DNA from: a virus
IMG/VR virus record: IMGVR_UViG_3300032220_000756
Coordinates: 1 to 43,615 of that record
Strand: one strand, 5' to 3'
Length of the DNA: 43,615 bases
Position numbers and translations under genes: made by a program. Below are positions 1-43,615 of this stretch, one piece after another (position 1 is the first letter of the stretch; each line of letters starts with the position of its first letter). Under the pieces are notes generated by a model, which saw only the letters and a program-made list of their open reading frames with translations, had not been told where the DNA came from and made no database searches.

Positions 1-3
1 ATA

Positions 4-72
4 ATGGATCCCATCATTGTGATTGTGGCACTTATTATCATCACTGTGGAAATCTCAATTCGTCTACTCTAA
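4..72 (+). CDS. Tiny single-span membrane protein (22 aa)
   Basis: The ATG at 4 opens a 22-codon frame that is almost wholly hydrophobic (Ile/Val/Leu-rich) and ends with an Arg and TAA. It resembles the many other one-helix peptides in this window, such as those at 7951 and 21857. The family is not recognised and function is unknown. Its upstream region lies outside the window, so neither a ribosome binding site nor a promoter can be checked. Confidence 0.4.
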   Translation: MDPIIVIVALIIITVEISIRLL

Positions 73-76
73 TTAA

Positions 77-646
77 CTACCCTTTTAATTCTTCCTTGGA
101 TTCAGTGGGATTCTGCTGATCTCTTTCATGGGCCTGTCTCATCTGTTGTTCTTCCCACTGTTGCTGTTGTGCATCTGTGAGTGTGGGTTCAACCGCCTCT
201 GAGGGAGGGTGGTGAGGTTGGTGGTGGGGCACGGGTTCAGACACAGTGATGCCCATGCGTGCAAGACTGTGAGCATAGCTGGGCAACAGCACCTCAGGTA
301 TGTTGGCGCCGCTCAGTTCAGATTCTGTGGCCACGTGATCACGTTTCATGCCATAGCCTGTGCCCCCCTGACTGCGATGATGCAGATCCCTGTCATAGGT
401 GCTGTGGTTTTGGCGAGCTTGATGCAGCTCAGTGCCCTCAGTCACAGGTGGGCGATCTTCTGGGGTGGTATCCTGCTGACTGTGTGGTGCGGGGAGTTTT
501 TGGCGGTGTTTGTGTTTGTGGCGTCGATTGCGATGGCGTCGGCGTCGTCTGGTGCCCGGACCCTGACCCTCACTGTGCTGTTCACCCTTTGGGGTGGTGA
601 CCACTGCCACGCCCTGGGGCGGAGCGGTCTGCTCTTCTGAATTCAT
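77..646 (-). CDS. Low-complexity His/Gln/Arg-rich hypothetical protein
   Basis: A 189-aa polar protein without a recognisable fold. Residues about 33-50 are a run of Arg, His and Lys, followed by Gln/His/Pro-rich sequence; the C-terminal part is rich in Gln and Glu. This suggests a disordered, nucleic-acid-binding or virion-associated protein, which is inference only. It is transcribed divergently from the SGNH-like gene at 690. No strong Shine-Dalgarno sequence precedes the ATG. The alternative plus-strand frames in this stretch are poor in phage-like codons and were judged to be shadows. Confidence 0.6.
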   Translation of the reverse strand: MNSEEQTAPPQGVAVVTTPKGEQHSEGQGPGTRRRRRHRNRRHKHKHRQKLPAPHSQQDTTPEDRPPVTEGTELHQARQNHSTYDRDLHHRSQGGTGYGMKRDHVATESELSGANIPEVLLPSYAHSLARMGITVSEPVPHHQPHHPPSEAVEPTLTDAQQQQWEEQQMRQAHERDQQNPTESKEELKG

Positions 647-689
647 TGTGAATTGTACTTATGCTGTGGAAGAGTTAAATACTCATATT

Positions 690-1574
690 ATGACAGGTAG
701 ATTGATTGTGGTGGGTGACAGCTTCAGCCTGCTGCCCGGACCCCAAGACCCTTTTCGCAATTGGTGTCAACAGGCAGCTGCACTGTTGGAGATGCCCCTG
801 GTGGTGTGTGCTGAGCGTGGAGTGAGTCAAGATTGGCAGTGGGAGCAGTTGCGTCAGCTGATGCCCACCATCACTCAGTCAGATCGTTTGATAGTGGTGC
901 TCACACACTGTGAACGACAATGGTTTGATGCAGACAAGCCTGGGTTCACTCATGTGAATGTGGGAGATCTGCCCGAGCATCTGGGTGAAGCCAAAGCCGA
1001 AGCCATACGTCAGTGGTGCTTGCATCTGCAGAGACCTGAGCTGGACCTACAGCATCAGATGCATCGTTTGGGGTGGTTGCACTCACAAATGCACATCAGA
1101 AAACTGGAGCCTGCATGGGTGCTGCCAGGATTCACCCCACACTGGTTGGTGAGACAGATCCGAACCACCAATCAAGAGATCATGGATCTGTATGGTTTGA
1201 GAGATCTGCACTGCATCAGATTCACTGAACAAAATCTCAACGAAGATGTGCAACACCAAGAGATGACTGCGGGTGAAAGCACCAATTCTGTTTTTCAAGG
1301 CATGGACACTCGCTACAATCACATGCTCAAACGCAATCATGAGATATTGGCTGAACGTGTGGCGATAGCCATACGTCAATCTCAGCCCATAGATCTCAGA
1401 GACCCCCGTTGGCAAAAAGGTGTGTTGAACCCCCTCATTTGGCACAACGAAGCCTTCCTGTTGGCTGAAATGGATCACAATCTATTGCAACATCGCAGAG
1501 TGGTGCTGGAGAGACATCAAGGCACACTGCTGGACAAAACTTGGATAAGCCGATGGTTCCACACAAAAAAATAA
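690..1574 (+). CDS. SGNH/GDSL-hydrolase-like phage protein
   Basis: A 295-aa protein that opens with a beta strand followed by G-D-S-F-S (residues about 8-12), which matches the block I GDS nucleophile motif of SGNH/GDSL esterases. No clear C-terminal DxxH block was identified, so catalysis is uncertain. The start at 690 is preferred over 594 because the longer version would overlap the divergent gene and because a TTAAATA late-promoter-like box lies at 675-681. Its 3' end overlaps the next gene by 34 nt. Its role could be modification of a cell-surface or virion glycan, which is inference. Confidence 0.6.
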   Translation: MTGRLIVVGDSFSLLPGPQDPFRNWCQQAAALLEMPLVVCAERGVSQDWQWEQLRQLMPTITQSDRLIVVLTHCERQWFDADKPGFTHVNVGDLPEHLGEAKAEAIRQWCLHLQRPELDLQHQMHRLGWLHSQMHIRKLEPAWVLPGFTPHWLVRQIRTTNQEIMDLYGLRDLHCIRFTEQNLNEDVQHQEMTAGESTNSVFQGMDTRYNHMLKRNHEILAERVAIAIRQSQPIDLRDPRWQKGVLNPLIWHNEAFLLAEMDHNLLQHRRVVLERHQGTLLDKTWISRWFHTKK

Positions 1575-2035
1575 CCATCACACACTATCATCGTCATTGG
1601 GACGAAAGTGATGTGGGTATTTCACCCTTGGAGTGGACAGTGCTGGGCACAGTGTTTGCAGTGATATGGCTGCTGTACTGGCTGATCATACACTGGGTGG
1701 ATCATTTTGTGGGAGATTGGTTGGCTTGGTATGTGGAGTTGTTGAGCCCTATTATGTCAGTGCCTTTCTTTTGGGTGTTCAACCGATATGGTCGTAATCC
1801 TTTGCACTGGTGGCCCATGGTGTGGGGGCATCCAGTGAAACTGGATCAGCACAATGCGGATCTGGTGCTGATGGACAAGTCAGCAGTGGTACAGGTCATG
1901 GGTGGTCCCATGCGAGTATGGTGTGATGTGGGGGATCCAGGAAATGTGTATCTAAAATTTAGACGCCGACGAGATGCTGTGTGGTTTGGATTGTTTCCTT
2001 ATTTTAGATCAAGTCGCAAACGCAAAAAACGTTAA
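1541..2035 (+). CDS. Two-helix membrane protein with basic tail
   Basis: A 164-aa protein with two hydrophobic segments (about residues 28-50 and 58-80), a Trp-rich middle and a strongly basic C terminus ending in Arg/Lys repeats. It overlaps the upstream SGNH-like gene by 34 nt, which suggests translational coupling. An ATG at 1553 is an alternative start. No family is recognised. The layout of an anchored protein with a cytoplasmic or DNA-facing basic tail is visible; the function is unknown. Confidence 0.55.
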   Translation: MDKPMVPHKKITITHYHRHWDESDVGISPLEWTVLGTVFAVIWLLYWLIIHWVDHFVGDWLAWYVELLSPIMSVPFFWVFNRYGRNPLHWWPMVWGHPVKLDQHNADLVLMDKSAVVQVMGGPMRVWCDVGDPGNVYLKFRRRRDAVWFGLFPYFRSSRKRKKR

Positions 2036-2053
2036 AGTCAATCAAAAAATTCT

Positions 2054-2770
2054 TTAAATGATCCGAATCATATCCACAAAGCTGGGTTTATCATCTCTGT
2101 TCCAATGAAGTGCACCTGGTGGTGTGTTGGGCACACAAAATCCCAATGTTTGACCTGCAGCATCCAACACTGGTACTTCTGAGTCGGCTATGTCAGCTGG
2201 ATATCCCATGCCCATGGCCACCACAGCATGGTAAGTGGGCATGCCCAAACGTTCAGCCACCATCTTGTTGTGATGACACACACCATAACCTGTGTTAAGA
2301 CCTTGTTCTTCAGCAGCCAACATGGCAGTGGTAGCACTGATATAAATGTCGCTGCGTTGTTGATAGGCATCTGGAGTGCCCACGGTGTACTGCACCCACT
2401 CATCGCGGATTTGTTTCTGCACAGTGACGCGACGAGCATTCTTCAATTCACTCAACCAGATCAACACCACTGGCGCACGATATTGACCATTGTAGTCGCG
2501 GGCTTCTGTGCTCTGATGTCCCATAGGTATGTCATACGCAGGATAACCATCCCAAGCCCAAGTGTGTTCATAGAACAGCCAATCTTTGATCTCACGACCC
2601 TGCACACTGTTGGTGAGTGCCACAACGCGATGACTGTGATGAGCCATTTTGCTGGGAGCAAGATAGGCACACTGCAACACATAATCCAATTGAGCATCAG
2701 TGACAGGTGTGTCCTGCCACAGTTTGGTGGTGTATCTTTGCTGTAACAATTTTAAAATGGAAGATGTCAT
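2054..2770 (-). CDS. Nitroreductase-family flavoprotein
   Basis: A 238-aa protein that begins with the typical nitroreductase opening: Q-R-Y-T-T-K at residues 9-14, then a helix ending in L-A-P-S-K. This is the FMN-binding N terminus of NAD(P)H-dependent nitroreductases. Later segments (AAEEQGLNTGYG, then the Gly-rich GMGYP) match the mid and C-terminal family blocks. The chosen ATG overlaps the TGA of the upstream dioxygenase gene (ATGA, 2767-2770), so the two are translationally coupled. Its substrate is unknown; a quinone or nitroaromatic reductase role is only a family-level inference. Confidence 0.85.
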   Translation of the reverse strand: MTSSILKLLQQRYTTKLWQDTPVTDAQLDYVLQCAYLAPSKMAHHSHRVVALTNSVQGREIKDWLFYEHTWAWDGYPAYDIPMGHQSTEARDYNGQYRAPVVLIWLSELKNARRVTVQKQIRDEWVQYTVGTPDAYQQRSDIYISATTAMLAAEEQGLNTGYGVCHHNKMVAERLGMPTYHAVVAMGMGYPADIADSEVPVLDAAGQTLGFCVPNTPPGALHWNRDDKPSFVDMIRII

Positions 2771-3396
2771 TGAGACACCACTATGTTGCCACTCACACTG
2801 ATACGATAGTCTTGGCTGGTGTAGAATGGATACACACAATGGGCCATGCGTGCTGGAAACATCAGCATGCGAGATTGCCAACTGCGATCTGCTGCCACCA
2901 CCATAGTGGCCAAATCACCTATGCTGTTGTTGTACAGCAGTTCAAAGCAACCTGCTGAGTTTTTTACTCCGTGACGACCAGGCGAATGATCCAACTCTTG
3001 TTGTATGTCATAAGGCACCTGCACCCAGATCACAAAACTCAGCAAACCCGAGTGAGTGTGATTGGGATTGAATTCTGTGGCTTTTTGGAAATTACACCAT
3101 AACCCATCCAGAGCCATGTATGAGCCCTGTGATAGCTCACGTATATTTTTTTGCTGATAAATTTCGGCCACCTGCAAAATGAATGATTCCACCTGAGCTC
3201 GGCAGGTTTTGAGTGCGTATTCTCTCTCCAAGTTGCCAGCCAATTTTGAATTCACAGCTTCATGCTGATTGAAATCTGTTTGAATTTGATCCACTTCAGC
3301 ACGTATGGCTGCCATCACCACTGTGGGTACTTTGACTTCCAACACCCCCACATTGGGCAATTCCATGGGTCTGTATTCTATGTGCATTGATGTCAT
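2767..3396 (-). CDS. 2OG-Fe(II) dioxygenase (phage type)
   Basis: A 209-aa protein of the double-stranded beta-helix dioxygenase superfamily. Visible motifs are N-x-H-x-H-S-G at 112-117 (proximal iron ligands), H186 in P-A-R-M-A-H (distal iron ligand) and R198 in the Y-R-I-S-V-S-G strand (2-oxoglutarate carboxylate). Many T4-like phages carry this type, usually without a known substrate. The gene heads a two-gene unit with the nitroreductase. It is one of five members of the superfamily in the window. Confidence 0.85.
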   Translation of the reverse strand: MTSMHIEYRPMELPNVGVLEVKVPTVVMAAIRAEVDQIQTDFNQHEAVNSKLAGNLEREYALKTCRAQVESFILQVAEIYQQKNIRELSQGSYMALDGLWCNFQKATEFNPNHTHSGLLSFVIWVQVPYDIQQELDHSPGRHGVKNSAGCFELLYNNSIGDLATMVVAADRSWQSRMLMFPARMAHCVYPFYTSQDYRISVSGNIVVSQ

Positions 3397-3457
3397 ATGT
3401 GGTACTTATATTGACAAAATATCTCAACCAGCACAAACAGGACCATATAGATAAAGC

Positions 3458-3464
3458 ATAAATA
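3458..3464 (+). promoter_or_regulatory. T4-type late promoter, 5 nt before ATG
   Basis: ATAAATA followed by TTGGT and then the ATG at 3470. No Shine-Dalgarno sequence fits between them. With T4 late-promoter geometry, transcription would start at the ATG itself. Confidence 0.7.
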
Positions 3465-3469
3465 TTGGT

Positions 3470-4894
3470 ATGAGATTCAAAGAATTTAAAAACATCACTG
3501 AAGTTTCTTCTATACCTTACTTGGTAGGTAAGGAAATATTGAAATATAAAGGCACAGCCAAAGATAGAATTCCAATTTTCCGTAACAAAATACAAAATGA
3601 ATTACCTTTCCCAACCACAGATCCTAAAGGGGATTTTATAATCAGTAAAGACAATTTAAATCATTTTGATCAATGGGTAACTAAAACTCAAGGAGCATTG
3701 CCTATTGATTTAAAAGGATATTTTAAAAATGATCCTAAAAAAAATTCTGTACTTTTAAAAATAATTCAAACCAGTTCTAGTCCATTTAAATTAAAAAAAA
3801 CAGAAGAATTTTCCAAAGGAGGAAAATTTGCTGCAGGATCTAAAGCAGAAACATCAGGAATGATATCACCATCTGAAATAGGTCTTCATGAACAAACATA
3901 TCAAGGAGCCAAAGCATTATTTTCAGCCATTATCAATAACACAAAATTACAAGAGAGTGAAGTAGGTAAAAAAGTAATAGAAATAGCCAAAGGCATTGCC
4001 AAAGGCAATACCACATTTGATTTATTAACCAACACCACAGATGGACAATTTAGATCCATTAGAGACGATGCTATGGAATATTTAGGAGTATTAGTTTTGT
4101 TATCAGGACATGCTAAATTTGAAAATCAAAGTGAATTTTTTAAACATATTGGATTAGATTCTTTTAACAAAATGAAAATAACATTTCCCAAAGGAAGAAA
4201 TAATCCATTGTCTGACGCAGTAGCATCAGTGGTAGGATTCACAGGACCTGATGGTAATTCCATATGGTTATCGGTAAAAGGAGGCACAAAAGGCGGTGGA
4301 GCAGGATGGTCTTTGGCTTCTTTAAAAATACCAGATAATTTACAAAAGTCCAAAGAATATCAACCAGCCATTCAAGTAATTGAATTAATGAGATCTAAAG
4401 AAACCAAAGGAGATATTCAGCCTTTCGTTTTATTAGATTGGTTTGTAAAAAATAATGTCAATATCGAACTAACTAAAAATTATTCTTTTAACCCTGAAGA
4501 AATTGAATCAGCTAGAAACACAAATCAATTTAAAGGTTCAATAAAAACACTTTTAAACATAGTTAAAAAATCCAATCAAGAAGATTTTGCAAAATATAAT
4601 AATGATTTTAGAGTATTACATTATAAAGTTAGTCAATATTTAATTCAAAAACTCAATGAAGGAATAGTTAAAGGTATAACACCATTAGTAAGAGAAATTT
4701 TACAACAAAATTTTTTAAAAATAGCCAATACACTAACTCCATCCAAACAAAGTAATCAAAATAATATCAATACAGAAGTCACATGGCCCAACAAAGATTT
4801 AGGTACAGGTAAAGTGAGTTTTTTTAATAAAAATTCCATGACTGGAGCAGGCACAGGCTCGTCATTTAATAAAATAACAATCAAAGTAGATTAA
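3470..4894 (+). CDS. Large AT-rich phage protein with capsid-targeting-like N terminus
   Basis: A 474-aa protein that begins MRFKEFKNITE-V. This resembles the N-terminal capsid-targeting peptide of T4 internal proteins (MKTYQEFIAE-A), which is cleaved after the Glu by the prohead protease; here I-T-E precedes V. The rest is Lys/Asn/Ile-rich with a central K-G-G-T-K-G-G-G-A-G stretch near residue 270 and no catalytic motif that I can name. The codons are much more A/T-rich than the neighbours on both sides, a sign of separate acquisition or strong selection. The gene has its own late promoter and stands alone between minus-strand genes. It is a candidate for a packaged and injected protein (inference). 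Confidence 0.75.
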   Translation: MRFKEFKNITEVSSIPYLVGKEILKYKGTAKDRIPIFRNKIQNELPFPTTDPKGDFIISKDNLNHFDQWVTKTQGALPIDLKGYFKNDPKKNSVLLKIIQTSSSPFKLKKTEEFSKGGKFAAGSKAETSGMISPSEIGLHEQTYQGAKALFSAIINNTKLQESEVGKKVIEIAKGIAKGNTTFDLLTNTTDGQFRSIRDDAMEYLGVLVLLSGHAKFENQSEFFKHIGLDSFNKMKITFPKGRNNPLSDAVASVVGFTGPDGNSIWLSVKGGTKGGGAGWSLASLKIPDNLQKSKEYQPAIQVIELMRSKETKGDIQPFVLLDWFVKNNVNIELTKNYSFNPEEIESARNTNQFKGSIKTLLNIVKKSNQEDFAKYNNDFRVLHYKVSQYLIQKLNEGIVKGITPLVREILQQNFLKIANTLTPSKQSNQNNINTEVTWPNKDLGTGKVSFFNKNSMTGAGTGSSFNKITIKVD

Positions 4895-4896
4895 TA

Positions 4897-5127
4897 CTAT
4901 TGTAACTGAACTTCCACAGCCTCAGCACCACGACGATACCAACTCCAAGTGTTTGAATCAATCTGTTCAGGAGTGCCCACCCATTCAGTGATGAATTCCG
5001 TTTCAGCAGTGGTAATCCTCACCCAATATCTATCGCCCTGTGTGCGTTGAGGCACTGTGAAGTCCACACGGCCACACACTGTGTCTTCGGGACCAATGGG
5101 CCATTTTTGAATAGGTTTCTTTTTCAT
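4897..5127 (-). CDS. Small hypothetical protein (76 aa)
   Basis: The start M-K-K-K-P at 5127 lies 5 nt downstream of the tRNA-Ala CCA end, so gene and tRNA probably share one transcript from the promoter at 5217-5245. The longer frame that reaches 5214 is rejected because it would translate the tRNA. The product has alternating beta-type sequence and an acidic stretch (VGTPEQIDS); no family is recognised. It converges with the 474-aa gene, stop to stop, with only 2 nt between. Confidence 0.65.
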   Translation of the reverse strand: MKKKPIQKWPIGPEDTVCGRVDFTVPQRTQGDRYWVRITTAETEFITEWVGTPEQIDSNTWSWYRRGAEAVEVQLQ

Positions 5128-5132
5128 TGTAT

Positions 5133-5208
5133 TGGTGGAGGCGATCAGGATCGAACTGACTACCTCTTGACTGCCAGCCAAGCGCTCTACCAAGTGAGCT
5201 ACGCCCCC
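5133..5208 (-). tRNA. tRNA-Ala (GGC)
   Basis: The acceptor GGGGGCG pairs with CGCCTCC (one G-T). The anticodon stem CTTGG/TCAAG encloses loop CTGGCAG with anticodon GGC. The T-arm loop is TTCGATC and CCA is encoded. It lies outside the main tRNA array, with its own promoter containing a DnaA-box-like 9-mer. Confidence 0.95.
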
Positions 5209-5216
5209 GTGCATTG

Positions 5217-5245
5217 ATTATATGACAGTTTATCCACAAAGTCAA
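5217..5245 (-). promoter_or_regulatory. Early promoter with DnaA-box 9-mer in the spacer
   Basis: TTGACT (5240-5245), 17-nt spacer, TATAAT (5217-5222), reading on the minus strand into tRNA-Ala and the 76-aa gene. The spacer contains the 9-mer TTATCCACA (5230-5238), identical to the consensus DnaA box. Confidence 0.8.
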
Positions 5246-5357
5246 CACCCAAAACCACATCAAGAATCAAAAATGTTCTTATAACACCAGCAAATATTAC
5301 AATAATTATTATTGCGTCTCACAATCAAGTGGATGCAAATTTGGAAAGGAGATCCTT

Positions 5358-5591
5358 ATGGAAATCTTGAACAAAGTAAAAGCATGGGCGTCTGCACTGG
5401 CAGATCTAGGTGTGACCCTACTAGCCCTTGGGATAGTGCTGGAAGTGTTGTTTAAAGGACAGAGCATACCGTTCTTGTCTCAGACCAACATCATCGGCAA
5501 CATCACCCAAATCGTGAAGACCTTCTCCACTGAAGGATTGGTTGGCCTAGTGGCCATATTCATCCTCTACAGTATCTACAAAAAGAAGTAG
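5358..5591 (+). CDS. Two-span small membrane protein
   Basis: A 77-aa protein with an amphipathic N terminus (MEILNKVKAW), a hydrophobic segment at about 12-33, a central QTNIIGNITQIV region and a second hydrophobic segment at about 56-72 ending Y-K-K-K. A strong AAAGGAGAT lies 6 nt before the ATG, unlike the leaderless late genes. From memory, similar proteins are widespread in marine tailed phages; the function is unknown. It is followed by a rho-independent terminator, so it appears to be a single-gene unit. Confidence 0.8.
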   Translation: MEILNKVKAWASALADLGVTLLALGIVLEVLFKGQSIPFLSQTNIIGNITQIVKTFSTEGLVGLVAIFILYSIYKKK

Positions 5592-5608
5592 TCACGAGGA
5601 AGAACTGG

Positions 5609-5634
5609 GGGCGATGTAACGTGCATCGCCCTTT
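5609..5634 (+). terminator. Rho-independent terminator
   Basis: GGGCGATG and CATCGCCC form an 8-bp stem with loop TAACGTG, followed by a short TTT run. It ends the 77-aa membrane-protein gene. Confidence 0.7.
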
Positions 5635-5639
5635 ACTCC

Positions 5640-5646
5640 ATAAATA
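5640..5646 (+). promoter_or_regulatory. T4-type late promoter, 5 nt before ATG
   Basis: ATAAATA, then TTCAC, then the ATG at 5652. No Shine-Dalgarno sequence is present. It lies directly after the terminator at 5609-5634, so it must supply the transcript for the ParB-like gene. Confidence 0.7.
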
Positions 5647-5651
5647 TTCAC

Positions 5652-6059
5652 ATGATACTACTGCCCAGATATAGATTCTTCAATGAGAGATTGGTGGTAT
5701 TGAATCTATCAGACATCTATGACCGTCATCCTGTGAATGCAGTTCACATGGACCGAGTGAGACGCAGCATTCATAAGCAAGGATTGCTGTTGCCCATGGT
5801 GGTGGATCATAAAAAACACATCATGAGTGGCAGTCATCGTCTCAAAGTGATACGTGAGATGGGTCAACATAGACAAAGTTTATTCTATGTGGCACGCACC
5901 ACAGAAGAGATTAAATTTTTTGATGCATTGTGCAAAGCAGTGTATCAGCAGCACAAACTAGGCACAGTGGATCACACATTGCAATTCATGTTTGAAGGAG
6001 AATGTCTGCGCCACACCCGAGCAGTGCAGCATCTGTTCCAGGCACCCCGTACCAAATAA
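5652..6059 (+). CDS. ParB/sulfiredoxin-fold protein
   Basis: A 135-aa protein. Residues about 18-60 fit the ParB N-terminal nuclease-like fold: L-S-D-I-Y, then H-M-D-R-V-R-R-S-I-H-K-Q-G-L-L-L-P-M-V-V-D, then I-M-S-G-S-H-R-L-K-V-I. The G-S-H-R box corresponds to the conserved G-x-H-R of this fold, which binds and hydrolyses nucleotides in ParB relatives. No DNA-binding helix-turn-helix is evident, so a plasmid-type partition role is unlikely; such stand-alone domains are common in phages. Late transcription is suggested by the upstream box. Confidence 0.75.
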   Translation: MILLPRYRFFNERLVVLNLSDIYDRHPVNAVHMDRVRRSIHKQGLLLPMVVDHKKHIMSGSHRLKVIREMGQHRQSLFYVARTTEEIKFFDALCKAVYQQHKLGTVDHTLQFMFEGECLRHTRAVQHLFQAPRTK

Positions 6060-6254
6060 TTAAAATTTACAGCTGAATTGACCACCGGGTCGGATCTGTT
6101 CTCGCAGTTCTTGCACGTTGGGTATAACGGACTTGTTTTCTGTGACGTCTTTGGATTTGGCACCGACTGTTGTATCACGTTCCATGGTAGGGTTGATGGC
6201 ACAATCCTGCATCACACACGACCCCAGCCATATGAAAATTATAAGATATCTCAT
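6060..6254 (-). CDS. Small predicted lipoprotein
   Basis: 64 aa. The N terminus M-R-Y-L-I-I-F-I-W-L-G-S-C-V-M-Q-D-C is a short signal with candidate lipobox cysteines, and the remainder is polar. The start is fixed by an ATGA overlap with the stop of the upstream DUF3307-type gene (6251-6254). It is probably anchored to a cell membrane facing the periplasm; the role is unknown. It could be a spanin-like component, but nothing specific supports that. Confidence 0.6.
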   Translation of the reverse strand: MRYLIIFIWLGSCVMQDCAINPTMERDTTVGAKSKDVTENKSVIPNVQELREQIRPGGQFSCKF

Positions 6255-6628
6255 ACAAATTGCACCGCACACCAAGTCATCACAAAGTATATCACAAAAT
6301 GTGTGATTTGATCCAAAGTCTGCAACATCCAATAGCCTCTAGGATGTGTGGCTTCCAACCAACCCAAATGTCTAGCAATACAAGTCTTGGCCCAGTCTAT
6401 GTGCCAATGAGTGACATAGTCCACCACCAACATCACCACAGCCAACCACCACCAACCCCAACACAATAAAAACACCACAGCACTCAAAATGGCGTGATGC
6501 AGAGCATGACGGTGAGCTTTTGGATCCAAGTAGATCCATTTGCGACTGGGTTTGATATAAAGTGCCTGCAGATAGAGATCAGCAATGAAGTGTTTGACGC
6601 ACAGCAATAAAAAAGTAATGGAAAACAT
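6251..6628 (-). CDS. DUF3307-type membrane protein
   Basis: A 125-aa protein with about four hydrophobic segments. The early A-D-L-Y-L-Q, the H-A-L-H-H-A segment, the later D-Y-V-T-H-W-H-I-D-W-A-K and the L-D-Q-I-T-H near the C terminus match the pattern of the DUF3307 family (conserved His/Asp in membrane helices). The biochemical role of that family is not established. It is coupled to the downstream lipoprotein by a 4-nt overlap. Confidence 0.75.
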   Translation of the reverse strand: MFSITFLLLCVKHFIADLYLQALYIKPSRKWIYLDPKAHRHALHHAILSAVVFLLCWGWWWLAVVMLVVDYVTHWHIDWAKTCIARHLGWLEATHPRGYWMLQTLDQITHFVIYFVMTWCAVQFV

Positions 6629-6640
6629 ATTTAAAGTTAG

Positions 6641-7156
6641 TTATGTCTGATCCTGGTCAGGGAACTGTGCAAAAAACATATTTGGGTGCTGCAACCATTG
6701 ATCAGTGAAGCGAATGATGCCTGCAGAATCTCTGTAGGCCGATCCTGTGAGTTTGAGATACAACAGATCACACTGACCTGATGTTTTGTTTCTACCCAAC
6801 TCCAACACTCTCTGTTCTAGATCTCTTTTGAATTGGCCATACTGAGGATCTTCTGGGGGTGATCCCAAATCATCTGCGGCCACACTGCCAGATATGATCA
6901 TGGCACCCACACTACGATGCAGTCTGTTGAGAAATTTCAACTGAAGATCCTGCTGATAGGCATTGTTGATGAACACATCAGCACCTTCAGCTGCCGCACA
7001 CACCTGTTCAAAATTTTTGACCAAATCATATCCATCACCCGCCACCTGACCAAAACCCATGACTTCCAAACCCATCACTTCAAAATACTTGAAATGCTCA
7101 TACCAAGCCCTGCCCAATCCTCTGCCATGACCTGTGATAATATACCTTTTTTTCAT
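6641..7156 (-). CDS. Short-chain dehydrogenase/reductase-like protein
   Basis: A 171-aa protein with a Rossmann start, I-I-T-G-H-G-R-G-L-G-R-A (residues about 6-17), that matches the SDR cofactor motif TGxxxGxG. It continues with an N-N-A-Y strand (NNAG equivalent), an I-I-S-G-S strand carrying the catalytic Ser region, and Y-G-Q-F-K (YxxxK active site). It is shorter than the usual 240-250 aa SDR because the C-terminal substrate loop is trimmed. The substrate is unknown. It lies with membrane and dioxygenase genes on the minus strand. Confidence 0.8.
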   Translation of the reverse strand: MKKRYIITGHGRGLGRAWYEHFKYFEVMGLEVMGFGQVAGDGYDLVKNFEQVCAAAEGADVFINNAYQQDLQLKFLNRLHRSVGAMIISGSVAADDLGSPPEDPQYGQFKRDLEQRVLELGRNKTSGQCDLLYLKLTGSAYRDSAGIIRFTDQWLQHPNMFFAQFPDQDQT

Positions 7157-7219
7157 ACGTAGACGTCTTATAACGGGTGGTTATATGTGTGTAGTTATCT
7201 GCACCAACCCCCACCAAAA

Positions 7220-7765
7220 CTATTTGAAATCAGGCCCGGATATCCATGCCACCACCGAATGTCTCACACCCCGTGACAGTGGTTCCACACCGTGCATGAT
7301 GTGGCTGGGAAATACCAAAACTTTGCCAGCTTCAGTTTGAATGTGCTGACGATGATGCAGATCCTGTTGAAAGTAAAACCTACCGCCTTCGTAGTCATCA
7401 TTCAGCATCAAGATCACTGTGAGTTTGCGTACCAAATCATCTGATAACCTAGCAGTGTCCACGTGAGCATCATAGCGATCTCCACCCTCACCATACTGCA
7501 ATAATTCCAATTGTGTGGGTCCACCCAATGTGTACTGCCAGCACTGCTGATTGGCCAGGTGAGCCAATGCATACATTTGTAGGCTGATGGGATGATATTC
7601 ACTCATGGGTCGGGTGGTCACTTGACGTATGTTGTGAGCTTCCACCTGTTGCTCGCCAATTCTGCCTGGTTGTGTGGGCCATGTGGCACTGTGTTGAATC
7701 AACTGCTGTGTTTGATCCTGGGGAATCTGTGCGGGAAATTCCCAGTATAGATAATCTTTTTTCAT
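7220..7765 (-). CDS. PKHD-type 2OG-Fe(II) dioxygenase
   Basis: A 181-aa protein with a textbook prolyl-hydroxylase-like core: H101-V-D103 (HxD), H158 in P-S-H-I-M-H-G-V, and R168 in G-V-R-H-S-V-V-A-W, preceded by the L-Q-Y-G-E-G-G-D-R-Y-D-A-H strand. All Fe(II) and 2-oxoglutarate ligands are present, so it should be active. The start at 7765 is chosen because it overlaps the TGA of the upstream small membrane gene (ATGA). The substrate, protein or small molecule, cannot be told. Confidence 0.88.
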   Translation of the reverse strand: MKKDYLYWEFPAQIPQDQTQQLIQHSATWPTQPGRIGEQQVEAHNIRQVTTRPMSEYHPISLQMYALAHLANQQCWQYTLGGPTQLELLQYGEGGDRYDAHVDTARLSDDLVRKLTVILMLNDDYEGGRFYFQQDLHHRQHIQTEAGKVLVFPSHIMHGVEPLSRGVRHSVVAWISGPDFK

Positions 7766-7872
7766 AGAATGTTCAACCAAACAGCCAAAATGCTGATTTC
7801 CAGCAGCCATTCCAGTAGGCTCAGCAGCATCACCAACAGCAGAGCATATATGCACCAATCCGAAAATTTCAT
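7762..7872 (-). CDS. Single-span membrane peptide (36 aa)
   Basis: M-K-F-S-D-W followed by a continuous Leu/Ile/Val/Trp-rich helix. Its TGA overlaps the start codon of the PKHD dioxygenase gene in ATGA fashion, which supports both this frame and the dioxygenase start. The other frame across this stretch lacks that coupling. Function unknown. Confidence 0.55.
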   Translation of the reverse strand: MKFSDWCIYALLLVMLLSLLEWLLEISILAVWLNIL

Positions 7873-7938
7873 AGCTCATTTGTAATTACCACAATTTGTG
7901 GTGAGTGTCAAGATTTTTGACAACCAATCAAAGCCACC

Positions 7939-7945
7939 ATAAATA
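7939..7945 (+). promoter_or_regulatory. T4-type late promoter, 5 nt before ATG
   Basis: ATAAATA, then TTTGC, then the ATG at 7951. No ribosome-binding site intervenes. Confidence 0.65.
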
Positions 7946-7950
7946 TTTGC

Positions 7951-8031
7951 ATGTTAAAACAATATGTGGTAATCATTGTATTCTCAGCCATACTGTTCAC
8001 AGTGGCCTTGATTGCTTTGAGCCTTATCTAA
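7951..8031 (+). CDS. Tiny single-span membrane peptide (26 aa)
   Basis: M-L-K-Q-Y-V-V-I-I-V followed by a hydrophobic helix to the TAA. The late-promoter box at exactly 5 nt is the main support that this very short frame is a real gene. The next small membrane gene follows 46 nt later. Function unknown. Confidence 0.5.
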   Translation: MLKQYVVIIVFSAILFTVALIALSLI

Positions 8032-8077
8032 AGATTTCGCTCAGGATCTCATAAATAATTTTTGAAGGAGATTCTGC

Positions 8078-8215
8078 ATGGAATCCATCATTGCCATCAG
8101 CATTATCACAGTGATATTGGGATCGCTGATTGTGTTCTATTTCCTCATAAGACAAAATCCCAAAAGATTCTTGCCCACACCTCGCCGACGTCGTAAATCC
8201 CGTAAAAAAAAATAA
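8078..8215 (+). CDS. Small membrane protein with basic tail (45 aa)
   Basis: An N-terminal hydrophobic helix (about residues 4-24) is followed by a highly basic tail with Arg and Lys runs. A clear Shine-Dalgarno sequence (GAAGGAG) lies 7 nt upstream, and ATAAATA at 8051-8057 is a possible late promoter with a normal leader. It ends 1 nt before the CCA end of the convergent tRNA-Arg gene. The helix plus polycationic tail would place positive charge on one membrane face; the role is unknown. Confidence 0.6.
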   Translation: MESIIAISIITVILGSLIVFYFLIRQNPKRFLPTPRRRRKSRKKK

Positions 8216-8216
8216 T

Positions 8217-8291
8217 TGGAGCACCCACCAGGAGTCGAACCTGGACCGGAAGTTTCGAAGACTTCTGTGATATCCGTTTCACCATGGGTGC
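8217..8291 (-). tRNA. tRNA-Arg (TCG)
   Basis: Acceptor GCACCCA/TGGGTGC, D stem GTGA/TCAC, anticodon stem GAAGT/ACTTC with loop CTTCGAA (anticodon TCG), T arm CCAGG-TTCGACT-CCTGG, encoded CCA. It is the last gene of the array and closely similar to the preceding tRNA-Arg(ACG), which suggests duplication and anticodon change. Confidence 0.95.
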
Positions 8292-8294
8292 TTG

Positions 8295-8369
8295 TGGCGG
8301 TCTCTCCAAGAGTCGAACTTGGACTTGAAGTTTCGTAGACTTCCGTGATATCCATTTCACTAAGAGACC
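8295..8369 (-). tRNA. tRNA-Arg (ACG)
   Basis: Acceptor GGTCTCT/AGAGACC, D stem GTGA/TCAC, anticodon loop CTACGAA (ACG) on a GAAGT/ACTTC stem, T arm CCAAG-TTCGACT-CTTGG, discriminator G, encoded CCA. An A34 here normally needs TadA deamination to inosine. It shares the anticodon arm stem with the next tRNA-Arg. Confidence 0.95.
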
Positions 8370-8371
8370 AT

Positions 8372-8447
8372 TGGTGGGCACCGCAGGAATCGAACCTGCC
8401 ACCCCTTGGATGTCGACCAAGTGTTCTAACCACTGAACTAGGTGCCC
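8372..8447 (-). tRNA. tRNA-Val (GAC) with C33
   Basis: Acceptor GGGCACC/GGTGCCC, anticodon stem CTTGG/CCAAG with 7-nt loop TCGACAT, T arm GCAGG-TTCGATT-CCTGC, encoded CCA. Placing GAC at 34-36 makes position 33 a C instead of the near-universal U. The body matches bacterial tRNA-Val(GAC). Confidence 0.85.
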
Positions 8448-8450
8448 TTA

Positions 8451-8527
8451 TGGTCGGGATGACTGGATTCGAACCAGCGACCTCCTGGACCCCATCCAGG
8501 CGCCCTACCAGGCTGGGCCACACCCCG
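8451..8527 (-). tRNA. tRNA-Pro (GGG)
   Basis: Acceptor CGGGGTG/CATCCCG (one G-T), anticodon stem CCTGG/CCAGG with loop ATGGGGT (GGG), T loop TTCGAAT, encoded CCA. It is the first tRNA after the internal promoter at 8541-8569. Confidence 0.95.
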
Positions 8528-8540
8528 ACGATATTAATAC

Positions 8541-8569
8541 AGTATATGTGATTTTGGTTGTAAAATCAA
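8541..8569 (-). promoter_or_regulatory. Internal promoter of the tRNA array
   Basis: TTGATT (8564-8569), 17-nt spacer, TATACT (8541-8546) in the only wide gap (54 nt) of the array. It would transcribe tRNA-Pro, -Val and both -Arg genes separately from the RNase P-like RNA. Confidence 0.55.
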
Positions 8570-8581
8570 CCTATTATATGT

Positions 8582-8656
8582 TGGCGCTCCCACAGAGAAT
8601 CGAACTCTGCTTTTGTGGATGAAAACCACATGTCCTCACCGATAGACGATGGGAGC
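8582..8656 (-). tRNA. tRNA-Glu (TTC)
   Basis: Acceptor GCTCCCA/TGGGAGC, anticodon stem TGTGG/CCACA with loop TTTTCAT (TTC), T arm CAGAG-TTCGATT-CTCTG, discriminator G, encoded CCA. Confidence 0.95.
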
Positions 8657-8658
8657 AT

Positions 8659-8743
8659 TGGTGCGGTCAGAGAGACTCGAACTCTCACGGATTTCTCCAC
8701 ACGCCCCTCAAGCGTGCCCGTCTACCAGTTCCGACATGACCGC
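8659..8743 (-). tRNA. tRNA-Leu (GAG)
   Basis: Acceptor GCGGTCA/TGACCGC, anticodon stem CACGC/GCGTG with loop TTGAGGG (GAG), long variable arm as expected for a class II tRNA, T loop TTCGAGT, encoded CCA. Confidence 0.95.
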
Positions 8744-8750
8744 ATGCAGT

Positions 8751-8825
8751 TGGAGCGGGTGAAGGGAATTGAACCCACGACCTAATCGTTGGCAACGATT
8801 CGCTCTACCACTGAGCTACACCCGC
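8751..8825 (-). tRNA. tRNA-Gly (GCC)
   Basis: Acceptor GCGGGTG/CACCCGC, anticodon stem AATCG/CGATT with loop TTGCCAA (GCC), T loop TTCAATT, encoded CCA. Confidence 0.95.
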
Positions 8826-8831
8826 TTGACT

Positions 8832-8917
8832 TGGTGCCCTGAGAGGGACTTGAACCCCCACACCCTTGCAGGCAATAGATTTTGAGTCTATCATGTCTAC
8901 CATTCCATCATCAGGGC
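8832..8917 (-). tRNA. tRNA-Leu (CAA)
   Basis: Acceptor GCCCTGA/TCAGGGC, anticodon stem ATAGA/TCTAT with loop CTCAAAA (CAA), long variable arm, T loop TTCAAGT, encoded CCA. Its 5' end is only 4 nt after the 3' end of the RNase P-like RNA, so cleavage at this tRNA would also release that RNA. Confidence 0.95.
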
Positions 8918-8921
8918 CTCT

Positions 8922-9070
8922 ATGATCCATAGCCGGGATTCTGTTCTATGCCGTCATCTGTCTCTGCGTCCTACCCACAGTGTGCCTGACCATTCACTGC
9001 CTACATGGACTCGCACTTGTCAGGAGTGTCCCGAGCTTCCTCAGCATTATGGCTGCGACGGCTCGATCAT
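8922..9070 (-). ncRNA. rnpB: Candidate minimal RNase P RNA (about 150 nt)
   Basis: Reading on the minus strand, ends ATGATC and GATCAT pair as P1, followed inward by AGCCG/CGGCT (P2-like) and a small hairpin CAGC-CATAAT-GCTG (P3-like). GAGGAAGCTCGGGAC then matches the 5' half of the catalytic P4 region (bacterial GAGGAAAGTCCGGGC). The 3' part contains GGGTAGG, then CAGATGAC and ACAGAATCCCGGCT, which align with the bacterial 3' core (GGGTAGG...AGATGAATGAC...ACAGAACCCGGCTTAT). Nearly the whole specificity domain and the usual AAACTCC...GCAAG region are absent. Bacterial RNase P RNAs are normally 330-420 nt. It sits directly behind a TATAAT promoter and ahead of eight tRNAs. RNase P RNA matures tRNA 5' ends with the RnpA protein. 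Identity rests on motif matches and position; activity is untested. Confidence 0.75.
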
Positions 9071-9076
9071 GTGATT

Positions 9077-9106
9077 ATTATAGCATGGTTTAGTATCAAT
9101 GAGCAA
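9077..9106 (-). promoter_or_regulatory. Promoter of RNase P-like RNA and tRNA array
   Basis: TTGCTC (9101-9106), 18-nt spacer, TATAAT (9077-9082). Initiation about 7 nt downstream coincides with the first base of the P1 strand of the RNA at about 9070. Confidence 0.65.
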
Positions 9107-9113
9107 TCAAAAA

Positions 9114-9752
9114 TTATTTGATCAGTTCTGAATAAGCCACAGTTCTCAAGTAAGGCTTGATTTTATGGAAAGATTTTGGAAATCTTTGTTGTGCCTGCTC
9201 ATCACTCACAGACGCAGTAACAATCAAATCTTCACCCAATTTCCAGTTGGCTGGAGTGGCCAATTGATGTTCAGCAGTGATCTGTAAAGAATCCAATACT
9301 CTCAGTATTTCATCAAAGTTTCTACCTGCTGATGCTGGATAGTCCAATCTCAACTTAACTTTCTTGTCTGGTCCTATCACAAACACAGTTCGTACAGTCA
9401 TGGTGTCTGGAGCATTGTCCCGTACCATGCCATACAACAGAGACACTTGTCTGTTGTTATCTGCTATGAGAGGATATTCAGGCAATTCACCTTGAGTCTC
9501 TTGAATGTCGTTCAGCCATTGATCATGATTGTCCAAGTTGTCCACACTCAGTCCGATCACTTGTACTCTGCGTTTTTTAAATTCAGGCAATAGTTTTTGT
9601 AATGTACCCAGCTCAGTGGTGCACACAGGAGTAAAATTCTTTGGATGTGAAAACAACACAGTCCAGTGGCCATTGATGAATTCATAAAAATTAATAAGGC
9701 CATGACTGGTGTCAGCAGTGAAGTTGGGTGCTAGATCATTTATTTGTATCAT
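9114..9752 (-). CDS. 1-Cys peroxiredoxin (Prx6 type)
   Basis: A 212-aa thiol peroxidase that reduces hydrogen peroxide and alkyl peroxides in the cytoplasm. The active site P-K-N-F-T-P-V-C44-T-T-E is complete, and the long C-terminal domain (to about 210 aa, with a G-E-D-L-I-V-T block) is typical of the Prx6/1-Cys group. The resolving-Cys VCP motif of 2-Cys enzymes is absent. AAAGGAG lies 5-6 nt before the ATG. It lies between the tRNA/RNase P promoter and the porin gene and has a separate upstream promoter region (TTGACTTT near 9810). It probably protects infected cells during late infection (inference). Confidence 0.93.
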   Translation of the reverse strand: MIQINDLAPNFTADTSHGLINFYEFINGHWTVLFSHPKNFTPVCTTELGTLQKLLPEFKKRRVQVIGLSVDNLDNHDQWLNDIQETQGELPEYPLIADNNRQVSLLYGMVRDNAPDTMTVRTVFVIGPDKKVKLRLDYPASAGRNFDEILRVLDSLQITAEHQLATPANWKLGEDLIVTASVSDEQAQQRFPKSFHKIKPYLRTVAYSELIK

Positions 9753-9902
9753 AGTTTCTCCTTTTGTTATACTATTAATTTAGTATAGAATACTGCGAAA
9801 GTCAAGAGTCACAAAATAAAAAAGTGAAAAGTTAAAGAATTTTACTAAAAAACAAAATATTTTTTTAATTTTTACCGTAATGTTAAAAAATTATTTTATC
9901 CA

Positions 9903-9930
9903 TTGTGAGGAATGTTTCGATTCCCCACAA
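9903..9930 (-). terminator. Terminator of the porin gene
   Basis: An 11-bp stem TTGTGGGGAAT/ATTCCTCACAA (one G-T) with loop CGAAAC lies just after the porin stop codon; on the minus strand an A/T-rich tract with a six-T run follows about 10 nt later. Confidence 0.6.
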
Positions 9931-9947
9931 CAAATAAACGAGATCAA

Positions 9948-11021
9948 TTAAAATGCGTAATTGATTCCCACAGTCATTAGACTGGGATCTTTGCCCGCAC
10001 TTGGAGCAGTCATACCATTAAGATACATGGTACTGTTGGCATCGTTGTCCACCTGGCTGTAGGCAGCATACACATTGGCACCTGGTGCAAATGTTTTAGT
10101 CACGCCTAGAGTGTAGCCAGTGCCTTGATTGGCAGTGGTTTGAGCACCGTCTTTGGACTGAGCATACACAGCATGAGCAGCCAATCCATTTTCCAAAGGC
10201 ACTCTCACTGAGTACACATTGGCAGTGGATTTCACTGTGCTGGTGGTGGAGTTGTCTCCGTAGATGTAAGCTGCACCCACAACAAACTTACCAAAGTCGT
10301 AAGATCCACCAATGCTCTTGGCATCAGTTTCTCCCACTGAAGTAGTGGCTTGTTTGGTGGCATAACCCACACCCAATTTTGCTGGTCCAACGACATAGTT
10401 GATGGAACCAGAACGTACATCAGCATTGGCGTCAGTGGTGGCTGTGCTAGAATTGCCTGCGTAACCCGCTTGCAGTTGTAGTCCATTCAACACTGGCGAT
10501 ATGTATTTGATCACGTTGCTGGCATCACCACCTATTTCGATAGCTGTGCCGTTCACAGGAAAGTTTGTGAAGTTGCCGAACTGCCATGACAGAGTATCTA
10601 TCTCTGTGGCATTGCTCACGTCAGTGGTTCCCAAACGTATTTCTCCTGCTGATCCTGAAACACCCACAGTGGCTTCACGTGTGAACACCTGTCCTGTGGT
10701 AGTGGTAGAACCCAACGTACCTGTTTGTGGTTTAAGAGCACCTTCCAAATTGAAGTTGAAATTAATACCACCTAGGTCAGGCGAAGTGCCTTTGAAACCC
10801 AAACGGCTGGTGCTTAATCCACCTTCGCTGGCTCTCATCAAGTCACTGGTGCCTGAATCGTATTTCTGCACTCCAGCATCCACGTTGCCGTAGAAACTCA
10901 GTACAGGAGCTGATTTGGTTTGTGCTTTGACAGATTTACCTGACACAGCCAGTATCACTGCCACCAAAATGGCAACAGACACTATCAAACCAATTGTTAT
11001 TTTACTCTTTTTGTTTTTCAT
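9948..11021 (-). CDS. Gram-negative outer-membrane porin
   Basis: A 357-aa protein with a long N-terminal export signal (Lys-rich start, hydrophobic segment about 9-28, then A-Q-T). The mature part begins L-S-F-Y-G-N-V-D-A-G-V and R-L-G-F-K-G-T-x-D-L-G-G, the typical opening of trimeric general porins of the beta/gamma-proteobacterial type. Regular Gly/aromatic beta strands follow, and the chain ends G-I-N-Y-A-F; a C-terminal Phe is the BAM assembly signal. It would form a diffusion channel in the host outer membrane. A porin gene in a phage genome is unusual; it could change nutrient flow or replace the phage receptor (inference). It has its own promoter with a DnaA-like box, AAAGGAG, and a terminator. 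Confidence 0.9.
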   Translation of the reverse strand: MKNKKSKITIGLIVSVAILVAVILAVSGKSVKAQTKSAPVLSFYGNVDAGVQKYDSGTSDLMRASEGGLSTSRLGFKGTSPDLGGINFNFNLEGALKPQTGTLGSTTTTGQVFTREATVGVSGSAGEIRLGTTDVSNATEIDTLSWQFGNFTNFPVNGTAIEIGGDASNVIKYISPVLNGLQLQAGYAGNSSTATTDANADVRSGSINYVVGPAKLGVGYATKQATTSVGETDAKSIGGSYDFGKFVVGAAYIYGDNSTTSTVKSTANVYSVRVPLENGLAAHAVYAQSKDGAQTTANQGTGYTLGVTKTFAPGANVYAAYSQVDNDANSTMYLNGMTAPSAGKDPSLMTVGINYAF

Positions 11022-11060
11022 TGTTTCTCCTTTATTTCTTGCCGCAAAGCAAGATTCGCG

Positions 11061-11090
11061 ATTATACTACTGGTTGTGTGGATAAGTCAA
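11061..11090 (-). promoter_or_regulatory. Porin promoter with DnaA-box 9-mer
   Basis: TTGACT (11085-11090), 18-nt spacer, TATAAT (11061-11066). Positions 11077-11085 read TTATCCACA on the minus strand, a consensus DnaA box overlapping the -35/spacer junction. Confidence 0.75.
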
Positions 11091-11119
11091 ATGGCAAAGT
11101 TGCCAAAAAGATATTTTGG

Positions 11120-11410
11120 TTATTTTCGAAACATTCTGTCCCAGAACACTGAAAGATAGAGCATGCCCACCAAGCCCCAAAACACTGCCAAGCAAGTGGC
11201 ATAGGTTTTCCAGTTTTGGAAGTCCCATGCAAAGCCCAACACAATCAGCACGATCCATAGGGTGTCCAGCAGACTGTGAGTGTACTGCCATCGAACGCCA
11301 TAACGATTGATCAATTGCTGCCGTTTCTCTGCAAAATATGGTATCACATGGCGCAGTATTACAAAGCCTTCATTCAGCACCATCAACACAAAACCAAAAT
11401 AGAATATCAT
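11120..11410 (-). CDS. Three-helix membrane protein (96 aa)
   Basis: Three hydrophobic segments (about residues 2-22, 46-62 and 69-88) with a basic loop (F-A-E-K-R-Q-Q-L-I-N-R-Y) after the first and a short basic end M-F-R-K. A GTAAATA late-type box (11420-11426) lies 9 nt before the ATG, inside the end of the upstream gene. No family recognised. Confidence 0.6.
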   Translation of the reverse strand: MIFYFGFVLMVLNEGFVILRHVIPYFAEKRQQLINRYGVRWQYTHSLLDTLWIVLIVLGFAWDFQNWKTYATCLAVFWGLVGMLYLSVFWDRMFRK

Positions 11411-11422
11411 TGATGTGTTTAT

Positions 11423-11623
11423 TTACTGTGAGTCTTCAGGGTTGAGTCGAGGTTTGAAAGTGTGTTTGACCTGTTCATATGCTCTGGCAGCACATTCAGG
11501 TCCACACAATATTTTGGTTGTATGACCCACATCATAGTCTCGAGGATCAATCCAATACACAGGTTGAGGCACTGATGTATCACAGATCCAACACTGCAAT
11601 TTTTCCACACTGGTAGGCAACAT
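11423..11623 (-). CDS. Small putative zinc-binding protein
   Basis: A 66-aa protein with C11-W-I-C14 and a later C40...C45 pair (L-C-G-P-E-C), a four-cysteine spacing suited to a zinc ribbon. The ATG overlaps the TGA of the upstream dioxygenase gene by one base (11623), so the two are coupled. A shorter frame in another register (11419-11610) is rejected for lack of such coupling. Its function is unknown; it may be an adaptor for the dioxygenase (inference). Confidence 0.6.
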   Translation of the reverse strand: MLPTSVEKLQCWICDTSVPQPVYWIDPRDYDVGHTTKILCGPECAARAYEQVKHTFKPRLNPEDSQ

Positions 11624-12201
11624 CAGTTCAATTGATACTGCATGTCACCAGCCACCACATAACGATTCTCTTTGCTGGTGCAGATGCCGGGACGGTGCCA
11701 CACATCAGATGGATAGATCAACCATGTGTAAGGTTGGGGAGTGATGTAGAATGTTTCTTTGAGATCTGCCGCAGTGGCAAATTCTGTGCCGGTGGTGTTG
11801 GGATTGGGTTCATCCTTGGGTATGTGAACATAATAGATGCCACTCAGTTTGGGATAGGTTTGGTCTTGATGATGATGGTGCCATAGGCGTTCTCTTTCCA
11901 AATTGTCTCCAGCATTGGTTTGAAAACTCCAAGCATTGATGCCTTTGATCTTGACTTCCTTGCCTATGTAAAAGAAACAGCTCATGATAAAAGTCATACG
12001 CATTTTTAAAAATGTGGCAGTCTGGCGAGCAAATATGTTCTCTTTGGTCTGATACTTGGGAGAATGAGCCTCATCAAAGTAGTTGCCTTTGGCAATGATG
12101 TCCTGTACCGTGTGGATGATGTGCTGATTGTCCTCTGCAGTGATTAAACCTGAATAGTTATACTTGCGAAAGATATCATTGTGTTCAATAATTTTGGTCA
12201 T
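11623..12201 (-). CDS. 2OG-Fe(II) dioxygenase (phage type)
   Basis: A 192-aa protein. W-H-H-H-H-Q-D (107-113) supplies the proximal iron ligands ahead of the S-G-I-Y-Y-V strand, H169 in P-S-D-V-W-H-R is the distal ligand, and R180 in N-R-Y-V-V-A-G-D-M is the 2-oxoglutarate-binding Arg. The sequence is distinct from the other four dioxygenases in the window, so it is probably an independent acquisition. A GTAAATA box (12211-12217) sits 9 nt before the ATG. It lies directly downstream of SufE. Substrate unknown. Confidence 0.82.
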   Translation of the reverse strand: MTKIIEHNDIFRKYNYSGLITAEDNQHIIHTVQDIIAKGNYFDEAHSPKYQTKENIFARQTATFLKMRMTFIMSCFFYIGKEVKIKGINAWSFQTNAGDNLERERLWHHHHQDQTYPKLSGIYYVHIPKDEPNPNTTGTEFATAADLKETFYITPQPYTWLIYPSDVWHRPGICTSKENRYVVAGDMQYQLN

Positions 12202-12225
12202 GGGCTGTTTTATTTACAGTGTGAG

Positions 12226-12660
12226 TTAACTGCTGTGACAGGATTTGACATTCAGTTCAGCATAATGTCGGATGGTGAGTATGAGACTGCCCAAACCATT
12301 CTGTCGCTGTGGTGTGATCAGTTGAGCAAATCCCAATGCAGTGAAATCTTTCAGTTCTATATTGCTCAATGCTTCGTAGCTTTGATTGCCCAATATGTCC
12401 AGCACAATGTGAGTGATACCTTTGGTTATCTGAGCTTCAGCATCAGCCATCAGAGTGAGAGTGTGAGTGTCATATTTGGGTATCAACCACAATTTGCTCA
12501 CACAACCTGGAATAAGAAACTGATCCTGTTTGTAGGATTCAGGCACAGTGTCCAACAGTTGTGCCAATCCAAAGATGTATTCCAAACGATCCATGCCTGA
12601 CAGCAAAGACAATCTTTGACTCCATTCATTCACTTTGGACTGTATATTAACATTCAACAT
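12226..12660 (-). CDS. sufE: SufE-like cysteine desulfurase sulfur acceptor
   Basis: A 144-aa SufE/CsdE-family protein of normal length. In bacteria SufE takes persulfide sulfur from the desulfurase SufS and passes it to the SufBCD scaffold for Fe-S cluster assembly. The active-site loop P-G-C53-V-S-K-L-W matches the family G-C-x-S-x-V/L-W motif; the downstream blocks (A-D-A-E-A-Q-I-T-K-G, L-G-F-A-Q-L-I-T-P-Q-R-Q-N-G-L) match the canonical order, including the S-P-S-R-x-N-G-L-like region. No SufS, SufU or scaffold gene is present, so it must act on host partners. It lies in a minus-strand operon-like run with a dioxygenase. Confidence 0.88.
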   Translation of the reverse strand: MLNVNIQSKVNEWSQRLSLLSGMDRLEYIFGLAQLLDTVPESYKQDQFLIPGCVSKLWLIPKYDTHTLTLMADAEAQITKGITHIVLDILGNQSYEALSNIELKDFTALGFAQLITPQRQNGLGSLILTIRHYAELNVKSCHSS

Positions 12661-12662
12661 GA

Positions 12663-13004
12663 TTATTTTACTGTGTACCTTGATTCAAACTCGTCTTTCC
12701 AGCTGGTAGCCACTCCAAAGTCCTGCTCTTCTTGATACTTTTGATAATCCCAATCCTTGAGTATTTGTTCACAGTTGCCCAATCCCCACTCAACCAAGTT
12801 GGCCTGGGTGATGGCTTGATCTTCTGTGGGCATTATCTGTGAATAGGCATATTCATAACGATTATTTGTAGTGTGACGAAACACATTCAACTCATAAGAG
12901 TCCATCCACATTTTTTTAATCTGTGCTGTGAATTCTCGTTTGGGAGCATCCACACCATGACGCAGACTCCAGTGCTTGTAATATTTAGAACGACCTTGAC
13001 CCAT
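12663..13004 (-). CDS. Hypothetical basic/aromatic protein (113 aa)
   Basis: It starts M-G-Q-G-R-S-K-Y-Y-K-H-W at 13004; an upstream ATG at 13091 is less likely because it would overlap the previous gene by nearly 90 nt. It is rich in Tyr, Trp, Lys and Glu, with no recognised motif. Its TAA lies 2 nt before the SufE ATG region, so it is probably in the same transcript. Function unknown. Confidence 0.55.
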   Translation of the reverse strand: MGQGRSKYYKHWSLRHGVDAPKREFTAQIKKMWMDSYELNVFRHTTNNRYEYAYSQIMPTEDQAITQANLVEWGLGNCEQILKDWDYQKYQEEQDFGVATSWKDEFESRYTVK

Positions 13005-13179
13005 TTTTTTTCTTGCTATAATAATATTTTTTGAACTGTGAATCTTCAAAATACAATTTAAGAAATCTTTTAGAACAGGTCTTTTGTTCAATTATTTCGC
13101 ACAGCTTGTCATAGTGTGCTTGAAGTTTTAACTGTTGGTATTGTGATTGTTTCATATCGCTGATTGATTTAGTCATCAT
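12985..13179 (-). CDS. Small basic helical protein (64 aa)
   Basis: Begins M-M-T-K-S-I-S-D-M-K-Q, with the tandem ATG overlapping the end of the upstream membrane gene. It contains Gln/Lys-rich helical sequence and ends with a Tyr/Lys-rich tail. It overlaps the next gene by 20 nt, consistent with coupling. No family recognised. Confidence 0.45.
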   Translation of the reverse strand: MMTKSISDMKQSQYQQLKLQAHYDKLCEIIEQKTCSKRFLKLYFEDSQFKKYYYSKKKNGSRSF

Positions 13180-13342
13180 TGCTGGTCACCACCAGCAAAG
13201 TAATCATTAAAAATATCACCATGCCTGCTATGTCCCAATTGGGACCAATGCTTTGAGTGAAGAGCTTGGAGATGAACATCATCACACCTGCCAAACTCAA
13301 CAGCACCACTATGTTCTTCACAAAGTTGCTCACTGTCTTCAT
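13169..13342 (-). CDS. Two-span small membrane protein (57 aa)
   Basis: M-K-T-V-S-N-F-V-K-N followed by two hydrophobic stretches (about 10-28 and 36-52) and an acidic end N-D-D. GGAG lies 7-8 nt before this ATG, so the longer upstream start is rejected. Function unknown. Confidence 0.6.
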   Translation of the reverse strand: MKTVSNFVKNIVVLLSLAGVMMFISKLFTQSIGPNWDIAGMVIFLMITLLVVTSNDD

Positions 13343-13362
13343 CTGTGTTCTCCTTTCATTTG

Positions 13363-13767
13363 TTATTCGGTTTCGTGTGCCTGCCACAGTGTGTCAGTAC
13401 CACCCAAGTGACCCCAATCACTGTCCACCACCAGCTTGGAACTGATGCCACCTCTGGGTCTAAATCCTATTTCTATTCTCACTCTCATGGGTTGATATAT
13501 TTCTTTGATATGCTTGTACAGCATATCCAAACATCGTTCATAGCTCATGATGGTATCTCTGTACTGATACAGATACAGTTTGAAACTTTTCAATTCAATA
13601 GTGCGAGCATCACCATAAAACCATATGCGGATAACTCCAAAGTCTGGTTGCTCTTGAGCTCCTAAGAAAGTAAATTCAGGTATGTGAATGCGTTGCTCAT
13701 AACCTTTGGCAGCATTGGGCAAAGACTTTAAAATGCTCTTGTCAATGGTGTGCCACAGTTTGTTCAT
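13363..13767 (-). CDS. QueF-like tunnelling-fold protein lacking the catalytic Cys
   Basis: A 134-aa protein that aligns with type I QueF (preQ0 nitrile reductase of queuosine synthesis). E-F-T-F-L-G-A-Q-E-Q-P-D-F corresponds to the family E-F-T-S-L-C-P-x-T-G-Q-P-D-F, then I-E-L-K-S-F-K-L-Y-L matches the substrate-binding E-S-K-S-x-K-x-Y-L block, and F-R-P-R-G-G-I-S matches F-x-P-R-G-G-I. The nucleophilic Cys is replaced by Gly and one residue is deleted, while the Asp of QPDF and the purine-binding Glu remain. Nitrile reduction by the known thioimide mechanism should be impossible; deazaguanine binding may persist. The start at 13767 follows the upstream 57-aa gene. No other preQ0 gene is seen here. 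Confidence 0.72.
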   Translation of the reverse strand: MNKLWHTIDKSILKSLPNAAKGYEQRIHIPEFTFLGAQEQPDFGVIRIWFYGDARTIELKSFKLYLYQYRDTIMSYERCLDMLYKHIKEIYQPMRVRIEIGFRPRGGISSKLVVDSDWGHLGGTDTLWQAHETE

Positions 13768-13774
13768 ATTCGAT

Positions 13775-13948
13775 TTAATCTTGGTTGCCCATGCCGTAGA
13801 ACGACACTTTGCTGTTGCTGCCATATTGTGCCTGCACAGCCTGTGTGGCCTGTGTCACGTTCATGGCACGTTGTTCTACAATGATGCCTGGTGTTTGATT
13901 GTTGATCATCACCAAGAATCTAAAATTTTTTAACGGTAAGTTGCTCAT
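13775..13948 (-). CDS. Small hypothetical protein (57 aa)
   Basis: M-S-N-L-P-L-K-N-F-R-F-L-V-M-I-N-N opens a beta-type segment followed by a Gln/Ala-rich helix (VTQATQAVQAQYG) and a Gly-containing end. GAGGAG is placed 6 nt before the ATG, and the TAA lies just before the QueF-like start, so both are probably in one unit. The helix plus strands resemble small DNA-binding-fold phage proteins, but no family can be named. Confidence 0.6.
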   Translation of the reverse strand: MSNLPLKNFRFLVMINNQTPGIIVEQRAMNVTQATQAVQAQYGSNSKVSFYGMGNQD

Positions 13949-13998
13949 CTATTCTCCTCAGTTAGTTGTTTATATTGTACACTCAGCACTGCCAAATG

Positions 13999-14232
13999 TC
14001 AATCCAAAAGAACCATGTATTCTTTGGGATAATGTTCACGAAACCAATCCAATCCTTGTTCCATAATGTCCGATTCTCCCAATTGTTCTGCACCTTTGAT
14101 GCAGTCATACACTGCCACTGCTTGTGGTGTCAGCATCACACTCTCTCCTGAGAATGGATTTTTAACTTCCACATCAGTCGCATCCAGTATCTGTATGGGA
14201 AATGGATCTTTTATTTTGTTTGTGATGGTCAT
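13999..14232 (-). CDS. Conserved-type small phage protein (77 aa)
   Basis: Contains N-P-F-S-G-E-S-V-M-L-T-P-Q-A-V-A-V-Y-D-C-I-K-G-A and ends H-Y-P-K-E-Y-M-V-L-L-D. From memory, this pattern recurs in small proteins of marine T4-like phages. No enzymatic motif. Its ATG touches the stop of the upstream gene at 14232, so the two are coupled. Function unknown. Confidence 0.75.
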   Translation of the reverse strand: MTITNKIKDPFPIQILDATDVEVKNPFSGESVMLTPQAVAVYDCIKGAEQLGESDIMEQGLDWFREHYPKEYMVLLD

Positions 14233-14570
14233 TATTTTTTGACCTCCTCAGACTTGGGTGTGAACCAGCCTTTGATGGTTTCCCAGTTCTGTTTCTCCTG
14301 TTCGAACTTTAAGGTCTCGTTCCAGCTGTCTTTTTGGAACTGCTTGGTTTCTGTCCAAAAGTTGCTCACGCCTAGAGATATATTTGTGGGTAGATTCTCT
14401 ATGCTCACTCCCAGTGCTGTGACATCTTGAGACACAGATGTGCTAACTTCTTCATACCATTTTGTGATGGCGTCCTGTGTGCCCTTCACTGTTTCATTGG
14501 CAGGCAATTCAGCAGTCATGCCATATATCACGGCTGCCGTTGCCAGTATTAGTTTTTGTGTTGCGTTCAT
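14232..14570 (-). CDS. Secreted or membrane-anchored amphipathic protein (112 aa)
   Basis: Starts M-N-A-T-Q-K-L-I-L-A-T-A-A-V-I-Y-G-M-T-A-E-L, a signal-like hydrophobic segment (residues 6-20), followed by Trp/Lys/Glu-rich helical sequence. AAAGGAG lies 7 nt before the ATG at 14570, which decides against the longer frame. It may be exported to the periplasm (inference). Confidence 0.65.
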   Translation of the reverse strand: MNATQKLILATAAVIYGMTAELPANETVKGTQDAITKWYEEVSTSVSQDVTALGVSIENLPTNISLGVSNFWTETKQFQKDSWNETLKFEQEKQNWETIKGWFTPKSEEVKK

Positions 14571-14601
14571 TTTTTCTCCTTTGGTGGTTGTTTTTTTACC
14601 A

Positions 14602-14865
14602 TCACACATGATGGATTTTTCTAGCGATTGGAGTCACTGTGCTGTTTTGATTGGCCCAGAACTCCTCGTCTTCTTTCTCCCTCAATAGGCTGGAACCCAA
14701 TTGAATATCTTCGTCTATCAAACCCAATGCTCTGAAGTCAGCCAACATATCTTGAAATGGAATCTGATCGTTGATTTTCCATCGCACAACCTGATTGTGG
14801 TCAATATAAGCATCTCCAAAACTGTTTCTTATGGTGTCTTCTGTGTAACCTGTTTGGAATTTCAT
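14602..14865 (-). CDS. Small acidic hypothetical protein (87 aa)
   Basis: Begins M-K-F-Q-T-G-Y-T-E-D-T-I-R and contains an acidic helix (LLREKEDEEFWA). Its start overlaps the stop of the upstream gene by 4 nt (14862-14865), giving translational coupling. No family recognised. Confidence 0.6.
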   Translation of the reverse strand: MKFQTGYTEDTIRNSFGDAYIDHNQVVRWKINDQIPFQDMLADFRALGLIDEDIQLGSSLLREKEDEEFWANQNSTVTPIARKIHHV

Positions 14866-15125
14866 CGTGCCACCCCCATTAGGTATTCACAGGCAAGCAA
14901 AGTTTCTTTCACCGAATTCATACAAATTCTAGAATCTGATGTGCCCCAACCTTCTGACTCTGGCCAGTCACCTGTGTAAAATATAACTGATTCATAAATC
15001 AAATCCAACGACTGTGGATTCACTATGTTCAGTTCGCTGATTGCTCTCTTCATCATAGAGACAGTCAAATCAGATTCACTGCTGTATCTTTGTTCTAAAA
15101 CTTGGTATATGTCTTTGTGTGCCAT
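14862..15125 (-). CDS. Small hypothetical protein (87 aa)
   Basis: M-A-H-K-D-I-Y-Q-V-L-E-Q-R with mixed helical sequence and two Cys near the C terminus. AAAGGAG precedes the ATG by 6 nt, and the promoter at 15149-15178 lies just upstream, so this gene heads a short operon with the 14602 and 14232 genes. Function unknown. Confidence 0.6.
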   Translation of the reverse strand: MAHKDIYQVLEQRYSSESDLTVSMMKRAISELNIVNPQSLDLIYESVIFYTGDWPESEGWGTSDSRICMNSVKETLLACEYLMGVAR

Positions 15126-15148
15126 TGTTCTCCTTTTGTTATAATACT

Positions 15149-15178
15149 AGTATAGCATCATGGATACCAAAAAGTCTA
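15149..15178 (-). promoter_or_regulatory. Early promoter
   Basis: TAGACT (15173-15178), 18-nt spacer beginning TTTTGGTAT, TATACT (15149-15154). The -35/spacer sequence GACTTTTTGGTAT is identical to that of the promoter at 16056-16085. Confidence 0.65.
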
Positions 15179-15263
15179 CCAAATAAGATTAGCATTTTGC
15201 TGGATATTCAAAAATAAAAGTGTTCAATCTCAATGGTTTAGAAACCGCCAATTGCTTGACTTT

Positions 15264-15662
15264 TTAATCTGCCCAACTGCGAATAGAGCTTTTAATACCG
15301 TGCAATTCCAACACTGATTGCACAGCTTCCATGGCCGTCTCTTGCAGATCCAAAGATTGTGTGCCCAACAGTCTATGACCTCGCATGATGGAATAATAAC
15401 TGAGTTTGTGTGTTTTGCCTCGTTTGTCCTGACTGTCACCCAAACCTTGTTGAGTCAACCATGTGACAAATTTACCTTGAGAGTCTTCTAGGATAATAAT
15501 ATGTGATGATCCACAGTACATGGGTTCACCGTGTTTTTTAACAAACTCATCCACTGCTGAGTGAGCCGCTTCACACACACAGTGCCATAGGTCTCGGGCA
15601 GAGACCTTATGACTCAAGAAACTGTTGATCTTTAATTGAGCTTCAGAGATCATTAGTTGCAC
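15264..15662 (-). CDS. Hypothetical protein (132 aa)
   Basis: A mixed alpha/beta sequence with H-I-I-I-L-E-D-S-Q-G-K-F-V-T-W-L-T-Q in the middle and no recognisable active site. It overlaps the upstream gene by 10 nt. The frame 15230-15439 inside it is a shadow. Function unknown. Confidence 0.6.
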   Translation of the reverse strand: MQLMISEAQLKINSFLSHKVSARDLWHCVCEAAHSAVDEFVKKHGEPMYCGSSHIIILEDSQGKFVTWLTQQGLGDSQDKRGKTHKLSYYSIMRGHRLLGTQSLDLQETAMEAVQSVLELHGIKSSIRSWAD

Positions 15663-16027
15663 AATCTACCGTGCGAATCCATATACAACGCACCAGTCCA
15701 TCTCACAATGTAATTGCCAAATATGTTGCCTCTGGCAGCATTCTGAGCAGGCATGTTATAACCTGCCGCTTTAAGGATATCACCTTTGCGAAATTGCACA
15801 CCTTTTGAACTCACGAAGTCTTCCTTCACTATGAAAGAATGCACACCGTAATTCTTTTTAGTTATCTTGATAAACTTCTTGCCTTCTTTGACTTCAAGAG
15901 ATTGTGCAAACTCTTTTTTCATGTTGTCTCTGATTTGATCTCTCACTGAATCACCAGTGTTGGTGCCTTGAAAACATCCATAGTCTGCTCTTATCTTGTC
16001 TAGGTATATTGCTAGTTCTTTTTGCAT
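15653..16027 (-). CDS. Hypothetical protein (124 aa)
   Basis: Begins M-Q-K-E-L-A-I-Y-L-D-K-I-R-A-D-Y-G-C-F-Q-G-T-N-T and has a basic middle (KFIKITKKNYG). The V-Q-F-R-K-G-D-I-L-K-A-A-G segment looks like a small beta barrel, but no family can be assigned. First gene after the promoter at 16056-16085. Confidence 0.6.
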   Translation of the reverse strand: MQKELAIYLDKIRADYGCFQGTNTGDSVRDQIRDNMKKEFAQSLEVKEGKKFIKITKKNYGVHSFIVKEDFVSSKGVQFRKGDILKAAGYNMPAQNAARGNIFGNYIVRWTGALYMDSHGRLCN

Positions 16028-16055
16028 CAGTGCCTCTTTGTTGGTTTATACTATT

Positions 16056-16085
16056 ATTATACACTCACTCATACCAAAAAGTCAA
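16056..16085 (-). promoter_or_regulatory. Early promoter
   Basis: TTGACT (16080-16085), 18-nt spacer starting TTTTGGTAT, TATAAT (16056-16061), reading into the 15653 and 15264 genes. Confidence 0.75.
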
Positions 16086-16113
16086 TGTTTTGGTATCAGA
16101 AAAAGGTGTTCAA

Positions 16114-16350
16114 TTACAGTGACTTAAACAGAGGATTGGATTTGATTTCTTTTTTCTTCTCATTAGCTGTGTGAATCTCCAGCAATGGATTGTCTATTTG
16201 TTTGATCTTCAGCAGTTTGGCTTCGAAGAAACCTGTGATCCTCTCCCGAGCTTTCTGTTCAGTGTCAGCATAGAACCAGCTCTTCACCTTGACTCCAGTG
16301 GGCAATACACATTCAAAACTCCAGGCGGCGTTGTAAAGTTTATCGGTCAT
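16114..16350 (-). CDS. Small hypothetical protein (78 aa)
   Basis: Begins M-T-D-K-L-Y-N-A-A-W-S-F-E-C-V-L-P-T-G and has a basic C terminus with K-K-K-E-I-K. Its ATG overlaps the stop of the HNH gene by 4 nt (16347-16350). It forms the last gene of the ParB-like/HNH transcript. Function unknown. Confidence 0.6.
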   Translation of the reverse strand: MTDKLYNAAWSFECVLPTGVKVKSWFYADTEQKARERITGFFEAKLLKIKQIDNPLLEIHTANEKKKEIKSNPLFKSL

Positions 16351-16817
16351 TTTATCTCTTTTTTTGTTTTGTTGGCAAAGTCACCATTTATAAAACTTTT
16401 AATATCGTGACACTTTTTACATAAAACTTGGATGTTTTCTTTTGCATCAGTACCACCCAATGCTCTTGGCACTATATGATCTCCGTGCATCTGATATCTC
16501 ATAGCAGTCCATTTTAATAAAGGATCTTCTATCTCATTGAACGCAGGGTCTTTTCTTGGATCATATTGACACAAAGGGTTACTACACACCCAGTCTCTAA
16601 AAAATGTATGAGGTTCTGCAGGATTTCCAAATCCTCCATATTCCCTACACTGACATTGATGATCCCTACACAAAGAATCTGATCCAGGACCTTCATATAT
16701 GCTTAAAAGTTTACCACAATTTAAAACAACACATTTAAGATTTAGGTTCTGCTGTTCTTTCAGCACATCAAGACTCTTCATTTTATCCTGACTAGGGTTT
16801 CGAAAAACGACTACCAT
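16347..16817 (-). CDS. HNH endonuclease
   Basis: A 156-aa nuclease. The beta-beta-alpha metal site is clear: H111-G-D113-H114-I-V-P, N128 in K-E-N-I-Q-V-L-C, and C133-K-K-C136-H137. Several extra Cys (29, 34, 50, 55) could hold a second zinc. The start M-V-V-V-F at 16817 overlaps the end of the ParB-like gene by 7 nt; a longer frame to 16919 is rejected. Similar enzymes act in phage DNA packaging, restriction or homing; the linkage to a ParB-like gene suggests a joint DNA-targeting or mobile cassette (inference). Codons are A/T-rich. Confidence 0.85.
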   Translation of the reverse strand: MVVVFRNPSQDKMKSLDVLKEQQNLNLKCVVLNCGKLLSIYEGPGSDSLCRDHQCQCREYGGFGNPAEPHTFFRDWVCSNPLCQYDPRKDPAFNEIEDPLLKWTAMRYQMHGDHIVPRALGGTDAKENIQVLCKKCHDIKSFINGDFANKTKKEIK

Positions 16818-17962
16818 AGTAATGACTTTCCTACTGTAAACCCATTGTTTACACTGTAATCTGGAGTTTGAAGTTTTGTACTTTTTTGTAATTGAGCTAT
16901 GTAAAAAGGCATTCCACATTTAGGTTCAGTAACAAAACCTTTTATTTTTTTTGTTTCTGCATAACTTTCTGCATTGGCTTTTTTATACCAAGTTTCATAT
17001 ACCTGTTTGACTTTGCTCCAAAATGAACCTGTTTCAGACCAATTGGCTTCAAAATATTTTTTATTGAAGTCAACTAATTCAAGTAAGTATGCATCATCTA
17101 CCACTATGTTTTGTTTGTGGCAAGCATCAAAAAACTCATACAGCATTCTTACTTCTTTAGCCTGTGTGGGTCTTTTAGGATTAAGAAATGCAAAATATTG
17201 TGAAAACATTCTAGTGACCTCTGGATGTTTTCTAGTTTTTAAAGACTTGCTCATTAGAGTATCTGCTAATAATGTGATTGCACCCTCTTCTTCTTCGTCA
17301 CCAAATTTTTTATCAGTGGCAAATAATCCTGCCGCAGATAGATAATCATTTTTCTTGGCTGTATCTAACCATTCTGGATCAGTGCTTCCATCTATTTTGA
17401 CTCCATAAACCATTTGTCTATATTTGTCAATAAAATCAATTTTTTGTTTGGCATCACCATTCAATAAAATAAAATTCCTACGTATTTCTAATTTGTGTTT
17501 GACAGGATAAATTACCACAGGAAACATCTGATTGGCCAAACGCTCACCAAATACCTTAGTGATTAAAATGTACAGCATCACAGCAGTGTGTTGACCCTCC
17601 CAAGCAATGTAATATCCAGGTTTTTCGTCGTCTTCATACACTTGAATAGCCATTACCATAGTGGCTGCAAAACAATTAATAATGTTCATAATAAATTCTA
17701 AATTCAAAGGTCTTTGCATGGTAGCGTCAATAAGAATTTTATCGGCTGGAACCATTATACCTTTGCAAATTTTAATTTGTTCGAAAGACGTGTATTGGTT
17801 TGTGTGGCGTCTTTTGAATTCATCTACCACTTGTTCTAACCTTGCTTTAAAGTATGACGCAAGACTTAAGGCAAAATCCAAGCGACTTTCCAAAGTTACG
17901 AAATTACTTCCTTTGTTGAGATATTGTTTATTGATGAGGTCGGCGTGTGAGTGTATTAACAT
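16811..17962 (-). CDS. ParB-like nucleotide-processing domain protein
   Basis: A 383-aa protein. Residues about 60-130 have the ParB/DGQHR-type arrangement: I-L-I-D-A-T-M-Q-R-P-L-N, then A-W-E-G-Q-H-T-A-V-M-L-Y (G-Q-H at 123-125, the place of the conserved D/E-G-x-H box). The remaining 250 residues are mostly helical and Lys-rich. AAAGGAG precedes the ATG. It overlaps the HNH gene and is clearly more A/T-rich than the flanking genes, suggesting transfer as a pair. A DNA- or nucleotide-binding partner for the nuclease is the simplest guess. Confidence 0.7.
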   Translation of the reverse strand: MLIHSHADLINKQYLNKGSNFVTLESRLDFALSLASYFKARLEQVVDEFKRRHTNQYTSFEQIKICKGIMVPADKILIDATMQRPLNLEFIMNIINCFAATMVMAIQVYEDDEKPGYYIAWEGQHTAVMLYILITKVFGERLANQMFPVVIYPVKHKLEIRRNFILLNGDAKQKIDFIDKYRQMVYGVKIDGSTDPEWLDTAKKNDYLSAAGLFATDKKFGDEEEEGAITLLADTLMSKSLKTRKHPEVTRMFSQYFAFLNPKRPTQAKEVRMLYEFFDACHKQNIVVDDAYLLELVDFNKKYFEANWSETGSFWSKVKQVYETWYKKANAESYAETKKIKGFVTEPKCGMPFYIAQLQKSTKLQTPDYSVNNGFTVGKSLLW

Positions 17963-17975
17963 TTTTTTCTCCTTT

Positions 17976-18016
17976 TAGTTGCGGACATAATGTCCTATTA
18001 GCGGGCTATATTGCCC
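17976..18016 (-). promoter_or_regulatory. Two tandem palindromes upstream of the ParB-like gene
   Basis: GGACATAATGTCC (about 17982-17994) and GGGCTATATTGCCC (about 18002-18015) lie between the promoter at 18037-18065 and the ParB-like start. Neither is followed by a T-run, so operator or leader-RNA hairpins are likelier than terminators. Confidence 0.5.
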
Positions 18017-18036
18017 TAAAGTTAAATGTTAATTAC

Positions 18037-18065
18037 ACAATATAATAAGATATAATAAAAGTCAA
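18037..18065 (-). promoter_or_regulatory. Early promoter
   Basis: TTGACT (18060-18065), 17-nt spacer, TATTGT (18037-18042), reading into the ParB-like/HNH unit. Confidence 0.6.
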
Positions 18066-18105
18066 TCAGAAAAGATTACCAAAATAACTGTTGATACAGA
18101 AGGAT

Positions 18106-18765
18106 TTATAGTACTAGAGTGCTGGTACTGTCGCCCACTTGGCCCGAAACCCAAGTGTTGAATGCCAGACTGTATCGTTCTTTTTTGGGATTGCTCTTGT
18201 TGGTTTGTACTGAATGTGTGAGCCATGAAGGAAAAAACACCACGTCCCATTTCTTAGGGCGTAGACTCCAACCCTGTGCATTGTACACATTGAACTTGTC
18301 AGGATTCCAATTGTAATCAATACGTACCACATCAGGAAACACATTGGTCCAGTGTTTGTCTTTGTGAAACACAATGTCACCTGTGTCTTCCACATCACTG
18401 AGATACAGCACTCCTGATATGAGACTGTTGCTGTGATAGTGTTCACCTGAATAGTCAGCATCCAAATATTGATTCATCCATGATGTGTTGATTCTAAATT
18501 TGTGTTTGCGATCCACATCCAAAAAGTCATGCACGAAATCTTCTAGTCTTGCTGTGAGTGCATCCTTGAGTGGTCGGCAGATGGGTTCATCCAACACAAA
18601 TGTGCCTGAGGAGTTTTTGGCATTGCTGTAAATTAATCTTTCATAGTGCAACTTGTTGAGAAGAAAATCTGTGATGATGGTGCTCTGAGGTTCTATCTGT
18701 GTGTGACACACTGGCACTGCGAACAGAGGCAACACATTGGCATCGGTGATTGGTTTCAGTGTCAT
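18106..18765 (-). CDS. 2OG-Fe(II) dioxygenase (TIGR02466-like)
   Basis: A 219-aa protein with G-E-H109-Y-H111-S-N-S-L-I-S-G-V-L-Y, the H-x-H plus S-G-V-x-Y pattern of this phage/bacterial dioxygenase family. H184 in F-P-S-W-L-T-H-S-V is the distal ligand, and R197 in E-R-Y-S-L-A-F-N the 2-oxoglutarate Arg. It is a paralogue of the protein at 35208, with the same motif order and spacing. It lies immediately downstream of hemE, separated by 6 nt, so it probably shares the heme transcript. Substrate unknown. Confidence 0.87.
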   Translation of the reverse strand: MTLKPITDANVLPLFAVPVCHTQIEPQSTIITDFLLNKLHYERLIYSNAKNSSGTFVLDEPICRPLKDALTARLEDFVHDFLDVDRKHKFRINTSWMNQYLDADYSGEHYHSNSLISGVLYLSDVEDTGDIVFHKDKHWTNVFPDVVRIDYNWNPDKFNVYNAQGWSLRPKKWDVVFFPSWLTHSVQTNKSNPKKERYSLAFNTWVSGQVGDSTSTLVL

Positions 18766-18771
18766 ATGTTA

Positions 18772-19764
18772 TTATATATTTGATTCTCTCACTAGATCCA
18801 CAAGTTTTTGAATCATCATGGGTTTGGTTTGTTTGAGTATTCCATGACCCAGATTGAATATGTAAGGATGATCTCGGAATGCTTGTAGATATTTTTTGGC
18901 AGCGGTGCACATGTGGTCCGAATCACCCAATAATTTTTTTGGATCCAATCCACCCTGCATGGGCCAACGACTCAATTGCTGCAGAGCCCATTCAGTGTCC
19001 ATGGTGTGATCCAAACTGATAGCACTGGGATTCACTCGTTCACAGAATTGCAACACCTGCAAGGGTGTGATACCTTTGGGGAAACAGATAATGGGCACTG
19101 TGGGATGACGCATTCTTAATGCTGTGACAATCTGTTGATTGGGTTCTATGCAGTGTCGCATCACTTCCTCGTCTGTTTTGAGAGTGCCTGCATGACTGTC
19201 AAATAGCTGTATCACATCACAACCTGCCAGTATTTGATTGCTGAGATGCTCCACAGTCTGCACAATCAATCGCTGAGTGATGTCTTCCCGTTCTCTGTCA
19301 GTGATGCCTTCTCGATTCAACATGTAGTGCATCAGTGTGTGAGGAGCTCCTGCAAAACCTATAAGACTTTGATGTTCAGCCAATCGCTCTCTGGTGACTC
19401 GGATGCTGCGATACACAGGTGTTAATTTTTTATGAAACTCTGCAGGATCATAATCAAAAAATTCGTCCACATCAAATTCACTCATCTCTGGACCGTGCTG
19501 TGCTATGAACTCTAAAGCCTGTCCCATGGCCCATGGTATTAATAATATGTCGGAGAATATGATGGCAGCATCCAAATTGTAACGACGCATGGGCTGCAGA
19601 GTGATCTCCACCACCGACTCCACATCCAACACCTTCTCCATGAATGGTGTGTTGTTTAAAAAACGATATTCTGGCAGATATCTTCCTGCTTGACGCATGA
19701 ACCACACTGGTTTAGGTTGTGTGATCTTACCCTGCAATGTCTGTAAAAATTTGTTCATCACCAT
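18772..19764 (-). CDS. hemE: Uroporphyrinogen decarboxylase
   Basis: HemE converts uroporphyrinogen III to coproporphyrinogen III, removing four acetate carboxyls, in the cytoplasm. At 330 aa it is slightly shorter than the usual 340-355. Signature blocks are all present: F-M-R-Q-A-G-R-Y-L-P-E-Y-R (22-34), F-S-D72-I-L with the catalytic Asp, G-F-A-G-A-P, F-D-S-H-A-G (188-193), G-G-L-D-P and F-N-L-G-H307-G-I. Its start lies inside the last codons of hemF (GAATGGTGATGA), so the two are translationally coupled. No defect is seen, so it should be active. Confidence 0.96.
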   Translation of the reverse strand: MVMNKFLQTLQGKITQPKPVWFMRQAGRYLPEYRFLNNTPFMEKVLDVESVVEITLQPMRRYNLDAAIIFSDILLIPWAMGQALEFIAQHGPEMSEFDVDEFFDYDPAEFHKKLTPVYRSIRVTRERLAEHQSLIGFAGAPHTLMHYMLNREGITDREREDITQRLIVQTVEHLSNQILAGCDVIQLFDSHAGTLKTDEEVMRHCIEPNQQIVTALRMRHPTVPIICFPKGITPLQVLQFCERVNPSAISLDHTMDTEWALQQLSRWPMQGGLDPKKLLGDSDHMCTAAKKYLQAFRDHPYIFNLGHGILKQTKPMMIQKLVDLVRESNI

Positions 19765-20582
19765 TCTGCTTGGGGAGGCAAGCTCATCAATATAGCTTCC
19801 ACATTACCACCTGTATTTAAACCAAACTGTGTGCCACGATCATACATTAGATTAAACTCCACATATCTGCCACGTTTGCGATTTTGAATCTGTTTGTCTT
19901 TTGCAGTGTATTTTTTGTGCTGATTCTGATCTATCATTTGAAGACTGAGACTATGAAATGCTTCACCCACTTGTTGTATGAACACAAAGTCTCCTATGTA
20001 GGCATTGGGATGACTCAACAGTAAATGATCAAAGAATATGCCGCCTGCACCCCTCACTTCATCACGATGTCGGATATAAAAGTATTCATCACATTGTTTT
20101 CGATATTCAGCATGACTTTTGTGATTGTTCTCGCAAGTTTCTTTCAGAGTGTGATGCCATAGTTCAATGGATTTCGCATTGGGATGACTGGGAGTTTGAT
20201 CCATGCCCCCTCCCCACCAACTCACAGTGGTCTCCAAATATCTTGTGTTGAAATGCATGGCTGGCACATGAGGATTCCTAGGATGAGCCACCACACTGAT
20301 ACCAGTGGCAAAGAATGCACCATCCCGGCCAGCACCCATGACTTGATTGCGATAACGTTCATCAATCACTCCTCGCACAGTGCTCACATTTACTCCTACT
20401 TTTTCAAACACTTCACCACCCTGCATCAGCATCATGACACCACCACCATTGTGAGCTCGGGGTCCACGCTGCCAAGTGGTCTTTTTAAATTTTGTTTTGG
20501 ATTCCAATTGTTGATAATCTTTGCACAGCCTGTCTCGGAGTGTTTCAAACCATTCTCGATTGATTTTTTGAAGATTATCCAT
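19758..20582 (-). CDS. hemF: Oxygen-dependent coproporphyrinogen III oxidase
   Basis: HemF uses O2 to decarboxylate coproporphyrinogen III to protoporphyrinogen IX, directly after HemE. The 274-aa protein carries the family blocks in order: G-G-G-V-M, V-F-E-K-V-G-V-N, A-T-G-I-S-V-V-A-H-P-R-N-P-H-V-P-A-M-H-F-N-T-R, W-W-G-G-G-M-D, C-D-E-Y-F-Y, G-G-I-F-F-D, and the C-terminal R-G-R-Y-V-E-F-N-L-M-Y-D-R-G-T and G-G-N-V-E-A-I-L-M-S-L-P-P. It is first in the hemF-hemE-dioxygenase unit. The TATAAT of its promoter is only 6 nt from the ATG, so the mRNA may be leaderless. Confidence 0.96.
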   Translation of the reverse strand: MDNLQKINREWFETLRDRLCKDYQQLESKTKFKKTTWQRGPRAHNGGGVMMLMQGGEVFEKVGVNVSTVRGVIDERYRNQVMGAGRDGAFFATGISVVAHPRNPHVPAMHFNTRYLETTVSWWGGGMDQTPSHPNAKSIELWHHTLKETCENNHKSHAEYRKQCDEYFYIRHRDEVRGAGGIFFDHLLLSHPNAYIGDFVFIQQVGEAFHSLSLQMIDQNQHKKYTAKDKQIQNRKRGRYVEFNLMYDRGTQFGLNTGGNVEAILMSLPPQAEW

Positions 20583-20588
20583 GTGTGT

Positions 20589-20616
20589 ATTATAACAGAA
20601 TTTTTAATTCTGTCAA
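20589..20616 (-). promoter_or_regulatory. hemF promoter
   Basis: TTGACA (20611-20616), 16-nt spacer, TATAAT (20589-20594); both hexamers are perfect. The spacer is the palindrome-rich GAATTAAAAATTC. The ATG follows 6 nt after the -10 box. Confidence 0.85.
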
Positions 20617-20682
20617 TCACACAGGAGTTGAATAAGATTTGGGAAATGTTTTGGCAAGGCTGTCACCCTTGCAATTGTGGTA

Positions 20683-20883
20683 TTATACCACTGCTAGATT
20701 GACAGCAGAAGGACCTTTTGGGCCATTCTCCTCATCAAACATCACAGCGTCACCTTCATTCAGTGTGTCCATGCCTGCGGCTTGAACTGCTGATATGTGT
20801 ACAAACACATCTTTGTGTTCAGTGGTGATGAATCCAAAACCTTTTTGGGTGTTGAACCATTTTACTGTACCTTGTGTACTCAT
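20683..20883 (-). CDS. Cold-shock domain protein
   Basis: A 66-aa CspA-family protein. The RNP1 motif K-G-F-G-F-I and RNP2-like V-F-V-H-I are complete, within the standard G-T-V-K-W-F-N...G-P-S-A-V-N-L frame. These proteins bind single-stranded RNA/DNA and melt mRNA structure. It has a long leader of about 110 nt, typical of csp genes, driven by the promoter at 21001-21029. A late-type TATAAATA on the minus strand also lies in the leader (about 20993-21000). Confidence 0.95.
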
Positions 20884-21000
20884 GATTGTTGTCTTTCTTT
20901 GTTGTTATTGTTAATTGAGGAAGTTGTATTGAATAGTGGGCGGGAGGTTGTTAATTCTACTGCTTGTACTTAATGCTCTTTTACTCGTGTTTATTTATAC

Positions 21001-21029
21001 ATAATAGCAGGATTAATCACAGAAGTCAA
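21001..21029 (-). promoter_or_regulatory. Promoter of the cold-shock gene
   Basis: TTGACT (21024-21029), 17-nt spacer, TATTAT (21001-21006). Confidence 0.65.
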
Positions 21030-21057
21030 TCGTCAAAAGTGTGAATATGAAGTTTTA

Positions 21058-21131
21058 TGGTGCCCCCACCCTGTACTGACCAGGGAACTAACCCTTACCA
21101 TGGGTTTGGTATGCCATTTACCTATAGGGGC
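21058..21131 (-). tRNA. tRNA-Thr (GGT), divergent T loop
   Basis: Acceptor GCCCCTA/TGGGGGC (one T-G), D arm GGTA/TACC, anticodon stem AACCC/GGGTT with loop ATGGTAA (GGT), variable loop of 4 nt, T stem CCCTG/CAGGG, encoded CCA. The T loop is GTCAGTA instead of TTCRANY, and the D loop is only 7 nt, so elbow contacts are weakened. It follows the EF-P unit. Confidence 0.82.
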
Positions 21132-21141
21132 TTGTAAAAAT

Positions 21142-21297
21142 CTAACTGGGTTGATGATCTTTAGTAAAAAGTTTTTTAAAAAAATCAATCACCTTCACAA
21201 TCAAATCCACTATCACACACATGATGGTCACTGACACCAACATCGCCATGCAAATCACAAACCAAACCATATTCCACAAAGTATTCCACATGATCAT
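21142..21297 (-). CDS. Single-span membrane protein (51 aa)
   Basis: M-I-M-W-N-T-L-W-N-M then a long hydrophobic helix rich in Val/Met/Cys, with a basic end (FFKKLFTKDHQ). The ATG overlaps the EF-P stop codon by 1 nt. It lies between efp and tRNA-Thr in one run of minus-strand genes. Function unknown. Confidence 0.55.
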   Translation of the reverse strand: MIMWNTLWNMVWFVICMAMLVSVTIMCVIVDLIVKVIDFFKKLFTKDHQPS

Positions 21298-21860
21298 TAA
21301 TTAATTTTTTTAAGATATTCTTGAGTTATTGTATCCACAAGTATTTTATCACCCTGACTCACAAACGGAGGTACCAGTATCTTAACTCCATTTTGAATGG
21401 TTGCTGGTTTGTAAGAACCTGAAGCAGTTTGTCCTTTGACCACAGAATCTGTTTCAAGCACTTCATATTCCACAGATCTAGGCAGAATAACACTCAATGG
21501 TTTGTCTTGATAAGACTCAATGGTAACTTCTAAATTTTCTTTTAAGAATTTTTCACTGTCTTCCACAAGTGTCCTATTGATTGAAATTTGTTCAAAATTT
21601 TCACTGTCCATAAAAAAGAATTCATCGTTGGATGAATACAAAAATTGAAATTTTTTTTCATCCAGTGTTGCCTTCTCAATGGTTTCGCTTGATCTGAAAC
21701 GTTCGTTGAGTTTTGTGCCTTTGGTAATGCTTTTAAGCTCAACTTGATTGTATGCACCGCCTTTGCCAGGTTTAACTGCTTGACTTTTGAGACATTTCCA
21801 TAAATCATTTTTATGCTCAATGATGTTGCCTGGTTTAACCTCTACTCCTAAAATTTTCAT
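21297..21860 (-). CDS. efp: Elongation factor P
   Basis: A 187-aa EF-P of full length. EF-P enters the ribosomal E site and rescues stalling at polyproline. Domain I has the loop K-P-G-K33-G-G-A-Y with the Lys that is modified in bacteria; L-N-E-R-F-R-S-S-E-T-I-E and F-L-Y-S-S (start of domain II), then V-V-K-G-Q-T-A-S-G-S-Y-K-P-A and V-P-P-F-V-S-Q-G-D-K-I (domain III) follow in order. The start is fixed by an ATGA overlap with the upstream 29-aa peptide. No modification enzyme (EpmA, EpmB, EarP) is seen. A phage-encoded EF-P is very unusual. Confidence 0.96.
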   Translation of the reverse strand: MKILGVEVKPGNIIEHKNDLWKCLKSQAVKPGKGGAYNQVELKSITKGTKLNERFRSSETIEKATLDEKKFQFLYSSNDEFFFMDSENFEQISINRTLVEDSEKFLKENLEVTIESYQDKPLSVILPRSVEYEVLETDSVVKGQTASGSYKPATIQNGVKILVPPFVSQGDKILVDTITQEYLKKIN

Positions 21861-21946
21861 CCTAGCAATATCACAAACACCACTATGAGGAACAGCACTA
21901 TCAGCACCATGGCACAATCTTTGTATTTGTCTCTTTGGAAATTCAT
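21857..21946 (-). CDS. Tiny single-span membrane peptide (29 aa)
   Basis: M-N-F-Q-R-D-K-Y-K-D-C then a Val/Leu/Ile helix. Its ATG is directly adjacent to the TAA of the lipoprotein gene and its TGA overlaps the efp start. The double coupling argues that it is translated. Confidence 0.55.
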   Translation of the reverse strand: MNFQRDKYKDCAMVLIVLFLIVVFVILLG

Positions 21947-22096
21947 TTATTTTGGAAAAGGAATATTTTTAAACACATCCACTATGTTTTCCATAGGAAT
22001 TTTTTCTTTTGGCTTTTCTGTTTGAGTGGTAGTGCTGGAACAATTTACCAAAACAATCAGCATTGACAGTGCTAAAAAACATTTGATTGATCTCAT
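21947..22096 (-). CDS. Small lipoprotein (49 aa)
   Basis: M-R-S-I-K-C-F-L-A-L-S-M-L-I-V-L-V-N-C followed by Ser/Thr-rich mature sequence: a classic lipobox L-V-N-C. It is the first gene of the lipoprotein-peptide-efp unit. The start at 22096 is 4 nt from a TATAAATA box. Probably lipid-anchored in a host membrane; role unknown. Confidence 0.65.
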   Translation of the reverse strand: MRSIKCFLALSMLIVLVNCSSTTTQTEKPKEKIPMENIVDVFKNIPFPK

Positions 22097-22100
22097 ACAG

Positions 22101-22132
22101 TATTTATAGCACTGTTTGGCGCTGGTTGTCAA
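22101..22132 (-). promoter_or_regulatory. Overlapping early (sigma70) and late (TATAAATA) promoter
   Basis: TTGACA (22127-22132), 18-nt spacer, TATAAA; the -10 is embedded in the perfect T4 late octamer TATAAATA (22101-22108). The same site could serve host-type and late polymerase. It reads into the lipoprotein/efp unit. The -35 lies a few bases before the dnaK stop codon. Confidence 0.7.
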
Positions 22133-22135
22133 CAG

Positions 22136-24043
22136 TTATTTGTTGTCTTTGACCTCTGTGAATTCTGCATCCACAGTCTGTGATTTTGGTTGCTCATCAG
22201 TCTGTTTGGCTGACTCTTGTTGAGCTTTGTACACAGCTTCACCCAATTTCATGCTCACTTCTTGCAGAGCACTGGTTTTGGCTTTGATCTCTTCTGTGTG
22301 GTTGCTCTTAACAGCTTCCTTTAAAGACTCTTGAGCTTCTGTGATCTTTGCACGATCTTCTTCGGTGAGTTTGTCACCATGCTCTTTCATACTTTGCTCT
22401 ACAGATGCCAGTGTGCTGTCTGCGTGATTTTTGGCATCCACTTCTGCACGTTTCTTCTCATCGGCTTCCTTATTGGCTTCTGCGTCTTTGATCATTTTTT
22501 CAATGTCTGCATCACTCAAACCTGAGTTGGCTTGTATCTGTATCTTTTGTTCTTTGCCAGTGCCTTTGTCTTTGGCGCTCACATGCACAATGCCGTTGGC
22601 GTCTATGTCAAATGTCACTTCGATCTGAGGTGTGCCTCGGGGCGCTGGTGGTATACCAGTCAATTCAAAATTGCCCAAGAACTTGTTGTCTGTGGCCATT
22701 TGACGTTCACCTTGAAACACTCTAATGCTCACAGCTGGTTGATTGTTTTCGGCTGTGCTGAACACTTGACTCTTTTTGGTTGGAATGGTGGTGTTCTTTT
22801 CAATCAGTCTAGTGAACACTCCACCCACTGTTTCAATGCCCAAACTCAATGGAGTCACATCCAACAACAGCACGTCTTTCACATCGCCTTGTAATACTCC
22901 ACCTTGAATGGCAGCACCCAATGCCACCACTTCGTCTGGATTAACTCCTTGATTGGGTTCTTTGCCAAAAAATGATCGTACTGCTTCAACCACTTTGGGC
23001 ATACGAGTCATACCACCCACCAACACCACTTCTTGAATGTCATTGACACTGACACCAGCATCTTTCAATGCCTGACGACAAGGTTCAATGGTTTTTTGTA
23101 TGAGAGTATCCACCAAACCTTCCAGTTTGGCACGAGTTATCTTCATATTCACGTGTTTGGGACCAGATTTGTCTGCTGTGATAAATGGCAAATTGATTTC
23201 TGTTTGAGTGCTGGATGACAGTTCTATTTTGGCTTTCTCCGCTGCCTCACGCACTCTCTGTATGGCCAATCTATCCTGTGCGAGATCAATGCCAGAGTCC
23301 CGTTTAAATTCTGCTAGGATATGATCTTGAATCACACTGTCAAAATCCTCACCACCCAGTGAAGTATTTCCGTTGGTACTTTTGACTTCGAATACTCCAT
23401 CACCCAACTCCAATATGCTGACATCAAATGTACCTCCACCCAAATCATACACTGCTATGGTCTTGGCACCTTTTTTGTCCATGCCATATGCCAATGCTGC
23501 GGCAGTGGGCTCATTGATAATTCTCAATACTTCTAATCCAGCAATCTTGCCAGCATCTTTGGTGGCTTGTCGCTGTGCATCATTGAAGTAGGCTGGCACT
23601 GTGATCACTGCGTGATTCACTGCTCTACCCAAATATTTTTCGGCAGTTTCTTTCATCTTGATCAGTATGGATGAACTGATCTCTGGTGGTGAATATTTCT
23701 TGTCTCGGCTTTTGACCCAAGCATCACCGTTATCGGCTGCGATCACTTTGTAAGGTAATCTTTGAATATCTTTTTGTAATGCAGGATCATTGAAGGTTCT
23801 ACCTATCAATCGTTTCACTGCAAAGAATGTGTTTTCACCATTGGTCACTGCTTGACGACGGGCACTGTGTCCCACTAGTTTTTCTGATTCAGTGAATGCC
23901 ACTATGCTGGGCGTGGTTCTGTACCCTTCTTGATTCTCTAATACTTTGGGTTTGCCTGCTTCCATGATGGCCACACAAGAGTTTGTCGTGCCCAAATCTA
24001 TTCCTATCACAGGACCATTTATTAATTTTTCTGCGTTTTTCAT
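22136..24043 (-). CDS. dnaK: Chaperone DnaK (Hsp70)
   Basis: A full-length 635-aa Hsp70 with the ATPase domain ([10 protein letters not shown] near residue 14; D-L-G-G-G-T-F-D; the [10 protein letters not shown] adenosine motif), the linker [13 protein letters not shown], the substrate domain and a helical lid that ends E-F-T-E-V-K-D-N-K, as in bacterial DnaK. No gap or frameshift. DnaK refolds proteins with DnaJ and GrpE; neither is present here, so host cochaperones are needed. It could assist assembly or host stress (inference). The ATG is preceded by AAAAGGAG. It is unusual for a phage to carry the complete gene. Confidence 0.97.
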
Positions 24044-24110
24044 ATATGTTTCTCCTTTTATAGCAAGTTATACAGCAAAACCAACATCTATGCGAATTGC
24101 TGTGCTGTGT

Positions 24111-24138
24111 TATATAAGCATTAATTCAGTAATGTCAA
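24111..24138 (-). promoter_or_regulatory. dnaK promoter
   Basis: TTGACA (24133-24138), 16-nt spacer, TATATA (24111-24116); a leader of about 60 nt precedes the dnaK ATG. No CIRCE or sigma32-type element was seen. Confidence 0.6.
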
Positions 24139-24160
24139 GAGCCTTTTGGCAATCTTTTTT

Positions 24161-24194
24161 AAAAAATTCAGTGTGGCTGTTACACCACACTGAA
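24161..24194 (-). terminator. Rho-independent terminator
   Basis: A perfect 10-bp stem TTCAGTGTGG/CCACACTGAA with 8-nt loop, followed on the minus strand by TTTTTT. It ends the Lys-rich secreted-protein gene and separates it from dnaK. Confidence 0.85.
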
Positions 24195-24204
24195 CATCGT
24201 TAGA

Positions 24205-24420
24205 CTACTTCTTAGCTGGTTCAGCTTTTTTTTCGTCTTTCTTTGGACAAATCACTGGCTTACCAGTTGCTTTGTCGATGATTGCTTTGCCGTCTTTGTC
24301 TTTTTCAACACACACAGCAGGAGCAGCTGGTTTAGCTTCTTCCTTTTTAGGAGCTGGTGTTTGTGCTGATACTGACACTGTGAACAACACAGCAGTCAAA
24401 AACACTATAATGTTTTTCAT
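24205..24420 (-). CDS. Small secreted Lys/Pro/Ala-rich protein (71 aa)
   Basis: A signal peptide M-K-N-I-I-V-F-L-T-A-V-L-F-T-V-S-V-S-A, with predicted cleavage before Q-T-P-A-P-K-K, then low-complexity Lys/Ala/Pro/Glu sequence with two Cys (about residues 37 and 58) that could form a disulfide. It has a consensus promoter, its own ribosome-binding site and a strong terminator, so it may be abundantly expressed. Probably periplasmic; no family recognised. Confidence 0.75.
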   Translation of the reverse strand: MKNIIVFLTAVLFTVSVSAQTPAPKKEEAKPAAPAVCVEKDKDGKAIIDKATGKPVICPKKDEKKAEPAKK

Positions 24421-24454
24421 TTTGTTTACCTTTTATTGTTTGGTTAACTGCACA

Positions 24455-24483
24455 ATTATATGTGATTATGACGGCAGTGTCAA
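24455..24483 (-). promoter_or_regulatory. Perfect consensus sigma70 promoter
   Basis: TTGACA (24478-24483), 17-nt spacer, TATAAT (24455-24460), reading into the 71-aa secreted protein. Confidence 0.9.
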
Positions 24484-24501
24484 GGTTTGTTTTGCCAAAA
24501 T

Positions 24502-24888
24502 CTATGGTATCACGTGACCCAACTTACGAGTCTTTGAAATCATTTTTTTGATGTAGGTATCCAATTGATGTTTTTCTTTACGCAATCTTTTGGTACGTTT
24601 GACCCAATCCTGATGCCACAATAAATTTTTGGCAGGCAAGCTCATTTCAATCAGTATGCGATGTTTGGGGCTGGGATATCTCCACACTTCGGCAATGAAG
24701 TCATAACCCACTTCAAACCATCCTTGATACTCACAGCCTATCTGTTGTAGATTATGTGTGGGAATGGGTTCAGATGAATGCCATCTCACGTGCTTGTAAT
24801 GATACACAAATATCTTTTTGTATTTCAACATGAGATTGTTGGCATTGCGTAGAAAATATCTCAACTGCAGACGTTTGTGATTTTGCAT
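24502..24888 (-). CDS. Hypothetical basic aromatic protein (128 aa)
   Basis: Rich in Lys, Arg, His, Trp and Tyr (net positive), with E-V-W-R-Y-P-S-P-K-H-R-I-L-I-E-M-S in the middle. Its ATG overlaps the TGA of the 24888 gene by one base. May bind nucleic acid (inference). No family recognised. Confidence 0.6.
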   Translation of the reverse strand: MQNHKRLQLRYFLRNANNLMLKYKKIFVYHYKHVRWHSSEPIPTHNLQQIGCEYQGWFEVGYDFIAEVWRYPSPKHRILIEMSLPAKNLLWHQDWVKRTKRLRKEKHQLDTYIKKMISKTRKLGHVIP

Positions 24889-25085
24889 CAGTGCAGTGTA
24901 TCACACACATCAGGGCAGGTATGTTCTTCGATGTGTAGGATATCTGTAGGTTTAAGATGTGGAATCTGTTCTTTGAGAGTGATCCAAAGATCTTCTAGAT
25001 CCATGGCATACACATCAATGGGTTCTTCATCCCGGTCAAAATGTACCACAAATAATCTAGTCTCATACTGGAATGAAGGATTCAT
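24888..25085 (-). CDS. Small acidic hypothetical protein (65 aa)
   Basis: M-N-P-S-F-Q-Y-E-T-R-L-F-V-V-H-F-D-R-D-E-E-P is a beta-hairpin-like opening; the C terminus has C-P-D-V-C and His residues. It is expressed from a late-type box exactly 5 nt upstream and coupled to the next gene by a 1-nt overlap. Function unknown. Confidence 0.6.
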   Translation of the reverse strand: MNPSFQYETRLFVVHFDRDEEPIDVYAMDLEDLWITLKEQIPHLKPTDILHIEEHTCPDVCDTLH

Positions 25086-25090
25086 ACCAA

Positions 25091-25097
25091 TATTTAT
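25091..25097 (-). promoter_or_regulatory. T4-type late promoter, 5 nt before ATG
   Basis: On the minus strand ATAAATA, then TTGGT, then the ATG at 25085. Box and spacer are identical to those at 3458 on the plus strand. Confidence 0.7.
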
Positions 25098-25106
25098 CTG
25101 AGTGTA

Positions 25107-25343
25107 TTATTTTTTATTGCGTTTTTCTTTGTTGATTCGGCGTTTGTATGCCAATGGTGAAATGGTGCTGGGTGGTATGTAGAATGCGTAAGGATTGGCC
25201 TGTCCCATGGGTTGACTGGTCACACCATAAGGAATCTTTTCAACCTCGCCGCCCTTGTCCAAGTATTCTTTCATTAGACGTTCGATCTCGGCTGCCTTGG
25301 CTGCCTTGTCTATGCTGTCGTCGTTGTTATCGTATGATCTCAT
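25107..25343 (-). CDS. Small hypothetical protein (78 aa)
   Basis: Begins M-R-S-Y-D-N-N-D-D-S-I-D-K, then a helix A-A-E-I-E-R-L-M-K-E-Y-L-D-K-G-G-E-V-E-K that resembles the helix plus K-G-G turn seen in small transcription-associated proteins. The C terminus is a Lys/Arg-rich tail. AAGGA lies 5 nt before the ATG. A transcription-factor role is only a hint. Confidence 0.6.
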   Translation of the reverse strand: MRSYDNNDDSIDKAAKAAEIERLMKEYLDKGGEVEKIPYGVTSQPMGQANPYAFYIPPSTISPLAYKRRINKEKRNKK

Positions 25344-25386
25344 TTGTTCCTTAGTAATTATCTGGGAACTGATTGGATCTAACGAA

Positions 25387-25530
25387 TTATGATTTCTTTA
25401 TAGTCGTAGATAACCAGTCCAAAACATACACTGTGGTATCTTTGCTCCACACAAGAAAATCTTGGATCTTGTCTGGATGTACCAAATATATGTACATGCC
25501 TAGTGCGCCTATTATTATACCTTTTATCAT
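25387..25530 (-). CDS. Small membrane-associated peptide (47 aa)
   Basis: M-I-K-G-I-I-I-G-A-L-G-M-Y-I-Y-L-V forms one hydrophobic helix, and the remainder is amphipathic and ends in Lys-Lys-Ser. An AAAGGC lies 7 nt upstream. It is the only coding reading for this stretch on the minus strand; the plus-strand frame is a shadow. The promoter at 25554-25582 is 24 nt upstream. Confidence 0.55.
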   Translation of the reverse strand: MIKGIIIGALGMYIYLVHPDKIQDFLVWSKDTTVYVLDWLSTTIKKS

Positions 25531-25553
25531 AGTTTGCCTTTTGTTATCCTTAT

Positions 25554-25582
25554 ATACTAGCGGAATTTGACTGAGAAGTCAA
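25554..25582 (-). promoter_or_regulatory. Early promoter
   Basis: TTGACT (25577-25582), 17-nt spacer, TAGTAT (25554-25559), for the 47-aa membrane peptide. Confidence 0.6.
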
Positions 25583-25612
25583 CCTATTATATTCCGCTAG
25601 TATGTTGGATTT

Positions 25613-26299
25613 TTAGTCTCTTTTTGAACCCATCAGTTGCAAAATAGAAACAAATATATTGATAAAGTCCAGATACAATGTAAGAGCTCCCAATGTTCTA
25701 GTTTTAGAACTGTCTGCTCCTTCCTGATATATCTGTTTTAATTTCTGCATGTCATAAGCAGTCAAGCCAGTGAATATGATCACGGCCAACACATTGATCA
25801 CAAAGTTCAACATGGTCATCTGCAACCAAATATTAAAAATACTGGCCACAATTATTCCAATTAAACCCACAAATAAAAATGTACCCAAACCGGATAGATC
25901 TCTACGAGTGGTGTAACCTATGATGGCAAATGTGCCAAACACTATGGCAGAAATTAAGAAGGCCGATATGACACTGTGTGCTGTGTAGATATACAGCAGA
26001 GCACCCATGCTCAAACCTTGAGCAGCGGCGAATCCCATCAACATCCATAGCAGTCCACGATTGCTGAAACGTTCAGCACCAAAACTCATGGCCAACACAA
26101 ATGCCAACGGCGACAGTATGATGATCCAAGACAGTGCACCACCTGCATACAAGAACGGCAGTCTCACTCCGATGTAGGCAAAAAATGCCGACACCAGCAT
26201 GGCTGTGGTCATTCTTGAAAACACATCATTGAAATAGGATCTTAAACCCAGATCAACTGTGGTATTGCCTTGACTTTTAACACCTATCGATGTTTTCAT
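25613..26299 (-). CDS. Bax-inhibitor-1 family membrane protein (YccA/YbhL-like)
   Basis: A 228-aa protein with about seven transmembrane helices and the family opening L-R-S-Y-F-N-D-V-F-S-R-M-T-T-A-M-L-V-S-A. The loop D-M-Q-K-L-K-Q-I-Y and the final L-Y-L-D-F-I-N-I-F-V-S-I-L-Q-L-M-G carry the conserved C-terminal Asp residues. Bacterial relatives such as YccA bind and restrain the FtsH protease; others conduct Ca2+. ATG at 26299 is preferred, with AAGGAG 7 nt upstream. A phage copy could protect phage proteins from FtsH, as in lambda CIII-type strategies (inference). Confidence 0.92.
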   Translation of the reverse strand: MKTSIGVKSQGNTTVDLGLRSYFNDVFSRMTTAMLVSAFFAYIGVRLPFLYAGGALSWIIILSPLAFVLAMSFGAERFSNRGLLWMLMGFAAAQGLSMGALLYIYTAHSVISAFLISAIVFGTFAIIGYTTRRDLSGLGTFLFVGLIGIIVASIFNIWLQMTMLNFVINVLAVIIFTGLTAYDMQKLKQIYQEGADSSKTRTLGALTLYLDFINIFVSILQLMGSKRD

Positions 26300-26312
26300 A
26301 TTTTTCTCCTTG

Positions 26313-26618
26313 TTATATTGATAAGGCTCCGTGCCCAATCAAATCTCTAAAAAACAAATACACTGAAGCACCCATGATGATCAGTGCTGCTATATTTATC
26401 AGTATCACAATGTAGCTCACTACCAAACTAATAATGGTCATGCTGTGATACATGCCTCCTGTGCGTACAGTGCGTGATTGAGTTTGAAATCTCAAATGCA
26501 AGTGCCCCAACACTATGGCAATGATCTGTAAAAAGAATGGTATGATGAAAGCAGTGATCAATCCCAATAGGGAGAACACAACTGATGTCACTGCCAATAG
26601 ATTGAAATTTTCTTTCAT
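26313..26618 (-). CDS. Three-helix membrane protein (DUF4190-like)
   Basis: A 101-aa protein with hydrophobic segments at about 9-38, 61-80 and 82-92. G-L-I-T-A-F-I-I-P...I-A-I-V-L-G-H-L-H-L fits the DUF4190 pattern (G-H-x-x-L). Role unknown. It lies 14 nt upstream of the Bax-inhibitor-1 gene, so co-transcription is likely. Confidence 0.65.
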   Translation of the reverse strand: MKENFNLLAVTSVVFSLLGLITAFIIPFFLQIIAIVLGHLHLRFQTQSRTVRTGGMYHSMTIISLVVSYIVILINIAALIIMGASVYLFFRDLIGHGALSI

Positions 26619-26619
26619 A

Positions 26620-26772
26620 TTAATTTTTGTTTTTGGATTGTTCCAATTGTTTTTTTAAAGATTCTATCTCATCCAGAAGATATTCCACTTCGTTGGCCAA
26701 ATGACGTGCTAGATTTTTGTACTTGTCCAGTTCAATATCTTTTTTAATTTTTGTTTCTTTGATTGATAACAT
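26620..26772 (-). CDS. Small coiled-coil peptide (50 aa)
   Basis: M-L-S-I-K-E-T-K-I-K-K-D-I-E-L followed by a heptad-like helix (L-A-R-H-L-A-N-E-V-E-Y-L-L-D-E-I-E-S-L-K) and a Lys/Asn tail. The start lies in the 3' end of the DUF2061 gene (29-nt overlap). Possibly an oligomerisation partner for a neighbour (inference). Confidence 0.5.
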   Translation of the reverse strand: MLSIKETKIKKDIELDKYKNLARHLANEVEYLLDEIESLKKQLEQSKNKN

Positions 26773-27004
26773 TTTGTTTTCCTTTCTTTCTTATAGGTTC
26801 AATACCCCATTCAATCCTCTGCCATAATCGATCGTAAGAGTAGTAGGTTAATGTCAGTAAAAAATTAATAGTCACAGTGGGTATGATAGCATCATCCCAT
26901 GAGTGACCTGTAAGGATCAGTAGTAGATAAGTGGCAGTGAATATCCATAACCTATAGATCAATGCTTTAACAAAAGTTCTTCTAGGAGTTGTTCTGTATT
27001 TCAT
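26744..27004 (-). CDS. DUF2061 membrane protein
   Basis: An 86-aa protein that matches the DUF2061 pattern: R-T-F-V-K-A-L-I-Y-R, two hydrophobic helices and the end L-T-Y-Y-S-Y-D-R-L-W-Q-R-I-E-W-G. The molecular role of the family is unknown. It is 2 nt from the upstream gene. Confidence 0.82.
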   Translation of the reverse strand: MKYRTTPRRTFVKALIYRLWIFTATYLLLILTGHSWDDAIIPTVTINFLLTLTYYSYDRLWQRIEWGIEPIRKKGKQNVINQRNKN

Positions 27005-27005
27005 T

Positions 27006-27263
27006 TTATCTGTAACCTGTTCTCCAAATGGAAGAGATGATGATGCTCCAATACCATATCCATGCCACCCAAGCCAATAAAAATAAAAGGTTGATACTTT
27101 TTAAATAAGAGATAGTGAACCACAGTGATGTGCCCAAGGCAGCATGAGTCCATGGTTGAACATCCACAATGTCCATCATGCGTTGAGTGGCACGTTCAAA
27201 CTTGCCCCAAGAGTAATCCAGCATTGTGTCCACAGTCTTGTCCCAAAGTGGTTGTTTGTTCAT
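27006..27263 (-). CDS. Membrane protein (85 aa)
   Basis: M-N-K-Q-P-L-W-D-K-T-V-D-T-M-L, then an amphipathic helix and two hydrophobic segments (about 40-56 and 57-76), with an R-T-G-Y-R end. Start 27263 is set by an ATGA overlap with the upstream 52-aa gene. Function unknown. Confidence 0.6.
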   Translation of the reverse strand: MNKQPLWDKTVDTMLDYSWGKFERATQRMMDIVDVQPWTHAALGTSLWFTISYLKSINLLFLLAWVAWIWYWSIIISSIWRTGYR

Positions 27264-27418
27264 GCTTTGCTCTTGGTTAGATATTGTTTTTGATACCAAC
27301 GATAAAATTCTGGGTTAGCCTCCCATATGGCATAGATTCTATCAGCTGGTACTTGATCTGATCTGATGCAATCAGCCCAAGTTTGATAGTCTTCTTTTTT
27401 AATTTTTTGTGATGTCAT
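27260..27418 (-). CDS. Small soluble hypothetical protein (52 aa)
   Basis: M-T-S-Q-K-I-K-K-E-D-Y-Q-T-W-A-D-C-I-R-S begins a helical, charged protein with two aromatic clusters (E-F-Y-R-W-Y). Its TGA overlaps the next ATG. The promoter at 27428-27456 lies only 10 nt upstream, so the leader is very short. Confidence 0.6.
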   Translation of the reverse strand: MTSQKIKKEDYQTWADCIRSDQVPADRIYAIWEANPEFYRWYQKQYLTKSKA

Positions 27419-27427
27419 ATGTGTTAA

Positions 27428-27456
27428 TTTATACTACAAATCAACACTGCTGTCAA
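27428..27456 (-). promoter_or_regulatory. Early promoter
   Basis: TTGACA (27451-27456), 17-nt spacer, TATAAA (27428-27433), reading into the 52-aa gene and the DUF2061/Bax-inhibitor-1 run. Confidence 0.75.
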
Positions 27457-27612
27457 CTATTTTCGATTCACAATATCTGGAGTGAGTGCGTCCACAGTGT
27501 TCACTACCGTTTTGCCCGCATACACCACTGTGCTGCCAGCCACGTCCAACACTGCCACTGTGGTAGAGCATTGTGTCATGAATAACAATAATAGGATACC
27601 AAATGTCTTCAT
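27457..27612 (-). CDS. Small lipoprotein (51 aa)
   Basis: M-K-T-F-G-I-L-L-L-L-F-M-T-Q-C-S-T-T: a signal peptide with lipobox Cys15, then a Val/Ala/Gly-rich mature region. Start 27612 overlaps the TGA of the 35-aa peptide. Membrane-anchored; role unknown. Confidence 0.65.
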   Translation of the reverse strand: MKTFGILLLLFMTQCSTTVAVLDVAGSTVVYAGKTVVNTVDALTPDIVNRK

Positions 27613-27716
27613 TTGTTCTTTAGATTGATTATGATGCGGATCAACAACACAACTGATACTGCCAGTATGATCCACACAGTCCAGGATTCTCGTAACATTA
27701 TAATTTCGTCAGTCAT
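27609..27716 (-). CDS. Tiny single-span membrane peptide (35 aa)
   Basis: M-T-D-E-I-I-M-L-R-E-S-W followed by a hydrophobic helix and N-L-K-N-K. Its TGA overlaps the lipoprotein ATG (ATGA) and its start lies inside the end of the 71-aa gene, so it is tightly coupled. A small peptide paired with a lipoprotein encoded directly after it resembles the i-spanin/o-spanin arrangement in layout only. Confidence 0.55.
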   Translation of the reverse strand: MTDEIIMLRESWTVWIILAVSVVLLIRIIINLKNK

Positions 27717-27924
27717 TTTTGGTTTTGATTGCCTCATCCACGTGAGTCATGTATCTTTGCACACGTTCAAGATAGATCCTGTGCTGTTCATCACAATAGT
27801 TCTGCACATGATCTCTTAAAATGATCACTTCTGCCCTAGCCATTTCCATGTCCTGATCCTGATCCATGCGATTCAGTATGGATTTCAAATCGTTCAGCAG
27901 TGTAAAATGGTCTAATTCAGTCAT
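27709..27924 (-). CDS. Small helical protein (71 aa)
   Basis: M-T-E-L-D-H-F-T-L-L-N-D-L-K-S-I-L-N-R-M and further acidic/basic helices, probably a coiled coil. Start at 27924 overlaps the stop of the preceding gene. No family recognised. Confidence 0.6.
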   Translation of the reverse strand: MTELDHFTLLNDLKSILNRMDQDQDMEMARAEVIILRDHVQNYCDEQHRIYLERVQRYMTHVDEAIKTKND

Positions 27925-28064
27925 CAGTCTGTGAGTTTGATTAATATTGCAATTTGAATAACCAAAACAATCAAAGGCACTATGGTTCTAATCAATTCCA
28001 TGGTGTGATTGTATCTATCCAAACGTTTTTCAAACTTTCTGATACCTGTTTTTAATTTTTTCAT
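27924..28064 (-). CDS. Small membrane-anchored protein (46 aa)
   Basis: A basic amphipathic N-terminal helix (M-K-K-L-K-T-G-I-R-K-F-E-K-R) followed by one hydrophobic helix and K-L-T-D. TGATG couples it to the next gene. Function unknown. Confidence 0.55.
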   Translation of the reverse strand: MKKLKTGIRKFEKRLDRYNHTMELIRTIVPLIVLVIQIAILIKLTD

Positions 28065-28386
28065 TTATCCATTTAATAAAGTTAATCACTTGGATTGCAA
28101 ATACAACTGATAATTTGTACAGTTTTTTGATTCCAGTGACATAATCATAATTTAACACAAACACCACCAGTCTGTCAAACAAAATATACAACTTACGGAA
28201 CATATTCTTGTATTTGATATGAACCCTATGTTTGTGAAGCAAGTGATTGAAAAAGTTTTCTGCTTCAGCCACAATTTTGCCCGTTCTTGTGGTTTTGTCC
28301 ATCTGATGCCAATCCAAAAACCAATAGCCCACCCACAGCATGAATAGAATAAACAGTATGGTGACTATAAAACTGATGATCATCAA
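28030..28386 (-). CDS. Membrane protein with N-terminal helix (118 aa)
   Basis: The N-terminal hydrophobic helix (residues 2-24) is followed by a basic, Tyr/Phe/Lys-rich region with a second hydrophobic patch at about 70-100. It overlaps the downstream gene by 35 nt and the upstream gene by 4 nt. No family recognised. Confidence 0.6.
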   Translation of the reverse strand: MMIISFIVTILFILFMLWVGYWFLDWHQMDKTTRTGKIVAEAENFFNHLLHKHRVHIKYKNMFRKLYILFDRLVVFVLNYDYVTGIKKLYKLSVVFAIQVINFIKWINEKIKNRYQKV

Positions 28387-28652
28387 TGTAATTTTTTAGG
28401 ATTGGGTTTCATACTGCCCATATCAAACGGCTCAATATACTCTGCTGTGTTGTATATGGTTTCAATCATTTTGCGAAAATCTTCCTCAGTCAGGGTGGTT
28501 TTATACAGCCTTAGAGCAATGGCCATCATGGTACCAGTGACCTGTTGTGGCTCATATTCTGAGCAAAGTCTGGCCATCAGTTTGAAAAATTCATCATATA
28601 CTTGTTTCAATTGAATGTCTTCTATGGATTCTTGTTCGGGTTGTTTGATCAT
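28383..28652 (-). CDS. Small acidic phage protein (89 aa)
   Basis: Starts M-I-K-Q-P-E-Q-E-S-I-E-D-I and has helical blocks with T-G-T-M-M-A-I-A-L-R-L-Y-K-T-T-L and a proline/lysine tail. It resembles conserved small proteins of T4-like marine phages, but I cannot name one. ATGA coupling at both ends. Confidence 0.65.
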   Translation of the reverse strand: MIKQPEQESIEDIQLKQVYDEFFKLMARLCSEYEPQQVTGTMMAIALRLYKTTLTEEDFRKMIETIYNTAEYIEPFDMGSMKPNPKKLH

Positions 28653-28846
28653 GCTCCAAACTCCTGTATGGACTGTGCCTGAGCCTGTTTGATAATATCG
28701 TGCAATTGTTCAATGCTCACAGTTTTCATATCAATGCCCAAATCAGCAATCAATTGATCCTGTATTTCCAATTGACGTTTTTGACGCTTGGCTTGACGAG
28801 TGAAGTAATCAAATGTTTCTTCGTTGTGTCCTATGTTGATATCCAT
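28649..28846 (-). CDS. Small helical protein (65 aa)
   Basis: M-D-I-N-I-G-H-N-E-E-T-F-D-Y-F-T-R-Q-A-K-R-Q-K-R... with a charged helix and a Gln-rich end. Overlaps its neighbours by 1-4 nt. Function unknown. Confidence 0.6.
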   Translation of the reverse strand: MDINIGHNEETFDYFTRQAKRQKRQLEIQDQLIADLGIDMKTVSIEQLHDIIKQAQAQSIQEFGA

Positions 28847-29061
28847 TATATTTCACTCAGCCTTTCCAATTTTATAGTTAATTCTTTCAATAATTTTTTT
28901 GTGTCCAACAGTTCTTGCTGTTGTTTGGTCAATCTTTCATTCAATTCTGCCACAATCTCCTGATATTCTCTGTTTTGAAAATCCAAATTCTCTTTTTCTG
29001 CTGTGAGTCTAGCAATCTGTTGCATCAGTATCTTTTCATAAGGCATTGTGCGAGTGCTCAT
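28846..29061 (-). CDS. Coiled-coil protein (71 aa)
   Basis: Continuous heptad-type sequence (I-A-R-L-T-A-E-K-E-N-L, then L-N-E-R-L-T-K-Q-Q-Q-E-L-L-D-T-K-K-L-L-K-E-L) makes a parallel coiled coil likely. Its start lies 1 nt before the next gene's stop. Possible scaffold or assembly factor, without direct support. Confidence 0.65.
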   Translation of the reverse strand: MSTRTMPYEKILMQQIARLTAEKENLDFQNREYQEIVAELNERLTKQQQELLDTKKLLKELTIKLERLSEI

Positions 29062-29062
29062 G

Positions 29063-29215
29063 CTAGTTCAATCTGCCATATTGTTTCAACAGATGCTGAT
29101 ACACACCCAACCAATACTGTTTGAATGCTGGATTTTGTGCTCGCTGATGGGCTCCCCAAGCATTGGCAATCAGCCTATCTCTTTGAGAATACATCATGCG
29201 AGCCAAACTATTCAT
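29063..29215 (-). CDS. Small basic hypothetical protein (50 aa)
   Basis: M-N-S-L-A-R-M-M-Y-S-Q-R-D-R-L-I-A-N-A-W-G-A-H with a second amphipathic helix to the end. Adjacent to the next gene with 1 nt between. Function unknown. Confidence 0.5.
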   Translation of the reverse strand: MNSLARMMYSQRDRLIANAWGAHQRAQNPAFKQYWLGVYQHLLKQYGRLN

Positions 29216-29216
29216 A

Positions 29217-29366
29217 CTACTTGCTCTTTTTTACAAATTTTATTAAATCGTTGCATTTTTTAATAATGCGATCACAGGTGTCAGTCATGCTGGAAAACAC
29301 ATAATATCCAGAACCTATAGCCACCAGTATTGCGATTAATAAAAATAAAACTAAATCATTACTCAT
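29217..29366 (-). CDS. Single-span membrane peptide (49 aa)
   Basis: M-S-N-D-L-V-L-F-L-L-I-A-I-L-V-A-I-G-S-G then a basic Cys-containing tail ending in Lys repeats. An AAAGGAG lies 6 nt upstream inside the end of the 315-aa gene. Role unknown. Confidence 0.6.
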   Translation of the reverse strand: MSNDLVLFLLIAILVAIGSGYYVFSSMTDTCDRIIKKCNDLIKFVKKSK

Positions 29367-30310
29367 TTTTTCTCCTTTTTCTTTTTGGTTTGCTTTTTGC
29401 CTTTCACTGTTTTTTTGGCCTTAATTTTTTTCTTCTTGGCTGCCTGTGCTGCCTCCATGCGTGCCTTCTCCCAGTCATCCCATTCTTTCTGTTCTTCTGG
29501 TGATTTTTCTGGCAGCTCATTGGCATCCTCTTCTTCCACTGTGTCTGTGTTAGGCTGTGGTGCTTCTGCTTCTGCCCTTGCGATCTCTTTCTTCTGTTTC
29601 TTGCTCATGGTGTTCTCATCCATGCAGCCTTCCAACACCCTGCACTCTTGGCCGCTGCCGGTGCTGTCCTCTTCCAGGTGTCTAGATTCTCCATCACCAT
29701 AGCTGATGGCATGGCAGATGTCCGATCCCTCGATCTGCCTGTAGTGTAACTTCAATTTTTTTAGATCCAGCTCTCCATCGATCTCCATCTCTCCTTCTGT
29801 GGTCCATCCACCCTTGTTTGAGGTGTATGCATACAAATAATATTCATTCACCAATTCTGGGTGATCCACATCCACACAATCTTCGGACTCCACACACTCA
29901 ATACCCAACTTGTGTATGTTGTCACTTGACAGCTCAATGGGTTCGCGGAACACGTAGTGCCCCTTGGCATCTCGGATGGCTTGGCCGTGCTGGTCAAATT
30001 CTTCTATGTGCAGGAAGTTGCTGGAACTTATGGGAGCGCCACAGGTATGTGCCACATTGTCTATGTCATGCCAGTCTCTTTGAAATCTGGCCTCTTGGGG
30101 CAAGTTGTGTTCCTGCTCGTAATTTTCTCTGTCGTAACCCATGAGATAGTCTGTGAGTTCTTGCTCTCTGTTCTTCCAGTAGTGATACTGATAGGGAGTG
30201 ATGGTGCCCACCACGGTCTCGCCACCGTATCTCTGTATGCTAAATTTGTATTTCTTGATGCCGTGCTTGATCCTGTCGACCAATTGAGCTTTTTGTTTTT
30301 TGGTGGCCAT
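29363..30310 (-). CDS. Large hypothetical protein with charged tail (315 aa)
   Basis: The first 230 residues are rich in acidic and aromatic residues and contain four Cys (about C89, C142, C149 and others) in E-C-V-E-S-E-D-C-V. The last 75 residues are alternating acidic (EEEDANELPEK) and strongly basic Lys runs. The tail predicts disorder and nucleic-acid or protein binding. It heads a run of ATGA-coupled genes down to 27457. From memory, large proteins with this composition occur in marine phages without a named function. Confidence 0.7.
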   Translation of the reverse strand: MATKKQKAQLVDRIKHGIKKYKFSIQRYGGETVVGTITPYQYHYWKNREQELTDYLMGYDRENYEQEHNLPQEARFQRDWHDIDNVAHTCGAPISSSNFLHIEEFDQHGQAIRDAKGHYVFREPIELSSDNIHKLGIECVESEDCVDVDHPELVNEYYLYAYTSNKGGWTTEGEMEIDGELDLKKLKLHYRQIEGSDICHAISYGDGESRHLEEDSTGSGQECRVLEGCMDENTMSKKQKKEIARAEAEAPQPNTDTVEEEDANELPEKSPEEQKEWDDWEKARMEAAQAAKKKKIKAKKTVKGKKQTKKKKEKK

Positions 30311-30483
30311 TATTTTTTATCCTCTTCTTCTTTTTTTGAATCAATTTCTTTTTTGCTCAACAGTTTCATCACAATCATTTGATCCACCGCATCTATAACG
30401 CCTGCTCGTAATCCGTGCTGATGACCTATGTAATAACTCACACCAACCAACCCCACCACATATAGTATAAACTCAACGGACAT
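30310..30483 (-). CDS. Small membrane protein with acidic/basic tail (57 aa)
   Basis: M-S-V-E-F-I-L-Y-V-V-G-L-V-G-V-S-Y-Y-I-G-H-Q-H-G opens with one helix; the C terminus is Lys/Glu-rich. The stop overlaps the ATG of the 315-aa gene. Function unknown. Confidence 0.6.
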   Translation of the reverse strand: MSVEFILYVVGLVGVSYYIGHQHGLRAGVIDAVDQMIVMKLLSKKEIDSKKEEEDKK

Positions 30484-30679
30484 TATTCTCTCCTGTGTAA
30501 GGTTGAGTCAATAGCATGATGCTGTGTATTATATCATACAGATCTTGTTCTAACATGCTTCTTTTGGTAAAACTGTTGGTTTGCTCGATCTGATCTTCCA
30601 ACATAATTTTCTGTCTGGTCAATTCTGCGATGCGTTGCTTGATGTGCTCGGGCATGGTTTCAATTTTATTATCAATCAT
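30473..30679 (-). CDS. Small helical protein (68 aa)
   Basis: M-I-D-N-K-I-E-T-M-P-E-H-I-K-Q-R-I-A-E-L with a Gln/Glu coiled-coil helix and a polar end. Start 30679 is chosen over 30706 because the longer version adds an unlikely basic leader close to the promoter. First gene after the promoter at 30709-30737. Confidence 0.6.
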   Translation of the reverse strand: MIDNKIETMPEHIKQRIAELTRQKIMLEDQIEQTNSFTKRSMLEQDLYDIIHSIMLLTQPYTGENNVR

Positions 30680-30708
30680 ATATGTGTGCCTGTTTGGTTT
30701 GTACACTT

Positions 30709-30737
30709 ATAATATGTGATTTGACACCAAAAGTCAA
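30709..30737 (-). promoter_or_regulatory. Early promoter of the small-gene array
   Basis: TTGACT (30732-30737), 17-nt spacer starting TTTGGTG, TATTAT (30709-30714). It is the only promoter seen before the contiguous coupled run 30679 to 27457. Confidence 0.75.
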
Positions 30738-30789
30738 TGGACTTCTCACACAATTTTGGCAAGTGTTTGATTTTGAAGAGTTTTTTGAT

Positions 30790-31044
30790 TTAATAGATCG
30801 GAGCTGTGTTTCCGTCCCATCTAAATCCTGCTCTATGAGCTTGACGCTGGGCCGCAAAAGGTTCATTGGGCACCATGATCCAATCTTCACCACAGATTGT
30901 ACACACATCACCCGGTCTATCACCTTTTTTCACTCCGGTTTGAAGCCACTCATGCTGATTGATGGAGCCTTTGATGGTGCCTGAGCAGGCGTTCAAGGCA
31001 AACACAATCACAAGTAGTAAAAAAATCTGCTTCGTACGGTTCAT
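30790..31044 (-). CDS. Lipoprotein with CxxC motif (84 aa)
   Basis: M-N-R-T-K-Q-I-F-L-L-L-V-I-V-F-A-L-N-A-C is a full lipoprotein signal with lipobox Cys20. The mature part contains V-C-T-I-C-G-E-D-W, a CxxC that may bind metal or act in thiol exchange, and a W/R-rich end. Located upstream of the array with its own promoter. Role unknown. Confidence 0.7.
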   Translation of the reverse strand: MNRTKQIFLLLVIVFALNACSGTIKGSINQHEWLQTGVKKGDRPGDVCTICGEDWIMVPNEPFAAQRQAHRAGFRWDGNTAPIY

Positions 31045-31051
31045 ATGACAT

Positions 31052-31080
31052 ATATTACATGGAATTATCCACACAGTCAA
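31052..31080 (-). promoter_or_regulatory. Early promoter with DnaA-box 9-mer in the spacer
   Basis: TTGACT (31075-31080), 17-nt spacer, TAATAT (31052-31057). The spacer contains TTATCCACA (31065-31073, plus-strand reading). Confidence 0.7.
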
Positions 31081-31220
31081 GTGCAAAGATGTGTTGACAC
31101 AGAACAGTTTTTGCTTTATGCTGAAGAAAAAAATGTTTTTAAGAAAAATTTTTCAGTTTTTAACTCATAAAAATAATTCACATTCATACTCACTGGAAGG
31201 ACCACTTTTTATAAGTATTT

Positions 31221-31228
31221 TATAAATA
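31221..31228 (+). promoter_or_regulatory. Perfect T4 late promoter TATAAATA, 5 nt before ATG
   Basis: TATAAATA, then AATTC, then the ATG at 31234. No Shine-Dalgarno sequence. Confidence 0.8.
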
Positions 31229-31233
31229 AATTC

Positions 31234-31611
31234 ATGAGTGAGTTACTACAACACAAACATATTTTAATTAGAGCAGAAGTAAAGAATCCTTTGAAGGACG
31301 AAACTCAGGCCACTGAGTGGTTGAAAGATCTAGTAAAAAAAATCAACATGAAAATCTTGATAGGCCCCATTGCCAAGTACTTGGATGTGCCAGGCAACAG
31401 AGGACTTACTGTGGCTGCCATCATTGAAACTTCACACATTGTGATGCACTGTTGGGATGAATGTTCTCCAGGCTTGATGCAGTTGGATGTGTACACCTGT
31501 GGTGCTTTTGATCCCAAAACTGTGTTGGATGCCATTGAGCAGTTTGACGTGATTAAAATTGATTACAAATACCTAGACAGAGAGTCTGGTTTCCAAGAAT
31601 TATCTCTTTAA
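31234..31611 (+). CDS. SpeD-like S-adenosylmethionine decarboxylase homologue
   Basis: A 125-aa protein of AdoMet-decarboxylase size. The core I-I-E-T-S67-H-I-V-M-H-C-W-D-E matches the bacterial processing region (I-S-E-S-H-L-T-I-H-T-W-P-E), and L-D-V-Y-T-C89-G matches V-D-x-F-T-C-G with the catalytic Cys. The residue before the Ser that becomes pyruvoyl is Thr rather than Glu, so self-processing is not certain. From memory, related proteins occur in T4-like marine phages. Polyamine synthesis would help DNA packaging (inference). Late leaderless promoter. Confidence 0.75.
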   Translation: MSELLQHKHILIRAEVKNPLKDETQATEWLKDLVKKINMKILIGPIAKYLDVPGNRGLTVAAIIETSHIVMHCWDECSPGLMQLDVYTCGAFDPKTVLDAIEQFDVIKIDYKYLDRESGFQELSL

Positions 31612-31676
31612 TACAATTATTTTATTACACAGTCCAAGAACAGCTTTCTACAAGTCTGTACACGTTGGAGTATATC

Positions 31677-32801
31677 CTAAGGCACTGCTGGATAGTTGGT
31701 TGTTTTTACGTATGTGCTGGTTATCTTGGTACCTTTGTACGAGTTAGTCCATGCGGCCTGCCAAGGCCATTGACCCTCGGTGCCGCCGGTAGCAATTAGG
31801 CCCAATGTAGTATTTTCATAAAGCCAAGTACCATCGAACCGCACTGTTTCATCTCCGTAAGTATAAGTTTCTCTACCGTAAGGGAAATATCCAATTGGTG
31901 TCATCTTGCGCCAACTTGTACCACCCACAAATCCTGACCCTGGAACTCCAGGTGTATTGTAGAAAGGGCCATCCATCAACACCCAAGCAGTGGCATTGGG
32001 TTGTGCGGCATTGGCTGGATCGTCTGTACCAATACCTGACCAAGGACGACCCGCAACCAGCCCGCCTGAGTTGGCATTGTCAATAATACCAACACCGTCA
32101 TATTTTGTGGGCAACTGTGTAATAATATAAGATGCTCTTGGGTTACTACTTGCGGAACGGTTGTCGGCGGCTAAATCCAGTTTGGCAATCTGTCTAGCTT
32201 CTTTGTCTGCTAAACCACCAGCTGCTGGTTTTATGGTCCACTGTGTGGTAGTTATTTTATCAACTCTTTGCCAGACAGCTCCATCATAGATGCGCCAGTC
32301 TTGTTCGCCATACGCAGGGTAGGCACCGCTGGTTCCAGCAACAGTGTTATCGTAAGCATCTCCCAAAGTGCCAACACCATCAGTCAGTGTGGGAGTGTTA
32401 GTAAAAGCGTTCCATGTGCCTTTGTATGTTGCGGCAGTTATTATAGTGGCATCCAATGAACCACAAACTGCTGCGGCTTTGGCCATATAATTGTCTATTG
32501 TGGCGTTACCCTTGATAATGCCAATACTGGTTCCATATTCATCATACAAGAAGTTGCCTGCTGTCACTGCAAAATCACCTGTTGAATGACTGGTCAGTGT
32601 GAAAGCAGAGCCTATTCCCAACGATGTTACATACAGTTTGTATGAGACACTGTCTGTTGCTCCCAAAGCACCCGCATAATTCAAACTCCAAATAGCTGAG
32701 TAAGGTGGAACAATCTCAGTATTAGAATGCGGTGGATTGATATTTTTTGTGAGAATAGCCCCACTTGCTATAGTCAGTGTTGATATGCCGTTTGCTGCCA
32801 T
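31677..32801 (-). CDS. Tail-fibre-like virion protein
   Basis: A 374-aa protein rich in Gly, Thr, Ala and Asn. Residues about 126-180 form the phage fibre module Y-K-G-T-W-N-A-x-T-N-T-P-T-L...G-T-L-G-D-A-Y...D-W-R-I-Y-D-G-A-V-W-Q, which recurs in many tail fibres and collars. The N-terminal 120 residues are beta-rich and may attach to the virion. It would contact the host surface. It has a late promoter exactly 5 nt upstream on the minus strand. Codons favour A/T-rich choices relative to the neighbours. Confidence 0.82.
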   Translation of the reverse strand: MAANGISTLTIASGAILTKNINPPHSNTEIVPPYSAIWSLNYAGALGATDSVSYKLYVTSLGIGSAFTLTSHSTGDFAVTAGNFLYDEYGTSIGIIKGNATIDNYMAKAAAVCGSLDATIITAATYKGTWNAFTNTPTLTDGVGTLGDAYDNTVAGTSGAYPAYGEQDWRIYDGAVWQRVDKITTTQWTIKPAAGGLADKEARQIAKLDLAADNRSASSNPRASYIITQLPTKYDGVGIIDNANSGGLVAGRPWSGIGTDDPANAAQPNATAWVLMDGPFYNTPGVPGSGFVGGTSWRKMTPIGYFPYGRETYTYGDETVRFDGTWLYENTTLGLIATGGTEGQWPWQAAWTNSYKGTKITSTYVKTTNYPAVP

Positions 32802-32806
32802 ACCAT

Positions 32807-32813
32807 TATTTAT
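32807..32813 (-). promoter_or_regulatory. T4-type late promoter, 5 nt before ATG
   Basis: On the minus strand ATAAATA, then ATGGT, then the ATG at 32801 of the fibre-like gene. Confidence 0.75.
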
Positions 32814-32863
32814 TGTTTTTTTTTGTAAATACTATATCACCAACCATCCATTCGGAGGGCAGC

Positions 32864-33070
32864 ATGAATCTCAAAAAAATCAGTATAGATCTCACAGTGG
32901 GCCAGCAAATTCAACTGGGCAGTCATGTGGCCACCATCACCAAAATTGAACAGCACAGCAGTGGCGACATCAGCATAGGCACCACACGCGGCAGTCGTAA
33001 AGTGCTCACATTTAGATTGTTGCCGGAAGAAACCACTGTAAGTAGTGTGGCAGCCGACAAATATCGCTAA
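32864..33070 (+). CDS. Small beta-rich protein (68 aa)
   Basis: M-N-L-K-K-I-S-I-D-L-T-V-G-Q-Q-I-Q-L-G-S-H and later strands form a predicted small barrel. GGAG lies 6 nt before the ATG at 32864; the longer frame from 32777 contains an unlikely leader. Function unknown. Confidence 0.6.
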   Translation: MNLKKISIDLTVGQQIQLGSHVATITKIEQHSSGDISIGTTRGSRKVLTFRLLPEETTVSSVAADKYR

Positions 33071-33073
33071 ATA
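33067..33073 (+). promoter_or_regulatory. T4-type late promoter, 5 nt before ATG
   Basis: CTAAATA, then TTTTT, then the ATG at 33079. It overlaps the TAA of the upstream gene. Confidence 0.7.
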
Positions 33074-33078
33074 TTTTT

Positions 33079-33321
33079 ATGAAGATTGCAGAAATCATCA
33101 CAGGATTGCAATACGAAGTCAAAGCCACCAAGGCTCTGTGTCGCAGTCGCAAAAGCAATTCAGAACTGGGAGCCAGTCAATTGGCATCTTGCAAGAGTCA
33201 AGGATTGAGACCCAGAGAAGGTGAGAAGAGTTTCAAAATAGGTCGCAAGCGAGTCAAAGTCAAAAACAAAATAATCAAAGGCAAGCCTTATGGAGGACCA
33301 CTGCCCCTGTACAGCAAATGA
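33079..33321 (+). CDS. Small basic protein with capsid-targeting-like N terminus (80 aa)
   Basis: M-K-I-A-E-I-I-T-G, nearly identical to the start of the basic protein at 41556 (M-K-I-A-E-I-I-T-E-A). The body is strongly basic (KSFKIGRKRVKVKNKIIKGK). This combination of targeting peptide and polycationic cargo is what T4 internal head proteins show. It overlaps the AlgH gene by 4 nt (ATGA). A DNA-binding packaged protein is the likely role (inference). Confidence 0.7.
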   Translation: MKIAEIITGLQYEVKATKALCRSRKSNSELGASQLASCKSQGLRPREGEKSFKIGRKRVKVKNKIIKGKPYGGPLPLYSK

Positions 33322-33860
33322 TAAGATTTCTCAATAAAATATTGGTCAGCACACCTGTGATGGGCACTGATGCCACTTTTGACAAATCAGTGATATTGAT
33401 CTATGAAGAAAGCCTACAACACGTGGCTGGAGTGATATTAAACAAACCCAATATTACCACTGTGCATGAAGTGTTTCGCATCAAAGGTTTCAAAACCACC
33501 GATTTCCGCAAAGACAAACTGTTCATGGGCGGACCTGTGAATCATGATCATGTGATACTGTTGCATTCAGAAGAATGGAAAAGCAACAACACCATGCGTT
33601 TGGGCAATGGTTTCAGCATCACTTCAGATCACATTATGATGGACAAATTTTATCTGGGTGATAGACCCAAAAGTTGGAGAATGATCTGTGGCATATCCTT
33701 GTGGACTCCAGATCAGCTGGAGAACGAAATCAAACGCAAGTATTGGATGATTTTGGACAATGCTTCCAAGGATCTAATTTTGGAACCCAAATGGGCTCGC
33801 CAATGGCAGCAGGCCGTGGATCAGGTCAGTCAGCAAACCATAGATAAATTCTTCAACTAA
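33318..33860 (+). CDS. AlgH/YqgE family protein (DUF179)
   Basis: A 180-aa protein of family length. Matching segments are [31 protein letters not shown], and the later [15 protein letters not shown], as in YqgE. The biochemical role of YqgE is not settled; it is linked with transcription regulation or redox in bacteria. It lies between the basic capsid-targeted protein and ALAS. Confidence 0.9.
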
Positions 33861-33868
33861 CCCCAACC

Positions 33869-33875
33869 ATAAATA
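33869..33875 (+). promoter_or_regulatory. T4-type late promoter, 5 nt before ATG
   Basis: ATAAATA, then CTTGT, then the ATG at 33881 of hemA. The heme synthase gene is therefore predicted to be a late gene. Confidence 0.75.
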
Positions 33876-33880
33876 CTTGT

Positions 33881-35080
33881 ATGCTGCCAATTGACAAGTT
33901 CACACGTATCACGGATCAACTGAAAGAATCCGGCAATTATCGTGTGTTCAATGACATACTGAGAGAAAGGGGCAGTTTTCCCAACTCCATATGGCATTCC
34001 AAGTACAACATAAAAAAAGTTATCAATTGGTGTTCCAATGATTATCTTGGCATGGGCCAACATAAAGTTGTGTTGGATGCCATGCGTACGGCATTGGATC
34101 ATGTGGGCGCAGGATCAGGTGGCACTAGAAACATTTCAGGCACCACACATTATCACATAGCATTGGAGCAAGAATTGGCTGTGTTGCACAACAAACCAGC
34201 CGCGTTACTGTACACGTCTGCCTATGTCGCAAATGAATGGACGTTGATCGCTTTGAAAAAAATCATTCCGGATGTTGAATACGTAAGTGATGATAAAAAT
34301 CACGCCAGTCTAATTCAAGGTATTAGACACAGTGGTGCTGTGAAGCATGTGTTCCGACATAATGATATGAAGGATCTGGAAAGCAAACTGATGGCTGTCA
34401 AAGGAACTCCCTGCATTATTTTTGAGTCCGTGTATAGCATGGATGGGAGCGTGGGTTTGATTTCTGAAATTTGCGACCTCGCCGACAAATACCACGCCAT
34501 AACTTACATAGATGAAGTGCATGCCGTGGGTTTGTACGGTGAGCAAGGTGGTGGCATGGTGCAACAGTTGGGATTAGAATCTAGAGTAGACATCATCAAT
34601 GGCACATTGGGCAAAGCCTTTGGTTGTCATGGTGGATACATTGCTGCCGCTGCGGAATTGATTGATGCTGTGAGATCTGTGAGTTCAGGATTTATTTTTA
34701 CCACTTCGCTGCCACCAGTGGTGTGTGCAGGTGCCACTGCTAGTATTAAATTTTTAAGAGATGAAACAGGACAAGTGATGAGAGAAAATCATCAACGCAT
34801 AGTGGCGCAGACCAAACAAGCACTGCGTGATGCCAAAATTGAAATTATGGAAAATCACACTCATATTGTACCGGTCATGGTGCGAAATCCAAAAATTTGC
34901 AAAAGCATCAGCGATCATCTGCTGTATGAACATGATTCTTACATACAGCCCATCAATTATCCTACTGTGCCTGAAGGTACCGAAAGATTAAGAATAGCAC
35001 CCACTCCCAATCACACAGCTGACATGATCACTCAATTGGTCAAAGGACTCACCACAGGGTTCACTAAATATTTCAAATGA
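33881..35080 (+). CDS. hemA: 5-aminolevulinate synthase
   Basis: A 399-aa PLP enzyme that condenses glycine and succinyl-CoA to 5-aminolevulinate, the first step of the C4 (Shemin) heme pathway. Motifs: [38 protein letters not shown], the PLP Lys245 in G-T-L-G-K-A-F-G, and P-I-N-Y-P-T-V-P. All key residues are present. ALAS is typical of alphaproteobacteria, so the gene probably comes from such a host. Late leaderless promoter; stop overlaps the next gene (ATGA). Confidence 0.96.
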
Positions 35081-35211
35081 AACGTCTATTAAAGTATTTC
35101 AACAACGCTTTTAAAAAATTCAACGTCAATTTGTGCGATTGGTCTTGGTATGTGTCTTATAATTCCAACATAAAATTCAAAAACATTCGCAGCAGAAAAA
35201 ATAAAAAATGA
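35077..35211 (+). CDS. Small basic peptide (44 aa)
   Basis: [18 protein letters not shown] with further Lys/Asn/Arg-rich sequence. Both ends use ATGA overlaps (ALAS stop and dioxygenase start), so it is almost certainly translated. Basic; function unknown. Confidence 0.65.
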
Positions 35212-35861
35212 ATCCCAATCAATTCCGTATCACTCCATTGTTTGCCACACCATTGTTGGAGGCCATGATTGATGTGCCCGCTGGTGCAAAGGAATTTATA
35301 AAAAATACTGAATACACAAGATTTCCAGTGGACAATGGTTTTGGCACTCCCAACAAATTCCTGTTGGATATGCCTCCATTGACAGAGTTGAAACAAAACA
35401 TTATGTCTGCCTGCAAACATTACATATATGAAGTGTTGGAAGTAGCACCCACAGCAGATTTTCAAATGACCAACAGCTGGGCAGTGAAACATGTCAAAGG
35501 AGATGAATCAGGTGCTCATGGGCATGCCAATTCCATACTGAGCGGAGTGTTGTATATACAGACTGATGATCTCAGTGGTGACATATTGTTTGCCAAAGAC
35601 AAAGCACACTACAATTTATTCACACCCACAGTGGACATACCTTTTCGTCAAAATAATTCATTCAACACAGAAGGTTGGGCAGTGCGACCCCGAGACAATT
35701 TATTGATACTGTTTCCCAGCACTCTGCAGCATTCAGTATATCCCAGTCGCAGTGATCAGGAACGATATGCTGTGGCGTTCAATCTGTTTGCATTTGGCAA
35801 GTTTGGCTATGATCAAGTCACTCAACTGCACATCAAAAACCAACTCAATTCTCAACAATAA
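35208..35861 (+). CDS. 2OG-Fe(II) dioxygenase (TIGR02466-like)
   Basis: A 217-aa protein with G-A-H104-G-H106-A-N-S-I-L-S-G-V-L-Y, H175 in F-P-S-T-L-Q-H-S-V and R186 in E-R-Y-A-V-A-F-N. The motif order, length and spacing match the protein at 18106, its likely paralogue. Both paralogues lie beside heme genes (hemE and hemA). The stop overlaps the next ATG by one base. Substrate unknown. Confidence 0.87.
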   Translation: MNPNQFRITPLFATPLLEAMIDVPAGAKEFIKNTEYTRFPVDNGFGTPNKFLLDMPPLTELKQNIMSACKHYIYEVLEVAPTADFQMTNSWAVKHVKGDESGAHGHANSILSGVLYIQTDDLSGDILFAKDKAHYNLFTPTVDIPFRQNNSFNTEGWAVRPRDNLLILFPSTLQHSVYPSRSDQERYAVAFNLFAFGKFGYDQVTQLHIKNQLNSQQ

Positions 35862-36115
35862 TGAGTGACTCCATAAATAATTTGATGGATGACAGTCATT
35901 TATACGAACAACTCACATTGGAAGAACTGTTTCAAGAAGAGATTGATAACCTTCAAATGGCCATAGACGAATTGGATGATGAAGGACTGACGGAAGAAAA
36001 TCAAACCAAGATACTGAAATATCGCATTGTGCAAGAATACTTCCGAGCTAGAATAGACAGCCTCACGGGCCACACAAGCGTGAACCCACCCCCAGCAGAT
36101 TCAACTCTGCACTAA
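35861..36115 (+). CDS. Acidic helical protein (84 aa)
   Basis: M-S-D-S-I-N-N-L-M-D-D-S-H-L-Y-E-Q-L, then a strongly acidic coiled-coil type helix and a Pro-rich end. Coupled to the dioxygenase by overlap. Function unknown. Confidence 0.65.
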   Translation: MSDSINNLMDDSHLYEQLTLEELFQEEIDNLQMAIDELDDEGLTEENQTKILKYRIVQEYFRARIDSLTGHTSVNPPPADSTLH

Positions 36116-36125
36116 AAATATTAGA

Positions 36126-36293
36126 CTAAGGTAAAAAACTGGAGATTGAAGTCACCACGGCCAACGCAAAAAGTGCAACTCCACAGATGCCTGCCAGCAC
36201 TGCATACACTGGTTCATATTCCATCCAGTGCAACTTGACCTTCTTCTTGGTGCTGCTCAACCAACGATTTTCACAAATGTTATAAGGTAACAT
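36126..36293 (-). CDS. Single-span membrane protein (55 aa)
   Basis: M-L-P-Y-N-I-C-E-N-R-W-L-S-S-T-K-K-K-V-K followed by M-E-Y-E-P-V-Y-A-V-L and a C-terminal hydrophobic helix. Reads opposite to the surrounding late genes. Function unknown. Confidence 0.55.
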   Translation of the reverse strand: MLPYNICENRWLSSTKKKVKLHWMEYEPVYAVLAGICGVALFALAVVTSISSFLP

Positions 36294-36318
36294 ATTTTAC
36301 TTTTATTATATGGGTCAC

Positions 36319-36348
36319 GGCAGACAAAAGACACTGCTGATGTCTGCC
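36319..36348. repeat. Inverted repeat
   Basis: GGCAGACA/TGTCTGCC, an 8-bp perfect stem around a 14-nt loop, in the gap between two minus-strand genes. It could end the 128-aa gene, but no T-run follows on either strand. Confidence 0.4.
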
Positions 36349-36379
36349 ACAACCGTTATGATTAGTTTTGTATTAAAAA

Positions 36380-36766
36380 CTACTTCTTCTCAACACCATT
36401 AACAAATGCTTTGGTGAATTTCTCTACATTAGATTGAAATTCTTTCACATTGTTAAGGATGGCTTCTGGTTTGAAAGATTCTTGCACTTTTGCATTGAAC
36501 TTTTTCATACCTTCCATCAACACCTGAGTGTTTTCTGCATAAGATTGACCATTGGTCACAAACTCATTGAACTTCTGAGCTGTGTGGATGATGTCTTCAG
36601 CGGCAATGGTAGGGGCTTTGAATTCGGCCACCACTTGATCGCCTTCTTTTCTTAGGCTGTACTCATACTCTTGTTGTTTGATTGTGTAGTTGAACTCGGC
36701 GATTGATTTCGCAAGTCCTAATAGGTCGGCACGGATTTCGTAGCCGTTTCTTGTTGTATTAGACAT
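36380..36766 (-). CDS. Conserved-type phage helical protein (128 aa)
   Basis: M-S-N-T-T-R-N-G-Y-E-I-R-A-D-L-L-G-L-A-K-S, which from memory resembles the start of a common small protein of marine T4-like phages (M-S-N-T-T-R-N-P-Y-E-I-R). It is helical, with Lys/Glu/Gln-rich sequence. AAAGGAG precedes the ATG. It has an early promoter and a possible hairpin behind it. Often predicted as abundant, but no role is established. Confidence 0.75.
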   Translation of the reverse strand: MSNTTRNGYEIRADLLGLAKSIAEFNYTIKQQEYEYSLRKEGDQVVAEFKAPTIAAEDIIHTAQKFNEFVTNGQSYAENTQVLMEGMKKFNAKVQESFKPEAILNNVKEFQSNVEKFTKAFVNGVEKK

Positions 36767-36820
36767 TTTATTCTCCTTTTGTGTGTGTTTGTGTCTGTGT
36801 TACACCATTGTAACTTCAAT

Positions 36821-36849
36821 AATATAACACTGCTATTTATCAAAGTCAA
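36821..36849 (-). promoter_or_regulatory. Early promoter
   Basis: TTGACT (36844-36849), 17-nt spacer, TATATT (36821-36826), for the 128-aa gene. Confidence 0.7.
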
Positions 36850-36899
36850 CAGAAAAAATGTGCGGTTGCAGCATAAAATTCTACCAAAATCACTTTGTA

Positions 36900-36907
36900 T
36901 ATAAATA
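36900..36907 (+). promoter_or_regulatory. Perfect T4 late promoter TATAAATA
   Basis: TATAAATA, 10 nt before the ATG at 36918, giving a leader of about 5 nt if T4 geometry holds. Confidence 0.7.
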
Positions 36908-36917
36908 ACAGCACATA

Positions 36918-37298
36918 ATGAATAGAATATTTGCAGTGTTATTGTTGGTGGGTATCAGTGGATGTGCAGGCATGCTGCCCAGCTTCTGGGACGACAATCA
37001 ATCCAGAGCAATCATAGATGTGCGTCAAACAGTGCGTCACATCAACTGTGCGGAACCACACTTGCCACAGGCTCAAAAAATACAGCATCAGCTGGAATGG
37101 TTTCAATTGTACAGTGAAAGCAAAGGTTATCTGCAGAAAGATGTGTTGCAACTGATCCAACCCATGCAGGCCACTGTGGAGGATTTTGTCACTCGCAGCC
37201 GTGGCACTCAAGGATCCAAAGCCTACTGCGAAACCAAAAAACAACTGCTGGACACTCAAAGCCGCATGGCAGCTCAGGCAGTTTTGGCGAGATTTTAA
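36918..37298 (+). CDS. Lipoprotein (126 aa)
   Basis: M-N-R-I-F-A-V-L-L-L-V-G-I-S-G-C with lipobox Cys16, then a helical mature domain with two further Cys (about C43 and C103). Expressed late. Anchored in a host membrane, or a virion-released lipoprotein; an o-spanin is possible from the late timing, but the protein is longer than typical Rz1 proteins and not Pro-rich. Confidence 0.7.
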   Translation: MNRIFAVLLLVGISGCAGMLPSFWDDNQSRAIIDVRQTVRHINCAEPHLPQAQKIQHQLEWFQLYSESKGYLQKDVLQLIQPMQATVEDFVTRSRGTQGSKAYCETKKQLLDTQSRMAAQAVLARF

Positions 37299-37301
37299 AC
37301 T

Positions 37302-37541
37302 ATGGAACACATTGAAAAACTGAAAGAACTCACTGGTTGTGGACACGCTTGGGCAGAACAGCGTGCTCGCACTGCCTTACAATTGGTGCAATTCCGCGAA
37401 CAGGGAGAGATCACAGATTCTGAATATCAAGAGCTGATGCAGGATCTCATACGCACAGATCAGCTGGATGCAGAAGCCACAGAGATGGAAGTCAAAGCAG
37501 CCTTGGTGGCTTGTGTGAGCATATTGGCCCAACTCACTTAA
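37302..37541 (+). CDS. Small helical acidic protein (79 aa)
   Basis: M-E-H-I-E-K-L-K-E-L-T-G-C-G-H-A-W-A-E-Q-R-A-R-T with further Gln/Glu/Ala helices. It follows the lipoprotein gene by 3 nt. Role unknown. Confidence 0.65.
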   Translation: MEHIEKLKELTGCGHAWAEQRARTALQLVQFREQGEITDSEYQELMQDLIRTDQLDAEATEMEVKAALVACVSILAQLT

Positions 37542-37571
37542 AACACCATATAATTCGCGGTGTATTACCGC

Positions 37572-37600
37572 TTGACACACCCCATCTAGCGTGTTACAAT
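37572..37600 (+). promoter_or_regulatory. Consensus sigma70 promoter (plus strand)
   Basis: TTGACA (37572-37577), 17-nt spacer, TACAAT (37595-37600). It is the best sigma70 promoter on the plus strand and precedes the nucleotidyltransferase/ligase-like block by 55 nt; a GTAAATA box follows at 37633-37639. Confidence 0.8.
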
Positions 37601-37654
37601 TAAACATATACTGTTTTTGATAGGTTTTGACGGTAAATACCTTGAAAGCTCTTT

Positions 37655-37909
37655 ATGAAAAAACAGACTAGATCCATTCTGCAGGAATTGAACCACATGT
37701 ACAGGTCCAAAGACCTGGATCATATTGTGGAAGCCAAAGGCAGCAACATCATTGAGAGCGCTATCAATTTTTTCCAAATGATCAATGAAAAGTACGATCC
37801 CGAAACTGCTCAAGAGTTGGAACGCAGATTCATCAACTCCATCAAAAACGGCGACAGCAAGAAATTCAAAATGGGAGTGAAGAAGATCCAAGAAGGTGAG
37901 AGTGACTAA
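37655..37909 (+). CDS. Small helical protein (84 aa)
   Basis: M-K-K-Q-T-R-S-I-L-Q-E-L-N-H-M-Y, then acidic helices and a Lys/Glu tail (KKIQEGESD). It is first in the module that encodes the nucleotidyltransferase and ligase-like proteins, with a 1-nt overlap. Possibly an accessory factor. Confidence 0.65.
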   Translation: MKKQTRSILQELNHMYRSKDLDHIVEAKGSNIIESAINFFQMINEKYDPETAQELERRFINSIKNGDSKKFKMGVKKIQEGESD

Positions 37910-38661
37910 TGATGCTCAAAGAAGGTGGCAACATTTTCAAAGGCTCTCAAGGTGAGTTGCTCACAGGCAGAATCAATCAAGCAGATGTGTCTCCCACAGT
38001 GAAATGGTTGGAAGGCATCACAGGACTGCCATTGCAGGATGGCATGTTGGGCACCACAGGCAAGGCTCCCACCAGCGGTGACCTGGATCTCAGTGTGGAT
38101 GAAAACAAAATCAGCAAAGACGAATTGGTGGCAAAGTTGTCTCAGTGGGCACAATCAAAAAAACAAGATCCCAAACAGTGGGTGCGCAAGAGTGGCATCT
38201 CTGTGCATTTCAAAACTCCCATTGCAGGTGATGAGAAAAAAGGTTTTGTGCAGACAGATTTTATGTTTGGAGAACCCACATGGCAAAAGTTCAGTCTACA
38301 GGGTGGCTTGACCGGCAGCGAATACAAAGGCATGGATCGTCACATACTGCTGGCCAGCATTGCCAAAGCATTGGGATATCGTTGGAGTCACAACTATGGT
38401 TTGCTGAATCGTGAGAGTAATCAGCCAGTCAGCAAAGATCCTGACAGAATTGCTCAACTGTTGTTGGGTGTGGATCACACAGCTGAAGATTTAGCGAGTG
38501 TAGAAAGCATTCATCGAATCATTCGTGGCAGATCTGATTATGAAAAATTAGTGGCAGATGCTGTGGAATCATTTGCCAAATCAGGAAAGCGATTACCTGA
38601 ACACACAGTGGAAGGCAGCAATGTGTGGTTTAGAAACATGATGAATGTGGTGGGCAGATGA
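37909..38661 (+). CDS. Nucleotidyltransferase-fold (pol-beta superfamily) phage protein
   Basis: A 250-aa protein with M-L-G-T-T-G-K-A-P-T-S-G-D58-L-D60-L-S-V-D, the Gly-rich turn followed by D-x-D of the minimal nucleotidyltransferase fold. A later V-Q-T-D-F-M-F could supply the third carboxylate. The N terminus G-G-N-I-F-K-G resembles a conserved opening in T4-like phages. It overlaps the next gene by 4 nt (ATGA), so the two are made together. Substrate unknown; it could add nucleotides to RNA or modify proteins. Confidence 0.75.
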   Translation: MMLKEGGNIFKGSQGELLTGRINQADVSPTVKWLEGITGLPLQDGMLGTTGKAPTSGDLDLSVDENKISKDELVAKLSQWAQSKKQDPKQWVRKSGISVHFKTPIAGDEKKGFVQTDFMFGEPTWQKFSLQGGLTGSEYKGMDRHILLASIAKALGYRWSHNYGLLNRESNQPVSKDPDRIAQLLLGVDHTAEDLASVESIHRIIRGRSDYEKLVADAVESFAKSGKRLPEHTVEGSNVWFRNMMNVVGR

Positions 38662-39800
38662 AATTAGTGGAATTCAAAACAATCACTGGACGTTGTGATA
38701 TATTGCTGGAAGATGCAAGAATACATCACTTGGAAGACTTTGTGCTGTGGAATGGCAGTCAAGGAGCTCGTGAAGCAGTGGCAGCACTCAGTAACATCAA
38801 TAAAAATTTAAAAAGTGTCTCAATCAAATGGGATGGTGCTGTGGGAGTGATCTTTGGAAGAAATCCCAATGGAGAATTTATATTCACAGACAAAGCAGGA
38901 TTTGTGGCCAAAAGTTATGATGGTAGAACCACCAATGCAGATGATTTGGGTGCCATGATACAAGGTCGTGCCAAAGATGTGAACAAGGCAGCGGACTATA
39001 AAGTTTTTGCTGACAAAATGAAATCAGTGTTTCCAGTGGTGGAGTCAGCCACTCCAGAAGATTTGGAAGGTTATTACAAAGCAGACATATTGTATTTTCA
39101 ACAGCCTGAATTGAAAGATAACAGATACCGATTCAAACCTAATGTGGTGACTTACAGTGTGACAGCCGACAGTGTGTTGGGCAAAAAGATTGCTCGCAGT
39201 GAAGTGGCTATTGTGATTCACAGTAAGATCAATGAACAAGGAGTCACTCAACCATTGCCAGAAGATTTGGGATTCCGAGGCAGCCGTTTGCTGGTGATGC
39301 CGCCTGTGACTGTGAGTGAACCAGTTACAGTGGACAACACTCAATTGGATCAGGTCAAAACGTTGTTAAATCAGTACAGTCGAGATATTGATTCTGTGTT
39401 GGATCGCAACAAGCTGAGTGTGATGAAAGTGTCAGACTTTGCACAAATACTGTACACCTATGTGAACAGTAAAGTGTTGAAAGGTGAGAGTGATTTGGGC
39501 CGAGATTTTGTCAAGTGGCTCACAACCACCAGTGCAGTGAGTCGCAACAAACAAGGCAAAATTGTGGATTATATCAAACAAGAAATCAAAGGATTCAATG
39601 CACTATGGAAGGTGTTTGTGGGCATACAAGCAGCCAAAGACGCAGTGATCAGTCAGCTGGACAGTCAAGGTGCTGATGTCACTGCCAGCATAAACGATCA
39701 GCCAGGTGGTGAGGGCTATGTGATACAGACAGCTCAAGGTCCAATCAAATTAGTGAACCGTGCAGGCTTTAGCAGACAGAACTTTCAACTAAATAGATAG
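38658..39800 (+). CDS. Ligase-like (DUF6267-type) protein with capsid-targeting-like N terminus
   Basis: A 380-aa protein. The N terminus M-K-L-V-E-F-K-T-I-T-G...L-L-E-D resembles the internal-head-protein targeting peptides seen elsewhere in the window. S-I-K57-W-D59-G60 resembles the ligase motif I (K-x-D-G), and K-A-D-I-L-Y and F-K-P-N-V-V-T-Y-S-V follow in the order seen in related phage proteins. Motifs IV-V are not obvious, so catalysis is uncertain. It is ATGA-coupled to the nucleotidyltransferase. A virion-packaged nucleic-acid repair pair is a hypothesis. Confidence 0.65.
   Translation: MKLVEFKTITGRCDILLEDARIHHLEDFVLWNGSQGAREAVAALSNINKNLKSVSIKWDGAVGVIFGRNPNGEFIFTDKAGFVAKSYDGRTTNADDLGAMIQGRAKDVNKAADYKVFADKMKSVFPVVESATPEDLEGYYKADILYFQQPELKDNRYRFKPNVVTYSVTADSVLGKKIARSEVAIVIHSKINEQGVTQPLPEDLGFRGSRLLVMPPVTVSEPVTVDNTQLDQVKTLLNQYSRDIDSVLDRNKLSVMKVSDFAQILYTYVNSKVLKGESDLGRDFVKWLTTTSAVSRNKQGKIVDYIKQEIKGFNALWKVFVGIQAAKDAVISQLDSQGADVTASINDQPGGEGYVIQTAQGPIKLVNRAGFSRQNFQLNR
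39789..39795 (+). promoter_or_regulatory. T4-type late promoter, 6 nt before ATG
   Basis: CTAAATA, then GATAGT, then the ATG at 39802. It overlaps the 3' end of the previous gene. Confidence 0.6.
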
Positions 39801-39801
39801 T

Positions 39802-40203
39802 ATGGTAAAAGCAACAGATTTCATGCCCATTAAAAAGATCAACATCATGGATCCAGCAGATGATCCCAATGCAGGTCTGGACAAAGAATTCAAACAGGAC
39901 ACCATGTTCAATCAGTTGGGCAAAGTGTTGGACAGCAGGGGCAATCCCAATCCCATCACTCATGTGACCACAGATGATGGTGAAAAACACCCCATCACAG
40001 CACAACAGGCAAAGGCACTGAGAGCATTGGCCACAGCAGAAAATATCAAACCAGCTGCGAAATTACAATTCACCAAGGACATTCAAACCAGTGCAGGCAT
40101 CAAAAAGTTTTTGAGTCAACCTGACACCAAGAATTATGTGAGCACTTTTGTGGACACTTATATGAAGGGTCAAACTGCCTACACACCCACTGCCAAGTAC
40201 TAA
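39802..40203 (+). CDS. Hypothetical phage protein (133 aa)
   Basis: M-V-K-A-T-D-F-M-P-I-K-K-I-N-I-M-D-P-A-D-D-P, with further acidic and Lys/Gln-rich helices. No recognisable motif. Together with its neighbours it belongs to the late block. Function unknown. Confidence 0.65.
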   Translation: MVKATDFMPIKKINIMDPADDPNAGLDKEFKQDTMFNQLGKVLDSRGNPNPITHVTTDDGEKHPITAQQAKALRALATAENIKPAAKLQFTKDIQTSAGIKKFLSQPDTKNYVSTFVDTYMKGQTAYTPTAKY

Positions 40204-40249
40204 AACACCTCAAAAATTAACTGTAAACTAAATTTTGGCATCAAATGCC

Positions 40250-40256
40250 ATAAATA
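40250..40256 (+). promoter_or_regulatory. T4-type late promoter with normal leader
   Basis: ATAAATA 56 nt before the ATG at 40313. The leader includes AAAGGAG, unlike the leaderless late genes. Confidence 0.55.
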
Positions 40257-40312
40257 CTCATAACCAATCCACTGAGCGTGGATTTGGCCATTAACGATAA
40301 AGGAGAAAAACA

Positions 40313-40771
40313 ATGGCAACACAAATAAAAGTAAACCCAACGCTAGCAAACGCCAGCAGAAGTTTCAATGGCAAAGACCTTAATGGTTTTACCATCGACT
40401 TGGCTGTGAATGCAACCAACTTTGGATCTACAGAAATGGGACCAAATGGAGCAGTTCAACAAGTACTAGCACAAATAGCAAGACAAACTACCATCGTAGG
40501 ATACTCTGCTCTTAGAGCAGACTCCGGTTCAAATGCAGGTCAATTACTTGACGTGTATGTAGAAGGCAAGTTTGGTACTGACACTTATGACGGTACTAAC
40601 TCAGAAACACTAGCAGCTCACTTGGAAGATTTAATCCAAGCATTGACAACTGCTGGAGCTAGAACCGCTGCAACTATCGCAGTATCTGGTGAATCAGCCA
40701 ACTCAGCTGGAGTAGATTTGAGTTCTGCTACAGTAACAGCAATAACTGGTTTTCCATTAATAGCTGCATAA
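40313..40771 (+). CDS. Predicted abundant virion protein (152 aa)
   Basis: M-A-T-Q-I-K-V-N-P-T-L-A-N-A-S-R-S-F, followed by Gly/Ala/Thr-rich beta sequence with no Cys or Trp. It has a strong Shine-Dalgarno sequence, its own late promoter with a 56-nt leader and a strong terminator, and a codon usage unlike its neighbours. All this suggests high expression, as for a decoration or tail-tube-type protein. From memory, similar sequences occur in marine phage virions; the exact role cannot be told. Confidence 0.7.
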   Translation: MATQIKVNPTLANASRSFNGKDLNGFTIDLAVNATNFGSTEMGPNGAVQQVLAQIARQTTIVGYSALRADSGSNAGQLLDVYVEGKFGTDTYDGTNSETLAAHLEDLIQALTTAGARTAATIAVSGESANSAGVDLSSATVTAITGFPLIAA

Positions 40772-40799
40772 TCTAGCTGATTGATAGAAACACAATCAA

Positions 40800-40829
40800 G
40801 GGCGTTCAGGAAACTGGACGCCCTTTTTT
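40800..40829 (+). terminator. Strong rho-independent terminator
   Basis: GGGCGTTCAG-GAAA-CTGGACGCCC, a 10-bp stem (one G-T) with a GNRA tetraloop, followed by TTTTTT. It ends the abundant-virion-protein gene. Confidence 0.92.
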
Positions 40830-40852
40830 AACGACTGTTAAATACCCACAAC

Positions 40853-41266
40853 ATGTATCAAGTGTATTCACTCATAGACATCACCAAAACTGATCAGCAT
40901 CGCCACAAGAGCAATGATCGCTGTGCTGTGGATCAGCAATCCAACTACAATGTGTTTGAACAGTGTCTCATGCTGAGAAGCAATGTGAACATACACAGTC
41001 GTCCAGTGGCTCTGCACAAGGATGTGAAACAATTTGCCTTTGGCAGCAGATATCAAGGCCAACAGATGGTTTGGTTCATGGAGTTTGACACAGATCAACC
41101 AGACTATATCACTGTGGAACAACTGCAGGAAGATTTCAACATGGTGCCTATGATCTCCAATCTCAAAGAAAGTATCAATATCAACAATAACATTTTTATC
41201 ACCAAAGATCCTCAGAACACAAACATAGTGTTTTATAAAAACAGTGCAGTTAAAAAAGCAGAATAG
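40853..41266 (+). CDS. Hypothetical phage protein (137 aa)
   Basis: M-Y-Q-V-Y-S-L-I-D-I-T-K-T-D and the Asn/Gln-rich middle (QQSNYNVFEQCLMLRSNVNIHSRP) resemble a conserved T4-like phage protein type that I cannot name. TTAAATA (40838-40844) lies 8 nt before the ATG. Function unknown. Confidence 0.65.
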   Translation: MYQVYSLIDITKTDQHRHKSNDRCAVDQQSNYNVFEQCLMLRSNVNIHSRPVALHKDVKQFAFGSRYQGQQMVWFMEFDTDQPDYITVEQLQEDFNMVPMISNLKESININNNIFITKDPQNTNIVFYKNSAVKKAE

Positions 41267-41269
41267 CAG

Positions 41270-41276
41270 ATAAATA
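41270..41276 (+). promoter_or_regulatory. T4-type late promoter, 5 nt before ATG
   Basis: ATAAATA, then TTAGC, then the ATG at 41282. Confidence 0.7.
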
Positions 41277-41281
41277 TTAGC

Positions 41282-41512
41282 ATGAGCGAATTAGAGAGAG
41301 AAAATTTAGAAGCACACGTGGATCTTTGCGCCGAGCGTTACAAAGCTCTGGAAGCACGTCTCACTGCTATTGAAGAAAAAGTGGCTGGGTTACATTCAGA
41401 AATGCTCAAAGGCAACTCAGGCATGATCAAAACCATCATAGTGGCCACCGGTGCCATAGTCACTGGATTGCTCAGCACCATCGTCACACTGCTGATGAAA
41501 TTCCCAGGTTAA
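41282..41512 (+). CDS. Coiled-coil plus membrane helix protein (XhlA-like)
   Basis: A 76-aa protein with an N-terminal coiled coil (R-E-N-L-E-A-H-V-D-L-C-A-E-R-Y-K-A-L-E-A-R-L) followed by one hydrophobic helix (about 48-70). The layout is that of XhlA/hemolysin-type holin accessories, and it is transcribed late. Whether it acts in lysis is inference. Confidence 0.6.
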   Translation: MSELERENLEAHVDLCAERYKALEARLTAIEEKVAGLHSEMLKGNSGMIKTIIVATGAIVTGLLSTIVTLLMKFPG

Positions 41513-41525
41513 TCCTCCAACACCA

Positions 41526-41532
41526 CTAAATA
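41526..41532 (+). promoter_or_regulatory. T4-type late promoter
   Basis: CTAAATA 23 nt before the ATG at 41556. No clear Shine-Dalgarno sequence follows. Confidence 0.55.
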
Positions 41533-41555
41533 CAGCACAACAACATTGGTTTATA

Positions 41556-41873
41556 ATGAAGATAGCTGAAATCATCACTGAAGCAGTCACTCCCATCTGG
41601 GGTCGCAAAGGCGGTCGCATGGCCAGACGCTATCGTTGCACAGCAGGCATTCGCAAAGGCAGAATAGTGGGCAATCCAGCCACCTGTACCAAACCTAAAA
41701 ATATTCAGAAATCAATCAGTTTTAGAAAAACCTTGGCTCGCAGAGGATCACAAATTGCCATCAAAGCTGGCAGAACCAAACGTTCCACAGCCAGTCGCAG
41801 AGTGAAAAGATTGAATGCACCAAGAACACGCAAATCATCCAGACCAACCAAAAGAAAGCCCATAAGAAAATGA
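41556..41873 (+). CDS. Polycationic protein with capsid-targeting peptide (105 aa)
   Basis: M-K-I-A-E-I-I-T-E-A-V at the N terminus closely resembles the T4 capsid-targeting peptide, and I-T-E-A is a candidate prohead-protease cleavage site. The rest is extraordinarily basic: Arg and Lys repeats to the C terminus, with little acid. It would be delivered to the head with DNA, as for T4 internal proteins, and could neutralise DNA or be injected. It is coupled to the next gene by ATGA. Confidence 0.75.
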   Translation: MKIAEIITEAVTPIWGRKGGRMARRYRCTAGIRKGRIVGNPATCTKPKNIQKSISFRKTLARRGSQIAIKAGRTKRSTASRRVKRLNAPRTRKSSRPTKRKPIRK

Positions 41874-42256
41874 GATTGAAAGAATTTGCACCCAACGATT
41901 ATTTGAACAAGGTTTTGAAAAAATTAGGACCCAGCAACATACGCACAGGTGCACCCATACCACAAAATGTATTACCCAAAGGACCCATCAAAAGCACCCC
42001 CACTGTGAAAAGCACAGTGAACAAAATGAACACTGCCACCAATAAAAATTTATTAAAACCTGGTGAAAAGTTACCCATACCCACAGCACCTGGCAAAGAA
42101 CAAGACATGGAGATTGTGTCAGTGGGACCTACTGATGTAAAAATGCAGAGCAAGGATCCCAAAAATCCAGGAGCTTTCACTGCCAAGAAAAAAGATTTGG
42201 ATCCGGTGATCAACAATCTCATGCAGAGATCCAGAGGACAACAGACAAACAGATGA
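41870..42256 (+). CDS. Pro/Lys-rich protein with capsid-targeting-like start (128 aa)
   Basis: M-R-L-K-E-F-A-P-N is followed by Pro-, Lys- and Thr-rich disordered sequence. It shares the K/R-E-F pattern with the 474-aa protein at 3470 (M-R-F-K-E-F). ATGA overlaps at both ends place it in an operon with the basic protein and the 72-aa gene. Function unknown, probably virion-internal. Confidence 0.6.
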   Translation: MRLKEFAPNDYLNKVLKKLGPSNIRTGAPIPQNVLPKGPIKSTPTVKSTVNKMNTATNKNLLKPGEKLPIPTAPGKEQDMEIVSVGPTDVKMQSKDPKNPGAFTAKKKDLDPVINNLMQRSRGQQTNR

Positions 42257-42471
42257 AGATCAACGAATTAATATCAGATTTTGAAATATACGTCAGCAAC
42301 GAAGAGTCTGCACTGCTGAACCGCATGCAGCACACTCAACCATTGGCAAGTTTCACAGAGCGAGAACAGTTCATCATAGAGAACATGATCCGCAAGAGCA
42401 TTGTGACCAAGATAGTCAAAAACAATCAAATACTGGTGGTGAGCAATGAAAGACCGCAAGACAGTCGCTAA
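42253..42471 (+). CDS. Small helical protein with capsid-targeting-like start (72 aa)
   Basis: M-K-I-N-E-L-I-S-D-F-E, followed by one charged helix and a short tail. The first residues fit the same N-terminal pattern. It overlaps the next gene by 26 nt. Confidence 0.6.
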   Translation: MKINELISDFEIYVSNEESALLNRMQHTQPLASFTEREQFIIENMIRKSIVTKIVKNNQILVVSNERPQDSR

Positions 42472-42871
42472 AGAAATACTCCAACTGATAGACAAAGAAA
42501 CAGACAAACTGTGTGTGCCCATACAGCAGGGCAACAGTGTCACAATCAAACACATGGTGGTGCGTGAAAGTCCACAGGGATTTTTGGTGATCAATGTATT
42601 GACGGATCAGCAAGTGGCCTGCACTTTCAGCAAAACTGCGGCAGTGGCCATTGCCAAAAGTCATGCCCGAGGCACTGTGAATTACACTGCACAAATACTC
42701 AAAATTGACAATCAAATACAGCAAAAATACAATGATTGCGTGCATTTTAAACACACCATATATTTGAGTGAGGATGAAGATCGCAAATACGCAGCAGAAA
42801 TACGCTATGATGTGGCTTGGGATGATGTGATCACGCTGAGAAGTGAACTGGATCCTTATATCTTTGACTAA
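42446..42871 (+). CDS. Hypothetical phage protein (141 aa)
   Basis: M-K-D-R-K-T-V-A-K-E-I-L-Q-L-I-D-K-E-T-D-K-L. The middle (KMVV...VLTDQQVACTFSKTAAVAIAKSHARG) and the late Y-N-D-C-V-H-F-K-H-T segment are recognisable as a T4-like marine-phage protein type from memory, without known role. Start at 42446 overlaps the previous gene. Confidence 0.65.
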   Translation: MKDRKTVAKEILQLIDKETDKLCVPIQQGNSVTIKHMVVRESPQGFLVINVLTDQQVACTFSKTAAVAIAKSHARGTVNYTAQILKIDNQIQQKYNDCVHFKHTIYLSEDEDRKYAAEIRYDVAWDDVITLRSELDPYIFD

Positions 42872-42874
42872 ATA
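42868..42874 (+). promoter_or_regulatory. T4-type late promoter
   Basis: CTAAATA 21 nt before the ATG at 42896; the leader contains AGGAAA. Confidence 0.55.
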
Positions 42875-42895
42875 AATTCATATAGGAAACAATCA

Positions 42896-43615
42896 ATGAA
42901 ATTTACACAGTTAAAAAGCACTCCCACAGCAGAAAACCTTAATGATAGGGTGGCTCAGATGTTTGGATCCAAAATTAAATTGGAATCATTCACTGTGGAA
43001 CAGTTGACTGCGGCCCGTGACAAACTGGCCAATCAATTGCAAGTGATAGAAAATCAAGCCAACTTTGATGCTATTCATTCCAGTGAAGCATATCAAAAGA
43101 ATAGATTATTTTTAAAAGTGATTGAACAAAGAATTACGGAATTATCTCAAACAGATGAGAAGGCAAAAAGTCCATACGCAATTGGCATGGCACAAGCCAT
43201 GAAAAGCACAGGTGATACTCCACCACTTAAAAAATCCACAATTAAAAAAGCACACAACATTGCCAAGTCAATAGAAAAAAATGAAAGTGAAACAGAAGTG
43301 GATGAAACCATGTCACGTCAACATTTTCAATATGTGGCTGACACTTTAAAAAATATTGAAGACGTGACCAAAAGAGCAGAATACGCCAAACATCATTCAG
43401 CCATATTCCAACATTTCAATCCTAATTTTGATCATGCAAAATTTATGGCAGCAGCAGGAGTGGAGATGAAAGAACCAGCAGAAGCAGTGGCCGAAGCAAA
43501 ACCAGATTTTTTAGACATGGACAAAGATGGTGACAAAAAAGAACCTATGAAAAAAGCCATTCAAGACAAAGAAAAAGACAAGAAGAAAAAAGACATCAAA
43601 GAAGGCGCAGAAGAC
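42896..43615 (+). CDS. Partial gene: probable virion or scaffold protein
   Basis: A reading frame open to the window edge (240 codons seen). Begins M-K-F-T-Q-L-K-S-T-P-T-A-E-N-L and includes S-R-Q-H-F-Q-Y-V-A-D...R-A-E-Y-A-K-H-H-S-A-I-F-Q-H-F-N-P-N-F-D, a segment common in T4-like marine phage proteins. The visible end, D-M-D-K-D-G-D-K-K-E-P-M-K-K, recurs in such proteins. The C terminus is not visible, so length and full domain content are unknown. Confidence 0.65.
   Translation, partial: MKFTQLKSTPTAENLNDRVAQMFGSKIKLESFTVEQLTAARDKLANQLQVIENQANFDAIHSSEAYQKNRLFLKVIEQRITELSQTDEKAKSPYAIGMAQAMKSTGDTPPLKKSTIKKAHNIAKSIEKNESETEVDETMSRQHFQYVADTLKNIEDVTKRAEYAKHHSAIFQHFNPNFDHAKFMAAAGVEMKEPAEAVAEAKPDFLDMDKDGDKKEPMKKAIQDKEKDKKKKDIKEGAED

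Follow-up and report, generated by a model that had tools for sequence, protein, structure and literature searches.

A 43,615-base IMG/VR virus record, analysed here over its whole length and referred to as the window, carries an efp gene listed as an open reading frame of 187 codons (positions 21297-21860, minus strand) and predicted to encode a genuine, intact bacterial orthologue of elongation factor P (EF-P). This factor aids ribosomes through hard proline stretches and decides how well these are made. The explanation that best fits our results, and which we hold to be probable, is that a T4-like phage took efp from the SAR11-LD12 group and kept it, and that the gene sustains phage translation with an EF-P whose loop has a lysine at its tip.

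The protein has the domain order expected of EF-P (KOW-like, OB and C-terminal), and each domain scores far over its Pfam gathering cut-off (EFP_N, 68 bits; EFP OB, 71; C-terminal, 79). Its loop, V29-KPGKGG-A36 in the context AVKPGKGGAYN, has K33 as the tip residue and P31 in position -2 (P31-G-K33). An earlier sequence-only reading of this DNA had called the gene a full-length EF-P with the loop KPGKGG, which these results bear out. The phage protein keeps all 37 columns that show no variation among 106 cellular EF-Ps and all 50 that show none within SAR11 EF-Ps, and the closest solved structures are all EF-P, with matches at 1e-38. Two related types were considered and rejected: the EfpL/YeiP paralogue, which has an arginine tip and an extended loop where the phage protein has a lysine and a loop of EF-P length, and the EarP-rhamnosylated type, defined by an arginine tip together with EarP.

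The window (GC about 41%) covers part of the genome of a T4-like phage of freshwater SAR11 bacteria (LD12/Ca. Fonsibacter). Its proteins include a DUF6267/phrog_455 protein with relatives in T4-like cyanophages, an HNH protein and tail-type phrogs, several 2OG-Fe oxygenases, S-adenosylmethionine decarboxylase, SufE, DnaK, HemE and HemF, and a cold-shock protein, a porin and a peroxiredoxin. No capsid gene and few structural genes were found in the 43,615 bases, so that the phage nature of the record rests on the gene neighbourhood, the IMG/VR call and the relatives. Related IMG/VR contigs have gene blocks in common with the window. One of them, of 148 kb (G208), has the dnaK-AdoMetDC-AlgH-aminotransferase block and codes for a T4-type DNA polymerase, a baseplate protein and NrdA, and T4 Gp23 is encoded in three larger records that have dnaK or hemF in common with the window.

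Two genes and one tRNA speak to the host. The DnaK proteins of the window and of four related contigs (L082, L083, L084 and L085) form one clade, which joins DnaK of LD12/Fonsibacter with support of 99/98; EF-P and the neighbouring DnaK of the phage thus both branch with LD12/Ca. Fonsibacter. The tRNA-Gly (gcc) gene at 8750-8827 (minus strand) provides a host signature, showing 100% identity along 78 bp to Fonsibacter-group genomes (G002, G006, G008, G015 and G037) and to one other SAR11 genome (G032). It was not found in the LD12 genome G001, which may be incomplete.

Several further features of the window were recorded. A cluster of eight tRNA genes occupies 8217-8917, and host-like genes for a 1-Cys peroxiredoxin, a porin, SufE and a Bax1-I family protein lie at 9114-11021, 12226-12660 and 25613-26338. 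The jumbo phages Atu_ph07 and Phosso encode relatives, at about 37%, of the protein encoded at 37909-38661, which hints that the phage is akin to very large T4-like phages. Phage DnaK (Hsp70) was seen in 78 IMG/VR contigs (L082-L159). The hemE and hemF genes are adjacent (18772-20582) and, because 26 IMG/VR contigs also have hemF homologues, haem genes appear to be a recurrent trait of these phages.

That efp reached the record through host contamination or chimeric assembly is extremely unlikely. Such artefacts do occur: the annotated deposited 'phage' EF-P record that was examined, L294 (CAKLQF020000018.1, deposited as Acinetobacter phage), is Acinetobacter chromosome around efp, which lies between kamA and cstA, with rpmE beside them, and EF-P matches among deposited 'phage' records do not exceed 40% identity. 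The nearest cellular genes have 73-84% protein identity to it (L002 the highest, at 84%), and against L003, the nearest host gene, dS outside the loop is 0.87 and dN/dS is 0.10. No host neighbours of efp were found in the window, and the GC3 of the gene (0.27) is unlike that of LD12 efp (0.17-0.22), most window genes having 0.40-0.55. Both flanks, together with the promoter, are homologous to those of a sister phage (L082). Contamination, which the sequence-only reading had itself raised against its claim, is unlikely given this divergence (dS about 0.9, dN/dS about 0.1) and the phage-conserved flanks, and it fails on composition too. As efp is known from one phage contig, selection was gauged from the host-phage comparison, by which the gene appears to be kept under purifying selection. 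Like other auxiliary genes, it lies between phage-conserved genes and is of cellular origin.

The gene belongs to a compact unit on the minus strand. In order, this consists of a promoter-like element, TTGACA-N18-TATAAATA (22101-22132), 4 nt upstream of a lipoprotein ATG; a small lipoprotein of about 49 aa with a lipobox-like LVNC (21947-22096, within an open reading frame at 21947-22132, the likely ATG being at 22096); a hydrophobic peptide of 29 aa (21857-21946), encoded between the lipoprotein and efp; efp itself; a 51-aa membrane peptide (21142-21297); and, last, a tRNA-Thr (ggt; 21058-21131). The stop codon of the 29-aa peptide overlaps the efp start in ATGA, and the efp stop overlaps the start of the 51-aa peptide in TAATG. 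The unit of EF-P with a lipoprotein, two tiny peptides and tRNA-Thr is thus as first described, and adjoining genes overlap or abut, as in a tight operon.

The promoter motif TTGACA-N18-TATAAATA has one match in the window against 0.01 expected, and its core, CAAACAGTGCTATAAATA, is identical in the sister contig L082. The suggestion of a combined early/late promoter likewise holds, on sequence evidence only, in the form of an element that is both sigma70-like and T4-late-like. Expression would be early through the former and late through the latter at the same spot, and efp would probably be co-transcribed with the lipoprotein and the small membrane peptides. In three phages the -10/late element stands 4-5 nt before the lipoprotein ATG (window 22092-22108, L082:11940-11960 and L083:11945-11962), which suggests a leaderless mRNA.

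Comparison with the sister phages points to a slot of variable content. It is bordered upstream by the phage dnaK gene (22136-24043, minus strand; 92% to L082 and 81% to L083) and downstream by the cold-shock protein gene (20683-20883, minus strand; 97% to L082); HemE and HemF of L082 are 89% and 82% identical to those of the window. The surroundings of the slot match as well, for L082 shares the promoter block and has homologues of the lipoprotein, in the corresponding position, and of the 51-aa peptide (for each of the two, 0 of 2000 shuffles scored as high), followed by tRNA-Thr (12937-13012). Where the window has EF-P, however, L082 encodes an FTR1-family iron permease (12104-12685; 39 bits, cut-off 25), the 51-aa peptide lying downstream of it. 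For the 29-aa peptide no homologue was detectable in L082 (1260 of 2000 shuffles scored as high). In L083, dnaK, the lipoprotein gene and hemF follow in direct succession and the slot is empty. EF-P is therefore one cargo among several that this slot takes up, an exchangeable gene between dnaK and csp.

A slot whose content varies among close relatives (EF-P in the window, FTR1 in L082 and nothing in L083) could also gather random host genes, EF-P being a neutral or transient passenger of little benefit, and no other EF-P was found in 50 related records. We judge this improbable: dN/dS is about 0.1, every invariant residue is intact, the gene overlaps tightly with both neighbours and its GC3 has shifted toward that of the phage.

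In ten Fonsibacter-group genomes (G002-G009, G015 and G037; efp loci L003-L010, L172 and L171), the loop NRGNLR replaces KPGKGG through clean substitutions (K33 to N, P31 to R and G35 to R), and the changes K9R, P10V and H16Y are linked with it. KPGKGG is kept in the phage, in L002/G001 and in all other SAR11 EF-Ps examined. A compensated frameshift was discarded as the source of NRGNLR because the codons align in frame. A second, K-loop efp was likewise set aside for nine of these genomes, with a single efp match in each of G002-G009 and G015; G037 gave two matches. Asparagine is among the natural tip residues of EF-P (PMC11611912); in one survey 2.23% of EF-Ps had it there, in every case together with proline at -2, and the Escherichia coli protein lost its activity through K34N (PMC6544042). 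Since its asparagine tip lacks a proline at -2, the Fonsibacter loop falls outside the described asparagine class and apparently constitutes an undescribed class of EF-P loop.

In a tree of full-length EF-P the phage gene branches basally within LD12 (99/92), without a firm order with respect to L002. At third codon positions it sides with Fonsibacter L003 over L002 by 35 to 15, and it is by this measure closest to the Ca. Fonsibacter genes (L003 and those of nine further genomes), from which it differs in keeping KPGKGG and in lacking their linked changes. In domain I, the phage protein and L002 differ at 3 of 64 residues. A test for a mosaic, with an L002-like domain I and Fonsibacter-like domains II-III, gave p 0.001 for all sites and p 0.46 for third positions; linked amino-acid change accompanying the host loop switch explains the all-site signal as well as an intragenic mosaic does. 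Given the third positions and the tree order, the phage would have acquired efp either earlier than the switch of the host loop or from a K-loop relative outside the genomes sampled.

These comparisons bear on what the gene is for. If the host were a K-loop LD12 lineage (like G001/L002), the phage gene would merely add to an EF-P of a type that the host already has, a dose booster keeping elongation up during host shutdown, as has been proposed for the EF-Tu, EF-G and EF-Ts of huge phages, and the loop mismatch with Fonsibacter would be irrelevant. L002, with the same loop, the highest amino-acid identity (84%) and a nearly matching domain I, lends this some weight, but third positions favour L003 and the tRNA-Gly is identical to that of Fonsibacter-group genomes and was not found in the possibly incomplete G001. 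We regard a dose effect alone as unlikely. The gene may instead supply a lysine-type EF-P to cells whose own EF-P, with N33 at the tip and no proline at -2, rescues a different or weaker set of stalls, so that phage messages would gain what the host factor does not provide, a serious possibility that we would still not call probable. It draws on the NRGNLR loop of the ten genomes, on the loss of activity of the E. coli protein with K34N (PMC6544042) and on related phages that are denser in PP than SAR11 hosts. Against it, the host may not be an N-loop strain, relatives without efp manage, and the PP density of Fonsibacter is not clearly lower than that of K-loop SAR11 (0.78 versus 0.76-1.10), so that the N-loop protein may work well in its own ribosome. 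In a more specific form, put forward tentatively, the phage would deliver the ancestral lysine-tip EF-P into an asparagine-tip host and so restore rescue at stall motifs present in phage proteins, which the host proteome now avoids or deals with in another way.

The PP content of the proteins was also measured. The window has 1.47 PP per 1000 aa, where 1.49 would be expected from its proline content, and related phages without EF-P have 1.38. SAR11 hosts have 0.86; the phages as a group are higher (p about 1e-9), their proteins being about 1.6 times denser in PP than those of the hosts. An enrichment specific to the phage with efp was not found, its density being no higher than in relatives without the gene. 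The idea that EF-P favours Pro-rich phage proteins consequently gains no specific support. These phages may all have a need for EF-P, and a general need does not explain the gene in this phage, the density being common to relatives without efp.

The sequence-only reading had also described the loop as modified, which our searches do not support. EpmA (TIGR00462) and EpmB (TIGR03821) reached the cut-off in none of 28 SAR11 genomes, and the window proteins that were scanned include no EF-P modification enzyme. A lysine tip with proline at -2, as in beta-lysylated EF-P, is present, but EpmA and EpmB were not found. EarP was not found in 12 genomes, the control genomes being without a match too. 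A DHS homologue is present in all 12 SAR11 genomes tested; that of Ca. Fonsibacter is SpeY, a homospermidine synthase (PMC9992855), and DHS was rejected as the modifier. With no known EF-P-modifying enzyme found in SAR11, K33 most likely stays unmodified, or else an unknown agent modifies it.

Phage copies of EF-P had been called very rare, and the searches fit this. There is no EF-P in PHROGs, no further one in IMG/VR with two query designs, none in the 50 related virus records (a search that had no internal positive control) and, among deposited phages, only the distant matches described above. Among cellular proteins, the lysine-type EF-P of SAR11 LD12 (for example L002) is like that of the phage in domains, length, KPGKGG, the -2 proline and invariant residues; the phage copy differs in lying in a phage operon and in its shifted GC3, and known modifiers were not found in the candidate hosts.

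Translation factors in phages are already known. Huge phages and pelagimyophages carry EF-G, EF-Tu, EF-Ts, IF1, IF3, RF, RRF, S21 and L7/L12, likewise host-derived and presumed to keep up or redirect translation in infected cells (PMC7162821, PMC7029224); EF-P differs from these in acting on proline stalls and not on general elongation, and the main text of neither paper names it. Giant viruses (five Imitervirales and two Algavirales) also encode an orthologue of the EF-P/IF5A family, but these are eukaryotic viruses and the protein is eIF5A, of which that study found no homologue among phage proteins (PMC9992855). The nearest described phages are the fonsimyophages (PMP-D; PMC7029224), which are T4-like, have a putative freshwater SAR11 host by tRNA match and carry an AdoMet decarboxylase gene (speH). 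The window has both the tRNA match to Fonsibacter and a speH-type gene, but was not filed with PMP-D because its GC is about 41% against roughly 32-35% for PMP genomes tabulated in that paper, which does not mention EF-P. Positions 22136-43615 have no near megablast match among deposited phages, a collection that may not include PMP-D genomes. The literature searched offered no example of a phage EF-P with a loop type unlike that of the nearest hosts, nor any report of EF-P in a phage.

Taken together, our results favour acquisition of efp by a T4-like phage of LD12/Ca. Fonsibacter and near kin from that group, after which the gene would have entered the exchangeable slot between dnaK and csp and stayed under purifying selection. 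EF-P in general enters the ribosomal E site and helps peptidyl-tRNA-Pro react (PMC6544042). The phage protein would accordingly enter the E site when host ribosomes stall at XPPX motifs, and lysine 33, most likely unmodified, would there position the P-site tRNA-Pro. The presumed benefit is that translation of phage proteins is sustained when host factors are limiting or of the other loop type.

If the phage EF-P is active, proline stalling can limit a phage of very abundant freshwater bacteria. A phage EF-P with a lysine tip and a host EF-P with an asparagine tip, otherwise similar, would make a natural test of the role of the loop where known modifiers are lacking. If replacement of one EF-P type by another is the true reading, the host loop, with its asparagine tip, no -2 proline and no known modifier, would represent an undescribed EF-P class.
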